The notes below the pieces were generated by a model that was given only the letters and a program-made list of their open reading frames with translations, was not told the origin of the DNA and did not search any database. A program made the translations under genes and the position numbers. From positions 62,001 through 126,000 of the forward strand of contig NZ_CP034894.1 in the NCBI RefSeq assembly GCF_005083845.1: 64,000 nt of DNA, in the 5' to 3' direction. Below are positions 1-64,000 of this stretch, piece after piece. How positions within the stretch are numbered: position 1 is the first letter of the stretch; each line of letters opens with the position of its first letter. Source of the stretch: Buchnera aphidicola (Aphis helianthi) (GTDB lineage Bacteria; Pseudomonadota; Gammaproteobacteria; Enterobacterales; Enterobacteriaceae).

Positions 1-153
1 CTCTAATTTTTAATAGTATTTTTTAATTATTACAGAATGAATCCTATCTCAATTAATATTATGTTGTAAAGTATCATTATTTAAATATGGTTATTTTTTG
101 ATTAAATTTAATTTTATTTATAATTATTTAACTTTAGATAAATAGGTATTAAA

Positions 154-1176
154 ATGAAAGTATTAGGTATTGAAACATCTTGTGATGATACTGGAATTGC
201 TGTTTATGATAATATTCAAGGTTTATTAATCAATGAATTATATAATCAAAAAAGACTACATGCTAATTATGGTGGAATTGTACCGGAGTTAGCATCCCGT
301 GAACATGCTAATAAAATAATTTTTTTGATAGATAAAATTTTTAAAAAAATAAATGTAAAGAAGGAAATTGATCTTATTGCATATACTGCGGGGCCTGGTT
401 TATCTGGTTCTTTATTGGTTGGAGCTACGTTTGCATGTTCTTTAGGTTTTTCTTTAAATATTCCAGTATTAGCTGTTAATCATATGGAAGCTCATTTATT
501 ATCTCCAATGTTAGAGTATAAGTCAATGAAATTTCCATTTATTGGATTATTAGTATCTGGCAAACATACTCAAATTATTGCAGCTTATAAATTGGGAAAA
601 TATAAAATTCTTGGGACCTCCTTAGATGACGCTGCAGGTGAAGCTTTTGATAAAACAGCAAAATTATTAGGTTTAAAATATCCAAATGGTAAAGAATTAT
701 CTAATTTAGCAAAAAAAGGTGTCAAGAGTAATTTGTATTTTCCTCGTCCTATGAAAAATCATTCTAATCTACATTTTAGTTTTTCAGGTTTAAAAACATT
801 TGCTTCAAATATTATTAAAAATAACATTTTAAATTTTCAACAAAAAGCAAATATTGCAAAAGCTTTTGAAGATGCAGTTATTGATATATTATTGATTAAA
901 ACTAAAAAAGCTTTACTTCAACAAGGATGGAATAATTTAGTAATAGCTGGAGGTGTTAGTGCAAATAAATTATTACGTAAGAAATCAAAGATTATGATGA
1001 AAGAAGTATTTAATGGTAATACATTTTATTCATCCCCTCAATTATGTACAGATAATGGTGCAATGATTGCTCATTTAGGATCTTTACATTATAATAAAAC
1101 AAATATTTCTTCTTTAGAGATTGTAATAAAACCAAAGTGGTCTTTAGATAATTTATCGTTATCTTATAATAATTAG
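154..1176 (+). CDS. tsaD: tRNA N6-adenosine threonylcarbamoyltransferase TsaD
   Basis: TsaD transfers the threonylcarbamoyl group from threonylcarbamoyl-AMP to A37 of tRNAs that read ANN codons, working with TsaB and TsaE in the cytoplasm. The 340-residue product has the usual length (E. coli 337). It opens with the ASKHA-fold signature MKVLGIETSCDDT, carries the metal-binding HMEAH motif at residues 110-114, and has the sugar-kinase-like phosphate loop SGSLLVGA near residue 84 and the late AGGVSANK segment. The ATG is preceded by a TAGGT ribosome-binding site. The gene (old names gcp, ygjD) is convergent with ribB, 15 bases away, with no terminator visible between them. In E. coli it is divergent from rpsU, which would lie left of the window. 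Confidence 0.97.
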   Translation: MKVLGIETSCDDTGIAVYDNIQGLLINELYNQKRLHANYGGIVPELASREHANKIIFLIDKIFKKINVKKEIDLIAYTAGPGLSGSLLVGATFACSLGFSLNIPVLAVNHMEAHLLSPMLEYKSMKFPFIGLLVSGKHTQIIAAYKLGKYKILGTSLDDAAGEAFDKTAKLLGLKYPNGKELSNLAKKGVKSNLYFPRPMKNHSNLHFSFSGLKTFASNIIKNNILNFQQKANIAKAFEDAVIDILLIKTKKALLQQGWNNLVIAGGVSANKLLRKKSKIMMKEVFNGNTFYSSPQLCTDNGAMIAHLGSLHYNKTNISSLEIVIKPKWSLDNLSLSYNN

Positions 1177-1191
1177 AATTTGTATATAAAT

Positions 1192-1842
1192 TTATTTTTT
1201 TTTGTGATTTTTATGCATGTATAAAAGTAAATCTTTTATAGTTAATATCGTCATATTTTTTGCTTTTGAAAATTTAATAATTTCAGGTGTTCGAGACATT
1301 GATCCGTCTTTATTAGTTAATTCGCAGATTACTCCAGCTGGTTTAAAACCAGCAAGGGATACTATTTCAATAGCTGCTTCTGTATGGCCAGCTCGTGCTA
1401 AAATTCCACCTGTATTACCTCTTAAAGGAAATACATGACCTGGCCGATTTAAATCACTTGGTTTAGCATTATCTGCTATAGCTGTTTTTATTGTTTTGAG
1501 TCTGTCTTTAGCTGAAACACCAGTAGAAATACCTTTAGCAGCCTCTATTGTAACTGTGAATCCTGTTCGATATGTACTTGTATTATTTTGAACCATCATA
1601 GGTAAATTTAATTTTTTACGTTTAGATTCTGTGATGCATAAACATACAATACCACTACCATAACGAATTGCTAAAGCCATTTGTTCTACTGTCATTTTTT
1701 CACATGAAAATACAAGATCTCCTTCATTTTCTCTATTTTCATCATCTAGTATAATAATACCTTGTCCAGATTTTAAAGCTAATATTCCTTTTTCTACACG
1801 TTGTATAGGGTTTCCAAATTCATAAAGTAGTTTTTGATTCAT
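1192..1842 (-). CDS. ribB: 3,4-dihydroxy-2-butanone 4-phosphate synthase
   Basis: RibB converts ribulose 5-phosphate to 3,4-dihydroxy-2-butanone 4-phosphate plus formate, which supplies the four-carbon unit of riboflavin. The protein is 216 residues (E. coli 217). It shows the acidic active-site loop [10 protein letters not shown] at residues 33-42 and the C-terminal RAGHTEA motif. There is no fused GTP cyclohydrolase II domain, as in enterobacteria. The 245-base space upstream does not contain the conserved blocks of the FMN riboswitch that controls ribB in E. coli, so flavin feedback is probably lost (inference). Another riboflavin gene, ribE, lies near 53.3 kb. Confidence 0.97.
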
Positions 1843-2087
1843 TTTGAAAACCTTATTAAATTAAACTATTAAACGAATAATATTTAAAATTTTTTATATA
1901 TGAAGCATAATTTAAAGACATATAATTGTCGTATATTATAACTTGAATAAAAATCAAGAGCAATCTAGAACTACATGATTATAAAAGATTTATATACTTT
2001 TATATCTAAGTATTAAATATGATATTTAGATATAAAATTTATTTTTTTATGTAAATAATATAAATATTTATTTAAAAATATTTTTAA

Positions 2088-3032
2088 TTACATATTTAAT
2101 ACCGTATTTAATTCGTTTATATTTAGAGTTTCTGTTCCTATTTTTTGTATTACTATACTTGCTCCGATATTAGCGTAAAAACATGATTCTTCTAATGAAT
2201 AACCTGTAGCCAAAGAAGCAGCAATAATAGAAATAACTGTATCACCTGCACCTGTTACATCTGATGCTATTTTAGATATTGCTGGAAAATGTATTGGTTT
2301 TTTTTCAGGTTGAAATAATGTCATACCATTTTTAGATCGAGTTACTAATAACGCTGATAGATCTAATTCAGATACTAATTTTATTCCTCTTTTTAATATT
2401 TGTTTTTCTTCATAACATTTTCCTACTATTTGCTCGAATTCAAAAAGATTAGGTGTTAATAAACTGGCTCCAGAATATTTTTTAAAATCTACTCCTTTTG
2501 GATCTATAAGCGTATGAATAGACATTTTTTTTGCGAGATTAATAATTTTTTTAATGTGCAATAGTGTTCCTTTTGCATAATCTGAAAGAACTAAAACTTT
2601 ATAATTCTTTAACGAATTAATAATTTTTTCATGTAATAAATTAAAATTATTAAATATATATTGTTCTTGGAAATCTAATCGCATTAGTTGGTTTTTTTCC
2701 GATATAATTCTAATTTTTGTAATTGTTTTAGTATTTTTAATAATTATCAAATCGGAATAAATTTTTATATGTTTAAGAAGTTTATCTAATATTATTCCCT
2801 CATTATCTTCACCAATTAAGCCAATTATTTTACATTGACCACCTATTTCTGCAATATTTTTAGCTACATTACCCGCTCCACCGGGTTGATTTTTAATTTT
2901 TTTAATTAATGCAACTGGCATTGATTGTTCGGATAGCATATAGTAATTTTTACTATACCAATAACAATCTAATATTAAATCTCCTACTACGAGAACAAGT
3001 GCATTATTAAAATCAATGATTTCTTTTTTCAT
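2088..3032 (-). CDS. hldE: D-glycero-beta-D-manno-heptose-7-phosphate kinase (HldE kinase domain only)
   Basis: In E. coli HldE is a 477-residue two-domain enzyme. An N-terminal PfkB-family kinase makes heptose 1,7-bisphosphate, and a C-terminal adenylyltransferase makes ADP-heptose for the LPS core. Here only the kinase remains, 314 residues. It keeps the Gly-rich substrate motif [10 protein letters not shown] (residues 50-59) and the catalytic DVTGAGDT motif with D264. The frame stops at [16 protein letters not shown], where the interdomain linker would begin. I see no HxGH nucleotidyltransferase motif in the remaining 245 bases before ribB. This is a clean loss of the second domain, not a frameshift with a recognisable remnant. 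Without another adenylyltransferase the ADP-heptose pathway would be incomplete, so the kinase may be decaying or reused. Confidence 0.9.
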
Positions 3033-3202
3033 TAAGAATACCCTAAGATGTTATTAAAATAATTATTATATTTTTTTATATATTAATATTACCTTTAAAA
3101 ATATCACAACATTTAATTATTACAAATAATCTTAAAACATTTAAGTATTCTATATTTTTCATTTAAAATAAAACTTTATTTTTTTATCTTGAGAAAATTT
3201 TT

Positions 3203-4435
3203 ATGAAAATATACTTAGTTGGTGGTGCTGTACGTGATAAATTATTAAATTTACCTATTAAAGATAGAGATTGGGTAGTAGTCGGAGCTACTAAAGAAAT
3301 ATTATTAAAGAAAAATTTTCAACAAGTTGGTAAAGATTTTCCGGTATTTTTGCATCCAGATACACATGAAGAATACGCTTTGGCAAGAAAAGAAAGAAAA
3401 TTCGGAAAAGGTTATACTAATTTCTGCACTAATTTCAGTTCTAACATAACGTTAGAAGAAGATTTAGTTAGGCGTGATTTAACAATTAATGCTATTGCTC
3501 AAGATAAATTTGGTAATTATATTGACCCGTATCAAGGTAAAATAGATTTAGAAAATCGTTTATTACGTCATGTTTCGGAATCTTTTATTGAAGATCCATT
3601 ACGTGTTTTGCGAACTGCACGATTTGCAGCTAAATTAATGCATTTAGGATTTCGTGTTGCTAAAGAAACTATGCTTTTAATGTGTGAAATCGTCAATAAA
3701 AAAGAGCTATTATATTTAACTATAAATAGAATTTGGAATGAAACTGAAAAAGCATTTAAAACCAAAAATCCACATGTTTATTTTCAAGTGCTTTACTCTT
3801 GTAAAGCACTTAATTTAATATTTCCAGAAATATATTTTTTGTATCAAAAAGAATTATTTTTTACAAATATTTTTAATTACTTAAATAATTATTTTTTATC
3901 AACAGGTTTATCTAAGATATCTATTTTAACTAAAGATATTTCTATACGTTTTGCTTATTTATTTCAGTTTGTTTCTTTAAATATAAATTATATATCTAAT
4001 ACAAAATTGTATGATAAAACTTCTGCATCTATTGTAAAAAGTTTTTGTAATCGTCTTAATGTTCCTATACATATCAAGGAAATAGTGATACTAAGTGCTG
4101 GTTTTTATAATTTTTTACATGCAATAAACTATCAATCTTCTGAGGATATTATTAGTTTTTTTTCTAAGATAGATGCCTGGAGAAAACCAGATCGTATTGA
4201 GAAATTTGCATTTTTAACTGATTTTAATTTTTTTAATAATAAATTAAGTAATATTTCTAATATTAGTTTAGCACCTGGTTTATTTTTAAAAAAATCATTT
4301 TATGTTATACAAAATATATCTATTAAATCAATTTTAAAGAAAGGTTTTATAGGAAATCAAATAAAATATGAATTAAATCGATTGAGAATTAAAAAATTAG
4401 ATTTATGGAGAATAAAAAACTTAAAAAAAGTATAA
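3203..4435 (+). CDS. cca: CCA tRNA nucleotidyltransferase with eroded HD domain
   Basis: This template-independent polymerase adds CCA to tRNA 3' ends. It is 410 residues (E. coli 412) and the N-terminal catalytic half is well conserved: GGAVRD at 7-12, the metal-binding DRD at 21-23, RRDLTINA at 90-97 and RVLRTARFAAK near 134-144. The second half is much less conserved. At the position of the E. coli HD motif (H255, D256 in CHDLGKG) this protein reads FQFVSLN with Q255 and F256, so the phosphohydrolase metal site is gone. The nucleotidyltransferase is presumably essential, because none of the four tRNA genes in this window encodes its CCA end. The ATG follows a GAGAAA ribosome-binding site. 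Confidence 0.96.
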   Translation: MKIYLVGGAVRDKLLNLPIKDRDWVVVGATKEILLKKNFQQVGKDFPVFLHPDTHEEYALARKERKFGKGYTNFCTNFSSNITLEEDLVRRDLTINAIAQDKFGNYIDPYQGKIDLENRLLRHVSESFIEDPLRVLRTARFAAKLMHLGFRVAKETMLLMCEIVNKKELLYLTINRIWNETEKAFKTKNPHVYFQVLYSCKALNLIFPEIYFLYQKELFFTNIFNYLNNYFLSTGLSKISILTKDISIRFAYLFQFVSLNINYISNTKLYDKTSASIVKSFCNRLNVPIHIKEIVILSAGFYNFLHAINYQSSEDIISFFSKIDAWRKPDRIEKFAFLTDFNFFNNKLSNISNISLAPGLFLKKSFYVIQNISIKSILKKGFIGNQIKYELNRLRIKKLDLWRIKNLKKV

Positions 4436-4454
4436 CTAAATAAAGTATGATTTA

Positions 4455-5243
4455 TTAATTTATGAAATAAATTAAAAAAGCTAATATAAAACGATAAAAT
4501 CCGAAGAAATTTAATGAAATCTTATTAAGTATTTTAATCAGTTTATTAATTGATAGTAAAGAAATTATTAAAGATATAAAAAATGCACTTAAATAATATG
4601 GTATATAACTAATATTGATATTATTTATATTTTTTATTAAATCTAAACAAGATGCTCCTATTGTTAATGGAATGGAAGTAATAAAAGAGAAATCTATTGC
4701 AACAGAACGTTTTATACCTAATAATATTGCACTTCCTATAGTAGCACCTGATCTTGAAAATCCTGGGTATAAACATAATGCTTCAAAACATCCGATAATA
4801 AATGATTGTAAAAATTTTATATCATTAATAGAATTTATTGTAGATTTTTTAGGTTTTAAATTTTCAGAAACAATAAGAAAAAAACCTCCAATAATTAATG
4901 AGTACATAACATTTTTAGGATTAAATAATAATTTAATATTATTATAAAAAATAAAACCTAAAAATATTGTAGGTATAAGAGATATTAAAATATGTATATT
5001 TTTTGTTGTTTTTTTTCCTTTTTTAAATTTTATTAAATTTATTATTTTTTTAAAAAAAAACATTAATATTGCTATTGAAGATCCAAATTGAACAAATATT
5101 TTTAATATATCTGCATGTTTATTTGATACACCTAACCAATGACTAATAATAATTATATGTCCTGTTGATGAAATAGGAAGAAATTCTGTTATTCCCTCTA
5201 CTATTCCAATAATCATAGAAATAATTGTTTGATATATATACAT
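4455..5243 (-). CDS. uppP: Undecaprenyl-diphosphatase UppP (BacA)
   Basis: UppP is an inner-membrane enzyme that dephosphorylates undecaprenyl diphosphate and so recycles the lipid carrier of peptidoglycan synthesis. The protein is polytopic and shows the active-site signature EGITEFLPISSTGH near its N terminus and a second motif PGFSRSGAT. I start it at the ATG at 5243 (262 residues; E. coli 273). That ATG has an AGAGA ribosome-binding site and fits the E. coli N terminus. A longer frame from a GTG at 5285 is possible, but those codons lie inside the hairpin that follows crr. The gene is convergent with cca, 19 bases away. It suggests that a cell wall cycle is still active. Confidence 0.93.
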   Translation of the reverse strand: MYIYQTIISMIIGIVEGITEFLPISSTGHIIIISHWLGVSNKHADILKIFVQFGSSIAILMFFFKKIINLIKFKKGKKTTKNIHILISLIPTIFLGFIFYNNIKLLFNPKNVMYSLIIGGFFLIVSENLKPKKSTINSINDIKFLQSFIIGCFEALCLYPGFSRSGATIGSAILLGIKRSVAIDFSFITSIPLTIGASCLDLIKNINNINISYIPYYLSAFFISLIISLLSINKLIKILNKISLNFFGFYRFILAFLIYFIN

Positions 5244-5262
5244 AAATTTTCTCTTTTTAAAT

Positions 5263-5291
5263 AAAACGGTACTAAATAATAGCACCGTTTT
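5263..5291 (-). terminator. Hairpin after crr, before uppP
   Basis: AAAACGGT pairs with ACCGTTTT (8 bp), followed after one mismatch by CTA/TAG around an AATAA loop. On the minus strand it starts 14 bases after the crr stop codon and is followed by TTTATTT, so it looks like the intrinsic terminator of the ptsHI-crr transcript. The opposite strand has an even better U-tail, so it may work in both directions. Confidence 0.7.
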
Positions 5292-5304
5292 TATTTTTTA
5301 GAAA

Positions 5305-5808
5305 TTAATTATATAAAGACATAATTATTGTTTCACCAGCAATAATAGAACCTGATGATTTTTCTATTTTTTTAAATTTTTCCATATTAGATATTACTAC
5401 AGGTGTTAAAATAGAACGTGCTGTTTTTTCCAATATATTTAAATCAAATAAGATAATAATATCTCCTATTTTTACTTTTTGATTATCTTTTGCTATTTGT
5501 TTAAAACCTTCTCCTTTTAGTTTTATTGTATCTATTCCAAAATGTACAAATAATTCAACTCCATCTTCTGATAGCACTGAAAAAGCATGTTTACTATCAA
5601 GTATTTTACCGATAGTTCCATTGATTGGTGATATTATTTTATTACCTGATGGTTTTATTGCAATACCATCACCTACGATTTTTTTTGCAAAAACTACATC
5701 TGGTACATCTTCAATATTGACTATTTCACCTGATACAGGTGCAAAAATATCTATTTTTTTTAAAGAATTAGATTTTTTACTATTAAAAAAATTCGATAAG
5801 AAACCCAT
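5305..5808 (-). CDS. crr: PTS glucose-specific EIIA component
   Basis: EIIA-Glc accepts phosphate from HPr and passes it to the membrane EIIB domains of glucose-family permeases. It is 167 residues (E. coli 169). The phosphorylated histidine is H89 in FVHFGID and the supporting histidine is H74 in KHAFS. It is the last gene of ptsH-ptsI-crr, as in E. coli. In a host-restricted bacterium its catabolite-repression role may be reduced and its transport role dominant (inference). Confidence 0.97.
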
Positions 5809-5868
5809 TTTATTCTCCTAAGTACTTCTATCATTAAATTTTTTATATAAAAAAAATCAAATGACTCC

Positions 5869-7578
5869 TTAATTAAATGTATTTAATAAATTAAATATTT
5901 CTTGTGTTGTAGGCAAAGTTAATATTTTTTTAGCTAATTTTTGAGCTTTTAAAAAAGATATTTTTCGAATTGTTTCTTTGATTTTAGGAATACTTGTTGA
6001 ACTCATACTAAACTCATCTAAACCCATACCTAATAAAAGAGCAGTAATGCGTTCATCTCCTGCTAATTCTCCACACATACCAGTCCATTTTCCGTCATTA
6101 TGTGAAACATCAATAACTTTTTTAATTAATTTTAATACAGATGGACTTATAGGATTGTATAAATGTGAAATTAAATCATTACCTCTGTCAACAGCTAAAG
6201 TATATTGCGTTAAATCATTAGTACCAATACTAAAAAAATCTACTTCTTTGATTAAATATTCTGCTATTATAGCTGATGCAGGAGTTTCTATCATAATTCC
6301 AATTTTAATATTTTTATCAAATAGTATATTATTATGATCTAATTGATATTTTAATTTTTTAATTTCTATTTTTAATATTCTAATTTCCTCTACAGATATA
6401 ATCATAGGAAATAAAATATATATTTTACCAAATGCAGAAGCTCTAAGTATAGCTCTTAACTGAGCATGTAAAATTTCTTTTCTATCCATTGAAATACGTA
6501 TGGCTCTCCATCCAAGAAATGGATTTTCTTCTTTTGGTAAATTCATATATGGAAGATCTTTATCGCCTCCAATATCCATAGTCCTTATGATAACTGACTT
6601 ATTTTCCATAGTTTCTGCAATTTTTTTATATGCTTGAAATTGTTCTTGCTCAGTAGGAAATGTATTACGACCCATAAATAAAAATTCTGTTCGATAAAGA
6701 CCAATACATTCAGCACCATTTTTCTTTGCTGATTCGACATCTTGAATATTGCCAATATTAGAACCAATTTTAATATTATGTCCATCAATTGTGGTTGCTG
6801 GTAAATATTTTAATTTTTTAAAACTATTTTTTTTAATAAAATAGTTTTTTTCAACCTCTCGTTTTTTATTTATTAATTCAGTAGAAGGGTTGATAAAAAT
6901 TTGATTGTTAATTGAATCTAAAACAATATAGTCATTGTTCTTGACTATATTTGTAATATTACTAGTTCCTACAATTGCAGGTATTTCAAGTGATCTTGCC
7001 ATAATTGAAGTGTGCGATGTTAAACCACCTAAATCTGTAATAAATCCTAAAATGTATGTTAAATTAATTTGTGCAGTTTCTGAAGGAGTGAGATCTTTTG
7101 AAATTAGAATTACTTTATCTTTTATGTTATTTAAATCAATAATATTAATGTTAAGTATATTTTTTAATAAACGTAATCCAATATCTCTTACATCAATTGC
7201 TCTATTTTTTAAATATTCATCTTGTATTTTTTCTAACGCTTTTGCTTGTTCTTCAATAACATATTGAGTTGCTTCTTCTGCTGATATTTTCTTTTCTTGA
7301 ATTAAGTCTATTATTTCTTTTTCTAATTCTTCGTCTTCAAGAAGCATAATATGACTTGCAAAAATATCTTCTTGTTTTTTTCCAAATTTTTTTCCTATAG
7401 TTAGTTTGATTTCTTGTAATTGATTTACTGATTTTTTTCTTCCATTAAAAAATTTATTTATTTCTGTTTGAATATTTTTAACAGAAATTATTTTCCGGTT
7501 AATGACAATGTCTTCATGTTTTAATAAAAGAGCATGGCCAAAAGCTATACCCGGTGATGCTGAAATGCCTGAAATCAT
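5869..7578 (-). CDS. ptsI: PTS enzyme I, phosphoenolpyruvate-protein phosphotransferase
   Basis: Enzyme I autophosphorylates with phosphoenolpyruvate and passes the phosphate to HPr, driving all PTS sugar uptake. I start at the ATG at 7578, where [14 protein letters not shown] matches the E. coli N terminus and AAAGGT sits upstream. This gives 569 residues (E. coli 575). The open frame extends 44 codons further upstream, but that stretch has no similarity to the family. The phosphorylated histidine H189 lies in [13 protein letters not shown]. The PEP-binding segments [24 protein letters not shown] and MCGELAGD are intact. The gene is about 150 bases after ptsH, a longer gap than in E. coli. 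Confidence 0.97.
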
Positions 7579-7732
7579 AACATTACCTTTAACTATAAAT
7601 TTTATATTTGTTTTAGAGAGGAAAACATTGAATGTCAGGCGAATATATTTTTTTTTATAAGAGAAATCCGGAAGTAGTATTAACCCTCCGGTATTTTTAT
7701 AAAAATTCATAAATTATTTTTTTAATTATGAT

Positions 7733-7990
7733 TTATTCTAATTCTGTCATTATTTTAGATAAATGTTCAATAGCTTTTTTTTCATCTTTTCCTTCTGCAG
7801 ATAACGTAATTAAACTTCCATGAACTAAACCAAGTGTTTGAATTTTAAAAAGACTTTTTGCATTCACAGATTTTCCGTTATAAATAATTTGAATATCAGA
7901 AATAAATTTTTTTGCTTCTTTTACAAATTCAGCTGCAGGTCGAGTATGTAATCCATGCACAGCAGTAATTTTTATTTCATTTTGAAACAT
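7733..7990 (-). CDS. ptsH: PTS phosphocarrier protein HPr
   Basis: HPr shuttles phosphate from enzyme I to the sugar-specific EIIA domains. It has the standard 85 residues. H15 in [11 protein letters not shown] is the phosphorylation site, and S46 in NAKSLF is the family's conserved second position. It is the first gene of the pts group and is separated from cysK by a large hairpin. Confidence 0.97.
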
Positions 7991-8043
7991 TTTTTTTTCC
8001 TTATTAATATTAAATTTCAGAAATTTTTTTTATATTAAATATT

Positions 8044-8100
8044 AAAATACAACTTCTATAATAAATTTTTTTTTACTTTTTATTAAAGAAGTTGTATTTT
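8044..8100 (-). terminator. Long hairpin between cysK and ptsH
   Basis: A perfect 14-bp inverted repeat (AAAATACAACTTCT, 8044-8057, with its complement at 8087-8100) encloses a second 7-bp stem (TAATAAA/TTTATTA) after one mismatch. The result is a stem of about 21 bp with a 13-base loop. It begins directly at the cysK stop codon on the transcribed minus strand. The following U-run is weak, so termination may be partial, or the hairpin may protect the 3' end of the cysK message. Confidence 0.75.
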
Positions 8101-9069
8101 TTAATATGTATTTCTATTTTGAAATGATTTAGAAAATAATTCTGTACTTAAATAACGTTCTCCAGAAGAAGGAAATATTACGACTATTGTTTTATTTGAA
8201 AATTGTTTTTGACTTTGTATTTTTAAAGCTGCTGCAATAGCAGCGCCAGAAGAAATACCAGCTAATATTCCTTCTTGTTTCATTATTTTTTGAGCATATA
8301 ACATGGATTCTTCACTTGATATTGTAATTACTTTATCAATTAAACTTAAATCTAAATTTATAGGAATAAAACCAGCTCCAATGCCTTGAATTTTATGTAA
8401 TCCAGGTGTTATTTTTTTTCCTGATAAAAATTGTGTAATTACAGGTGATTCTAAAGGCTCTACAGCAACACTAATAAAATCTTTTTTTCCTTTAATATTT
8501 TTTATATATCTTGTAATACCTGTTATAGTTCCTCCTGTACCTACTCCTGAAACTAATATATCTATATTTCCATTGGTATCATTCCAAATTTCTGGTCCAG
8601 TAGTATTTTCATGTATTTCTGGATTAGCAGGGTTTTCAAACTGTTTTAATAAATAATATTGTTTTTTATTTAAAGATACAATTTCATTAACTTTAGCAAT
8701 AGCTCCCTTCATACCTTTTTTGCTATCTGTTAAAATTAACTTAGCACCTAAAGATTTGAGTAGTTTTTGTCTCTCAATCGACATGGATTCAGGCATCGTA
8801 AGAACTAATTTATAATTTCTAGCAGCTGCAACATATGCTAGAGCTATACCTGTATTTCCACTTGTAGCTTCAATTAATTTAATATTTTTATTTAAACTTC
8901 CTTTTTTTTCTGCATTCCATATCATATTAGCACCAATTCTACATTTAACACTAAAACTTGGATTTCTAGATTCAATTTTTGCTAAAATTTTACCATTTCC
9001 TATTTTATTTAAACGAACAAGTGGTGTATTACCAATAGTTAATGAATTATCTTGATATATTTTACTCAT
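8101..9069 (-). CDS. cysK: Cysteine synthase A (O-acetylserine sulfhydrylase)
   Basis: CysK makes cysteine from O-acetylserine and sulfide using pyridoxal phosphate. It is 322 residues (E. coli 323). The PLP lysine lies in [13 protein letters not shown], the substrate-binding loop is EATSGNTG, the phosphate loop is GVGTGGT, and the late SSGAA motif is present. As in E. coli it lies just upstream of ptsH. It supports a retained route from sulfide to cysteine. Confidence 0.97.
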
Positions 9070-11532
<2,463 letters not shown>

Positions 11533-11541
11533 ATTATTTTA

Positions 11542-11614
11542 TGGGTCGTGCAGGATTTGAACCTGCGACCAATTGATTAAAAGTCAACTGCTCTACCAAC
11601 TGAGCTAACGACCC
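11542..11614 (-). tRNA. tRNA-Lys(UUU)
   Basis: A full 73-base cloverleaf on the minus strand: acceptor GGGTCGT, D-arm, anticodon stem TTGAC/ATCAA around a loop with TTT, and T-arm with GGTTCAAATCC. A73 is encoded but the CCA end is not. It follows tRNA-Val(UAC) after 10 bases and is probably cotranscribed with it. Confidence 0.97.
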
Positions 11615-11624
11615 GAAATATTTT

Positions 11625-11697
11625 TGGGTGATGACGGGCTCGAACCGCCGACCTCCTCCGTGTAAAGGAGGAGCTCTACCAACTGAGCTAATCACCC
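11625..11697 (-). tRNA. tRNA-Val(UAC)
   Basis: A 73-base cloverleaf: acceptor GGGTGAT/ATCACCC, anticodon stem CTCCT/GGAGG around CTTTACA with anticodon TAC, and T-loop GGTTCGAGCC. CCA is not encoded. It is the first gene of a Val-Lys tRNA pair. The G+C of the stems contrasts sharply with the flanking DNA. Confidence 0.97.
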
Positions 11698-11715
11698 ATA
11701 TAATTATCTATATCT

Positions 11716-11743
11716 ATTGTAAAGATAAGAAAAATAGAGTCAA
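11716..11743 (-). promoter_or_regulatory. Sigma-70 promoter of the tRNA-Val/tRNA-Lys pair
   Basis: On the minus strand TTGACT (-35) and TACAAT (-10) are separated by 16 bases, and the -10 box ends about 18 bases before the tRNA-Val 5' end. A 9-bp inverted repeat, AATCTTTTT/AAAAAGATT, partly overlaps the -35 box on the upstream side. Confidence 0.75.
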
Positions 11744-11874
11744 TCTTTTTTTTAAAAAGATTATTTGTTTGTTGTAATTTTAATCATTATGATGAAATAA
11801 TTATCTATATTTATTAATATATAAAATTTATTTTAAAATTTTTGTGTAAATTTTTAAAATATTTCAAGGAATAT

Positions 11875-13287
11875 ATGAAAGTTAAAACTCGTTTTGCTCC
11901 TAGTCCTACTGGAGATTTACATATCGGTAGTATTCGAACCGCTTTATATTCTTGGTTGTTTGCGCGTCATTATAATGGAAAATTCATACTTCGTATAGAA
12001 GATACTGATTTTCAAAGATCTAAATCATTTTCAGTTCAATCTATTTTCCAAGGATTAAAATGGTTGGGATTAGATTGGGATGAAGGTCCTTATTTTCAGA
12101 GTAAAAGATTAGATCGATACAAAGAAGTAATTGAAATTATGTTAAAAACAGGAAACGCTTATAAATGTTTTTGTTCACCAAAAGAAATAGAACAAGAACG
12201 TTTTAAACAACTTTGTGAAGGCAAAAAACCACGTTATACTGGAGTTTGTAGAAATTTAAAAAATAAATATAACATTAATAAAAAATATACAATACGATTT
12301 AAAAATCCCAATTCTGGAATAGTAACATTTGAAGATAAAATCAGAGGACAGATTACTTTTGATAATATGGAATTAGATGATCTTATAATTCAGCGTTCAA
12401 ATGGAATTCCTACTTATAATTTTTGTGTCGTAATAGATGATTTAGATATGAATATTACACATGTAATTCGTGGAGAAGATCATATTAACAATACGCCTCG
12501 TCAAATTAATATTTTGAAATCTTTAAAAGCACAAATACCTGTTTATGCACATGTTTCTATGATATTAAATGAAAATGGAAAAAAATTTTCTAAAAGAGAT
12601 AATTCTGAAAATATTATTGAGTATTATAATAAAGGTTTTTTACCAGAAGCATTAATTAATTATATAATACGATTAGGTTGGTCTCACGGTAATCAAGAAA
12701 TTTTTAGTCTTTTAGAATTAAAAAAATTGTTTAATTTAGATTCTATTAGTAAATCGGCTAGCGCTTTTAGTATAAAAAAACTATTATGGTTAAATAAATA
12801 CTATATTAATAGTTTGCCATTGAATTATATTTCTAATATTTTAAAAGATTATATGAAACACGAAAATATAAATATAGAAAGTGGACCTAATTTAGAATCT
12901 TTATTACATTTGTATAAAAACCGTTATCATACCTTGAAAGAAATGGCCTGTGCTTTTAGATTTTTTTATGAAGAATTTAAATGTTTTGATATAAAATCTG
13001 CTAATAAATATTTAGTTTTAAAAAATTTTTATATTTTAAAAAAAATTTATAATAAAATACAAAAATTTTCTTTTTGGCAAATTGAAACTTTGTCTGAATT
13101 TATTAATAATCAATCTATAGAATTAAATGTTAAGATAAAAGAAATAAGTATGTTATTACGAGTAGTATTAACAGGAAATATATCTTCACCGAATATAAGT
13201 TCTGTAATGTTTTTACTTGGAAAAGAAAAAACTTTATTTAGATTAAAAAAATCGATGAGTTTTATAGAAAAAAATAGAAAATTCTAG
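11875..13287 (+). CDS. gltX: Glutamyl-tRNA synthetase
   Basis: GltX charges tRNA-Glu with glutamate. I start at the ATG at 11875, where [13 protein letters not shown] matches E. coli and AAGGA lies 5 bases upstream. This gives 470 residues (E. coli 471). The open frame extends 11 codons further without similarity. It is a class I synthetase: the HIGH-type signature is HIGS in [10 protein letters not shown] and the second signature is KFSKR. The zinc-binding cysteines of the E. coli enzyme are kept (CFC, then C in TGVCRN), but the histidine ligand after the last cysteine is an asparagine. The tRNA-Lys and tRNA-Val genes upstream are on the other strand. Confidence 0.96.
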
Positions 13288-13385
13288 AGAAAATAGTTTT
13301 TTTCAAATCTTAATAAAATTAAATTTTTTTCTATTTTTTCAACGATTTACTTTTTAAGATAAACAGCACTTTATAGAAAAATAAA

Positions 13386-13414
13386 TTGACAGAATTCATG
13401 TGTTTTTATATTGT
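13386..13414 (+). promoter_or_regulatory. Sigma-70 promoter of tRNA-Ala
   Basis: A perfect -35 TTGACA and a TATTGT -10 are spaced by 17 bases. The -10 ends about 9 bases before the mature tRNA-Ala 5' end, so transcription would start almost at the tRNA itself. Confidence 0.75.
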
Positions 13415-13423
13415 AATAATTTT

Positions 13424-13496
13424 GGGGCTATAGCTCAGTGGGCAGAGCATTTGCATGGCATGCAAAATGTCAGCGGTTCGATTCCGCTTAGCTCCA
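13424..13496 (+). tRNA. tRNA-Ala(GGC)
   Basis: A 73-base cloverleaf with acceptor GGGGCTA/TAGCTCC. The third pair is G3-U70, the identity element of alanine tRNAs. The anticodon stem TTTGC/GCAAA closes a loop with GGC. The T-arm is AGCGG/CCGCT. CCA is not encoded. Confidence 0.97.
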
Positions 13497-13566
13497 AAAA
13501 AATAAATAATTTTTTAAAATTTAAATATTATTTTTTAGATAAATTTAATATTTTTAATCAATATAC

Positions 13567-13597
13567 ATGCTGTGCAAAATTAAAATCAGCACAGCAT
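13567..13597. terminator. Bidirectional terminator between tRNA-Ala and fliE
   Basis: A perfect 9-bp stem ATGCTGTGC/GCACAGCAT with a 13-base A-rich loop, followed by TTT on the plus strand. It lies between the convergent tRNA-Ala gene and fliE and could end both transcripts. Confidence 0.7.
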
Positions 13598-13603
13598 TTT
13601 AAA

Positions 13604-13909
13604 TTAAATCTGTTGACTCATTATTTCTTTGTAAGCTGATATAACTTTATTTCTAATTTGAATAGCTAATTCTATAGAAATAGAAGATTTTTGTAAATTT
13701 ATCATTACGTCATTTAAAGACATAGAAGATGGATTTAATTCAAATTTTTCAATATTTTTTTTCGCATTATTTTGAATATTATTAATTTCGCCTAATGCTT
13801 TTTGAAAAAATTGAACAAAACTATTAGATTTTTTGATGTTTTGTGTTTTTTCATCTAAAAAATTAATCTTGGTATAAACGTTTTGATTATGAATATTATC
13901 AATAACCAT
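13604..13909 (-). CDS. fliE: Flagellar hook-basal body protein FliE
   Basis: FliE joins the MS ring (FliF) to the proximal rod and is among the first substrates of the flagellar export apparatus. It is 101 residues (E. coli 104), with the conserved C-terminal helices around LNDVMINLQKSSISIELAIQ and VISAYKEIMSQQI. It is transcribed away from fliF, as in enterobacteria, with a 175-base divergent region between them. Its presence shows that the rod base is kept. Confidence 0.95.
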   Translation of the reverse strand: MVIDNIHNQNVYTKINFLDEKTQNIKKSNSFVQFFQKALGEINNIQNNAKKNIEKFELNPSSMSLNDVMINLQKSSISIELAIQIRNKVISAYKEIMSQQI

Positions 13910-14084
13910 ATTTTCCTCTAGAATTTTTACTATGACTTTTTAAATAATATCATATCTTTTATAAATATAAATTATAAAGATAAATATTTTATGTTATAGA
14001 TAATTTATTAGGAAATGTTTGTAAATTAAATTTAATTGTTGCTCAATTTATAGTTAAGATTATCTACTAGATTAGGAAGATATC

Positions 14085-15749
14085 ATGAATTTTAGTAATA
14101 TAGAAGAATCAATTTCAGAAGAGAAAAAAAAACTTAATAACTTTCTATCTTATTTTTTTAAAAACGCACGTGTTTTAATAATTTTGTTGGTAATAGCAGT
14201 AATTACTACAATTTCAGTTTCTATGTGGAAAAAATCTTCTGATTATCAAGTTTTATATAATAATCTATCTACTGAAGATGGGGAATTTGTTTCTGATTAT
14301 TTAAATCAAATGAAAATTCCTTATCAATTTTCAGAAGATTCTGGAAAAATATTAGTTCCAAAAAATAAAGTACATGATTTACGCTTATCTTTGTCAGAAC
14401 AAAAAATACCCCGTAGCGGAATCGGTTTTGAAATTTTAGATAAAGAGAAATTTGGGATTAGTCAATTTAATGAACAAATTAATTATCAACGTGCTTTGGA
14501 AGGTGAGTTGGCACGTACTATAGAAAGAATAAATATTGTAAAAAGTGCAAGAATACATATAGTGATGCAAAAAAATTCTTTATTTTTACAAGATAAAAAA
14601 AAAGCATCAGCTTCAGTTATCTTAAGTTTAAAAGCTGGATCTAAATTAAATTCAAGTCAAACAAATGCTATATTACATTTAATATCTAATAGTATATCTG
14701 ATTTATCCGTAGATAATATAACTATAGTTGATGAATTTGGTAAGTTATTAAATAATTCTTCATTAGTATCAGATCAAATAAATGATGCTAAATTAAAATA
14801 TTCTGAGCAGGTCGAATTAAGATACGCTAATAAAATTCAAAGTATTTTAGAACCATTATTTGGATTTGGAAATGTACATGCTCAAGTAACTGCTCAAATT
14901 GATTTTAATTCTCAAGAAAAAACACAAGAACAATATGAACCTAATGCAAACTATAAGGATCAGTCAATACGTTCACATCAAACTACTATTAATGATAATA
15001 TAAAAAGTAAAAAAGAAAAAGATCATAGTAATACGTTTCCTCAAAGTAATTCATTTAATACTAATAGTAGTAAAACTAAAAAATATAATTTAAATCAAAC
15101 TAATGAATCACTGAAAGATAGTATTATGAGTTCTAATTCTACGATTAATCATGATGATACAATTAATTATGAATTAAATCATACTTTATCGCATGTAAAA
15201 ATGAATATGGGAGAAGTTAAAAGATTATCTGCTGCAGTGGTAATAAATTTTATTAAAGATAAAACTGGAAAATCAGTGCCTTTAAATATAGAACAAATAA
15301 AAAATATTAAACGTTTAGTATGTGAATCAATAGGTTATTCTAAGATTAGAGGTGATAGTATACATATAATTAATGAATCTTTTGCACAAAATAATAAAAA
15401 TACTTATATTAAACTTAATAATTTTAATCAATCTAATATTTTTAATGCTTTTTCAATTTTTATACCATGGTGTATTTTAGCTTTATTTTTGTTATATTTT
15501 TTAAAAAAATATATTTTTTCTTTTTTTAAAAATACGGGTCAAGATAAAAAATTAGATAAGAAGAATATTAAAAAAGCAATTATAAATTCTAATGAAAATG
15601 AATTAGCTAATAATGTTGAAAAAAAAGTTTTGAAAAATTTAAATAATGAAAATACAGATAATTTAATTCATCAAATTTGTAATATATCTAATCAAAATCC
15701 ACGTGTTGTAGCGTCGATTATTCGTCAATGGATGAGTGATAAAAAATGA
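14085..15749 (+). CDS. fliF: Flagellar MS-ring protein FliF
   Basis: FliF builds the inner-membrane MS ring that houses the export gate and carries FliG. It is 554 residues (E. coli 552). The first membrane helix lies near residues 26-46, ring-building motifs follow (for example LYNNLS and YQRALEGELARTI), then a long Asn/Ser/Lys-rich periplasmic linker near 280-360. A second helix lies near residues 457-475, before a basic cytoplasmic tail that ends in the FliG-binding segment with NPRVVASIIRQWM. It overlaps fliG by 4 bases (ATGA), so the two are translationally coupled. Confidence 0.97.
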   Translation: MNFSNIEESISEEKKKLNNFLSYFFKNARVLIILLVIAVITTISVSMWKKSSDYQVLYNNLSTEDGEFVSDYLNQMKIPYQFSEDSGKILVPKNKVHDLRLSLSEQKIPRSGIGFEILDKEKFGISQFNEQINYQRALEGELARTIERINIVKSARIHIVMQKNSLFLQDKKKASASVILSLKAGSKLNSSQTNAILHLISNSISDLSVDNITIVDEFGKLLNNSSLVSDQINDAKLKYSEQVELRYANKIQSILEPLFGFGNVHAQVTAQIDFNSQEKTQEQYEPNANYKDQSIRSHQTTINDNIKSKKEKDHSNTFPQSNSFNTNSSKTKKYNLNQTNESLKDSIMSSNSTINHDDTINYELNHTLSHVKMNMGEVKRLSAAVVINFIKDKTGKSVPLNIEQIKNIKRLVCESIGYSKIRGDSIHIINESFAQNNKNTYIKLNNFNQSNIFNAFSIFIPWCILALFLLYFLKKYIFSFFKNTGQDKKLDKKNIKKAIINSNENELANNVEKKVLKNLNNENTDNLIHQICNISNQNPRVVASIIRQWMSDKK

Positions 15750-16741
15750 CTTTAAATGGTACTGAGAAAAGTGCACTTTTATTAATGTCAATAGGATCTG
15801 ATCAAGCGTCAGAAGTGTTAAAGTATTTAACTCCTTTTGAAGTTCAAGAATTGGTTACTTCTATGGTTAATATTAATCAGTGTTCTAATACAATATTAAA
15901 TAAAGTATTAACTGAATGTTATGATATTTTTATGAAAAATAACAATTTAGTTTATAATAATAATGAAGAATATATATCTGATATGTTAACTAAAGCATTA
16001 GGTGATAAAAAAGGCAATATTTTATTAAGTGATGCATTAGAAGTAAGAAATATTAAAATGTGTATTGAATCTCTTAATTCAATGAAACCTGATAAATTAG
16101 CTTCTTTATTAAAAGAAGAACATACTCAAATTATTACAACTATACTTGTATATTTAGATAAAAATCAATCAGCTCAAATTTTATCTTATTTAAGTAAAGA
16201 ACAACGTACTGAAATTATAATAAAAATTGCTGAATTTAATGGTATTGAAGAAAAAACATTTATTGAATTAAAAAATATTGTTAATAATTTATTAGAAAAG
16301 AAAAAATTTGCTTTTTCAAATAAAGGAGGTATTAAAACTGTTGCTAATATTTTAAGTTCTATGAAGATAGAAAATGAAAAATATTTATTAGAAAAAATCA
16401 AACTTTCTAATAAAGAATTATCTAATAAAATTATTAAACAAATATTTTTATTTGAAAATATAGTAAATGTTAATGATGATATTATTAAATGTTTAATAAA
16501 TTATATAGAAGAAGAAAAATTGTATATTGCACTTCAAGGTACTAGTAACATCATAAGAAATAAATTTTTTAGCAATATGGATGAAACAAAATCAACAAGA
16601 TTATTACTACTTCTAAAGAAAAAATCTTATATTTCTAATATTGCTATAGAAAATGAACAAAAATTAATTTTGATGATGATTAAAAATATTTTAGATCATG
16701 GTATATTTTCGCTAGAAAATTTAGGAAAATATTATGTCTAA
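15746..16741 (+). CDS. fliG: Flagellar rotor/C-ring protein FliG, torque residues lost
   Basis: FliG sits on the MS ring and, in motile bacteria, its C-terminal charged helix meets the MotA stator. It has 331 residues, the same as E. coli, and the N-terminal and middle domains align without difficulty. The C-terminal domain keeps its fold signature ENEQKLILMMIKNIL. However, all five E. coli torque residues (K264, R281, D288, D289, R297) are replaced at the same numbers by Q264, T281, L288, L289 and S297. The torque helix reads TRLLLLLKKK. The protein probably serves only as a structural platform for the export apparatus. It overlaps fliH by 8 bases. Confidence 0.96.
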   Translation: MTLNGTEKSALLLMSIGSDQASEVLKYLTPFEVQELVTSMVNINQCSNTILNKVLTECYDIFMKNNNLVYNNNEEYISDMLTKALGDKKGNILLSDALEVRNIKMCIESLNSMKPDKLASLLKEEHTQIITTILVYLDKNQSAQILSYLSKEQRTEIIIKIAEFNGIEEKTFIELKNIVNNLLEKKKFAFSNKGGIKTVANILSSMKIENEKYLLEKIKLSNKELSNKIIKQIFLFENIVNVNDDIIKCLINYIEEEKLYIALQGTSNIIRNKFFSNMDETKSTRLLLLLKKKSYISNIAIENEQKLILMMIKNILDHGIFSLENLGKYYV

Positions 16742-17402
16742 TTTAAATGTAAAAAAAGAATGGAAAAAATGGTATCCAGAAAAAATTGTTTTAAATAATC
16801 CAAAAAAAAATCATAATATTTTTTGGAATAAAAATGTTTTAAAAGAAACAGATTTTTATATTATTAAAAAAAATGAATTAATTAATCAACTGAAAAACTC
16901 AGATGAATTTGAACAAAATTCTTTTAATAGCAAATCAGATTTTTTAAAAATAAAAAAAAATCTTAAAGAAAAAGAAAAAAAATACATCTTACTAAACAGC
17001 AAGTTACAAGATTTATGTATAAATTTTGAATCTACAATTGCTGTATTTGAAAAAACGTTATTTTCACGTTTATTAAAGACTGTTTTAATAATTTCTTCTT
17101 ATATTATTGGTGAAAAATTTTTAATTAATAAATCAATTTTATTAAAAAAAATAAATAAAATTATTAAAGACGATAAATTTTTCTTAAATAAACCAAGATT
17201 AGTTATTCATCCTAGTAATAAAAAAATATTAGAAAAAATTTTAAAACAATCTATAAATAATAAATGGGAATTAGTTTGTAATAAGAGTATTGATATTAAT
17301 AGTTTTAAAATTGAATCTGATAATAGCAATATAGATTCTACTATTTATTCTAGATGGAAAGAAGTATATCGTGTTATTCTTAAAGAAGAGGAACATTTAT
17401 GA
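16734..17402 (+). CDS. fliH: Flagellar export ATPase regulator FliH
   Basis: FliH holds the ATPase FliI at the C ring and regulates it. The product is 222 residues (E. coli 228). It is poorly conserved and very lysine- and asparagine-rich. The N-terminal WKKWYPEKI resembles the FliH tryptophan region that docks to the export gate and FliN. The C-terminal half has the family fold (RLVIHPSNKKILEKIL and RWKEVYRVI). The call rests on position between fliG and fliI plus these segments. Confidence 0.92.
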   Translation: MSNLNVKKEWKKWYPEKIVLNNPKKNHNIFWNKNVLKETDFYIIKKNELINQLKNSDEFEQNSFNSKSDFLKIKKNLKEKEKKYILLNSKLQDLCINFESTIAVFEKTLFSRLLKTVLIISSYIIGEKFLINKSILLKKINKIIKDDKFFLNKPRLVIHPSNKKILEKILKQSINNKWELVCNKSIDINSFKIESDNSNIDSTIYSRWKEVYRVILKEEEHL

Positions 17403-18757
17403 AATTGAAATGTTCTGAATTATTTAAAAAAATTGATTTTTTTGAAAATAAGATTAATAATCTTTCAGATGTTATTACATATGGTTATGTAATTAGTATA
17501 AATGGTTTAATATTAGAAGTCATTGGTTTAAAAGCTCCTATTGGAGCTGAATGTATTATTGAAAGCATAATAGATGGTAAAATATTAAATATTTCAGCTG
17601 AAGTTGTTAAATTTAATCAAGAAAAAACGTTATTATTTTCTTTTCAAGAAACTTATGGTATTTTACCTGGTGCTAAAGTTGTTTTAAAAACATCTAAAAA
17701 TCTAGACATATTTAGTAAAAAAATTCCTTTAGGAATAAATTTATTAGGTAGAGTATTAAATGGTAAAGGTCAACCATTAGACGGACGTTCTGAATTAGAT
17801 CCAAAATGTTTTACTAGAATTAAAAAGAAATATATTAACCCATTAAGTAGAAAACCTATTCATGAAATCCTTGATACAGGAATACGTGCTATAAACGGAT
17901 TAATAACTATTGGGAGAGGTCAAAGAATAGGAATTTTTTCAAGTTCAGGAATTGGTAAAAGTATTTTACTCGGAATGATGGCGAAATATACAAAATCAGA
18001 TGTAGTAGTAATTGGATTAATTGGAGAAAGAGGAAGAGAAGTAAAAGATTTTATAGAAAATATATTAGGATCGGATGGATTATTAAATTCTGTAGTAATT
18101 GCTGCTCCAGCAGATCATTCTCCTTTATTACAAATTGAAGCTGCTTCATATGCTACAAGCATAGCTGAATATTTTCGAGATAAAGATAAAAATGTTTTAT
18201 TAATTATGGATTCTTTAACTCGTTACGCAATGGCTCAAAGAGAAGTTGCATTGTCTTTGGGCGAACTACCAGTTTCTAGAGGATATCCATCTTCTGTTTT
18301 TTCAAAAATTCCTATTTTAGTAGAGCGATCAGGAAATACAGATAATAAAGGATCTATTACTTCATTTTATACAGTTTTAACTGAAAACGAAGAAGAACAA
18401 GATCCTATTTCACATATTTGTCGTTCTATACTTGATGGTCATATTGTATTATCGCGTTATTATGCAGATTTAGGACATTATCCTGCTATTGATATCGAAT
18501 CTTCTATAAGTCGTGTTATGCCAGATATTATAACTAAATCACAATATTCAAAAGCTTGTTATTTTAAAAAATTAGTAGCTTCTTATCAAAGAAATAAAGA
18601 TTTAATTAACATTGGAGCTTATATTAAAGGAAATGATTTAATTTTAGATGATGCAATTGACAAGTGGCCAGACTTAGAAAAATTTTTACAACAAAAACAA
18701 TCAGAAAAAAGCAATTATTTAGTTTCTTGCGAAAAATTAAATAAAATATTTATTTAA
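17399..18757 (+). CDS. fliI: Flagellum-specific export ATPase FliI
   Basis: FliI is the F1-like ATPase of the flagellar type III export apparatus and helps unload substrates from chaperones. It is 452 residues (E. coli 457). The Walker A loop is SSSGIGKS, the Walker B strand is LLIMDSLTRYAMAQRE, and the family GERGREV motif is intact. Conservation is much higher than in the rotor proteins next to it, which suggests export is the activity under selection. It overlaps fliH by 4 bases. Confidence 0.97.
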   Translation: MKLKCSELFKKIDFFENKINNLSDVITYGYVISINGLILEVIGLKAPIGAECIIESIIDGKILNISAEVVKFNQEKTLLFSFQETYGILPGAKVVLKTSKNLDIFSKKIPLGINLLGRVLNGKGQPLDGRSELDPKCFTRIKKKYINPLSRKPIHEILDTGIRAINGLITIGRGQRIGIFSSSGIGKSILLGMMAKYTKSDVVVIGLIGERGREVKDFIENILGSDGLLNSVVIAAPADHSPLLQIEAASYATSIAEYFRDKDKNVLLIMDSLTRYAMAQREVALSLGELPVSRGYPSSVFSKIPILVERSGNTDNKGSITSFYTVLTENEEEQDPISHICRSILDGHIVLSRYYADLGHYPAIDIESSISRVMPDIITKSQYSKACYFKKLVASYQRNKDLINIGAYIKGNDLILDDAIDKWPDLEKFLQQKQSEKSNYLVSCEKLNKIFI

Positions 18758-18811
18758 ATTTTTTTATTTATATATTTATTAGTTGGTTTAAGATCTAATA
18801 GGAGATTTTTT

Positions 18812-19278
18812 ATGAAATTTAAAAAAAATTTATTTTCTATTTTAGAAAATATAGAGAAAACAAAAATAGAACAAAAAAAAAATCATATTAAAAATTTATA
18901 TAACCAAAAAAAAAACATATTGAACAACTAAATCTATTAATTAATTTTCGAAACGAATATATTAATAAATTAAATATTAAACTTAAATTAGGTATATGTA
19001 TAGATCAGTGGAAAATATATAATAATTTTATTCTTATGTTATATATTGCAGTGGAAGAAAATAATAATGTAATTAAGCAATATGAAAAAACAATTAATAA
19101 AAATTTAGATCAATGGTTTAAAAATCATGTTAAATTAAAAACTTGGAATTATTTAAATCAAAAAAATCAAATAGTGTTAAAAAAACGTAAAATTTTAGAA
19201 GAAAACATTATTAACGACGAATTTTCTCAATTTAAATTTTTTGAAAAAGGCAACTATTATAATGTTAAATCCTCTTAA
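18812..19278 (+). pseudogene. fliJ: Flagellar export chaperone-like FliJ, frame broken at a poly(A) tract
   Basis: FliJ is the coiled-coil stalk of the FliH-FliI ATPase. Starting from the ATG at 18812, which has GGAG upstream, the frame reads about 38 codons and then stops just after a run of ten A residues (18906-18915). The second part continues in the next frame to 19278 and has the family's basic coiled-coil character (HIEQLNLLINFRNEY, then QYEKTINKNL). One extra A would join them into a 155-residue protein (E. coli 147). No start with a ribosome-binding site is evident for the second part. RNA polymerase slippage on A-tracts, described for Buchnera, could rescue it. A sequencing error is the alternative. 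Confidence 0.85.
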
Positions 19279-20371
19279 TAATATAGTATTAAAACGAAAT
19301 ATTTCAGTCAGTTCAGATTATAATATTGCTGATTTTAATTTGTATCGATTTATTTTTAATGCATGTAAAAAAAAATTATTAAATAAAGAAATTAAATTTG
19401 ATAATATTTCAACGAAACATAAAACAAAAGATGATGAAAATATTATATCTACTAATTTTATAGTAAATAATTTATTAAATATTTTAAATACAAAAAATGT
19501 TAAGAATAACTTTTATATGCATAAAAATACTGAGAAAAAACAAAAAAAAAAATTACACGAAAATATTAAATTAACATCTCATATTTTTTTAAAAAATAAA
19601 GAAAAAATTAATAAAGAAGAAAATAATACAAAAGATAAAATATTTAAAAATAATGAAATGTTAAAAAATTTAAAATATATTAAAAACAAATATCGTTTAT
19701 CTTGTAATTATAATACTATTAATTTATTTAAAAAATCCTACAATGAAAGTATCTTCAATAAAATCAGTAATTTAAAAAATATACAAAATAAAAAAAATTT
19801 TATTAGAGATAATAAAAATTTTATGTATTTTAAAAATTATAAAAATAATATATCTGAAATATCTTCTTCTAAAAATATGAAGAACAATCAATATTCTATT
19901 TCTGAAATAAACTCTTTAAAAAAAATAAATGAAAAAAATTCCTTTAAATTAAATAAAAAATCAATTTTTGTTTTAAATAGCAAAGAAAATATTAAATGGA
20001 AACAAGCAATTAATCAACAAGTTTTATTATCTATTTCTAACAAAGAAAATAAAGCGGAAATACGTTTAAAACCAGAATATCTTGGTTCAATATATATAAA
20101 AATTAAAATGGAAAATGATAAAGCTAAATTAAAATTAATTTCTGATAATTTAGGAATTAAAAATTTTTTAAATAATTGTATACCATTTTTAGAATATTCC
20201 TTAATTAAAAATGGTATCTTTTTAAAAGATGTTAATATTTCTAGTACTTTTAATTTAGAAAAAAATAAAAATTTGTTTATTTCAGACAATTGTCATTTAA
20301 GCAAATCTAATATATTTAAAAAATTTTATAAAAATTTAAATCAAAAACAACTAATTGATATGTATGTTTAA
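19262..20371 (+). CDS. fliK: Flagellar hook-length control protein FliK
   Basis: FliK measures hook length and switches export specificity through contact of its C-terminal domain with FlhB. I start at the ATG at 19262, with AAAGG 11 bases upstream, giving 369 residues (E. coli 375). An in-frame TTG at 19241 is less likely. The first 250 residues are low-complexity Lys/Asn/Ile-rich sequence without recognisable motifs. The C-terminal FliK domain is clear: EIRLKPEYLGSIYIKIKM and later LIKNGIFLKDVNIS. The start lies inside the 3' end of fliJ. Sequence alone cannot show whether the ruler function survives. Confidence 0.9.
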   Translation: MLNPLNNIVLKRNISVSSDYNIADFNLYRFIFNACKKKLLNKEIKFDNISTKHKTKDDENIISTNFIVNNLLNILNTKNVKNNFYMHKNTEKKQKKKLHENIKLTSHIFLKNKEKINKEENNTKDKIFKNNEMLKNLKYIKNKYRLSCNYNTINLFKKSYNESIFNKISNLKNIQNKKNFIRDNKNFMYFKNYKNNISEISSSKNMKNNQYSISEINSLKKINEKNSFKLNKKSIFVLNSKENIKWKQAINQQVLLSISNKENKAEIRLKPEYLGSIYIKIKMENDKAKLKLISDNLGIKNFLNNCIPFLEYSLIKNGIFLKDVNISSTFNLEKNKNLFISDNCHLSKSNIFKKFYKNLNQKQLIDMYV

Positions 20372-20408
20372 ATTTTAAAAAATGTCTATTTAAAATTTTA
20401 ATTGCATT

Positions 20409-20430
20409 TAAAACTTATAAATAAGTTTTA
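20409..20430 (+). repeat. 10-bp inverted repeat between fliK and fliM
   Basis: TAAAACTTAT and ATAAGTTTTA form a near-perfect palindrome in the 100-base gap where E. coli carries fliL. It could be a weak terminator or RNA-stabilising hairpin before fliM; the U-tail is poor. Confidence 0.45.
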
Positions 20431-20471
20431 GAATAATTTAAAACCACTTTTACCTATAAGGTATATAATAA

Positions 20472-21410
20472 ATGGGAAAAAGTAATTATTTAAATGTTAT
20501 AAATAAAGAAACTAATAAAAAAGAAGAGATACTTAATATTTTAAGTGTAGATAGAATTAAAATATTAGAAAAAATTAATGAAAATTTTATAAAAAAAACA
20601 ATAACATATTTTTCAAAATTTATTAAAAATCATATAAAATTAAATTTTTTTTCTATTAAAGTAAATTCTTATACAGATAATGATACAGATATAAAATATT
20701 TATTTTCTAATGAAATAAAAATATCTAATTCAAAAGAACAATCTTTTATATTTTTTTCTGATAATTTATTATCTGTTTTTATAGATTTATTATTTGGAGG
20801 TAATGGAAATTATATAGAAAAAATTAATAAAGAAAGAAATATTTCATATACAGAAAAAATTATTTCTGAAAAACTTATGAAGTTAATTTGTACTGCTTAT
20901 TGTAAAGCTATTAAAAAATTTTATTCTATTGATATGAAAGTTATTAATATAAAAATCGTTGATATTAAAAAACTTTCTTATTTAAATCAAAATTATATAA
21001 CTAATTATTTTAATTTTAGTATAAATAATATAAGTATTTTTTTTAGTATTTTATTTCCTATTTCAATAATTGAAAAAAATTTTCAACAAATAAATTCTTT
21101 AAAAGTTAATAAACAATCTTTAATAAAAAATGTAAATTGTAGACAAGATATTGCTATTAGTAATTTATATGATGTTGAACTAGATGTTATTGTAAAATTA
21201 ATAATGTCTTCTAAAGTGAATTGTAACAGTTTATCTATAGGAGATATTTTAATGATTAAAAGCCCTGAAAAAGTACTTGCTTATATAGAAAAAATACCTA
21301 TATTTTTAGGTCACTATAAAAATTTTGATAAAAAATCAGTTATTTTTTTAAAAAAATTTATACATAAAAATTTAGATTTGAATAAATATGAGGAGTTTTT
21401 TAATGAATAA
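20472..21410 (+). CDS. fliM: Flagellar C-ring protein FliM lacking the CheY-binding peptide
   Basis: FliM forms the wall of the C ring together with FliN. It is 312 residues (E. coli 334). The middle domain is recognisable by LLFGGNG (the GGxG motif that contacts FliG) and the C-terminal SpoA-like domain by [12 protein letters not shown] and LSIGDILMI. The N terminus of motile enterobacteria carries a conserved LSQAEIDALL peptide that binds phospho-CheY. Here the N terminus is [18 protein letters not shown] with no such sequence. No fliL precedes it. AAGG lies 12 bases before the ATG. It overlaps the fliN start by 8 bases. Confidence 0.94.
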
Positions 21411-21858
21411 ACTAAAAAAAAAACCTAATTTTGACAAAATTGATCGTGTTATTCAAAGTAGTAACAATGATATAGATAACAATGATATAGATAACAATGA
21501 TATAGATAACAATGATATAGATAACAATGATATAGATAACAATGATATAGATAACAATGATATAGATAATTCTAAAGAAAAAAAATCTGTTAAATCTGAA
21601 GAAATATTAAATAATAAAAAAATAATATTTGATATACCAATCAATATAACTATAGAATTAGGTAGATCAAAAATAAAAATAAAAGAACTATTAAATTTTT
21701 CTAAAGGAAGTATGTTTATCTTAAATAGACAAAAAGAAGATCCTTTAAAAATTTTTGCGAATGGTAAATTAGTTGCATTTGGTGAAGTTGTTATCTCAGA
21801 TAATACTTATGGTATACGAATTATTAGTATCAAAAACTCTTTAAATACTATGAATTAA
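21403..21858 (+). CDS. fliN: Flagellar C-ring protein FliN with an internal NNDID repeat
   Basis: FliN forms the base of the C ring and docks FliH-FliI for export. I start at the ATG at 21403, which has AGGAG 7 bases upstream, giving 151 residues (E. coli 137). Residues 21-55 are seven copies of NNDID, encoded by a perfect DNA repeat. They lie in the flexible N-terminal arm before the conserved C-terminal SpoA domain ([20 protein letters not shown], then [11 protein letters not shown]). The repeat is acidic and low-complexity, so it probably only lengthens the arm. The start overlaps the fliM end. Confidence 0.95.
21463..21567 (+). repeat. 15-bp minisatellite, seven copies, inside fliN
   Basis: The unit AACAATGATATAGAT is repeated seven times in tandem with no base differences between copies. 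The length is a multiple of three, so copy-number change keeps the reading frame. It encodes NNDID repeats. Confidence 0.97.
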
Positions 21859-21871
21859 AAATTTAAATTTT

Positions 21872-23011
21872 ATGAAAAACAATATTGAATCACAGTTAGC
21901 ATTGAACAATTCTCCATTAGAATTTAATAGTATAAATTTTTTTCACATAGCTAGTTCGTTAGGACAAATAATATTACTAATATTAGTTTTAAGTTGGATA
22001 GCAAAAAAAATTTCATTTATAAAAAACAATAAAAAAAAATCTTATATAAACATTATAGAAAGAACGTCAATAGGATCTAACGAATCTATTATTGTAGTAG
22101 ATGTAAAAGAGGTAAAATTGATATTAGGGGTTACAAAAACTAAAATTACTCATCTATATACATTAAAATCTCAATTAAAAGACGAGTTACCTAATAAAGA
22201 AGAAAATATTATGTTACCAAAAAAAAATTTTCATGATTCTTTTAAAAATTTAACTAAAATTTTTTTAAAAAAAATAATTTTCTATCGAACCATTCCATTT
22301 GTATTTTTTTTATTATTTTGTCCCTTAGTTTATGCTGATATACCTGGTCCAATAATTCATAATTTTAGTAATGGCACCCAAACTTGGTCTTTGCCGATAC
22401 AAACCTTAGTTTTTTTAACTGCACTTACTTTTCTTCCAGCTTTTCTTTTAATGATGACTAGTTTTACTCGAATTATTATTGTTTTTGGATTACTTAGAAA
22501 TGCCTTGGGAACTCCATATGCGCCACCTAATCAAATATTATTGGGTTTGTCACTTTTTTTGACTTTTTTTATCATGTCTCCTACTTTTGAAAAAGTTTAT
22601 CAAGAAGCGTATCTCCCATTTAGCAAAGAAAAAATTAATATGGATGAAGCTATTTTAAAAGGTTCAATACCATTGAAAAAATTCATGCTAAATCAAACAA
22701 GGACATCAGATTTAGAAGTGTTTTCAAAAATAGCACATATTTCTTATTATAAAAATAAAAATGATATACCTATGCGTATTTTATTACCTTCATTTATTAC
22801 AAGTGAATTAAAAACGGCATTTCAAATTGGTTTTACTATTTTTATACCTTTTTTAATTATCGATTTAGTTGTTGCTAGTGTTTTAATGGCACTTGGTATG
22901 ATGATGGTTCCGCCTTCAACAATCTCATTGCCTTTCAAGCTAATGTTATTTGTATTAGTAGATGGTTGGCAATTATTGGTAACTTCGCTATCGCAAAGTT
23001 TCAACATATAA
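21872..23011 (+). CDS. fliP: FliO-FliP fusion, flagellar export gate protein
   Basis: Residues 1 to about 115 are FliO-like: a membrane helix near 28-45, then a cytoplasmic part with [19 protein letters not shown]. Residues 140-379 are FliP: a signal-peptide-like helix ending VYA before DIPGP (155/156), then the highly conserved core with [25 protein letters not shown] and the final [16 protein letters not shown]. coli has separate FliO (121 residues) and FliP (245 residues, cleaved signal). Here there is no stop or start between them. FliO leaves its C terminus in the cytoplasm and the FliP signal starts there, so the topology is compatible and signal peptidase could split the fusion. Confidence 0.95.
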
Positions 23012-23029
23012 TTCTTAATGGAATTGTTT

Positions 23030-23299
23030 ATGACTCCTGAATATATAATGGTTTTATTTAGTCAAGCTATGAAAGTTGCATTAATGATTGCATCTCCATT
23101 ATTGTTATCTGCTTTAATAAGTGGCTTGATTATTAGTATATTACAAGCAGCTACACAAGTAAATGAACAAACTCTTTCATTTATTCCTAAAATAATTTCT
23201 ATTTTAGCAACAATTGCTTTACTTGGTCCTTGGATGTTGGGTGTTATGTTAGATTATATGCATAACTTATTTAATAATATACCAGTAATTATAAAATAA
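23030..23299 (+). CDS. fliQ: Flagellar export gate protein FliQ
   Basis: FliQ is a small two-helix membrane subunit of the FliPQR export gate. I start at the ATG at 23030 (MTPEYIMVLFSQAMKVAL), which matches E. coli and has GGA upstream, giving 89 residues as in E. coli. The motif LISILQAATQVNEQTLSF is nearly identical to the family. The stop overlaps the fliR start by one base (TAATG). Confidence 0.97.
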   Translation: MTPEYIMVLFSQAMKVALMIASPLLLSALISGLIISILQAATQVNEQTLSFIPKIISILATIALLGPWMLGVMLDYMHNLFNNIPVIIK

Positions 23300-24066
23300 T
23301 GTTAACATTTAATAACTTACAACTAATAACGATTATAAGCAATTTTTTTTGGCCTTTAGTACGTATTTTAGCATTTTTTTCAACTGTGCCAATTTTTAAT
23401 GATCAGCATATAAATCGAAAAACTAAAATAGTTTTATCTATATTAATTAGTTGGATAATATTACCATTTTTACCGAAAGTAAATATAGAACTATTTTCTT
23501 TTATTGGTTTATTGCTTTTATTAGAACAAATTTTAATTGGTATTATTTTGGGATTTACTTGTCAATTTTTGTTTGCTACAATTAATTTTGCAGGAGAATT
23601 AATAGGATTACAAATGGGTTTATCTTTTGCCACGTTTTTTAATGCAAATAATAATATTGGTATTTCTGTTATATCTCGTTTATTAAATATTTTAATGTTA
23701 TCTTTCTTTTTATCAATTAATGTTCATCTTTATTTAATATCTATATTAATTAATAGCTTTCACAGTATACCAATTAATATTATTTTTTTTAAAAGTAATA
23801 TTTTTTTTGTTTTACTAAAATTTTCTAGTAGCATTTTTTTAAATAGCATAATGTTTGTGCTGCCAATTATGATTTTTTTATTATTATCTAATATAATAAT
23901 GAGTATTTTAAATCGTTTGTCTCCGCAAATATCTATTTTCTCTATTGGTTTTCCTTTGAATTTATTAATAGGATTAGTAGTATTATATTATTTAATATCT
24001 ATTTCTTTTCCTATTTTTAACAAATTATTACATCAATTAACTTCATTTTTATTTTATACTTTTTAA
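23299..24066 (+). CDS. fliR: Flagellar export gate protein FliR
   Basis: FliR completes the FliPQR gate in the centre of the MS ring. It is 255 residues (E. coli 261) and almost entirely membrane helices. The conserved segments are the IFNDQHINRKTKIVLSI region, the helix with GELIGLQMGLSFATFFN, and the late SPQISIFSIGFPLNLLIG. It is the last gene of the flagellar cluster, followed by a strong hairpin. Confidence 0.97.
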   Translation: MLTFNNLQLITIISNFFWPLVRILAFFSTVPIFNDQHINRKTKIVLSILISWIILPFLPKVNIELFSFIGLLLLLEQILIGIILGFTCQFLFATINFAGELIGLQMGLSFATFFNANNNIGISVISRLLNILMLSFFLSINVHLYLISILINSFHSIPINIIFFKSNIFFVLLKFSSSIFLNSIMFVLPIMIFLLLSNIIMSILNRLSPQISIFSIGFPLNLLIGLVVLYYLISISFPIFNKLLHQLTSFLFYTF

Positions 24067-24124
24067 CTATTATAGTTAATATTGTGAAATTTTATCAATA
24101 CTTTAAAGTATATTAAATTATTTA

Positions 24125-24155
24125 TAAAGTATAATTTATATTAAATTATACTTTA
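24125..24155. terminator. Bidirectional terminator between fliR and rpmG
   Basis: A perfect 13-bp inverted repeat, TAAAGTATAATTT with its complement, around a 5-base loop. It lies midway between the convergent fliR and rpmG genes. The stem is A+T-rich but long. Confidence 0.65.
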
Positions 24156-24186
24156 GTTTAGTTGTTAAATTTTATTTAAAATTTTT

Positions 24187-24354
24187 TTATTTAATTTTTC
24201 CTTCATTATATAATACATGTTTACGAATAATTGGATCATATTTTTTAAATACCAACTTATCAGGTGTATTTCTTTTGTTTTTAGTAGTAGTATAATAATG
24301 CCCTGATCCTGAAGAAGAAATCATTTTTATTTTTTCTCTACTTTTTTTTGCCAT
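24187..24354 (-). CDS. rpmG: 50S ribosomal protein L33
   Basis: A 55-residue protein beginning [20 protein letters not shown] and ending LYNEGKIK, which matches E. coli L33 throughout. One residue of the E. coli TTTKNKR stretch is missing (TTKNKR). It lies 10 bases after rpmB on the same strand, the rpmBG pair of E. coli. Confidence 0.97.
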
Positions 24355-24364
24355 ATTATAACCC

Positions 24365-24592
24365 TTATTTTTTATTTTTCATTTTTTGTATAATTGATTC
24401 TATTCCATTTTTATCAATACAACGCATTCCATTAACAGATACACGCAATTTAATAAATTTTTTTTGTTCTGGAACCCAAAAACGATGATTTTGAATATTT
24501 GGTAAGAATTTTCTTTTTGTTGCATTTAAAGCGTGTGATCTATTATTACCAATCATTCGTTTTTTTCCTGTAACTTGACATATACGAGACAT
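24365..24592 (-). CDS. rpmB: 50S ribosomal protein L28
   Basis: A 75-residue protein (E. coli 78) beginning [20 protein letters not shown], with the family segment [19 protein letters not shown]. It forms an operon with rpmG and has TAGGAG just upstream of the start. The E. coli partner gene dfp is not upstream; a tamB-like gene diverges instead. Confidence 0.97.
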
Positions 24593-24703
24593 ATAAAATT
24601 TCTCCTAGAATTTCATTTTTTTAAAATACGAAAATTTTTATTTATATTAATATATAGTTTTATATTTAAAAGTATTAATCAATATTTAATTAGGATCTCT
24701 TAT

Positions 24704-27397
24704 ATGAATATATGTCAGAGATATTTATCTAAATCTTTGATTTTTTTATCTAGTATATTGTTTTTAATAGTATTTCTCCTAGAAAGTAATTTTGGATTTA
24801 AATTATTTTTTAATGTCACTAATTATTTTTTCTGGGGATTAAAAACAGAAGAAATATCAGGTAATTGGCGTGATTTTACATTAAAAAACATTACTTGTAA
24901 TGTTTTTGGAGTATATATTAAAGCTACTAATGTTCATATATTAATTGATCCAATATCTTTATTTAAAGTAAATAAAATTTTTAAAAAAATTGAAACAAAA
25001 AATTTAATTTTTTCATTTAATAAAAATAATTTATTCTCTACAGAAAAAAAATATTTAAAAAAAAATATATTAGAAAAAAATATTTTTTTTAATAATTCTA
25101 TTATTTTAAAAAAAATTTATGCTGATAAAATTTTATTAAAATTAAATAATATGAATATACTTTTATTTAATGTTTTTAGTGGATTAAAGTTAATTAATAA
25201 TAATTTAACTATATTTCGTAGCCATATTAATTTAATTACATTAAAGTTTAAAAAACATCATCAACAATATTTTTTACATAAAAAAAATTTTATTGATAAA
25301 AAACATATAAACAATTTTTTATCTTGTCTTTTAGATAATAAAAAAGTTTTATTACCAATAAATTTAAATTTAACATCTATCAAATGTCAAAAAATAAAAC
25401 TTTTTCATTATCAATTTAACAATATTTTGTTTCAAGGTATTATTAATAATCAATTGATATTTAAATTAAAATTTAATAATTTTTTTAAATTTAGTTTATA
25501 TGGAAAAGTATTATTAAATAGTTTAAGTCATCCTATGTATATTAATTTAAATATTCATCGTTTTTTATTTCCAATTAAAAAAAATTTAATATTTACCTCA
25601 AAAAAATTTAATTTAATTTTAAAAGGAACATTTAATAATTATTATTTATCATTAAAAAATATTATTAATATTTCAAATATGCCGTCAGTTTTTATAAATA
25701 TTTTTGGTAATGGTCATTTAACAAATATTTATTTAAATAAAATTTGTTGTATTCCATTTGTAAAAAAAGTTAAAAATAATAAATTAATTAATTTACAAAA
25801 AGAAAATTATAATCGATATATTTCTCAATTAATAGGAAATATTAATATATCGAGTAATTTTCATAACAATATAAATAGTATTAACATTCCTAGTTTTAAT
25901 ATAAAAACAAATATAGTAAATAGAAAATTATTAATACTAGGGGCTTTATATTATAATCAAATAAATAATATTAAAATACCTAAAATAAATTTTTTTTCAG
26001 GGAAAAATAAAGGATTTATATCAGGTTCAATATCAAAAATAATTAATATTAATTCGTCTATTAATGCTAATAATTTAGATTATTTTATACCTAATTTAAA
26101 AGGAGCAATTACAGCTACATTAAATATATATGGTCTTTATTTTTCACCTATTTTTTCTGGTTTAGTTTTAGGAGAAAAATTAAATTGGAAAAATATGATA
26201 TATTTAAATAGTATTAAAATGTTGATTAATATGAATTCGGAAAAAAATTGTAAAAAAGATATTTTTCTTGTTATTAAAAAAATCAAGTTTTTTAAATATT
26301 ATCTAGATTTTTTAAAATTAAAGATTAATTGGGATAATACAAACCAAAAATGTTATTTATTTTTAAAAAATAAAAATTTAAGTATAAATTTTATGCTGAA
26401 TGGAAAATTAAATTATCGAACAGGAATTTGGAGAGGAACTTTTAATAAAATAAATATTTTAAGTTTTAATAAAAAATGGGTTATAAATCAAAATCCTGTT
26501 GTATTTTTTTATAATAATAAAAACATGCAAATAAATAAAAAAAATAAAAACACACATAAAAACTATATTTTTTCTATAATAAATAAAATTAAAAAATCTG
26601 TACTTTCATCTGTTTTTAATTCATCTATTAATTTTAAAACTAATTTGTTTTTCAAAATAAATTTTAAATCAAGAAAAAAACAATCTTCTAATATAAAAGT
26701 TTTTTTATATAATAGTAATGTAAAATTGCAAAAAAAAATAAAAGATACAATTTTTACAAAAAAAATATCTTCTTTACAATTATATATTCATTTTAAAAAA
26801 AATAAAATTTTAACTCAGTGGTTAATATATCCATTAAAAAACAAAAATAATAAATTATTTGGATTTTTAAATATTTATAATTATTTTGATAAAAATAATA
26901 TAAAAGGGAAATATTTTTTATTTAATTTTCCTTGTTCTATTTTAAATTTTTTTATTTTAAATTCTACAAAAGTAAAAGGAAAATGTACCGGGAATATAAA
27001 ATTTTCTGGAACTTTATATCAGCCTCATATATTGGCTGATATTCATTTAAAAAATTTTTACATTAAAAGTAATAAGATATCACAGTATATTATTTTATTT
27101 TTTTATCCTTCTTTAAGTTTAATTAAATATGTAAAGATAAATCAATTAATTTTTATAAAGCAAGGAGATGTATTATTTCAATTACATTTCAATTCAAAAA
27201 GTAATATTCTTAGTTTTATAGAATGGAATATTTTTTTTAATAGTAATCAAATGCTTTTTTTTATATTTCCAAATATTAAATTAAATTTGTTTTCTCAATT
27301 AAGTTTACATTATTGTTTATCTAAATATGATTTAATTGGATATTTAAAATCTTTTTTATTTTATTTTAAAATTAATGAAAAAAATTTTGTTTTTTAA
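24704..27397 (+). CDS. tamB: TamB-like (YtfN, AsmA-like) envelope protein, shortened
   Basis: TamB is anchored in the inner membrane and spans the periplasm as a long beta-taco, moving lipids or helping outer-membrane assembly with TamA. I start at the ATG at 24704, with AGGA upstream and an immediate membrane anchor (SLIFLSSILFLIVFLLE), giving 897 residues (E. coli 1259). The first domain matches TamB at GNWRDFTLKNI followed by GVYIKATNVHILID. A later GKCTGNIKFSGTLYQPHILA resembles the family's repeats. It appears to end before the conserved C-terminal TamB domain. It lies next to ppa as in E. coli. No tamA is in this window. The sequence is diverged and very Asn/Lys/Ile-rich. Confidence 0.8.
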   Translation: MNICQRYLSKSLIFLSSILFLIVFLLESNFGFKLFFNVTNYFFWGLKTEEISGNWRDFTLKNITCNVFGVYIKATNVHILIDPISLFKVNKIFKKIETKNLIFSFNKNNLFSTEKKYLKKNILEKNIFFNNSIILKKIYADKILLKLNNMNILLFNVFSGLKLINNNLTIFRSHINLITLKFKKHHQQYFLHKKNFIDKKHINNFLSCLLDNKKVLLPINLNLTSIKCQKIKLFHYQFNNILFQGIINNQLIFKLKFNNFFKFSLYGKVLLNSLSHPMYINLNIHRFLFPIKKNLIFTSKKFNLILKGTFNNYYLSLKNIINISNMPSVFINIFGNGHLTNIYLNKICCIPFVKKVKNNKLINLQKENYNRYISQLIGNINISSNFHNNINSINIPSFNIKTNIVNRKLLILGALYYNQINNIKIPKINFFSGKNKGFISGSISKIININSSINANNLDYFIPNLKGAITATLNIYGLYFSPIFSGLVLGEKLNWKNMIYLNSIKMLINMNSEKNCKKDIFLVIKKIKFFKYYLDFLKLKINWDNTNQKCYLFLKNKNLSINFMLNGKLNYRTGIWRGTFNKINILSFNKKWVINQNPVVFFYNNKNMQINKKNKNTHKNYIFSIINKIKKSVLSSVFNSSINFKTNLFFKINFKSRKKQSSNIKVFLYNSNVKLQKKIKDTIFTKKISSLQLYIHFKKNKILTQWLIYPLKNKNNKLFGFLNIYNYFDKNNIKGKYFLFNFPCSILNFFILNSTKVKGKCTGNIKFSGTLYQPHILADIHLKNFYIKSNKISQYIILFFYPSLSLIKYVKINQLIFIKQGDVLFQLHFNSKSNILSFIEWNIFFNSNQMLFFIFPNIKLNLFSQLSLHYCLSKYDLIGYLKSFLFYFKINEKNFVF

Positions 27398-27402
27398 AAA
27401 AT

Positions 27403-27942
27403 TTAAATAGTTTTTTTATTTTTAAATCGATTATATGCTGAACTAATCTCTAGTTTTGCAGATTTATGATTTTCCCATCCTATAATTTTTGTCCATTTTT
27501 CTTTTTCTAGTTTTTTATAATATTTAAAAAAATGTTCTATTTGTTTTTTTAACAATTCTGATATATCTGAGATATCATTAATATATTTATATGTTTGACA
27601 AATTTTACTTTTTGGTACAGCGATAATTTTAGCATCATCTCCTGATTCATCTTTCATTTGAAGCATTCCAATAGGTTTGCAGTGAATAACAGAATGAGAT
27701 TGTATGGGATATGGTGATGGTATTAAAACGTCTAAAGGATCTCCATCCATAGATAACGTTTGATTAATATATCCATAATTACAAGGATAAAACATAGGTG
27801 TAGGTATGAACCGATCTACAAAAAGTAAACCTGATTTTTTATCTACTTCATATTTAATAGGAGATGAATTAGATGCTATTTCAATGATAACATATATATC
27901 ATTTGGTATATTATCACCTGCAATAATTTTATTATAATTCAT
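27403..27942 (-). CDS. ppa: Inorganic pyrophosphatase
   Basis: Ppa hydrolyses pyrophosphate and so pulls DNA, RNA and aminoacyl-tRNA synthesis forward. It is 179 residues (E. coli 176), with the metal-binding motif DGDPLDVL and the FYPCNYGYI and DESGDDAKIIAVP segments. It is convergent with the tamB-like gene, with only 5 bases between the stops. Confidence 0.97.
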   Translation of the reverse strand: MNYNKIIAGDNIPNDIYVIIEIASNSSPIKYEVDKKSGLLFVDRFIPTPMFYPCNYGYINQTLSMDGDPLDVLIPSPYPIQSHSVIHCKPIGMLQMKDESGDDAKIIAVPKSKICQTYKYINDISDISELLKKQIEHFFKYYKKLEKEKWTKIIGWENHKSAKLEISSAYNRFKNKKTI

Positions 27943-28152
27943 TAATAGTTACCTTTTTATATTTTAAAAATATTTTATTGATATTGAATTTTAATAAACA
28001 TTATTTATAAAATATATAAAATTAAATAAATATTATTTATTTTAAAAAAGTAATTTATTTTAAAGTAATTATTTTTATATAGTTATTTCTAGAATAATAT
28101 TAATATATCTTACTTTTACTGATATATTATATATATTATTAAGGAGTTACAA

Positions 28153-29496
28153 ATGAAATTAATAAATCAGATTAAAACTGAGGAAAATTTACTGATAAAT
28201 GCAGTAAATAATACTTTACAATTAGCTAAAAAAACAATTTCTTGTTCTGTTGAAGTTTTTGTTAAAAAAACAATAGGCATTAATATTAATATTAGAAATA
28301 ATATTGTAGAAAATATAGAATTTAATAGTGATGGAGCATTATTTATTACTGTTTATAATAAGTTTTCTAAAGGTAGTGTCTCATCTAGAGATTTTAGTAT
28401 TAATGGTATTAAAAAAATGTTAGAAATTGCTATTGATATTTCTAAACATTCGTCTTCTGATTTTTTTGTAGGATTACCAGATATAAGATTATTATGTTTT
28501 CATGCTAATAATCTTGATTTATTTCATCCTTCTGAACTAGATATAAAAAAAGGAATTAATTTCGCTTCTCTTGTAGAACAAGAAGCATTTAAATTTGACA
28601 AAAGAATTGTAAATAGTGAAGGAAGTTTTTTTAGCAATCATGTTACTATAAATGTTTTTGGAAATAGTTTAGGAATGCTAGAAAAATATAAATCTACTCT
28701 TTATTCCGCTTATAACTGTATGATTGCAAAAGAAAATAATGTAATGCAAAGGGATTTTTATTATTCTACTTCTAGAAAGATAGAAAATTTAGAAAAACCT
28801 GATATTTTAGGTAAAAAAACTGCTAAACGTGCTGTTTCTAGATTAGGTTCTAGAAAAATTAATACTATAAAATCTTCAATTATATTTTCAAGAGAGATAG
28901 CTTCTACTTTTTTTTCTTATCTTATTGCAGCAATTAGTGGTGATAATGTTTATCGTAAATCTACGTTTTTACTTTATGATTTACAAAAAAAAATTTTTCC
29001 TACTTGGTTAAACATTATAGAAAAACCTGACATTCTACAAGGATTAGGTAGTAAACCATTTGACAATGAAGGCGTAAAAACAAATGAAAAATATATCATT
29101 AAGAATGGTATATTAAAAACATGGTTACTTAATAGTTATAATGCTCGTAGATTAGGATTAATTAGCACTGGAAATGCTGGAGGTATTTATAACTGGTTAA
29201 TTTCAAATCAAAATATATTATTTCAAGATTTACTAGCAAATATGAAAACTGGATTATTAGTAACTGAATTAATGGGGCAAGGAGTAGATATTGTTAGCGG
29301 AAATTATTCTCAAGGTGCAATAGGTTTTTGGATTGAAAATGGAAAGATTCAATATCCAGTAAATGAAGTTACTATATCTGGAAATTTAAGAAATATATGG
29401 AATAATATTTTAAGCATTAGTAATGATATTGATATTCGAAATAACATTCAATGTGGTTCTATATTGATATCTGAAATGCAGATTTCAGGAAAATAA
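28153..29496 (+). CDS. pmbA: Metalloprotease subunit PmbA (TldE)
   Basis: PmbA/TldE forms a heterodimeric protease with TldD, known from microcin B17 maturation and CcdA degradation. It is 447 residues (E. coli 450). The N-terminal domain with [10 protein letters not shown] and the C-terminal domain with [12 protein letters not shown] and [20 protein letters not shown] are typical. It has a strong ribosome-binding site (AAGGAG) 7 bases before the ATG. TldD is not in this window. The role in a symbiont is unknown. Confidence 0.95.
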
Positions 29497-29532
29497 TTTT
29501 TTTATTTTATTTTTTAAAACGTAAGTTAAATA

Positions 29533-29558
29533 AAAAGGTAATAAATTTATTACCTTTT
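29533..29558. terminator. Palindromic terminator between pmbA and rnpB
   Basis: A perfect 26-base palindrome (AAAAGGTAATAAA and its complement) ending in TTTT. It lies between the convergent pmbA gene and the 3' end of rnpB and could end both. Confidence 0.8.
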
Positions 29559-29601
29559 GAATAGTTTTATTATCTTGTATAATTATGATTATTTTATATA
29601 A

Positions 29602-29959
29602 GAAGTTGACTGATAAGCCGGGTTCTGTATTTAACAGTCATTTATCTAGATTAGCAATTACTTGCTAATTCAAGCAGTCTACCCAGGTTTTTTTGTAGTA
29701 CGAGCAATACCTAATAACCTATATTTGACTTTGCTCCAGGTGGAGTTTACCATGCCATAAATTGTCGCCAATTATGCGGTGTGCTCTTACCACGCCTTTT
29801 CACCCTTTCCATTTTTATATATTTATTATGGTGGTTTTTTTTCTGTTGCACTAGTCATAAGTTTACACTTTCCAGGTATTACCTGGCACCTTGCTCTATG
29901 GAGCCCGGACTTTCCTCTCTTTAGTAAACAACTAAACAGCGACTGTTTTAGTCAACTTC
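29602..29959 (-). ncRNA. rnpB: RNase P RNA
   Basis: The catalytic RNA of RNase P, which removes tRNA 5' leaders. It is about 358 bases (E. coli 377). The P1 helix is formed by GAAGTTGACT at the 5' end and AGTCAACTTC at the 3' end. Conserved blocks include GAGGAAAGTCCGGGC near the 5' end and ACAGAACCCGGCTTA near the 3' end (read on the minus strand). Stem sequences are far richer in G+C than the surroundings. It is convergent with pmbA. Short open frames across this region are not genes. Confidence 0.96.
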
Positions 29960-29967
29960 TTAAAAAC

Positions 29968-29996
29968 ATTATATATTATTTAAATAAAAATGTCAT
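29968..29996 (-). promoter_or_regulatory. rnpB promoter overlapping the rsmI stop codon
   Basis: On the minus strand ATGACA (-35), a 17-base spacer and a perfect TATAAT (-10) lie 8 bases before the RNase P RNA 5' end. The TGA inside the -35 box is the stop codon of rsmI. Confidence 0.85.
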
Positions 29997-30850
29997 TTTT
30001 CTTCTTTTTTTATTGCATATTGATATAAAATATTTTTATTAATTTTATGAATTTTAGAAGTAATAAATACTGATTGTTTTAATGATAAAATATTTCTTAA
30101 TATTGTAAAAGTATTAATTATTTTTTCTGAAATATTAATGTTTTTCAATTCTTTATAACCATCTATAATAATAACATTTTCTCCTTTGTTATAACGATTT
30201 TGATCCTCTTTGATCCAAGAAAGTATTAATTCAGCTTTATTCCCATAAATTATCTCCCATTTTTTTGTTATTTCTCTAGCAATTACTATATGTCTATTTT
30301 TTCCAATTTCATTTATTATATCTTTAATACTTTCAATTATTCTATGTTTTGATTCATAAAAAATCATTGTTCGTTTTTCTTTTTTTAAAGAGTGTAATAA
30401 ATCACATCTTGATTTTTTTTTAGAAGGAAGAAATCCCTCATAACAAAAACGATGAGTAGATATACCAGAAGCACTCAATGCAGTAATAGCAGCACACGGA
30501 CCAGGAAGAGGAATGATTTGAATATTTAATACATGACATTGTTTTATTAATAAATATCCTGGATCATTAATTACTGGAGTTCCAGCACTAGATACTAAAG
30601 CAATTGTATTGCCTTTTTTTAATTTTTTAATTAAATCATTATTTTTTTGAACTTCATTATTTTTATTAAAAGATGTTAAGGTATTTTTAATCTTAAAATA
30701 TTTTAATAAAATATTAGTATGTTTAATATTTTCACAAGCTATTAGATCAACTTCTTTTAATATTTGTAAAGCCCGATAAGTAATATCAAATAAATTACCA
30801 ATAGGTGTTGGTACAATATAAAGAATTCCAGTTTTTTTTAATAAACTCAC
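29993..30850 (-). CDS. rsmI: 16S rRNA (cytidine1402-2'-O)-methyltransferase RsmI
   Basis: RsmI uses S-adenosylmethionine to methylate the ribose of C1402 in the decoding centre of 16S rRNA. It is 285 residues (E. coli 286). The family segments YIVPTPIGNLFDITYRAL, LVSSAGTPVINDPGY and LPGPCAAITALSASG are intact. The gene (old name yraL) is divergent from fabB. Its last codons overlap the rnpB promoter. Confidence 0.95.
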   Translation of the reverse strand: MSLLKKTGILYIVPTPIGNLFDITYRALQILKEVDLIACENIKHTNILLKYFKIKNTLTSFNKNNEVQKNNDLIKKLKKGNTIALVSSAGTPVINDPGYLLIKQCHVLNIQIIPLPGPCAAITALSASGISTHRFCYEGFLPSKKKSRCDLLHSLKKEKRTMIFYESKHRIIESIKDIINEIGKNRHIVIAREITKKWEIIYGNKAELILSWIKEDQNRYNKGENVIIIDGYKELKNINISEKIINTFTILRNILSLKQSVFITSKIHKINKNILYQYAIKKEEK

Positions 30851-30994
30851 TTTTTTTGTCCAAATATATTTTATATTTATTTTTATAGAAAATAAATTAT
30901 CTGAAAAACAATTAATTATTTATTATATAAATAATATCAAATTTAATCTTTTTTATATCGCATTTAAAAAATTTATTATTGATAAGGAATATAA

Positions 30995-32212
30995 TTGAAA
31001 AGAGTAGTTATTACAGGACTTGGTATTATTTCTAGTATTGGAAATAATAAAGACGAAGTTCTTAGTTCTTTATATAATGGTTATTCTGGAATAACATTTT
31101 CAGAACAGATGAAAGAATTAGGTCTACGTAGTCAAGTATGGGGTAATATTAAATTAGAGTATAAGAATTTGATAAGTAAAAAAATATCTCGTTTTATGAC
31201 TGATGGTTCTATCTATACTTTTTTATCAATGGAACAAGCTATTAAAGATGCTAATTTAAAAAATAAAGATTATCAAAACAATGCTCGTGTTGGATTAATC
31301 GTTGGTTCTGGAGGTGGTTCTCGTAAAGATTATATTAAAGATATAAATATTACGAAAAATAGTTTTAATTTTCGTTTTTTAAGTCCATATACTGCAATTA
31401 AATCTATGACATCTGGAATTTCTGCTTGCTTATCAACTATATTTAAAATTCATGGAATAAATTATTCTATTAATTCTGCTTGCGCAACTTCTGGGCATTG
31501 TATTGGAAATGCTTTTGAATTAATTCAATTTGGAAAACAAGATATTATTTTTGCAGGTGGTGGTGAAGAAGTAAGTTGTGAATTAGCTGCTGAATTTGAT
31601 GCAATGAGAGCGCTTTCATCAAATTTCAATAAAACTCCTATTAAAGCCTCTCGTGTATATGATTTAAACAGAGATGGTTTTGTAATATCAGGAGGAGGAG
31701 GTATTGTAGTCATTGAGAGTTTGAAGTCTGCAATTTCTCGTTCTGCTTATATTTATGCTGAAATTATTGGATATGCTGCAACTTCTGATGGTGATAATAT
31801 GGTTGTACCTTCTGGAGAAGGTGCTTTGAGATGTATGAATTTAGCAAAAGGTAAAAGAAAGTTGTCTATTGACTATTTAAATGTTCATGGAACATCAACT
31901 AAAATTGGTGATTTAATTGAATTACAAGCAATTAAAAAATCTTTTTTTAATGAAAAAAAACCAATTATTTCAGCAACAAAATCTATGACCGGTCACTCCT
32001 TAGGAGCATCTGGAGTTCATGAAATTATTTATACTTTATTAATGTTACAATATAATTTTATAGCTCCTTCAATTAATATTGAAGTATTAGAACCGTTTGC
32101 AAAAAATATGAATATTATTCAAAAAACTATTCCCCAAAAAATTACTACTGCAATGTCTAATAGCTTCGGATTTGGAGGAACCAATGTTTCTTTAATATTA
32201 AAAAAATATTAA
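30995..32212 (+). CDS. fabB: 3-oxoacyl-[acyl-carrier-protein] synthase I
   Basis: FabB condenses malonyl-ACP with acyl-ACP in fatty acid elongation. The product is 405 residues (E. coli 406). The catalytic triad is complete: C163 in NSACATSGH, a histidine in HGTSTKIGD and a histidine in GHSLGASG. It starts with TTG at 30995: this aligns with the E. coli N terminus (MKRxVITGLGI) and has AAGGA 6 bases upstream, and no ATG fits. Confidence 0.97.
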   Translation: MKRVVITGLGIISSIGNNKDEVLSSLYNGYSGITFSEQMKELGLRSQVWGNIKLEYKNLISKKISRFMTDGSIYTFLSMEQAIKDANLKNKDYQNNARVGLIVGSGGGSRKDYIKDINITKNSFNFRFLSPYTAIKSMTSGISACLSTIFKIHGINYSINSACATSGHCIGNAFELIQFGKQDIIFAGGGEEVSCELAAEFDAMRALSSNFNKTPIKASRVYDLNRDGFVISGGGGIVVIESLKSAISRSAYIYAEIIGYAATSDGDNMVVPSGEGALRCMNLAKGKRKLSIDYLNVHGTSTKIGDLIELQAIKKSFFNEKKPIISATKSMTGHSLGASGVHEIIYTLLMLQYNFIAPSINIEVLEPFAKNMNIIQKTIPQKITTAMSNSFGFGGTNVSLILKKY

Positions 32213-32326
32213 TTTTTTAAAAAACAAATATTATTTAAATAATATATAAATATATGTATGATTTATAAATAGACAATATATTTTATATTTATTATCTTTT
32301 ATCTCCTTAATAATAAGGATTATAAT

Positions 32327-33277
32327 ATGAATCAGTTGGAATTATTAAGAAAATTCACAACAATTGTTGCCGATACCAGTGATATAGATTCTATTCGTAA
32401 ATATAAACCTGAAGATGCAACTACAAATCCATCTTTAATATTAAAAGCAGTAAATTCAAATATCAATCAAAAGTTACTTATAAAAGCAATAGAATATGCA
32501 AAAAAGAAAGGTGGTTCAAAAGCAGAACAATTAATAAATGCAAGTGATAAAATTTTAGTTGATCTTGGTATAAAAATTTTAAAATATATACCAGGTTATA
32601 TTTCTAGTGAAGTAGATGCTCGTTTGTCTTTCAATACAGAAAAATGTATTTTAAAAGCAAAAAAAATAATTAAAATGTATGAAGAGCAAGGTATTTCTAG
32701 AAATAGAGTGTTAATTAAATTAGCAGCTACATGGGAATGTATAAAAGCAGCAGAAGAATTAAAAAAAGATAAAATTTTTTGTAATTTAACTCTTTTATTT
32801 TCTTTTGCTCAAGCACGTGCTTGCGCAGAATCAAAAGTATTTTTAATATCTCCTTTTGTAGGTCGTATTTATGATTGGTATATAGATCAGAACTTGATAT
32901 CACAATTTTCTTACGATAAAGATCCAGGAGTTATTTCTGTTTGTAAAATATATAATTTTTATAAAAAACATAATTATAAAACTATTATTATGGGTGCTAG
33001 CTTTAGAAATATCCATCAAATTTTATTGTTATCTGGATGTGATCGATTAACTATTTCTCCTTTATTATTAAAAGAACTTGAGTCAAATAATACAGTATTT
33101 GATAGAAAATTAATTCCACCTTCTACTTATATTACACCACCTAATCCTCTTTCTGAAGAAGAATTTAGATGGGAACATAATCAAGATGAAATGTCTGTTC
33201 AAAAATTATCAGAAGGTATACGAAATTTTAGCAAGGATCAACTTCTTTTAGAAAAAATTATTTTAAAATTAATGTAA
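32327..33277 (+). CDS. talA: Transaldolase A
   Basis: Transaldolase moves a dihydroxyacetone unit between sedoheptulose 7-phosphate and glyceraldehyde 3-phosphate. It is 316 residues, equal to E. coli TalA. The Schiff-base lysine is K131 in [11 protein letters not shown], and the segments ATTNPSLI and [12 protein letters not shown] are typical. The pairing with tktB, as in the E. coli talA-tktB operon, supports talA rather than talB. AAGGAT precedes the ATG. Confidence 0.96.
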
Positions 33278-33316
33278 AAATTAATTTATTTTTTAAATTT
33301 AAATATGGAAAAATCT

Positions 33317-35314
33317 ATGTATTTAGACAAAGAATTATCAAATGCAATTCGTATGTTAAGTATAGATGCCGTTCAAAATGCGAAATCAGGTCATCCTGGC
33401 ATGCCTATGGGAATGGCTGACATTGCAGAAGTATTATGGAGATATTTTTTAAAACATAGCCCTAAAAATCCTAAATGGGATAATCGAGATCGTTTTGTAT
33501 TATCTAATGGTCACGGTTCCATGTTGCTCTACAGTTTATTACATCTAACTGGATATGATTTATCAATAGAAGAAATTAAAAAATTTAGAACACTTAATTC
33601 TAAAACTCCAGGACATCCTGAAATAGAAGAAACACCTGGTGTTGAAACTACTACTGGTCCGCTAGGCCAGGGTTTAGCTAACGCTGTAGGAATGGCTATT
33701 GCAGAAAAAACATTAAGTGCTTATTTTAATCGATTAAATTTCGATATAGTGAATCACTACACTTGGGTTTTTGTAGGTGATGGGTGTTTGATGGAAGGAA
33801 TTTCACATGAAGTTTGTTCTTTAGCAGGAACATTAAAATTAGGAAAACTAATTGTTTTTTATGATAGTAATGGTATTTCAATAGATGGAAAAATATCAAA
33901 TTGGTTTACAGATGATACAGTAATGCGTTTTAAGTCTTATAATTGGCATGTAATAGATAAAGTTAATGGTCATGATTCAAAGTCTATTATGAATAGCATT
34001 AAACAAGCAATGTGTATCAAAGATCAACCTTCTATTATTATTTGTAATACTATTATTGGTTTTGGATCACCGAATAAATCAGGTACATCAGAGTCTCATG
34101 GTGCTCCGCTTGGGGAATTTGAAATTAATTTAACAAGAAAAAACTTAAAATGGAAATATTTACCTTTTGAGATTCCTAAAGAAATTTATGAAAAATGGAA
34201 TTTTATTAAACAAGGCTTAGAATTAGAAAAAGAATGGGATAAAAAATTTGCTTTATATAAATTAGAATACCCTAAACTTGCAGAAGAATATTTAAGACGG
34301 TTTAGAAAAGAATTGCCTATAATATGGTATAAAAAAACTAATGAATATATTCTTGAATTACAAAATAACCCTAAAAATATTGCAAGTCGAAATGCTTCTC
34401 AAAATACTTTAGAAAAATTTGTAAAATTATTACCTGAGTTAATAGGTGGATCAGCAGATTTGTCTCCTAGTAATTTAACCATTTGTTCGTCTTCTAGTTC
34501 TATAACAGATAATCCATCTGGAAATTATATTCATTATGGTGTACGTGAGTTTGGAATGACTGCTATTGCTAATGGTATTGCACATCATGGTGGATTTATT
34601 CCATATACTTCAACATTTTTAATGTTTGTTGAATATGCAAGAAATGCTGTTCGTATGGCTGCCTTAATGAATACTAAACATATTTTTGTGTATACTCATG
34701 ATTCGATTGGTTTAGGAGAAGATGGTCCTACTCATCAGCCAGTAGAGCAATTAGCTAATTTAAGAATGACTCCAAATATAGATGTATGGCGACCTTGCGA
34801 TCAAGTAGAAACTGCAATCGCTTGGAAATTTGCAATTGAAAAAAAAGAAGGACCAACAGCATTAATTTTATCACGTCAAAATTTATTTCAATTTAACAGA
34901 GATAAAGAACAAATAAATAACATTACATATGGAGCATATATTTTATATGAATCTAAACAACCGATTGATATTATTTTTATATCTACTGGATCAGAAGTTG
35001 AAATTACATTACATGCTGCAAAAAAAATGATTTCCTTAGGTTATTCTGTACGTGTAGTCTCTATGCCTTCTACTAATGTTTTTGATCGACAAAAAAATGC
35101 GTATAAAGAGTTTGTATTACCTTCTTACGCTACTAAAAGAGTTGCAGTAGAAGCTAGTGCAAAAGACTTTTGGTATAAATATGTAGGAATAAATGGTTTA
35201 ATTATTGGTATGGACACGTTTGGCAAGTCAGCTCCAGCCGATGTTTTATTTAAAAAATTTGGTTTTACTGTAGAAAATATAGTTGATCAATCAAAAATTT
35301 TTTTAAAACATTAA
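33317..35314 (+). CDS. tktB: Transketolase
   Basis: Transketolase moves two-carbon units with thiamine diphosphate in the non-oxidative pentose phosphate pathway. I prefer the ATG at 33317, with GGAAA upstream and an N terminus that fits E. coli (665 residues; TktB 667). An ATG four codons earlier at 33305 is possible. The ThDP-binding [12 protein letters not shown] motif, the STGHP-like SGHPGMP, the catalytic [16 protein letters not shown] region and the [15 protein letters not shown] loop are all present. It lies 39 bases after talA. Together with Gnd and TalA it supplies ribose and erythrose phosphates for histidine and aromatic synthesis. Confidence 0.95.
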
Positions 35315-35338
35315 TTTTTAACTATTATATAGTTATAA

Positions 35339-35355
35339 GGGGCTTTTTTAGCCCC
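35339..35355 (+). terminator. Hairpin after tktB
   Basis: GGGGCT and AGCCCC form a 6-bp G+C-rich stem around a TTTTT loop, 24 bases after the tktB stop. It is followed by ATTTAAG. It stands out against the A+T-rich background, though the U-tail is short. Confidence 0.65.
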
Positions 35356-35411
35356 ATTTAAGAAAATTATAAAAAAGCTAAAATTATAAAAATTATTTTA
35401 AAGAGATAAAT

Positions 35412-36539
35412 ATGATTTGTTCAGTGACTGAATTAGCTAAAGAATTAATTCGCATTCCATCTATTAGCCCAAAAGACCTGGGTTGCCAAGATATTATGAT
35501 AAATTTTTTATCTAATCTTGGATTTCAAATAAAAACAATCAATATTAATCAAACAAAAAATTTTTGGGCTACTAGAGGAATAGGCAAAACTTTAACATTT
35601 GCAGGTCATACAGATGTAGTTTCGCCTGGAGAATACAAAAATTGGAGTAATAATCCATTTGATCCTACAGTACAAGATGGATTATTATTTGGTAGAGGGG
35701 CATCAGATATGAAAGGTGCTTTAGCTGCTATGTTAATTGCATCGAAAAGATTTATAACAAAATATTCTAATTATAAAGGTCGTTTATCTTTTTTAATTAC
35801 CTCAGATGAAGAATCTTCTGCGATTGATGGTACAAAAAAAGTAGTCGATTATTTAATTTCTAAAAAAGATATAATTGATTATTGTATAATAGGAGAACCT
35901 ACTAGTTATACTAACATTGGTGATTGTATAAAAAATGGTCGACGTGGTTCTTTAACAGCTGATTTAAAAATTTTTGGTGTTCAAGGACATATCGCATATC
36001 CTCATTTAGCAGATAATCCAATTCATAAGGGTTTACCTATTATTTTAAAATTATTATCAATGCCATTAGATCAAGGTAATTCTTTTTTTGCTCCAACAAG
36101 TATAAACATCTCCAATATTCATGCAGGTGATGGAAGTAATAATATGATTCCAAATACTTTATTTATACAATTTAATTTTCGGTTCAGTAATGAAATATCT
36201 GAAAATCAAATAAAATTAAAATTTATAGAAATATTAGATCAAAATGATGTTAATTATTCCATAAAATGGAATTTATCGGGACTTCCTTTTATTACAAAAA
36301 CAGGATTATTAACTAACACTGTAATGGAATCTATTTTAAATATTACTAAATTAAAACCAATATTATCTACAGAAGGTGGAACTTCAGATGGACGTTTTAT
36401 CACTAAACTTAATGCACAAATAATAGAATTAGGATTACTTAACAAAACTATTCATAAAGTTGATGAACACGTTAAAATATCAGATTTAAAAATATTAACT
36501 TTAATTTATGAAAATATTATGACAAAGTTATTAATATAG
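35412..36539 (+). CDS. dapE: Succinyl-diaminopimelate desuccinylase
   Basis: DapE removes the succinyl group from N-succinyl-LL-diaminopimelate on the route to lysine and peptidoglycan. It is 375 residues, as in E. coli. The M20-family zinc motifs are visible: [24 protein letters not shown] and [12 protein letters not shown], with late GGTSDGRF. Another lysine-pathway gene, dapA, lies just beyond on the other strand. Confidence 0.97.
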
Positions 36540-36576
36540 AATAATAATGATGTATAACATATTTTATTATAAATGA

Positions 36577-36604
36577 TGCAGAATATCTATTAAGATAATC
36601 TGCA
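36577..36604. terminator. Hairpin between dapE and bamC
   Basis: TGCAGA/TCTGCA (6 bp), an A-A mismatch and TATC/GATA (4 bp) close a 6-base loop. It lies between the convergent ends of dapE and the bamC-dapA transcript. Confidence 0.6.
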
Positions 36605-36656
36605 CCTATATATTTAAAATATAAATAATTTTTTTATATATTTTAGCCTAATTAGT

Positions 36657-36920
36657 TTATACAGGAGGAAATATATTATTTTTTTCTTTTTTTAAATCTT
36701 CTTCCGTGTAAGGTATTTTATATTCTTGATCTTCAGTCGGAATATTTATTCCTTTCGGAATAACTAGTTTATTAAATTGATTTTGATTATTTTTATTAAA
36801 TAAAAAATTATGATTTTCTGAAATATCTAAATTACAAGAAGTCATTAAAAATATAATAAAAATTTTTAAAATGATTATTTTTATTTGAAAACAAAATTTG
36901 TTTTTATTAAAGATTAGCAT
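36657..36920 (-). CDS. bamC: Minimal BamC-like lipoprotein (N-terminal segment only)
   Basis: This 87-residue protein has a lysine-rich start, a hydrophobic stretch and the lipobox-like MTSC with C29, so it is probably an outer-membrane lipoprotein. The mature part [20 protein letters not shown] and NIFPPV aligns with residues of E. coli BamC (NlpB) reading LAELHAPAGMILP, DYAIPVT and DIRPP. That is the unfolded N-terminal segment that lies along BamD. The two globular domains of BamC (344 residues in E. coli) are absent. It overlaps the dapA end by 14 bases. dapA-bamC is also the E. coli order, which supports the call. Confidence 0.8.
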
Positions 36921-37782
36921 ATTTCAGTGCTTTTTCAAGTTGAACCTGTCCATTAGATGAAATTGGAGTCATTGGTAAACGAAGCGTATCATGTTTTATT
37001 AAACCCATTTTTTTCGCTAGCCATTTAATTGGAATTGGATTTGGTTCTACAAATAATGCTTCATGTAATAAAGATAATCTTTTATTTATATATCTTGCAT
37101 TCATAAAATCACCTTTTAATGCATATGAACACATTTTCATCATTTCTTTCGCAGCAATATTTGCGGTAACTGATATTACTCCTTGACCACCTAATTGAAT
37201 AAAATCTAATGCTGTTGCATCATCACCACTAATTAATAAAAAATTATCTTTTACTATGTTTTTTATTGTATTAATTCTTGATAAATCTCCAGTTGCTTCT
37301 TTAATTCCAATAATATTATTAAGCCGAGATAAACGGGCAATAGTTGATGGAAGTAAATCGCATCCTGTACGACTAGGAACATTATATAAAATTTGTGGTA
37401 ATTCTGTGTTTTCCGAAATAGCTTTAAAATGTTGATATAATCCTTCTTGAGTAGGTTTATTATAATATGGGGTTACAGTTAAACAGGCTGCAACTCCAGA
37501 ATTTTCAAATCTTTTTGTTAAAGATATAGCTTCAGTTGTTGCATTTGCACCTGTTCCTGCAATAATAGGAATTCTTTTATTTGCAATTTCTAATGTTGAC
37601 ATAACAACTTTAATATGTTCTTCTTGACTTAAAGTTGCTGATTCCCCAGTTGTTCCAATAGAAACAATTGCTGTTGTTTTGTTCAATATATGATAGTCAA
37701 TTAAATTTTTTAAGCTAGAATGACAAATTTTTCCTGATTTATTCATTGGTGTAATTAAAGCAACAATACTTCCTGTGAACAT
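36907..37782 (-). CDS. dapA: 4-hydroxy-tetrahydrodipicolinate synthase
   Basis: DapA condenses pyruvate with aspartate semialdehyde, the first committed step to diaminopimelate and lysine. It is 291 residues (E. coli 292). The Schiff-base lysine is K161 in GIKEATGD, and the [11 protein letters not shown] and [10 protein letters not shown] motifs are present. Lysine is an essential amino acid for animals, which suits a nutritional symbiont. Confidence 0.97.
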
Positions 37783-38306
37783 TAGTTTTATTTTCCTCCA
37801 TAAAAAATATTTTATGGTATATTTTGTTCAAAATATAAAATTAATTAAATAAAAATTATAAATATAATATTTCTAATTATTTAATAAATTTCTATAATTT
37901 TTGTATATTTTTTTTATTTATATCATATATAATATTATTTTTAATATATTTTAAAAAATTTGTATTCCATATTCAATTAATATTCTTAATATTAAAATTT
38001 ATTTAAAAAGAATTAATTTTAATTTTAGAATATATTTATATTTTATAACATTTATTAAATTATTAAAAAATATTATTTTTTTATTTTAAAAGTATAATTT
38101 TTTCAATTACACGTTATAAAGTGTACTATGCAAATCTATTTTAAAAAATAGAATTTTTAGTTTTTTTAGTAAAAATATACTTAATTTTTTTTTACAGATC
38201 TAAAAATATAAAAAAATAAAATATTAATACTATTATACTTTTATTAAAATGTTTATATATAACTAAACGTACTAATATGAGTAAAAAGAAATCATTTTAT
38301 AAAATT
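37783..38306 (-). other. Gene-free gap between dapA and aroC
   Basis: These 524 bases have no credible open frame, tRNA or strong hairpin. The sequence is nearly all A and T, with many short A and T runs. It must contain the dapA promoter. I found no recognisable remnant of a lost gene by eye. Confidence 0.5.
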
Positions 38307-39380
38307 TTATATATTCATTATTTTATTACATTGTGCTCTAAATCTGAGCATATGATCCATAATTACAATTGCAACCATTGCTTCAGTTATTGGTGTTGCT
38401 CTGATCCCTACACATGGATCATGTCGACCTTTTACAATAATTTCAGATTCTTTATTATTAATATCCACTGTTTTGCCTGGGATTCGTATACTTGAAGTAG
38501 GTTTAAAAGCTGCTTTTAATATAATATTTTCACCATTACTAATACCCCCTAAAATTCCACCGCAATGATTACTTTTAAATCCATTAGGAGTCATTTCATC
38601 TCGGTTTTGACTTCCTTTTTGGTTTACTACTGAAAAACCATCGCCAATTTCCACTCCCTTAACTGCATTAATACTCATTAATGCATGTGCTAAATCTGCA
38701 TCTATACGATCAAATACCGGTTCTCCAAGTCCTATAGGAACATTCTCAGCAACAATTGTTATTTCGGCACCAATTGAATCACCTATTTTCTTTAATTTTT
38801 TAATTAATTCTTTTATTTCTTCAATTTTTTTTGGATTAGCACAGAAAAAAGGATTTTTATTTACTTCTTCCCATGAATCAAATGAACATTGAATATTACC
38901 TATTGCTGATAAATATGCTCGAATTATTATGCCATATTTATTTTTAAGATATTTTTTTGCAATAGCTCCAGCTGCAACTCGCATAGCAGTTTCACGTGCT
39001 GATGATCTTCCACCTCCTCGGTAATCTCTAATACCATATTTCTTTTCATAAGTATAATCAGCATGTCCTGGTCTAAATAAGTGTTTTATTTCTTTATAAT
39101 CTTGAGATCTTTGATCAATATTTTTAATAATTAAACCAATACTTGTACCTGTTGTTAAACCATTAAATACTCCAGAAAGTATTTCTACTTGATCTAATTC
39201 AGATCTTTGTGTAGTATATCTAGAACTACCTGGTTTTCTGCGATTTAAATCATTTTGTAAATCATTAGAAGATAATTTTAAACCTGGTGGAACACCATCT
39301 ACTATACACCCCAATGCTGTTCCATGTGATTCACCAAAAGTTGTTACACAAAATATCTTACCGATTGTATTTCCAGCCAT
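38307..39380 (-). CDS. aroC: Chorismate synthase
   Basis: AroC removes phosphate from 5-enolpyruvylshikimate 3-phosphate to give chorismate, using reduced FMN. It is 357 residues (E. coli 361). All three family signatures are visible: [14 protein letters not shown] near residue 17, the [20 protein letters not shown] region and [17 protein letters not shown]. It leads to the aromatic amino acids that aphids need. Confidence 0.97.
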
Positions 39381-39584
39381 ATTTTTCTTCTTTTTTATTC
39401 ATTTGTAAATAATACAACTATACAGAAAAAAAATAAAAAAATAATCTTTTTGTTAAATAGTCTTAAGGATAAAATTTTTATTTGTTGTTTTTATAAAAAC
39501 TAAATTATATAATCAAAAAAAATATTTATTAAAATAATGATTCTAAACACTTTATATTTATTTGCGATTTGGTAATAAATAATT

Positions 39585-40121
39585 ATGAATAAAAATCGAG
39601 AATATTCTAATAATAGAAATATTTCATTTCGTCAATATTTAAATGATACACGTGAAATAGTACAAGATAAAATTTTTCATTCAAGAACAAGTAAAGTAGT
39701 AAATCAAAACATAATATCAAAAAGAAATATTTTTGAGCAAGAAGCTCATAGTTATTATTTTTCTTGTTTGCAGAATGAAAAAATTTTTTTTAAAGAAAAT
39801 CCAGTGTCTTATATGCGTAGTAAAAATTCAAATAATATTTTAAAACGATTAAAAAAAGGAAAATATTCACCTGATATATCTCTTGATTTACATGGGTTAA
39901 CACAATATCAAGCACAAAAAAAATTAGGTCAACTTATTACTATATGTCAAAAAGAAAAAATTTTTTGTGCTCATGTTATACATGGATATGGAAAAAATAT
40001 TTTAAAACAGCAAATACCCTTTTGGTTATCTCAACATCCTGACATAGTTGCTTTTCATCAAGCACCTAGAGTTTTTGGAAATGATGCTGCTATTATAGTT
40101 ATTATTGAAATATACAATTAA
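39585..40121 (+). CDS. smrB: Smr-domain ribosome rescue endonuclease SmrB
   Basis: SmrB (YfcN) cleaves mRNA at collided ribosomes. It is 178 residues (E. coli 183). The C-terminal Smr domain is intact: DLHGLTQYQAQ with the DxH motif, HGYGKNILKQQIPFWL with the GxG motif (GYG), and FHQAPRVFGNDAA. The N-terminal half is diverged but has the family's ribosome-hooking length. It lies 270 bases before hisG. Confidence 0.92.
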   Translation: MNKNREYSNNRNISFRQYLNDTREIVQDKIFHSRTSKVVNQNIISKRNIFEQEAHSYYFSCLQNEKIFFKENPVSYMRSKNSNNILKRLKKGKYSPDISLDLHGLTQYQAQKKLGQLITICQKEKIFCAHVIHGYGKNILKQQIPFWLSQHPDIVAFHQAPRVFGNDAAIIVIIEIYN

Positions 40122-40301
40122 AAAAAATAAATTTGAATATTTTTTTAAATATATTTCACATTTTTCAACTTAAAAAAATTTATATAACTAATTTATGTTA
40201 AAAATAAATAGTAATTTTAAAAATTATATCTTTTTTAATTTCAACAAAATACGTATAAAACAAACTATTAATAAATAATATTTTTTAAAATAAAAATTTT
40301 T

Positions 40302-40324
40302 AAAACCCTTATTTTTTGGGTTTT
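40302..40324 (+). terminator. Rho-independent terminator upstream of hisG
   Basis: AAAACCC pairs with GGGTTTT across a 9-base loop, followed by TTTATTTTTT. It is 180 bases after the smrB stop and about 60 bases before the hisG start. That is the position of the his attenuator in E. coli, but no histidine-rich leader peptide is encoded before it. Confidence 0.8.
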
Positions 40325-40391
40325 TTTATTTTTTAAAAGAGCTATTTTATAAATTTATTTTTGAATATAAAAATATTTCAGGATTTTGAAT

Positions 40392-41291
40392 ATGTTAAAT
40401 AATAATCGTCTACGTATAGCTATGCAAAAAACCGGTCGTTTAAGCAGTGAATCTATAAAGTTATTAATATCATGTGGAATAAAAATTAATTTAAAACAGC
40501 AGAAATTAATAGCTTTTGCTGAAAACATGCCTCTAGATGTTATGCTCGTACGTGATGATGATATTCCAGGTTTAGTAATGGATGGAGTAGTCGATTTAGG
40601 TATAGTAGGAGAAAATGTTTTAGAAGAAGAGTTACTAAATCGAAAATCACAAAATTTAGATAGTTCTTATATTACCTTAAGACGTCTTGACTTCGGTATT
40701 TGCAGACTATCTCTTGCAATTCCTATTAATACTTCTTATATTAATATAGAGTCTTTAAAAAATGTTAGAATAGCCACTTCATACCCTCACTTGTTAAAAA
40801 AATATCTAGATAAAAAAAACATTAATTTTAAATCTTGTATGTTAAACGGTTCTGTAGAAGTAGCACCTAGAGCTGGATTAGCTGATGCTATTTGTGATCT
40901 AGTTTCAACAGGAGCTACATTAGAAGCTAATGGATTACGTGAAGTTAAAGTTATATTTCGTTCACATGCATGTCTTATTTGTAAAACAGGAGATATTAAT
41001 ATTATTAAAAAAGAAGTAATTAATAAATTAATGACTCGTATTAAAGGTGTAATTAAAGCACGAGAATCAAAGTATATTATGTTACATGCTCCTATTAACA
41101 AGCTTGATGAAGTGATATCTTTGTTACGAGGTGCCGAAAGACCAACAATTTTAAAATTAGCTGGTGATGAAAATCGAGTAGCTATGCATATGGTCAGTAG
41201 TGAAACATTATTTTGGGAAACGATGGAAAAATTAAAATCACTAGGAGCTAGTTCAATTTTAGTTTTACCTATTGAGAAAATGATGGAGTAA
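40392..41291 (+). CDS. hisG: ATP phosphoribosyltransferase
   Basis: HisG joins ATP and PRPP in the first, feedback-controlled step of histidine synthesis. I start at the ATG at 40392 (CAGGA 8 bases upstream), giving 299 residues as in E. coli; a TTG two codons earlier is less likely. The PRPP-binding region [16 protein letters not shown] and the C-terminal regulatory domain ([16 protein letters not shown] and [15 protein letters not shown]) are both present, so this is the long, self-regulated form. Confidence 0.97.
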
Positions 41292-41297
41292 AATTTT

Positions 41298-42605
41298 ATG
41301 AAATATTTTAATACAATTGTTGATTGGAATAAGTTAAATTCTGATGAACAAGAAAACATTTTATTAAGACCTGCTTATTTTGAAAATAATGTTATTAAAA
41401 AAAAAGTAGAAGAAATAATTAAAAATGTCCAATCTTTAGGTGATCAGGCTGTAAAAAATTATACTAATTTATTTGATAAATGTTTATTACATAAGTTTCA
41501 ATTATCCCAAGAATATATATCATCTACTTTGTTACAAATTGATCCTGTGTTACAAGAAGCAATTGCAGTTGCAGAAAATAATATTACATCTTTTCATAAA
41601 GCGCAAATTTTACCGGACACTGATATTGAAACACAAGTTGGAATAAGATGTCAGCAAATATATTTACCTTTAAATTCTATTGGCATTTATATTCCTAATG
41701 GAATAGCGCCTTTATTATCTACAGTATTAATGCTTGGGATACCTGCTAAAATTGCCGGTTGTAAAGAAATTATATTATGTTCTCCTCCACCAATTAGTCA
41801 TGAAGTTATTTATGCTGCGCATACTTGTGGAATTAATAAAATATTTCAAATAGGTGGTGCACAAGCTATTGCTGCTTTAGCTTTTGGAACTGAAAGTATT
41901 CCTAAAGTAGATAAAATTTTTGGACCAGGTAATGCTTATGTCACTGAAGCAAAATTACAAGTTAGTTCTGTATTTAATGGCCCAGAAATAGATATGTTAG
42001 CAGGTCCATCAGAATTATTAATTATTGCTGATGAAACTTCTAATGCAGATTTTATTGCGGCTGATCTATTATCTCAAGCGGAACATGGAATATCTTCTCA
42101 AGTACTATTATTAACTTCTTGTGCTCAATTAGCTAAACAAGTTGTTTTATCTATTAATAAGCAATTAAAGAATTTTTTTAGATCATCTGATATATATATT
42201 GCTTTAAAAAATAGCGCAATAATTTTAACAAAAAGTGTTTTTGAATCTATTTATATATCTAATAGATATGCACCAGAACATTTAATTATTAATACAAAAG
42301 AACCAAGATCATTACTTCCTCATATATTGAATGCTAGTTCAATTTTTTTAGGGCCTTGGTCTCCTGAATCAGCAGGTGATTATGCTTCTGGGACTAATCA
42401 CGTTTTGCCAACATATGGTAAATCTATTTCAAGTTCTGCTTTAGGTTTATCTGATTTTAAAAAACGTATATTAGTACAAGAATTAACATCTCAAGGATTT
42501 ATGGACTTATCACATACTCTTCAAGTTTTATCTAAATCAGAAAAATTAGAGGCACATAATAATGCTGTTAAAATTCGGATAAATTTTTTCCAGGATAAAT
42601 TATGA
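41298..42605 (+). CDS. hisD: Histidinol dehydrogenase
   Basis: HisD oxidises histidinol twice to histidine, using NAD and zinc. It is 435 residues (E. coli 434). The segments YIPNGIAPLLSTVLMLG, FGPGNAYVTEAK, the zinc-site DLLSQAEHG and AGDYASGTNHVLPT are typical. It follows hisG after 6 bases and overlaps hisC by 4 bases. Confidence 0.97.
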   Translation: MKYFNTIVDWNKLNSDEQENILLRPAYFENNVIKKKVEEIIKNVQSLGDQAVKNYTNLFDKCLLHKFQLSQEYISSTLLQIDPVLQEAIAVAENNITSFHKAQILPDTDIETQVGIRCQQIYLPLNSIGIYIPNGIAPLLSTVLMLGIPAKIAGCKEIILCSPPPISHEVIYAAHTCGINKIFQIGGAQAIAALAFGTESIPKVDKIFGPGNAYVTEAKLQVSSVFNGPEIDMLAGPSELLIIADETSNADFIAADLLSQAEHGISSQVLLLTSCAQLAKQVVLSINKQLKNFFRSSDIYIALKNSAIILTKSVFESIYISNRYAPEHLIINTKEPRSLLPHILNASSIFLGPWSPESAGDYASGTNHVLPTYGKSISSSALGLSDFKKRILVQELTSQGFMDLSHTLQVLSKSEKLEAHNNAVKIRINFFQDKL

Positions 42606-43675
42606 AGGATAAAATAATACATTTAGTTAGGTCAAATATAAAAGATTTACAACCTTATGAATCAGCAAGACGTATTGGAGGTAACGGTAAAATATGGTTA
42701 AATGCAAATGAATCTCCTATACCCAGTTCATTTACAACTAACATTACATTATTTAATCGTTATCCTGAATGTCAACCTAAGAATTTAATTTCTTCCTATG
42801 CTGATTATGTTGGTTTGTTAAATGATCAAGTTTTAGTAACTAGAGGCGCTGATGAGGGTATAGAATTATTAATTAAAGCTTTTTGTAATCCAGGAGAAGA
42901 TGCAATTATTTATTGTCCTCCAACTTATGATATGTATGCTATAAATGCTAGAATTGCGAATGTTAAAATAAAAGAAATTCCTACCTTTAGAAATACTTGG
43001 CAAATAAATTTAGAAAAGATTGAATCTAATCTTAATAAAGTTAAATTAATATATATATGTAATCCAAATAATCCTACTGGAAATATTATTTTAAAAAAAG
43101 ATATTATAAATTTATTAAAAATAACTTTAGAATGTGCTTTAGTTGTAATAGATGAAGCATATATAGAATTTTCCCCTAAAAATAGTATGATTGATTTTTT
43201 ACAACAATATCCAAATTTAATTATTTTACGAACTTTATCTAAAGCATTTTCATTAGCAGGTATAAGATGTGGTTTTACTTTAGCGAATAAAGAGATTATT
43301 AATATTTTACATAAAGTAATTAGTCCATATCCAATTTCTACTATTGTTGCTGATATTGCTGTACAGTCTTTAAATAAAAACTCAATAAAAAATATGCAAG
43401 ATAGAGTGTTAAAAATTAATTCAAATCGTAATTGGTTAGTTAATGAACTATCGAATATTTCTTTGGTAGAAAAAGTTTTTTATAGTAATGCTAATTATAT
43501 TTTAGTTAAATTTCATATGTTTGAAAAAATATTTCAGCATCTATGGACAAATGGTATAATTTTAAGAAATCAAAATCATAAGATTTATTTAAATAAATGC
43601 TTAAGGATATCAATAGGATCTTATTCTGAATGTGTACGTTTAATTAAAGAAATTAAAATTTTATCTAACAGATAA
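42602..43675 (+). CDS. hisC: Histidinol-phosphate aminotransferase
   Basis: HisC makes histidinol phosphate from imidazole acetol phosphate and glutamate. It is 357 residues (E. coli 356). It is a PLP enzyme of fold type I: NPNNPTG, the DEAY aspartate and the Schiff-base lysine in RTLSKAFSLAGIRCG are all present. Its ATG overlaps the hisD stop. Confidence 0.97.
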   Translation: MKDKIIHLVRSNIKDLQPYESARRIGGNGKIWLNANESPIPSSFTTNITLFNRYPECQPKNLISSYADYVGLLNDQVLVTRGADEGIELLIKAFCNPGEDAIIYCPPTYDMYAINARIANVKIKEIPTFRNTWQINLEKIESNLNKVKLIYICNPNNPTGNIILKKDIINLLKITLECALVVIDEAYIEFSPKNSMIDFLQQYPNLIILRTLSKAFSLAGIRCGFTLANKEIINILHKVISPYPISTIVADIAVQSLNKNSIKNMQDRVLKINSNRNWLVNELSNISLVEKVFYSNANYILVKFHMFEKIFQHLWTNGIILRNQNHKIYLNKCLRISIGSYSECVRLIKEIKILSNR

Positions 43676-43700
43676 TATTTTAATCATAAGGTTGTTTAAA

Positions 43701-44762
43701 ATGAAACAAAAAATATTATTTATTGATCGAGATGGCACGTTAATTGATGAGCCTAAAGATAACTTTCAAATTGATAAAATTAATAAAATTGTATTTAAAA
43801 AAAATGTAATTTCTTCACTTCTTAAATTAATGAAACTTGGTTATAAATTTGTTATGATTACAAATCAAGATGGATTAGGAACCAAATCGTTTCCATTAGA
43901 GGAGTTTAATATACCTCATTTTTTTATTTTAAATATTTTTAAATCAGAAGGAATAATATTTGAAGATATTTTAATTTGTCCACATTTTAAAAATGATAAC
44001 TGTGAATGCAGAAAACCTAAAACTAAATTAGTAAAATCATGGTTAAATAAAATTAAAAGTCAATATAGTTATGTTATCGGTGATCGAAAAACAGATATGG
44101 ATTTAGCAAAAAATATGAAATTACAGGGAATACAATATAAAGAAAAAACTTTTAATTGGCCAAATATTGTAACAAAAATTACACAGAATAATCGATGTGG
44201 AGAAGTATTTAGAACAACGAAAGAAACTTGTATACATGTAAAAGTATGGTTGGATTCTGAACATACCAGTAATATTAAAACAGGAATAAATTTTTTTGAT
44301 CATATGTTAGAACAATTATCAGTACATAGTGGTATTTCTATTTATATAAAAGCTAAAGGAGACCTAAAAGTTGATGATCATCATACTGTGGAAGATACAG
44401 GTATTGCTTTAGGAGAAGCGTTATCACAAGCATTAGAAAATAAAAATGGCATATCTAGATTTGGTTTTGTTTTACCTATGGATGAAAGTGTAGCACAATG
44501 TACAATAGATTTATCAAATCGTGCATATTTAAATTTTAAAGGTTGTTTCCGACATCAAATAGTTGGGGATTTAAGTACTGATATGGTAGAACATTTTTTT
44601 TATTCCCTTTGTCAATCTATGCAAATTACTTTACATTTATCATTCAAAGGAAATAACGATCATCATTGTGTTGAAAGTTTATTTAAAGCATTTGGAAAAG
44701 TATTACGTCAAGCAATAAAAATAGAAGGGGAAACATTACCAACATCAAAAGGATTATTATAG
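43701..44762 (+). CDS. hisB: Bifunctional histidinol-phosphatase / imidazoleglycerol-phosphate dehydratase
   Basis: The N-terminal HAD phosphatase (residues 1-165) has FIDRDGTL and a zinc loop [15 protein letters not shown]. The C-terminal dehydratase has the two metal-binding HHTVEDT and [13 protein letters not shown] motifs. I start at the ATG at 43701, which matches E. coli and has AAGG 9 bases upstream; the frame is open to a TTG at 43692. The product is 353 residues (E. coli 355). Both activities look intact. The stop shares one base with the hisH GTG. Confidence 0.97.
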
Positions 44763-45379
44763 TGAATATAGTTATATTAAATACTGGTTGTGCTAATTTA
44801 ACTTCAATAAGAATAGCTATTAAACGATTAGGATATATACCTCAAATTACTTCTGATCCTAACTTATTGCTAAAATGTAAAAAACTTATAATACCTGGTG
44901 TAGGAACTGCTTCTGCAGTTATGAATGTTTTACATAAAAAAAATCTTATAAATATTATTAAAAATATGAAACAACCAGTTTTGGGAATTTGTCTTGGAAT
45001 GCAAATTTTTTGTAAATTTAGTGAAGAATGTAATGGAACAAATACAATTGGGATTTTAAATAATTGTTCAACACATCTTTTAAAAAATTTAAATTTGTCT
45101 TTACCTCATATTGGTTGGAATTATATTACTTTTAATAAAATACACCCATTATTTAAAAACATTCAAAAAAAATCTAGATTTTATTTTGTTCATAGTTATA
45201 TTGTACCAGTCAATAAATATACTTTAGCAACAAGTAATTATGGAATATCTTTTAGTTCTGTTATTCAAAAAAATAACTTCTTCGGAGTTCAATTTCATCC
45301 AGAAAAATCAGGTGATGTAGGAGCTCAATTACTAAAAAATTTTTTAGAGATATCATTTAATGATTATTCCAGCATTTGA
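44762..45379 (+). CDS. hisH: Imidazole glycerol phosphate synthase glutaminase subunit
   Basis: HisH hydrolyses glutamine and passes ammonia to HisF. It is 205 residues (E. coli 196). The class I glutaminase triad is visible: C77 in GICLGMQ, and H and E in FHPEKSG. It starts with GTG overlapping the hisB stop by one base. The C terminus runs 20 bases into hisA, about nine residues longer than usual. Confidence 0.96.
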
Positions 45380-46094
45380 TTTCCTAGAAGGAAAAGCAGT
45401 TCGTTTACATCAAGGCAATTATTTAGAAAAAAAATTTTATGATATAGATTTATATCAAAATTTGATAAATTATAAAAAGCAAGGAGTAAAAATTATTCAT
45501 TTAGTAGATTTAAATGGTACAAAAAATATAAAAAACAGACAATTGAATCTTTTAAAAGATATAATATCTTACACAAATATTCCTATTCAAATTGGTGGTG
45601 GGATACGAACCGAAAAAGATATAAACATGTTATTTAAATTAGGTTTTAAAAGAGTTGTTATTGGTTCTTCTGCAATAACCAATCAAATAGAAGTAAAAAA
45701 ATGGTTAAGAATTTATGGCTCTAATAAAATTGTTTTAGCATTAGACGTTAAAATTATTAATAACATCAAAAAAATATCAATTAATGGTTGGTTACAAGAC
45801 ACTAATTTTACATTAGAAGAAATAATCGATATTTTTTCTTCTGAAAATTTGAAACATGTACTTTGTACAGATATATCTAAAGATGGTACTTTATCGGGTC
45901 CTAATATTACATTATATAAAGAAATTGTAAAAAAGTTCAAAAATATTAAATTTCAAGCATCAGGAGGAGTATCAACGTTATCTGACATAATTTCATTAAA
46001 ACAAACACGCGTAAATAGTATTATTATAGGTCGTAGTTTGTTAGAAAAAAAATTTACGATAAAAGAGGCATTAAAATGTTGGCAAAAAGAATAA
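45360..46094 (+). CDS. hisA: ProFAR isomerase
   Basis: HisA opens the ribose of ProFAR by an Amadori rearrangement. It is a 244-residue (beta-alpha)8 barrel (E. coli 245). Catalytic aspartates are D7 in PAFDFLEG and the one in LALDVKI; the phosphate sites IGGGIRT and SGGVST are present. It overlaps hisH by 20 and hisF by 19 bases, the tightest packing in the window. Confidence 0.97.
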
Positions 46095-46852
46095 TAGCAT
46101 GTCTTGATGTGAGCAATGGAGTTGTGGTTAAAGGTGTTCAATTTAAAAATCATAAAATTGTAGGTGATATAATTCCTTTATCTGAACGTTATGCAAGAGA
46201 AGGTATTGATGAATTAGTTTTTTATGATATCACAGCTGCAACTAACAATACATTGGTTGATAGAAGTTGGATAGAAAAAGTTGCAGAAGTTATTAATATT
46301 CCCTTTTGTGTAGCAGGTGGAATTAAAAGTGTAGAAGATGTAAAAAATATACTATCTTTTGGTGCTGATAAAATATCAATTAATTCTGCTGCATTAATTA
46401 ATCCTACTTTGATTAATAGAATTGCAGAACGTTTTGGTATACAATGTATAGTTGTAGGAATTGATTCATGGTTTGATAAATTAAATCAATGTTATATGGT
46501 TCAACAATATACAGGTAATATTAATCGTACTTACCAAACTAATTGGAAAACATTTGATTGGATAAAACAAGTTCAAAAAAATGGCGCTGGAGAAATTGTT
46601 TTAAATATGATGAATCAAGATGGATTGCAAAATGGATATGATTTATTACAATTAAAGCAAATGAGAAAAATATGCAAAGTACCTTTAATTGCATCAGGTG
46701 GTGCTGGAAATTTAGATCATTTTTATGAAGCATTATTTTATGCTAATGTTGATGGTGTATTAGCTGCTTCTGTCTTTCATAAAAATATAGTTAGTATAAA
46801 ATTATTAAAAGATTTTTTAATTAAACGAGGAATAGAAATTCGACAATGTTAA
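46076..46852 (+). CDS. hisF: Imidazole glycerol phosphate synthase cyclase subunit
   Basis: HisF forms imidazole glycerol phosphate and releases AICAR, using ammonia from HisH. It is a 258-residue barrel, as in E. coli. D11 in [10 protein letters not shown] and the aspartate in VVGIDSWF are the catalytic pair. [13 protein letters not shown] and [12 protein letters not shown] bind phosphates. Confidence 0.97.
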
Positions 46853-47469
46853 ATAAACAAAAAAAAATATTAAAATTAGATTGGTATAAAACTAATGGTA
46901 TGATTCCAACAATAATACAAGATTATTTATCCAATGAAGTTTTAATGCACGGTTATATGAATGAAGAATCATTATTAAAAACACAACAAGAAGGTTTTGT
47001 TACTTTTTATTCTCGTAGTAAAAAACGATTATGGACAAAAGGTGAAACTTCAGGAAATTTCTTGAGAGTAATAGAAATAACTACAGATTGTGATAATGAT
47101 TCATTATTAGTATTAGCTGAATCTACCGGAACAACATGTCATTTAAATAAAAAAAGTTGCTTTTTTTTACAAAATAATTATTTATCTTTTCTTGCTGAAT
47201 TAGAAAGAATAATAGAAGATAGAAAAAATAATTATTTACAAAATTCATATACATCTAATTTATATAAATCTGGAACTCAACGAATAGCACAAAAAGTAGG
47301 TGAAGAAGCTGTAGAAACAATATTAGCTGCAATGAAAAAAGATACAAACGAATTAATTAACGAATCCTCAGATTTAATTTATCATTTAATTGTATTATTA
47401 CATGATCAAAATTTAAATTTTAATTTAATTATTGAAAATTTAAAACAAAGAAAAATAACAAGATTATAA
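46846..47469 (+). CDS. hisI: Bifunctional phosphoribosyl-AMP cyclohydrolase / phosphoribosyl-ATP pyrophosphatase
   Basis: HisIE catalyses steps two and three of histidine synthesis. It is 207 residues (E. coli 203). The cyclohydrolase half has [35 protein letters not shown] and the zinc cysteines. The pyrophosphatase half has the [12 protein letters not shown] motif and a late [10 protein letters not shown]. It is the last gene of a complete hisGDCBHAFI operon in E. coli order and overlaps hisF by 7 bases. Confidence 0.97.
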
Positions 47470-47835
47470 AATTTGTATTCTTAAATTAAATAATTTTTTA
47501 TAAAATAATTCATAAAAACAATATTTTACTTATAATATTTTAAGTTTATTTTAATTTCAAAAAATTTCAATAAAATTAACATATATATAATATATGTAAA
47601 TTTTTCTTATTGTATAAATCAAATCTAATAAAAAATAACATAAAACATTTATATAATTAAAAGATATACAATTAATTTTATCATTGTAACCATCTTTATT
47701 TTTTATATATTTATTAAAATATTTTTATTCTAAAATGCAAATTGAAAATAATTATAATATCATTTATTGTATAAGAAATATAATTTAATAATATAATTTT
47801 AAATGAATAATACATTTTTAATACTGGAGAAAAAA
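47470..47835 (+). other. A+T-rich gap between hisI and gnd
   Basis: No gene or RNA is visible in these 366 bases. The part near 47,760-47,800 has overlapping TATAAT-like boxes that could serve gnd, but there is no clear -35. No strong terminator follows hisI. Confidence 0.45.
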
Positions 47836-49251
47836 ATGTTAAAGCAACAAATTGGTGTTGTAGGTATGGCTGTAATGGGTCGAAATTTAGCATTAAATAT
47901 TGAAAGTAAAAATTATCGTGTATCTATTTTTAATAGAACTAGATTAACAACAGAAGAAGTAATTAGAAAAAACAAAAAAAGAAATATTTTTCCATATTTT
48001 TCTATTAAAGATTTTGTTAATTCATTGACAAAACCAAGATGTATTTTATTAATGGTTAAATCAGGATCTCCTACAGATAATACTATTGCGTCTATTCTTC
48101 CTTATTTAGAAAAAGGAGATATATTAATTGATGGAGGTAATACTTTTTATAAAGATACTATTAGAAGAAATAATGATCTTCTTGAAAAAGGTATATATTT
48201 TATTGGAATGGGTGTTTCTGGAGGAGAATTTGGAGCATTATATGGTCCTTCTATTATGCCAGGTGGATCAAAAAAAGCATATAAACTTATTTCTGCAATT
48301 TTAAAAGATATATCTGCTAAATTTCAAGGAGAATCTTGTGTGACTTACATTGGTCCTGATGGTTCTGGACACTATGTAAAAATGATTCATAATGGAATTG
48401 AATATGGTGATATGCAATTAATTTCGGAATCATATTTAATTTTAAAAAATTTATTAAATTTAAGTAATGAAGAGCTTTCTAACACATTTTCAGAATGGAA
48501 TAAAGGAGAGCTAAATAGTTATCTAATTGAAATAACGAAAAATATTTTTATTAAAAAAGATGAAAAAAATCGTTATTTATTAGATTTTATTTTAGATGAA
48601 GCAGAAGATAAAGGTACTGGAAAATGGATCAGTAAAAATGCTTTAGAGCTTCGAGAACCTCTTACATTAATTACAGAATCTGTTTTTTCACGGTATTTAT
48701 CTTCACTTAAAAAACAACGTATTATTGCATCAAAAATATTAAAAGGTCCTACTTTAAAACATATATCACATGAGAATAAAAAAAAATTTATTGAAGAAGT
48801 TCGAAAAGCTCTTTATTTAGGTAAAATTATTTCTTATGCACAAGGTTTTGCTCAATTAAAAAAAGCGTCAGAAAAATATTCTTGGAATTTAAAATACGGT
48901 AAAATCGCTAAAATTTTTAGAGAAGGATGCATTATACGAGCTAGTTTTTTAGAAAAAATAACAGATGCATTTAATATTGATAATAATATAACTAATTTAT
49001 TATTAACTCCTTATTTTTCAAAAATATCTAATGAATATGAAAAATCTTTACGAAATGTTGTTGTATATGGCATAAAATATGGTATTCCTATTCCTGCTTT
49101 TGCTTCTGCTATATCATATTATGATAGTTATCGCAATTCTTCTTCATCAGCTAATTTAATTCAAGCGCAAAGAGATTATTTTGGTGCACATACTTATAAA
49201 AGAACAGATAAAATAGGATACTTTCATACAGATTGGTTAATTAAAAAGTAA
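47836..49251 (+). CDS. gnd: 6-phosphogluconate dehydrogenase, decarboxylating
   Basis: Gnd oxidises 6-phosphogluconate to ribulose 5-phosphate with NADPH. I start at the ATG at 47836: GGAGA lies just upstream and [20 protein letters not shown] matches E. coli. This gives 471 residues (E. coli 468). The frame is open for 11 more codons upstream without similarity. The NADP fold [19 protein letters not shown], and the active-site [16 protein letters not shown] are intact. gnd lies next to his as in enterobacteria. Its product also feeds RibB. Confidence 0.97.
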
Positions 49252-49310
49252 TTTGATCTTCGGTTTTTTAATTCTTTGAAAATTAAATTAATTATATAAT
49301 TTATTATGAG

Positions 49311-49345
49311 ATAGCAGAAGATGTTCAAACATATCTATCTGCTAT
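49311..49345 (+). terminator. Hairpin after gnd
   Basis: ATAGCAGA and TCTGCTAT form an 8-bp stem, continued with bulges by AGAT/ATCT and GTT/AAC. It lies 60 bases after the gnd stop and before dcd. A mixed A/T tail follows. Confidence 0.55.
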
Positions 49346-49401
49346 TAATTATTTTATAATTTAGATATAAATATAAAATATATATGATAGGAGAAAAAAT
49401 T

Positions 49402-49992
49402 ATGCGTTTATGTGATCAAGATATTGAAAAATGGTTAGTTACAAAAAAATTAATTATTACACCTTATCCTAAAAAACAACTCATTAATGGAGTTACTGTG
49501 GATATACATCTAGGAAATACATTTCGTATTTTTTGTGATCATACTATATCTTGTATTGATTTAAGTAGTTCACAAGAAAAAATTTCTAAGAATTTAAAAA
49601 AAGTAATGAGTAATGAAAAATTATTTTCTAAACAAAACCCTTTTTTTTTAAAACCAAAAGCTTTAGTATTATTTTCAACTTTAGAAAGTATTACCTTACC
49701 AGATAATTTAGTTGGTTGGTTAGATGGTCGTTCTTCTTTAGCCAGACTTGGATTAATGATTCATGTAACTTCCCATAGAATTGATCCTGGTTGGAATGGT
49801 AATATAGTTTTAGAAATTTTTAATGCTGGGAATTTAACGTTAGTATTAACTCCAAAAATAAAAATTGCTGCGTTAAGCTTTGAATTACTTGATAAATCAG
49901 TAATTCGTCCTTACAGTGCTCGTTATGAATCAAAATATAAAATGCAGACTGGAGTAGTACCTAGTCGTATTTATAAAGAAGAAGTATTTTAA
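49402..49992 (+). CDS. dcd: dCTP deaminase
   Basis: Dcd deaminates dCTP to dUTP on the way to dTTP. I start at the ATG at 49402 (AGGAG upstream; MRLCDQDIEKWL matches E. coli), giving 196 residues (E. coli 193). The active-site stretch WLDGRSSLARLGLMIHVT and the late YESKYKMQTG are typical of the trimeric dUTPase-like fold. Confidence 0.96.
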   Translation: MRLCDQDIEKWLVTKKLIITPYPKKQLINGVTVDIHLGNTFRIFCDHTISCIDLSSSQEKISKNLKKVMSNEKLFSKQNPFFLKPKALVLFSTLESITLPDNLVGWLDGRSSLARLGLMIHVTSHRIDPGWNGNIVLEIFNAGNLTLVLTPKIKIAALSFELLDKSVIRPYSARYESKYKMQTGVVPSRIYKEEVF

Positions 49993-50100
49993 GTGTTTAG
50001 ATGTTTTCTTTAAAATTTATTTAGAGATTTTTATATAAATACTTTACGATTATTTTTTTGTATATTATATTATTTATTTTGATTAATGAAATATTATTTT

Positions 50101-51744
50101 ATGCCTATTAAAATGAGAAAAATATTAGTTACTTGTGCTTTACCATATGCAAATGGTCCTATTCATATAGGACATATGCTTGAACATATTCAAGCAGATA
50201 TTTGGGTTCGTTATCAAAGAATGCGAGGTCATGAAGTATGGTTTGTTTCTTCTGATGATGCACATGGTACTGCTATTATGTTAAGATCTAAAGATCTTAA
50301 TATATCGGAAAAACAGTTAATTAGAAATATTCATAAAGAACATAAAACAGATTTTATGAATTTTAATATTTCTTATGATAATTATCATACTACACATAGT
50401 ATAGAAAATTTATTTTTACTTAGAAAAATATTTTCTTCTTTAAATAATAAAAATCTTTTAAATAAAAAAACAATTTTTCAATTTTATGATAATAAAGAAA
50501 AAATATTTCTTCCAGATAGATTTATTAAAGGTACATGTCCTATTTGTTATACAGAAAATCAATATGGAGACACTTGTGAAATATGTAGTTCAATTTATGA
50601 ACCTAAAGATCTAATAAATTCTGTTTCAGCAATTTCAGGTACACCTCCAATTTTAAAAAAGACTGAACATTTATATTTTAATTTACCAATTTTTTCAGAT
50701 ATGTTAAATAAATGGATATATTCAGGTGTTTTAGATAATTCTGTAATAAATAAAACAGAAGAATGGTTACAATTAGGTTTAAAAAAATGGTGCATTTCTC
50801 GTGATGCTCCATATTTCGGATTTAAAATCCCAAATTTTTCTAATAAATATTTTTATGTTTGGATGGATGCTCCTATTGGTTATATAAGTGCATTTAAAAA
50901 TCTTTGTTTAAAAAATAAAAATATAAATTTTAATGAATTTTGGAATAAAAATTCAAAATGTGAATTATATCATTTTATTGGTAAAGATATTATTTATTTT
51001 CATACATTATTTTGGCCTTCAATATTAGAAGCATCTTCTTTGCGAAAACCTAACGGTATTTTTGTACATGGTCATCTAACAATAAATGGATTAAAACTGT
51101 CAAAATCTAGAGGTTTTTTAATTAAAGCATCGGATTGGCTAAAACATTTTGATTCTGATAGTTTACGTTACTATTATGCAAGTAAGTTAACAAGCAATAT
51201 TAATGATATTGAAATGAATTTAGATCATTTTATGTATAAAATAAATAGCGATATTGTAAATAAATTAATAAATTTAGCTTCAAGAAGTGCTAGTTTTATT
51301 AATAAATATTTTAATGGATATTTATCTGATACGTTAGATGATTATGATTTATACGATTCTTTTGTTAATGCAAGCAAAAAAATTGAGGGTTTTTTTGAAA
51401 ATAGAGAATTTAGTTTAATTGTTCGAAGTTCTATGAAATTATTAGATGTTGCAAATAAATATATAAATGAAAAAAAACCTTGGACAATTCAAGAAAATGT
51501 AAAAAGAAATAATACATTGCATATGATTTGTACTATGGGTATTAATTTATTTAGAATAGTTATGACTTTTTTAACACCTATTATACCTATTTTATCTAAA
51601 AAAATAGAGCTGTTTTTAATGTCAAATCTTATATGGAATGATATTAGTAAACCTTTACTGTCTCAAAAAATAACAGATTTTCCAAGATTATATGAAAGAA
51701 TAAGTTCTGATAAAATATTACAATTATTGAAGCTATCTAAATAA
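50101..51744 (+). CDS. metG: Methionyl-tRNA synthetase, lacking the C-terminal dimer domain
   Basis: MetG charges initiator and elongator tRNA-Met. From the ATG at 50101 the zinc cysteines fall at 146, 149, 159 and 162, the E. coli positions, so I prefer it over the ATG at 50086. The HIGH motif is HIGH in NGPIHIGHML, and the KMSKS motif is KLSKS. The protein is 547 residues; E. coli has 677. It stops after the anticodon-binding helical domain, and the tRNA-binding OB-fold dimerisation domain is missing. Truncated E. coli MetG of about this length is an active monomer, so the loss is tolerable. Confidence 0.95.
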   Translation: MPIKMRKILVTCALPYANGPIHIGHMLEHIQADIWVRYQRMRGHEVWFVSSDDAHGTAIMLRSKDLNISEKQLIRNIHKEHKTDFMNFNISYDNYHTTHSIENLFLLRKIFSSLNNKNLLNKKTIFQFYDNKEKIFLPDRFIKGTCPICYTENQYGDTCEICSSIYEPKDLINSVSAISGTPPILKKTEHLYFNLPIFSDMLNKWIYSGVLDNSVINKTEEWLQLGLKKWCISRDAPYFGFKIPNFSNKYFYVWMDAPIGYISAFKNLCLKNKNINFNEFWNKNSKCELYHFIGKDIIYFHTLFWPSILEASSLRKPNGIFVHGHLTINGLKLSKSRGFLIKASDWLKHFDSDSLRYYYASKLTSNINDIEMNLDHFMYKINSDIVNKLINLASRSASFINKYFNGYLSDTLDDYDLYDSFVNASKKIEGFFENREFSLIVRSSMKLLDVANKYINEKKPWTIQENVKRNNTLHMICTMGINLFRIVMTFLTPIIPILSKKIELFLMSNLIWNDISKPLLSQKITDFPRLYERISSDKILQLLKLSK

Positions 51745-51776
51745 TTTTTTAAATATTTTAAAATATATAAATAATT

Positions 51777-53108
51777 TTAATTAAATATAAAGTTATCATA
51801 ATAATTTAATTGAATACTATTTATCCAAGATATATTCCATTCATTTTGATTTTCTTTTTTTATATTTTGATTAACGACAAATACACCTAATGCGCTAACT
51901 AATTGATTATTATAAAATAAAAGAGGAATTTGATTGCGTAACCAAGGAGGAATATTATATTCTTGCCAAATTTTTTTAATATATTTTTGTTTATGTTTTC
52001 CTAAAATTAATATTTTACCATCACATTGAAATCGAATATTAATTAATTCACTATTTTGGGGTCTTGGTATATTCATACCTTCTGTATTATTTTTAATAAT
52101 ATATCCTAAATTATTAGGTAGAATTAATTTATGATTAGTATCATGCCAAAATACAATCATATTTTTGATATTTTTTTTTGTTTCAATAAAGTAAAGAGAT
52201 TTTTTATAGCATCTAATTTCGTTTTTTTGAATAATTATTTTTAGATTAATATTTTTTTGACTGCATATAATTTCATTATATATACGTTGAATAGTTTTAT
52301 ATGATGGTGATTTAATGTTTTTCAAAGAAATCCAATATCGAATTAAAGCTTTACATACTTCTTCTTTTAAATCTTCAAAACTTTTAATATTTAAAGATTC
52401 GTTAAAATGAAGAAATTTTTGAATTTTTTCTTGTAAAAGTATATTTTTTAATTTAGTTTCTTCTTTACATATTTTTGTAGTGCGAAAGCAATTTTTTAAA
52501 AAAAAAGGCCATTTTTTTTCTAATATTGGTAAAACGTTATGTCTGATAAAATTGCGATCATAGTTTGTATTAAAATTAGTAAAATCTTCAATCCATATTA
52601 AATTATTTAAATTAGCCCATTTTTTTAACTCTTTTTTTGTTTTTGTTAAAAATGGACGAACAATTTTAGTTTTTCCAAAAATTGTTTCATTAGACATTGC
52701 AGATAATCCTGTAGGACCACTGCCCCGTTTTAGAGATAAAAATAATGTTTCACATTGATCATTCAAATGATGTCCTGTTAGTAGTATTTCATTATTAAAT
52801 AAATGTTTGTAAATTAAGTTATATCTTTTAATACGTAATTGTTCTTCAATATTTTGTATAACGTTTACACTTATTTTTTCAATAATTAATGGTATATTAT
52901 ATTTTTTACAAGTATTGTAACAATGATCTTGCCATTTTTTTGAATTAGAATGAATGTTATGATTAATATGAATAGCACGTATGCTAATTTTAGGGTTAAT
53001 TTGTTTTATTTTTAATAATTGATACAATAATACTGTAGAATCCATTCCACCACTATAAGCTATTAAAAATAATTTATATTTATATTTTTTTATAATATCT
53101 TGAATCAA
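51777..53108 (-). CDS. tilS: tRNA(Ile)-lysidine synthase
   Basis: TilS attaches lysine to C34 of tRNA-Ile(CAU), so that it reads AUA and accepts isoleucine. It is 443 residues (E. coli 432). The PP-loop SGGMDST lies near residue 19. HHLNDQCETLFLSLKRGSGPTGL and NFIRHNVLP mark the N-terminal domain, and KKIWQEYNIPPWLRNQIPLLFY marks the C-terminal domain. The start is TTG at 53108, with AGG upstream. It is convergent with metG. AUA codons must be frequent in such A+T-rich genes, so it is likely essential. Confidence 0.95.
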   Translation of the reverse strand: MIQDIIKKYKYKLFLIAYSGGMDSTVLLYQLLKIKQINPKISIRAIHINHNIHSNSKKWQDHCYNTCKKYNIPLIIEKISVNVIQNIEEQLRIKRYNLIYKHLFNNEILLTGHHLNDQCETLFLSLKRGSGPTGLSAMSNETIFGKTKIVRPFLTKTKKELKKWANLNNLIWIEDFTNFNTNYDRNFIRHNVLPILEKKWPFFLKNCFRTTKICKEETKLKNILLQEKIQKFLHFNESLNIKSFEDLKEEVCKALIRYWISLKNIKSPSYKTIQRIYNEIICSQKNINLKIIIQKNEIRCYKKSLYFIETKKNIKNMIVFWHDTNHKLILPNNLGYIIKNNTEGMNIPRPQNSELINIRFQCDGKILILGKHKQKYIKKIWQEYNIPPWLRNQIPLLFYNNQLVSALGVFVVNQNIKKENQNEWNISWINSIQLNYYDNFIFN

Positions 53109-53140
53109 TTAAAATCGCCTGATATTAAATATATTTTTAT

Positions 53141-53214
53141 TACGTTCGAGTGGACTTGAACCACCAACTTCCACCATGTCATAGTGGTGCTCTAACCAAT
53201 TGAGCTACGAACGT
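53141..53214 (-). tRNA. tRNA-Val(GAC)
   Basis: A 74-base cloverleaf on the minus strand with acceptor ACGTTCG/CGAACGT, anticodon stem CCACT/GGTGG and loop ATGACAT, giving anticodon GAC. It resembles E. coli valV/valW but has an A1-U72 first pair instead of G1-C72. CCA is not encoded. Confidence 0.95.
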
Positions 53215-53342
53215 GAATTTTAAATAATTATTTTATATTTTATCATAAAAATATTTTTTATCTATTAAAATATATATTAATTTTTAAATAAATTTTTAAA
53301 TAAAATAAATGTTATTAGATAATATTAAATTAAGGATATTTT

Positions 53343-53969
53343 ATGTTTACAGGTATTGTTGGTGGAATTGCTCAAGTTGTATCTATAGATAAGAAAAAAA
53401 AATTACATACTTATACAATTAATTTCCCAGCTGCTTTATTAAAAAAATTACGACTTGGAGCTTCAGTTTCACATAATGGATGTTGTTTAACAGTAAAAAA
53501 AATTAATCGTTTTGATATAACTTTTGATATCATGCAGATAACACTTCAACATACTAATTTAGGATATTTAGATATAGGTGATTATATCAATATTGAAAGA
53601 TCTGTTAAATACGGTGATGAAATTGGAGGACATATAGTATCTGGTCATATTATGAATACAGCTGAAATTTCTAAAATATTAAAATTAGATAATAATTATA
53701 TTATATGGTTTAAAATAAATAATATATCTTTACTGAAATATCTTTTTTACAAAGGTTTTATTTGCATAGATGGTATCAGTTTAACTATTGTTAATATTGT
53801 TAAAAATGAATTTTGCGTAAGTATAATTCCAGAGACTTTGTCCTCAACAATAATAGGTCATAAAAAAATTGGAGAATTAGTTAATATTGAAATTGATTTA
53901 TATACTCAAATTACTGTCGATACAACAGAGCGTTTACTTCAAAAAAACTTTTTTCTTTCATATAAATAA
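53343..53969 (+). CDS. ribE: Riboflavin synthase
   Basis: This enzyme dismutates two 6,7-dimethyl-8-ribityllumazines to riboflavin (called ribC or ribE in E. coli). It is 208 residues (E. coli 213). Two lumazine-binding repeats are visible: [12 protein letters not shown] with [11 protein letters not shown], then [13 protein letters not shown] with [10 protein letters not shown]. It lies 59 bases before rsxA, whose complex needs flavins. Confidence 0.96.
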
Positions 53970-54028
53970 TTTATTTTTCTTTTATATATTATTTGATAAT
54001 ATTTTATTTTGATAAATGGAAATTATAA

Positions 54029-54610
54029 ATGAAGAATTATTTTCTATTTTTTATATCAAATATATTAATTGATAACTTTATTTTAGTAAAGTTTCTTGGT
54101 TTATGTCCTTTTACAGGAGCATCAAATAAGTTAGAAGTCTCAATTGGAATTAGTTTTGCTACTACTTTTGTTATATTTATATCTACTATTATTTTATGGT
54201 GTATTAATTTTTTAATTTTATCGCCATTCGATTTAGTTTACTTGAGAATTATTGTATATATGTTAATAATTTCTTTTTTTGTACAATTTTTAGAAACTAT
54301 TTTATGTAATACTAGTCCTTTTTTATATCGTATACTTGGTATTTTTTTACCTTTAATTACAACTAATTGTGCAGTTTTAGCTATTCCTTTATTTTGTTTA
54401 TATGAAAATTATACATTTTTAGAGTCAATACTTTATGCATTGAGTGCATCATTTGGTTTTTCTATAGTAATGATTATATTTTCAAGCATTAGAGAACGTA
54501 TATTATTATCTGATATTCCTATAGTATTTAAAGGTTCCCCTATTGTTCTTATCACTATAAGTTTAATTTCCATTGTATTTATGGGTTTTAGAGGTTTAAT
54601 AAAAGTTTAA
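54029..54610 (+). CDS. rsxA: Rsx/Rnf electron transport complex subunit RsxA
   Basis: RsxA is a six-helix inner-membrane subunit of the Rnf-type complex that moves electrons between NADH and a low-potential acceptor; in E. coli it helps reset SoxR. It is 193 residues, as in E. coli. The half-repeats [12 protein letters not shown] and [13 protein letters not shown] carry the two conserved cysteines that bind an intramembrane Fe-S cluster. It leads an rsxABCDGE-nth cluster as in E. coli. Confidence 0.96.
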
Positions 54611-54612
54611 TT

Positions 54613-55113
54613 ATGTTTATAATAATGATTATTTTAATTTTTTCTTCTTTATCTTTTTTATTAGGTTTAATACTATCATATTCTGATTATATTTTTCCTA
54701 AAACAATAGATCCTATTATAAATAAAATTAACGATATTTTACCTCAAAGTCAATGTGCACAATGTGGATATCCTGGTTGTTACCCTTATGCAAAAGCTAT
54801 AATCAATGAAAATGAAAAAATTAATAAATGTATTCCTGGAGGAAGTGATTTAATATTTAAAATTAGTAAATTATTAAATTTAGATAAAAGTTTAGAGGAT
54901 ATTAATGTTCAAAATAAATCAATTTTATATACAACGGTCAAAATTGATGAAAACAATTGTGTAGGATGTTCTAAATGCGCTATTTTTTGTCCAGTAGATG
55001 CAATAATTGGAGCTCCTAACTTCATGCATACGGTAGTACAAAAGTTTTGTACTGGTTGTAATATCTGTGTATCACATTGTCCAACTAATTGTATTAAAAT
55101 AATTGAAGAATAA
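54613..55113 (+). CDS. rsxB: Rsx/Rnf complex ferredoxin subunit RsxB
   Basis: RsxB is a membrane-anchored ferredoxin. It is 166 residues (E. coli 192, with a longer tail after the last cluster). An N-terminal helix is followed by CAQCGYPGC...C for one 4Fe-4S cluster. Two ferredoxin motifs follow: [11 protein letters not shown] and [11 protein letters not shown]. All cluster cysteines are present. Confidence 0.96.
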
Positions 55114-55119
55114 TATATT

Positions 55120-56758
55120 ATGTTAAAAATTAAACTTATTTTAAAAAAATATTTGTGTCTAAATTTTTGGAAACGTTTAAAACGTTATTTTATAAATAAA
55201 AAAAAAATATAATTTTTCAGGTGGAATTACATGTATACCAATAAAAGAAGAACCAAATAAGTATATTATTAATTATGTTCCTTATCCAAAGGAATTTTTT
55301 ATATATATTAAATATAATACTTTAAAACAAAGTATGTTAAGAGTAAAAATTAATCAGAAAGTACTATGCGGTGAACCCTTGACTTTTGGTGATTGTTTTA
55401 GTGTTCCTATACATTCTCCTACTTCAGGTAAGATTAAAAGTATAGAATTTAATTCTCACCATATTAATTTTAATAAAGCAAATATAAAAATTATTATTTC
55501 ATCTGATTATTTAGATCAATGGATTAGATTAAAAAAAATTAATAATTATAAATTATATTCTGCTAAAAGCTTAATAAAAATTATTTATCAATCAGGCATT
55601 GTAGGACTTGGAGGTGCTCATTTTTCGTCTTCTAAAAAATTAATGTTAAGTGTTAATAAAGTACATACATTAGTTGTCAATGCAGTTGAAAGTGATCCTT
55701 GTATAACTTCTGACTATTGTTTAATAAATAATTGTTTAGAAGAAATATTAATAGGATGTGAAATTATATCTTGGATATCTAAAGTAAAAAAGATTTTAAT
55801 TGTTATTCAAGAAGATAAAATTAAATTAATTTCTAAAATTCAATTATTAATTAGTAAAAAAACATTATTTAAAATATGTATTTTAAAAAAAAAATATCCT
55901 GGCGGAAGTAGTAAAATAATTATTAAATCTTTAACAGGAAAAGAAATTCCATATGGTAAACATTCTATAGATATAGGATATCTTATTTTTAATATTTCAA
56001 CTGTATATGCTATTAAAAGAGCTATTATTAATGGAGAACCATTAATTCAGAGAATTGTTAGTGTATATAATTATGAAAATCATTTATCTAAAAATTTTTT
56101 AATTAAAATAGGAACTCCTATAAATTTTTTTTTAAATTATTTTAAAATTCAAAATAATTCAGATTACATGGTATATATAGGAGGTATATTTATGAAAGAT
56201 TTATTAATTAATTTTAATTATTCGATCTCGAAAAATATTAATTCTATTTTAATAAAAAAAAAAATAAAAAAACTAAAAAAATCTATTAATTATTCATGTA
56301 TTAATTGTGGTTATTGTGCTCAAGTATGTCCAGTTAATTTGCTTCCTCAAAAATTATATTTATATTCTAAAAATAATAATCACGAACAAACAAAAAAATC
56401 TTATATTATGGATTGTATTGAATGTAAAATTTGTGAAAAAATTTGTCCTAGTAATATTCCATTAGTTAAATATTTTAAGAAAGAAAAAAAAAATCAACAT
56501 GAAATAAATATAGAAACATATCGAAAAAAAATATTTTTTGAACGTTTTCAATTACGAGAAGAAAGAATGATAAATCAAAAAAAAATTGTTTATAAAAATA
56601 AAAATTATTTTGATAATAAAAGCTTAATAGACTCTAATATTTTAAAAAAAGTATCAAACGAAGCATTTGTTAATAAGAAACAAATAGAAAAAAATATTAG
56701 AAAAGAAATATTACGGTCTTCAATAGAACGTATAAAACTAAAAAATAAAAACTTATAA
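55120..56758 (+). pseudogene. rsxC: Rsx/Rnf complex subunit RsxC, frame broken at a poly(A) tract
   Basis: RsxC is the peripheral NADH- and Fe-S-binding subunit. The frame from the ATG at 55120 (MLKIKLILKKYLCL) stops after 30 codons, just past ten A residues at 55198-55207. Removing one A joins it to YNFSGGITCIPIKEE and the rest, matching the E. coli FNGGIHPP region. The joined product would be 545 residues (E. coli 740, whose repetitive tail varies). The NADH-site-like GLGGAHFSS and two ferredoxin motifs (CINCGYCAQVC and CIECKICEKIC) are intact. Downstream conservation suggests selection still acts, so slippage rescue is plausible. Without it, translation could begin at the ATG at 55334 and lose the N terminus. 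Confidence 0.88.
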
Positions 56759-56781
56759 TCTTATCTTATAATAATATAAAA

Positions 56782-57816
56782 ATGAATCTTCCTTATATAT
56801 ATGAAACTTATAGTGTAAAAAAAATGATGTTTTTTGTTCTTATAGCATCTATTCCAGCTATATTAACAGAATGTTATTTTTTTGGTATAGTTATATTAAT
56901 ACAAATATTATTATTTGTATTATTTTCTTTATTATTTGAGATAATAATATTAAAAATACGTGATAAGAATATTAAAGAGAATATATTAGACAATTCATCC
57001 GTTGTAACTGGAGTATTACTAGGTTTAAGTATTCCTTGTACATTAACGTGGTGGATGATAATGTTTAGTTCTTTTTTTGCAATTGTTATTGCTAAACATT
57101 TATATGGAGGTCTGGGACAAAACATATTTAACCCGGCTATGGTTGGATATGCTGTTTTATTAATATCTTTTCCTTTATATATGAGCTCTTGGAATAAAGA
57201 GAATACCAAGTTTTTTTCTATAAACAATATAAAATCTTCAATAGATAAAATTTTTTTTACAACAAATAACAGTGATTTTTTAGTAGATACTGATATTGAA
57301 AATTTTACAAAAGCAACTCCTTTGAATAACATTAAAAATCATTCTCATGTGTCTTATGATAATGCTTTAAAAAATTTCATTTCAAAAAATGAAAAAATAA
57401 CTATTTTTTCATCTTGGAATTATATTAATTTAAGTTTTTTATTAGGTGGTTTTTTTTTACTATATAAAAAAATTATTTGTTGGCGTATTCCATTTAGCTT
57501 TTTATTTTCTTTATTTTTTTCTTCTACTATTAATTATTTATTTTCAATAGATTTTATTATTTCTCCATTGTTTCATCTTTTTTCAGGCGGAACAATGATT
57601 TGTGCATTTTTTATTGCTACTGATCCAGTGACAACTTCTTATAGTAATATAGGAAAAATAGTTTTTGGTTTAATAATTGGTTTGTTAGTTTATATAATTC
57701 GTAATTATAGTAATTATCCAGATGGAGTAGCTTTTGCAGTTTTATTTGGAAATATGCTTGTGCCATTAATAGATAATATTTTAAAAACATCTGGATATGG
57801 ACATAAAAATATATGA
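56782..57816 (+). CDS. rsxD: Rsx/Rnf complex subunit RsxD
   Basis: RsxD is a polytopic inner-membrane flavoprotein, related to NqrB. It is 344 residues (E. coli 352). The conserved HLYGGLGQNIFNPAMVGYAV segment is present. The TKATPL motif near T179 is where the family links FMN to threonine. The late FFIATDPVTTSYS is also conserved. It overlaps rsxG by 4 bases. Confidence 0.96.
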   Translation: MNLPYIYETYSVKKMMFFVLIASIPAILTECYFFGIVILIQILLFVLFSLLFEIIILKIRDKNIKENILDNSSVVTGVLLGLSIPCTLTWWMIMFSSFFAIVIAKHLYGGLGQNIFNPAMVGYAVLLISFPLYMSSWNKENTKFFSINNIKSSIDKIFFTTNNSDFLVDTDIENFTKATPLNNIKNHSHVSYDNALKNFISKNEKITIFSSWNYINLSFLLGGFFLLYKKIICWRIPFSFLFSLFFSSTINYLFSIDFIISPLFHLFSGGTMICAFFIATDPVTTSYSNIGKIVFGLIIGLLVYIIRNYSNYPDGVAFAVLFGNMLVPLIDNILKTSGYGHKNI

Positions 57817-58427
57817 AAGATTTTGAAAAAATATTAAAAAATTCATTTACAATGAGCTTTTTTTCTTTTTTATCTTTATGTATTGTTGGGTACGTACATT
57901 ATATTACAAAAAATCAAATAAGAAATCAAAAAGAATACGAAAAAAAAATGTTTATTCAACAAGTAATACCTTATAAGATTTATGTTACTTTTAAAGAAAA
58001 AAAATATTTAGTAGATAATAAACTATTAGGAGATTCAAAAAAACACAACTTGTGGTTATTATTTCAAGATAAAGTGGCAAAAGTTGCTATTGTTGAAAGT
58101 ACTGCTCCAGATGGATATTCTGGTTCAATTTATATATTAGTAGCAGCATATTTAAATGGTAAAATTATTGGTGTGAGAGTACTATCGCATAAAGAAACTC
58201 CTGGAATTGGAGATAAAATTGATATATCTATTTCTGATTGGATCACTAAATTTACAAATTTAAGTGTTATGAACTTACAAGATAATCATGTATTATTAAA
58301 AAAATACGGTGGTCAAATTGAACAATTTACAGGTGCAACTATTACACCACAAGCAGTTACTAATGCTGTAAAAAGAACAGTGATTTTTATAAAAAAAATA
58401 CCATTAATATTTTCTTTAAAGAGATAA
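57813..58427 (+). CDS. rsxG: Rsx/Rnf complex FMN subunit RsxG
   Basis: RsxG has one N-terminal membrane helix and a periplasmic domain with covalent FMN. It is 204 residues (E. coli 206). The FMN attachment motif TGAT lies at 173-176 in [13 protein letters not shown], and [12 protein letters not shown] is the family's conserved loop. Keeping the flavin threonine indicates a working subunit. Confidence 0.96.
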
Positions 58428-58432
58428 AATAT

Positions 58433-59131
58433 ATGGAATGGAAAAATTTTTTAAAAAATAGATTATGGACTAATAATTCTTCTTTAGTACAACTTTTAGG
58501 TTTATGTCCAGTTTTAGCTATGACAACTAATGTAGTAAATGCAATAGGATTAGGAATAGCTACAACATTTATATTAATTTTTACAAGTGGCATTATTTCT
58601 ATATTTAAATATATCATACCTAAAAATATTAGAATTCCTATTTTTATGTTAATAATTTCTTCAATAGTTACTTGTATAGAAATGATATTGCATGCATACC
58701 AATTTAATTTATATAAATCATTAGGTGTTTTTATTCCTCTAATAGTAACAAATTGTATTGTAATTGGCAGAGCAGAAGCTATAGCTTATAAGAGTTCTAT
58801 CTTGGTTTCTGTCTTAGATGGATTATTCATAGGCTTAGGATCAACATTTGCAATGTTTTTTATAGGTTCAATACGAGAAATATTAGGTCATGGAACTTTT
58901 TTATTTGGAATAAATAAAATTTTTAATGTTTTAGGAAATAATTATTTTTTTAATATATTAAATAAAAATACAACAATAATTTTAGCAATATCTCCTCCAG
59001 GAGGATTTTTAATATTGGGTTTTTTAATTGCTTTTAAAAATTATTTAGATAAAAATAAAATTAAAAATAAAAAAAAATGTTTAAAATGTATTAGTTTAAA
59101 ATGTCAGGAACAACATAAAATATATGAATAA
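58433..59131 (+). CDS. rsxE: Rsx/Rnf complex subunit RsxE
   Basis: RsxE is the membrane partner of RsxA with the same fold in opposite orientation. It is 232 residues (E. coli 231), with [20 protein letters not shown] and [18 protein letters not shown], which carry the two cysteines. It overlaps nth by 8 bases, so the repair gene is translated from the same message. Confidence 0.96.
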
Positions 59132-59756
59132 AAGTAAACGTTATAGTATTTTATCATTATTTTATATAAACCAACCTAATCCCATGACAGAGTTAATTTT
59201 TTCATCAGATTTTGAATTATTAATATCGTTAATATTATCTGCTCAATCAACCGATGTAATGGTAAATAAAATAACTTGTATTTTATTTAAAGTAGCTAAT
59301 ACTCCTGAAAGTATTTTACAATTGGGTATAAAAAGATTAAAATATTATATTAAAAATCTTGGTTTATATAATATTAAAGCTGTATATATTATTAAAATTT
59401 CTTATTTATTAATTAATAAATATAATAATCAAATTCCTAACAGTCGTATTGAACTTGAGTCCTTACCTGGCGTGGGTAGAAAAACTGCAAATATTATTTT
59501 AAATTTATTATTTGATCAAAAAACTATTGCTGTAGATACACATGTTTTTCGAGTTTCTAATCGTACTGGTTTTGCCACAGGAAAAAATGTAATACAAGTT
59601 GAAAAAAAATTAATCAAAGTTGTTCCATCTATATTTAAAAAAAACGTTCATTTTTGGTTTGTTTATCATGGACGTTACATTTGTAAAGCACGGAAAAAAC
59701 AATGTGATATTTGTTTGATAAGCAAATTTTGTGAATTAACTAATAAAAACATATAA
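59124..59756 (+). CDS. nth: Endonuclease III
   Basis: Nth removes oxidised pyrimidines from DNA and nicks the abasic site. It is 210 residues (E. coli 211). The catalytic residues have E. coli numbers: K120 in [13 protein letters not shown] and D138 in [11 protein letters not shown]. The 4Fe-4S cysteines are C187, C194, C197 and C203. It is a complete base-excision glycosylase at the end of the rsx cluster, as in E. coli. Confidence 0.97.
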
Positions 59757-59769
59757 GATATGAATATAA

Positions 59770-61773
59770 GTGATTATTATAGACGTTATTTTACCTTTTT
59801 CAATTAGATCTTATTTTAGTTATATATTACCATATTCAAAAACTCCTATAATCGGTACTCGTGTTGTTGTACCTTTTAATTCAAAAAATGTTATAGGTAT
59901 TGTAGTTGCATTTAATCATAAAGAAAATGCAAAACATTTTAATTTTAAATTTGTTAAATGTATTATTGATCATCAACCGATTTTTAATGCTTCATTATTA
60001 AATACTTTAACATGGGTTAGTAAGTACTACTATTATCCTATAGGAAGTATATTTTTTTCAATTTTACCAAATGTTTTAAAATCTAAAAATATAGAAGTAG
60101 ATGAAAATATTAATAATTTTTTTTTAAATAAAAATATAAGTAAAATAGATCAATTTAAAACAAATAAAAAATTTTTTTTAAATAAAAAAATTTTATTACA
60201 AATAAGTAAAATTATAATTAAAAATTCTTTTGCATCTTGGTTAATATCAGAAATTAATTTGTATATAAAGATTAAATTTTATTTAGGATTAATTGAACAA
60301 ATTTTAAAGAAAAATTTACAAATTTTAATTATTGTACCTTTTGAAAAATATATATATAAAATACTATTTTTTTTAAAACAGTATTTTAATGTTCCTATTG
60401 ATATTATTCATTCCGATTTAACTGATGAAACATTTTTTAAAGTATGGATTAATACTAAAAATAATCAAAATTCTATTATTATAGGAACAAAAAAGAGTAT
60501 TTTTTTTCCTTTTTTACAATTAGGCTTAATTATTATCTATGAAGAGCATAATGTAACTTATAAACATGTAGATAAATTTAAATGTAATGTTAGAGATATA
60601 GCAATATTTCGAGCATATAAAGAAAATATACCTATTATTTTAGATTCAAAAACTCCTTCTTTAAAAACGTTATATAATATTATGCATAAAAAATTTTTTT
60701 GGATAAGTTTATCTCAAAAAAATAGTTCTTTAATGTTAAAATATCAAATTATTGATATAAAAAAAGAAAAAATAAGGGTCGGTTTATCAGATACATTAAT
60801 TTATGAAATTTTTGAAAATATAAAAAAAAATTTTTCAGTGCTGTTAATTTTTCATCCATCTGATTTTATTTTTTTAGGTCTTATTTGTCGTCATTGTAAT
60901 TGGATTCCTAAATGTAATGTTTGCAATGATTACTATGAAATTAATAAATATAATAATATTGCATTTTGTAGAAATTGTTTAATTAATTTTAAAAAACCTA
61001 CGTTTTGTTATAATTGTAATTTTTTTCCATTAACTACATTAAATTTTGGTATAAAAAAAATAAAAAAAAATTTTAAAAAAATATTTCCTAATATATCACT
61101 GTTGTTTTTAATAAATTTAAAAGATATTAAAAGAAAACAATTAAATTCACAACTTTTTAATTTTTCTATTGTGCATTCAGGAATTATTATTAGTACAGAA
61201 AAAATAGTTCAAAATTATTATTTTCCTAATGTAGAATTAATTGGTTTAGTCAATATTGACTATTATTTGTTTTCTTTAAAGTTTTATAATATTGAGTATT
61301 TTTATCAGTTTTATTTGAATCTAGTTAATTTAACGCAAAAAAATTCTAAATTTTTAAATATATTTATTCAAACAACAATTCCTCACAATAAATATTTAAT
61401 AAATATATGCAATGAAAAATATTTTTTTTGTGCTCGTAATCTATTATATTTAAGAAAAAAATTTTTGTTACCTCCATGGAATTGTCAAGTTATTTTATAT
61501 TGTCAAAGCAAAAATTTTAGAAAAACTTATAATTTTTTAAAATTTATATATACTTTATTAAAAAACGAATCTAAAAAAGATAATGTTTTATTATGGTTTG
61601 TAGGTCCTGATCCTGTTTTTTATAACACTCAAAAAAAATGCTTTTATAAATTATTAATACAATGTTCTTCACGTATTTATTTGCAAAAAATATTACGAAT
61701 TTCACTTGAAATTTCAAAACATTTTTCTATATTTAATTGTGTAAAATGGTTTATAGATTTTGATATTAATTAA
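59770..61773 (+). CDS. priA: PriA-like primosomal protein with degenerate helicase motifs
   Basis: E. coli PriA (732 residues) binds stalled forks, unwinds DNA and loads the primosome. This 667-residue product starts with GTG and aligns along its length. The 3'-end DNA-binding domain (1-105) is recognisable by ALP-like ILP ends. All eight zinc cysteines remain (C373, C376, C382, C385, C400, C403, C413, C416). The C-terminal domain (from LPPWNCQVILY) ends WFIDFDIN, like WVLDVDP. The helicase core is ruined. Walker A GVTGSGKTE reads EINLYIKIK, DEEH reads YEEH, GSATP reads DSKTP, GTQMLAKGHHFP reads STEKIVQNYYFP, and the QVAGRAGR motif is gone. It cannot be an ordinary ATPase; it may be a DNA-binding scaffold or a decaying gene. 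Confidence 0.9.
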   Translation: MIIIDVILPFSIRSYFSYILPYSKTPIIGTRVVVPFNSKNVIGIVVAFNHKENAKHFNFKFVKCIIDHQPIFNASLLNTLTWVSKYYYYPIGSIFFSILPNVLKSKNIEVDENINNFFLNKNISKIDQFKTNKKFFLNKKILLQISKIIIKNSFASWLISEINLYIKIKFYLGLIEQILKKNLQILIIVPFEKYIYKILFFLKQYFNVPIDIIHSDLTDETFFKVWINTKNNQNSIIIGTKKSIFFPFLQLGLIIIYEEHNVTYKHVDKFKCNVRDIAIFRAYKENIPIILDSKTPSLKTLYNIMHKKFFWISLSQKNSSLMLKYQIIDIKKEKIRVGLSDTLIYEIFENIKKNFSVLLIFHPSDFIFLGLICRHCNWIPKCNVCNDYYEINKYNNIAFCRNCLINFKKPTFCYNCNFFPLTTLNFGIKKIKKNFKKIFPNISLLFLINLKDIKRKQLNSQLFNFSIVHSGIIISTEKIVQNYYFPNVELIGLVNIDYYLFSLKFYNIEYFYQFYLNLVNLTQKNSKFLNIFIQTTIPHNKYLINICNEKYFFCARNLLYLRKKFLLPPWNCQVILYCQSKNFRKTYNFLKFIYTLLKNESKKDNVLLWFVGPDPVFYNTQKKCFYKLLIQCSSRIYLQKILRISLEISKHFSIFNCVKWFIDFDIN

Positions 61774-61885
61774 TCTTAATTAAATAAAAATTTTATATAT
61801 TTTATATTATTGAAGTTCAAAAGAAATTAGAATAAACTATTTACATAGTTTAAATTTTTTATTTTAAAAAAATAAGGTTTTTTTT

Positions 61886-63160
61886 ATGAATCATGCTAAT
61901 TTAGTTGACGAATTAAAACAACGAAATTTAATATCTCATATCACAAACGAAAATTTATTAAAAAAAAATATTGATAATAATTTTATTTCACTGTATTGCG
62001 GATTTGATCCTACTGAAGATAGTTTACATGTAGGTCATCTTTTACCTTTAATTACTCTTAAAAGATTTCAAATGAAAGGTCATACACCTATTGTTTTAAT
62101 TGGAGGAGCTACAAGTCTTATTGGTGATCCTAGTTTTAAAGAAAAAGAACGTGTATTAAATTTTGATAATAAAATTGATGTATGGACAAATAAAATAAGT
62201 AAACAAATATCTTATTTTTTAGATTTTAATTGCGCATCAAATAAAGCAGTTATATTAAATAATAAAACATGGTTTGAAAAAATTAACATCTTGTCATTTT
62301 TACGTGATATTGGTAAACATTTTTCAGTTAATACTATGATTAATAGAGAAGCAGTAAAACAACGTATCAAAAGATTAGATCAAGGTATTTCTTTCACAGA
62401 ATTTTCATATAATTTATTACAAGCATATGATTTTTTTATATTAAATAAAAAAAAACAAGTATCCCTGCAAATAGGAGGTTCAGATCAATGGGGCAATATT
62501 TCAGCAGGTATGCACTTAATAAATCGAATTTCTAAAAAAGAAGTTTATGGTTTAACACTGCCTTTATTAATACAATCTAATGGTGTTAAATTTGGAAAAA
62601 CAGAATCTGGAACTATTTGGTTAGACGCTAAAAAAACAACTCCGTATAAATTTTATCAGTTTTGGAAAAACATAGAAGATTCTAATGTTTATAATTTTTT
62701 AAGATTATTTACCTTTTTAGACTGTAATGAAATTAATCAAAGAGAAATCAATAAATATAAAAATAATCAAATTATTAATGATAAATCTTATTTATCTAAG
62801 TATATGACTCATTTAGTGCATGGTGAAGAAAATTTACTAGCTGCTGAAAGAATTACAAATATTCTTTTTCTAAAAAATATTAATGAGATAAAAAAATCTG
62901 ATTTACAGCAATTAAAAAAAGATGGAATACCTTCTATCGAAGTATATCAAATAAAAGATTTACAGGATGCATTAGTACTATGCTCGTTAGCAGATTCTCG
63001 AACACAAGCAAAAAACATGATAATATCTAATTCTATATCTATTAATACCAATAAAATTACAAATAAAAATCATGTTTTTCATAATAATGAAAAATTATTT
63101 GATCAATTTACTTTACTTTCAAGAGGTAAAAAAAATCATTGTCTTATATATTGGAAGTAA
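61886..63160 (+). CDS. tyrS: Tyrosyl-tRNA synthetase
   Basis: TyrS charges tRNA-Tyr. It is 424 residues, as in E. coli. The class I signatures are HVGH in DSLHVGHLLPL and KFGKT in GVKFGKTESGT. The tyrosine-binding YCGFDPT and QIGGSDQWGNI are present, and a C-terminal S4-like RNA-binding domain starts near residue 355. AAGG lies upstream of the ATG. Confidence 0.97.
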   Translation: MNHANLVDELKQRNLISHITNENLLKKNIDNNFISLYCGFDPTEDSLHVGHLLPLITLKRFQMKGHTPIVLIGGATSLIGDPSFKEKERVLNFDNKIDVWTNKISKQISYFLDFNCASNKAVILNNKTWFEKINILSFLRDIGKHFSVNTMINREAVKQRIKRLDQGISFTEFSYNLLQAYDFFILNKKKQVSLQIGGSDQWGNISAGMHLINRISKKEVYGLTLPLLIQSNGVKFGKTESGTIWLDAKKTTPYKFYQFWKNIEDSNVYNFLRLFTFLDCNEINQREINKYKNNQIINDKSYLSKYMTHLVHGEENLLAAERITNILFLKNINEIKKSDLQQLKKDGIPSIEVYQIKDLQDALVLCSLADSRTQAKNMIISNSISINTNKITNKNHVFHNNEKLFDQFTLLSRGKKNHCLIYWK

Positions 63161-63190
63161 ATTATATATTACAACATATTAATTTAATCA

Positions 63191-63574
63191 TTAATTGATT
63201 GAAAAACTCTCCCCACAACCACAAAATTTTTCTAATTTAGGATTATAAAATTTAAATGTTTTATTAATATTATTTTTGATAAAATCAATTTTAATACCAT
63301 CTAAAAATGGTATATCTTTTTTAGAAATTTGTATTAAAATAGTTCCATAAAAAAAAATTATATCATCTTCCTTTTGTGACATTTCTTTATTAATTAATTC
63401 CATAATATATCGAAAACCTGCACATCCAGATTTTTTTATACTCAGTTTTATACCTTTATTTGCTATATCTAGATTAATTAAAAATAGTATTTGTTTTATA
63501 GCACTTTCAGTAATTTTGATTCCTTTCCATTTATATTTATTTAATAAATAAGTATTTTCTTGTTTTTTTTTCAT
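63191..63574 (-). CDS. sufA: A-type iron-sulfur carrier SufA
   Basis: This 127-residue protein (E. coli SufA 122) belongs to the HesB/IscA family, which passes Fe-S clusters to target proteins. The three cluster cysteines are C51 in SGCAGF and C118 and C120 in CGCGESF. It fits SufA better than ErpA or IscA: WKGIKITESA, IPFLDGIKIDF, and NINKTFKFYNPK match SufA segments. ydiK follows nearby, and in E. coli sufA and ydiK are also close. No other suf genes are in the window. It is convergent with tyrS. Clients could include RsxB, RsxC and Nth. Confidence 0.88.
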   Translation of the reverse strand: MKKKQENTYLLNKYKWKGIKITESAIKQILFLINLDIANKGIKLSIKKSGCAGFRYIMELINKEMSQKEDDIIFFYGTILIQISKKDIPFLDGIKIDFIKNNINKTFKFYNPKLEKFCGCGESFSIN

Positions 63575-63784
63575 TTTTTTCTTTATTACCTTTGATAATA
63601 AGAATATTCTTTAAATAATAATTAATTTTATGTTTATATATCTTTTAGTGTAAAGTTCAGTTTTTTCTTTCATTGTTTGTAAAAATTTGATGTTATAATT
63701 TTTTAATAATAGAATTTTTAATTATTTTTTATTTGTCATCTGTAATGTAAAGATGTTTATAAAATATTGAGGTGAAACAATTAT

Positions 63785-64000
63785 ATGCAAAATCCAAAAG
63801 AAAAAGTGGATTTATCGCAGTTTATTTTATCATTAATATTTATTATTGCTATAAGCATTACAAGTTTTTTAACAATAAAACCGTTTATATTAGGATTTTT
63901 ATGGGCTAGTACAATTGTTATTGCAACTTGGCCTATTATGTTAAAGATACAAAAATTTTTAGGAGGTAGACGTTTTATTGCTGTTTTTACTATGATTGTT
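63785..64000 (+). CDS. ydiK: AI-2E family transporter YdiK, 5' part
   Basis: The first 72 codons of a membrane protein cut by the window edge. QFILSLIFIIAI and the FILGFLWASTIVIATWPI stretch match E. coli YdiK (PFILGFAWAGTVVIATWP), a putative permease of the AI-2E exporter family with unknown substrate. GAGGTGA lies about 11 bases before the ATG. Confidence 0.9.
   Translation, partial: MQNPKEKVDLSQFILSLIFIIAISITSFLTIKPFILGFLWASTIVIATWPIMLKIQKFLGGRRFIAVFTMIV

Follow-up and report, generated by a model that had tools for sequence, protein, structure and literature searches.

Can a PriA that has lost its helicase motor still serve in replication restart, or is its gene on the way out? This question is raised by priA in the 64,000-nucleotide stretch of Buchnera DNA analyzed here (the window), which covers positions 62001–126000 on contig 1 of a 645 kb source genome in three contigs. 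The gene is flanked by nth and tyrS, names that we assigned by recognizing the sequences, and starts with GTG. An initial annotation had offered two answers, a scaffold for restart without unwinding or a gene early in decay, and had described the frame as open for 667 codons; we confirm zero internal stops over 667 aa (Table 1).

Table 1. Features of the priA locus in the window
Feature	Coordinates	Strand	Evidence
priA, 667-codon ORF, ATPase-dead PriA (pseudohelicase)	59770..61773	+	TIGR00595 253 bits, cut-off 230
3′ DNA-binding domain (3′BD), residues 1–105, conserved	59770..60084	+	PF17764 80.3 bits; dN/dS 0.17 in window clade
Short linker, residues 106–147, at E. coli winged-helix site	60085..60210	+	Low model confidence at 109–125; fast evolving in two close window-clade pairs
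Helicase lobe 1, residues 148–362, predicted catalytically dead	60211..60855	+	Motif alignment; window-clade dN/dS 0.14
Walker A remnant NLYIKI (E. coli TGSGKT), lysine K167 kept	60256..60273	+	Alignment
Motif II remnant YEEH (E. coli DEEH)	60538..60549	+	Alignment
Motif III remnant DSKTP (E. coli GSATP)	60643..60657	+	Alignment
Cysteine-rich zinc domain, residues 371–418, PriB-docking residues lost	60880..61023	+	Cys alignment
Helicase lobe 2, residues 419–566, predicted dead	61024..61467	+	Motif alignment
Motif V remnant TEKIVQNYYFP (E. coli TQMLAKGHHFP; AKGHHFP to VQNYYFP)	61195..61227	+	Alignment
Motif VI remnant NLVNLTQK (E. coli QVAGRAGR), both arginines gone	61318..61341	+	Alignment
C-terminal domain, residues 567–665, LPPW and GPxP kept	61468..61764	+	PF18074 24.6 bits, just below cut-off

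Profile searches place the product in the PriA family. It matched PF17764, the PriA 3′BD, at 80.3 bits against a cut-off of 22.7, and passed the overall PriA profile TIGR00595 at 253.4 bits (cut-off 230.35). None of the 12 longer PriA equivalog models listed reached its cut-off (best 442 versus 858), no Pfam helicase domain was matched by the window protein, and PF18074, for the C-terminal domain, fell narrowly short (24.6 versus 26.9 bits), though the domain is conserved. Because the ATPase motifs are missing, the window protein is classed as PriA and not as a helicase. Named Buchnera database entries carry the labels primosomal protein N′ or replication restart helicase/protein PriA. Protein matches identify the relatives as Buchnera aphidicola, and the named ones near to the window proteins come from Aphis hosts.

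The motifs were compared with those of E. coli PriA. Only K167, equivalent to E. coli K230, remains of TGSGKT, and none of the features of a PriA helicase (SF2 ATPase), namely Walker A GxGKT, Walker B DEEH, and motifs III, IV, V, and VI, is preserved. An alignment to PDB chains by phmmer spans residues 151–665 with few gaps, and a regular expression for Walker A gave no match across the whole window protein; no alternative alignment therefore restores Walker A, and a hidden copy is ruled out. The initial annotation had named such an alignment as evidence against the loss; none was found, and its description of destroyed motifs with K167 as sole survivor holds. The dead state, found in 27/27 intact PriAs of the genus, is more than chance. 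From these losses, we infer that the window protein lacks ATPase activity.

The rest of the protein has fared unevenly. All eight zinc cysteines (Cys 373, 376, 382, 385, 400, 403, 413, and 416) are present, as previously noted. The claim that the DNA-binding part is kept stands for the 3′BD and fails for the winged-helix domain (E. coli ~106–197, 92 residues), which has shrunk to about 31 residues, a loss absent from the initial annotation; D17 and G37, which we take to be 3′-end pocket residues, are also replaced, at positions that vary in intact PriAs (18/25 and 21/25). Conservation of the C-terminal end is borne out by LPPW and GPxP, with the reservation of the PF18074 score. Within the genus, the winged helix is lost in the window clade alone; its sister G030 has a shortened one, and PF21213 has no precomputed match on window-clade proteins but is present for many other Buchnera PriAs. 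Some dead PriAs beyond the genus likewise lack most of the winged helix. The closest PDB match by sequence and by fold is 6dcr, an engineered winged-helix deletion of E. coli PriA. A structure model from 48 sequences (mean pLDDT 83.9, pTM 0.85) has segments with pLDDT <50 at residues 109–125, the former winged-helix site, and 451–468. The top whole-chain TM-score, to which we give little weight, is that of the fork-bound PriA/PriB structure 8fak (0.80), slightly over 6dcr_A (0.78); in the VIA list of fold matches, PriA is followed by Mfd and then by UvrB, RecG, RecQ-type, and other helicases. As the model was built from PriA relatives, its fold is not an independent test.

The dead motor is common to the genus. 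A priA match was found in 36/36 genus genomes examined, with an intact single frame in 27, and all 27 products are dead in the same way as the window copy: G227, S228, D320, and G355 are each retained in 0/27, T231 in 1/27, and both motif VI arginines in 0/27. Walker A was found in priA of 0/36 genomes, interrupted copies included; relatives with intact motifs, which together with relaxed selection over the whole gene the initial annotation would have taken as a sign of decay, are thus not seen in the genus. The dead motifs carry conserved replacements of their own, namely KFY after the old lysine, DSxTP, and NYYFP. The window clade comprises nine genomes, eight with intact priA and one (G025) with a frame break. 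In a tree of dnaC, nth, tyrS, and dnaT, its split from the remaining 27 has support 100, and its eight intact PriAs are likewise set apart in the PriA tree. Seven other genera with a layout like that of the window's genome (dnaT at 20–24 kb, rpoB at 31–42 kb as taken from one genome per genus, and priA at 82–125 kb) carry a dead PriA. Since the dead state is genus-wide and recurs in these similarly arranged genera, we assign the motor loss to the base of Buchnera, broadly defined, or to an earlier point. This broad group is more than 100 million years old.

We estimated dN/dS (ω) with the IQ-TREE codon model GY+F3X4 on a tree from other genes, with the linker excluded. In the window clade, ω of priA is 0.152, and by part it is 0.166 for the 3′BD, 0.144 for lobe 1, 0.081 for the zinc region, 0.129 for lobe 2, and 0.156 for the C-terminal domain; for the remaining 19 intact sequences of the genus, ω is 0.133. 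With ω fixed at 1 in the window clade, the log-likelihood drops by 326 units for the whole gene and by at least 33 for each part, and all five domains tested reject ω = 1, both in the window clade and in the other 19. The segment-wise estimate that the initial annotation had proposed as a check thus falls at 0.081–0.166 over five parts, with neutrality rejected. Control values in the window clade are 0.105 for nth, 0.088 for dnaT, 0.071 for tyrS, and 0.014 for dnaC, so that priA stands at ~1.5–2.2 times nth and tyrS.

Close pairs give a similar picture. Five pairs with whole-gene dS of 0.22–0.43 (NG86) have NG86 dN/dS of 0.19–0.37, the four in which YN00 ran have 0.17–0.24, and lobe 1 by YN00 is at 0.12–0.17 in 5/5. 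NG86 values scatter in short parts, reaching 0.69 in the C-terminal domain (G017/G033) and 0.46 in the 3′BD (G011/G032), with the control nth up to 0.44. For the winged helix or linker, NG86 is 0.74–1.88 in three pairs, two from the window clade (linker, 0.82 and 1.88) and one from its sister, and 0.15 and 0.39 in two pairs retaining the domain. Overall, priA is moderately constrained, less so than its neighbor genes, and the drifting part is the lost part. A neutral simulation at 5% divergence produced a mean of 9 in-frame stops, with 0/500 runs stop-free, and the frames of seven intact window-clade relatives at 66–72% identity are open. Early decay, the second answer of the initial annotation, is rejected by the ω tests, the close pairs, and this simulation; the genus-wide loss and the consensus of the dead motifs also go against it.

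Nine of the 36 genus copies have a frame break. In eight of the nine, there is one frame switch, in an overlap containing a 9–12 nt A or T run; the priA of G008 has two breaks. GxGK[ST] was found in no piece of the nine interrupted copies, and each retains four CxxC pairs. Transcriptional slippage at poly(A) is a route by which broken copies can be rescued in Buchnera. Outside the genus, priA is gone from G256, where the nth–tyrS gap is about 130 bp, and is a remnant between nth and tyrS in G053; in G134, tyrS but not priA was found in the 55 kb examined, making loss probable. The gene is therefore dispensable in some lineages, and its outright loss in relatives speaks against a strict requirement. 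G053 and G134 still carry DnaT, so keeping DnaT is not strictly linked to keeping PriA.

Beyond the genus, we compared mainly small genomes, chosen by size and score from 295 family genomes and thus a non-random sample. A first set of 32 genomes yielded 31 matches and 30 loci examined, and a second set added 25 loci. Intact, half-decayed, and dead classes, assigned by eye from motif tables, comprise 23 dead PriAs from 15 genera, 8 half-decayed, and 24 plus E. coli intact. Comparison rows hold 25 intact and 50 dead PriAs, with the half-decayed G101, G050, G169, G183, G215, G253, G257, and G155 excluded. G068 was classed as intact despite TSSGKT, as in G257 and G155, with genus counts unchanged and G206 intact in its genus. 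G063 (49% complete, match in pieces) was left out, as was G277 from the PriB and DnaT counts. An in-frame TGA, read as tryptophan, occurs in PriA of two dead-PriA genera.

The zinc cysteines, whose retention had been noted in the window protein, are kept 8/8 in 50/50 dead PriAs aligned. Of 189 alignment columns conserved among intact PriAs, dead PriAs retain on average a fraction of 0.75 in the 3′BD, 0.72 in the zinc domain, 0.66 in the C-terminal domain, 0.51 in lobe 1, and 0.40 in lobe 2. The Walker A lysine (K230) persists in 48/50 dead PriAs, with R in two, and E322 in 50/50; K544, another conserved lysine, is retained in 9/50, so AT-rich composition alone is insufficient to explain the kept lysine. 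RpoB trees split the Buchnera-like genera with weak deep supports. A count of 8 dead clades as independent losses was dropped because of this instability, and we state only that the motor was lost several times across symbionts.

The partners named in the initial annotation divide evenly: DnaT and DnaC are encoded in the same stretch in 36/36 genus genomes, and PriB and PriC were found in 0/36, PriC with an E. coli control detected and PriB by its profile cut-off. The rpsF–rpsR interval, the priB site in E. coli, is 49–161 bp and gave a PriB match in 0/31 genus genomes examined. Sub-cut-off PriB matches lie in frames of 172–204 aa, that of the window genome being its SSB ORF, and were taken as SSB; an SSB with an acidic tail is present in the window's genome. 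By genus, PriB above cut-off occurs in 0/16 with dead PriA versus 6/9 with intact PriA (Fisher p 0.0005, or 0.0017 with two half-dead genera counted as dead), in tests that ignore kinship and, outside Buchnera, judge PriB absence by the profile cut-off alone. No tested dead PriA co-occurs with PriB. DnaT was found in 9/15 dead-PriA genera outside Buchnera versus 1/9 intact-PriA genera; six symbiont genera retain a dead PriA with DnaT not found, so DnaT is not the partner everywhere. The retention of priA and dnaT fits a transposon study that places both among the ancestral essential genes of the family (PMC11481867).

Absence of PriB is mirrored in its docking sites. The PriA/PriB/fork structure has PriB held by D438, S481, T482, and H483, and contact impaired strongly by D438A and H483A and less by T482A (PMC10175261). 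Genus PriAs keep D438, T482, and H483 each in 0/27 and S481 in 7/27. Position 438 is acidic in 20/25 intact versus 2/50 dead PriAs, S481 is present in 25/25 versus 16/50, T482 in 21/25 versus 1/50, and H or Q at 483 in 18/25 versus 0/50; even among intact PriAs, D438 and H483 are not strictly conserved (D 3/25, H 7/25). On the DnaT side, the preprimosome structure shows an acidic linker with D66 and D70 resting on PriB and a C-terminal domain docked onto PriA lobe 2 and C-terminal domain (PMC13377028). The 36 genus DnaTs have a mean linker of 12 residues versus 27, with D66 and D70 deleted in 36/36 and a mean net charge of +1.7 versus −3. A lysine-rich composition also raises charge, which makes the charge alone weaker evidence than the D66/D70 deletion. 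Among 107 full-length DnaTs of E. coli relatives, which are much closer to it than Buchnera, D66 is found in 104 and D70 in 103; 15 further DnaTs, from genomes with PriB below cut-off, keep D66 and D70 in none (position 66 is E in one), and most of them have a linker that, though long, is basic. Identity of genus DnaTs to E. coli averages 63% in the C-terminal domain versus 21% in the N-terminal part. PriB-docking features are thus gone from both PriA and DnaT of the genus, and the PriA-docking domain of DnaT is conserved by overall identity.

What, then, is the protein for? We consider it probable that Buchnera maintains an ancestral PriA pseudohelicase that most likely acts as an ATP-independent clamp for abandoned forks, engaging DnaT directly and leaving PriB and PriC unused. 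The best reading is a stripped version of restart that would lead from the PriA fork clamp to DnaT and on to DnaC/DnaB. The 3′BD and C-terminal domain would hold the fork, and the zinc domain, helicase lobe 2, and C-terminal domain would close around lagging-strand ssDNA. DnaT, recruited to PriA directly through the DnaT C-terminal domain, would then bring in DnaC and DnaB. PriB and PriC would play no part in this route, because neither gene was found and the PriB-docking features are gone from PriA and DnaT. What we observed is the loss of the motifs and of the docking features, the purifying selection, the gene content, and the retained cysteines and DnaT C-terminal domain. Fork binding, DnaT recruitment, and DnaB loading by genus PriA are what we infer: with a helicase-dead PriA, no PriB, and no PriC, yet PriA and DnaT under selection, the remaining E. 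coli steps would most likely suffice. The first answer of the initial annotation, a scaffold for restart without unwinding, thus gains support from comparison. For the six genera without DnaT, direct PriA–DnaB contact, as in D. radiodurans, may be a model.

That the gene is instead fading by drift, its function lost in the Buchnera ancestor and its open frames mere leftovers, we regard as quite unlikely. Such slow decay would account for ω above that of neighboring genes, frame breaks in 9/36 copies, a gene gone or reduced to a remnant in G256, G053, and probably G134, a lost winged helix, and the fast-evolving linker of the two window-clade pairs. It is difficult to reconcile with rejection of ω = 1 for five domains in two groups of sequences, and with frames open at 66–72% identity in seven relatives when neutral divergence of 5% already brings about 9 stops. 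Broken copies with a single switch at a homopolymer run (8/9) and eight cysteines in every dead PriA aligned also argue against it, and true loss differs in appearance, leaving either some 130 bp between nth and tyrS or shredded remains of the gene.

Dead PriA might alternatively be kept for a job other than reloading DnaB, e.g., fork holding or shielding, SSB displacement or anchoring, or blocking DnaA-independent replication, which we judge unlikely. The six genera with dead PriA and no DnaT fit such a role. Among the positions that we take to form the SSB-tail pocket of PriA (K371, W83, Y87, R698, and Q702), K371 is K in 48/50 dead PriAs and W83 is present in 27/27 genus sequences, although positions other than K371 are not well retained in the dead set (W83 38/50, Y87 34/50, R698 32/50, Q702 12/50). 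Helicase-dead PriA also suppresses recG-null pathology in E. coli (PMC5055574, PMC3533792). Such a role does not explain the persistence in 36/36 genus genomes of DnaT, which belongs to both PriA pathways in E. coli (PMC9713433), nor its conserved C-terminal domain and the corresponding loss of its PriB-docking linker. Very improbable, finally, is an ATPase working through a noncanonical nucleotide site: nearly every dead PriA retains K167 (K230) and E259 (E322), but the genus has lost together the glycines and threonine of Walker A, the aspartate of Walker B, GSAT, and the two arginines of motif VI, and in E. coli the K230R change by itself eliminates ATPase and helicase activity (PMC4504706).

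Of the known systems compared, the nearest precedent is D. radiodurans PriA, which, as described in PMC4504706, is without ATPase or unwinding and binds ssDNA, forks, and DnaB. Like Buchnera PriA, it is a full-length protein with ruined Walker A and B in an organism without PriB; it differs in belonging to another phylum with an independent origin, in having R where Buchnera keeps the Walker A lysine, and in missing clear dnaT homologues, whereas Buchnera has DnaT and DnaC, no motif VI, and, in the window clade, no winged helix. The E. coli K230R/K230A (priA300) parallel drawn in the initial annotation is apt in that this ATPase-dead PriA assembles primosomes, with K230A used in vitro for DnaB reloading (PMC10175261). 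It fails in that one residue is changed there versus all motifs in Buchnera, and in its dependence on PriB, not found here: priA300 combined with a priB deletion behaves much like a priA null, and simultaneous loss of priB and priC is lethal (PMC3334882, PMC9713433). The genus state is therefore further reduced than K230R, and a PriB pathway of that kind was rejected, since PriB and its docking features are missing. 6dcr shares the domain layout of the window protein and differs in being engineered from an active helicase. Databases caution on missing helicase motifs in PriA of Actinobacteria. Actinobacteria are described as having a smaller, very divergent PriA orthologue (PMC1193525).

PriA pseudohelicases as a kind were described for the Deinococcus-Thermus phylum (PMC4504706). 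No earlier description of a dead PriA in Buchnera was found in the open-access literature, the only kind searchable. What is new, as far as our searches go, is that the dead state arose repeatedly in symbionts, that PriB and both of its sockets were lost in a coupled manner, that the winged helix was lost, and that the zinc domain stayed untouched. We also propose, with slightly less than even credence, that insect symbionts have more than once evolved a fourth restart route, a minimal one, in which a PriA ring working without ATP would recognize the fork, thread the lagging strand, and seed a DnaT filament, or contact DnaB directly where DnaT is gone, without PriB, PriC, or unwinding. PriB and helicase would have been lost together, with the PriB sockets of PriA and DnaT lost in step, and K230 and E322 may persist as a structural latch.

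These results run counter to E. coli genetics taken at face value, where a helicase-dead PriA needs PriB and its combination with the absence of PriB and PriC should not be viable. Conservation of helicase motifs is commonly read as showing that the motor is important (PMC4504706); the natural motor losses over 16 genera separate the motor from the part that evolution kept, the zinc domain. A candidate cause of the motor loss is loss of RecG, suggested by E. coli work in which helicase-dead PriA and, conditionally, PriB loss suppress the damage of RecG loss (PMC5055574, PMC3533792); in the list given in the part of PMC1193525 available, Buchnera is not among RecG-lacking genomes. Dead PriA, DnaT, and DnaC/DnaB would define the smallest plausible restart primosome, one that could be rebuilt in vitro from E. 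coli-like parts. The finding bears on how replication is completed in genomes without RecA, and suggests that forks may be restarted with far fewer parts than in the E. coli textbook route.

We examined the remains of the ATP site in 50 PriA copies with ruined ATPase motifs, drawn from the genus Buchnera and from other symbiont genera. The second glutamate of DEEH (E259 in the window protein, corresponding to E322 of E. coli PriA) is kept in all 50 of these dead PriAs, and the Walker A lysine (K167, corresponding to E. coli K230) is kept in 48. Despite the retention of these two residues, ATP use has presumably been lost in the dead PriAs. A structural salt bridge between K167 and E259 would be one possibility.

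The region surrounding the priA start varies among relatives. In the window, the ATG upstream of the GTG start is one base out of frame, while genomes G011, G032, G006, and G014 carry an in-frame ATG four codons 5′ of the GTG. In many other relatives, TAA is the codon preceding the GTG, giving a three-codon ATG...TAA mini-frame right before the start. The preceding gene, nth, is broken into two frames in G014 (locus L022).

Coordinates of the priA features in the window
Feature	Position	Strand	Description
priA	59770..61773	+	667-codon frame with GTG start
Start region	59760-59772		in-frame TAA immediately 5′ of the GTG

Two Buchnera-like genomes, G053 (locus L177) and G134 (L179), contain DnaT, the primosome partner of PriA in E. 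coli, and a working PriA was not found in them. In-frame TGA codons occur in PriA from four small symbiont genomes (L147 in G150, L172 in G136, L173 in G245, and L174 in G317), as well as in RpoB of G136 and in the SSB-like matches of G136 and G317, as expected if TGA were read as tryptophan in these genomes.

Frame switches were observed at priA loci L016, L019, L026, L027, L031, L035, L036, and L038 of other genomes. In eight of the nine interrupted copies found among 36 Buchnera genomes, the switch falls within an overlap containing a run of 9–12 A or T nucleotides, and both frames are otherwise intact. These eight broken genes look as if they could still yield full PriA by transcriptional slippage.
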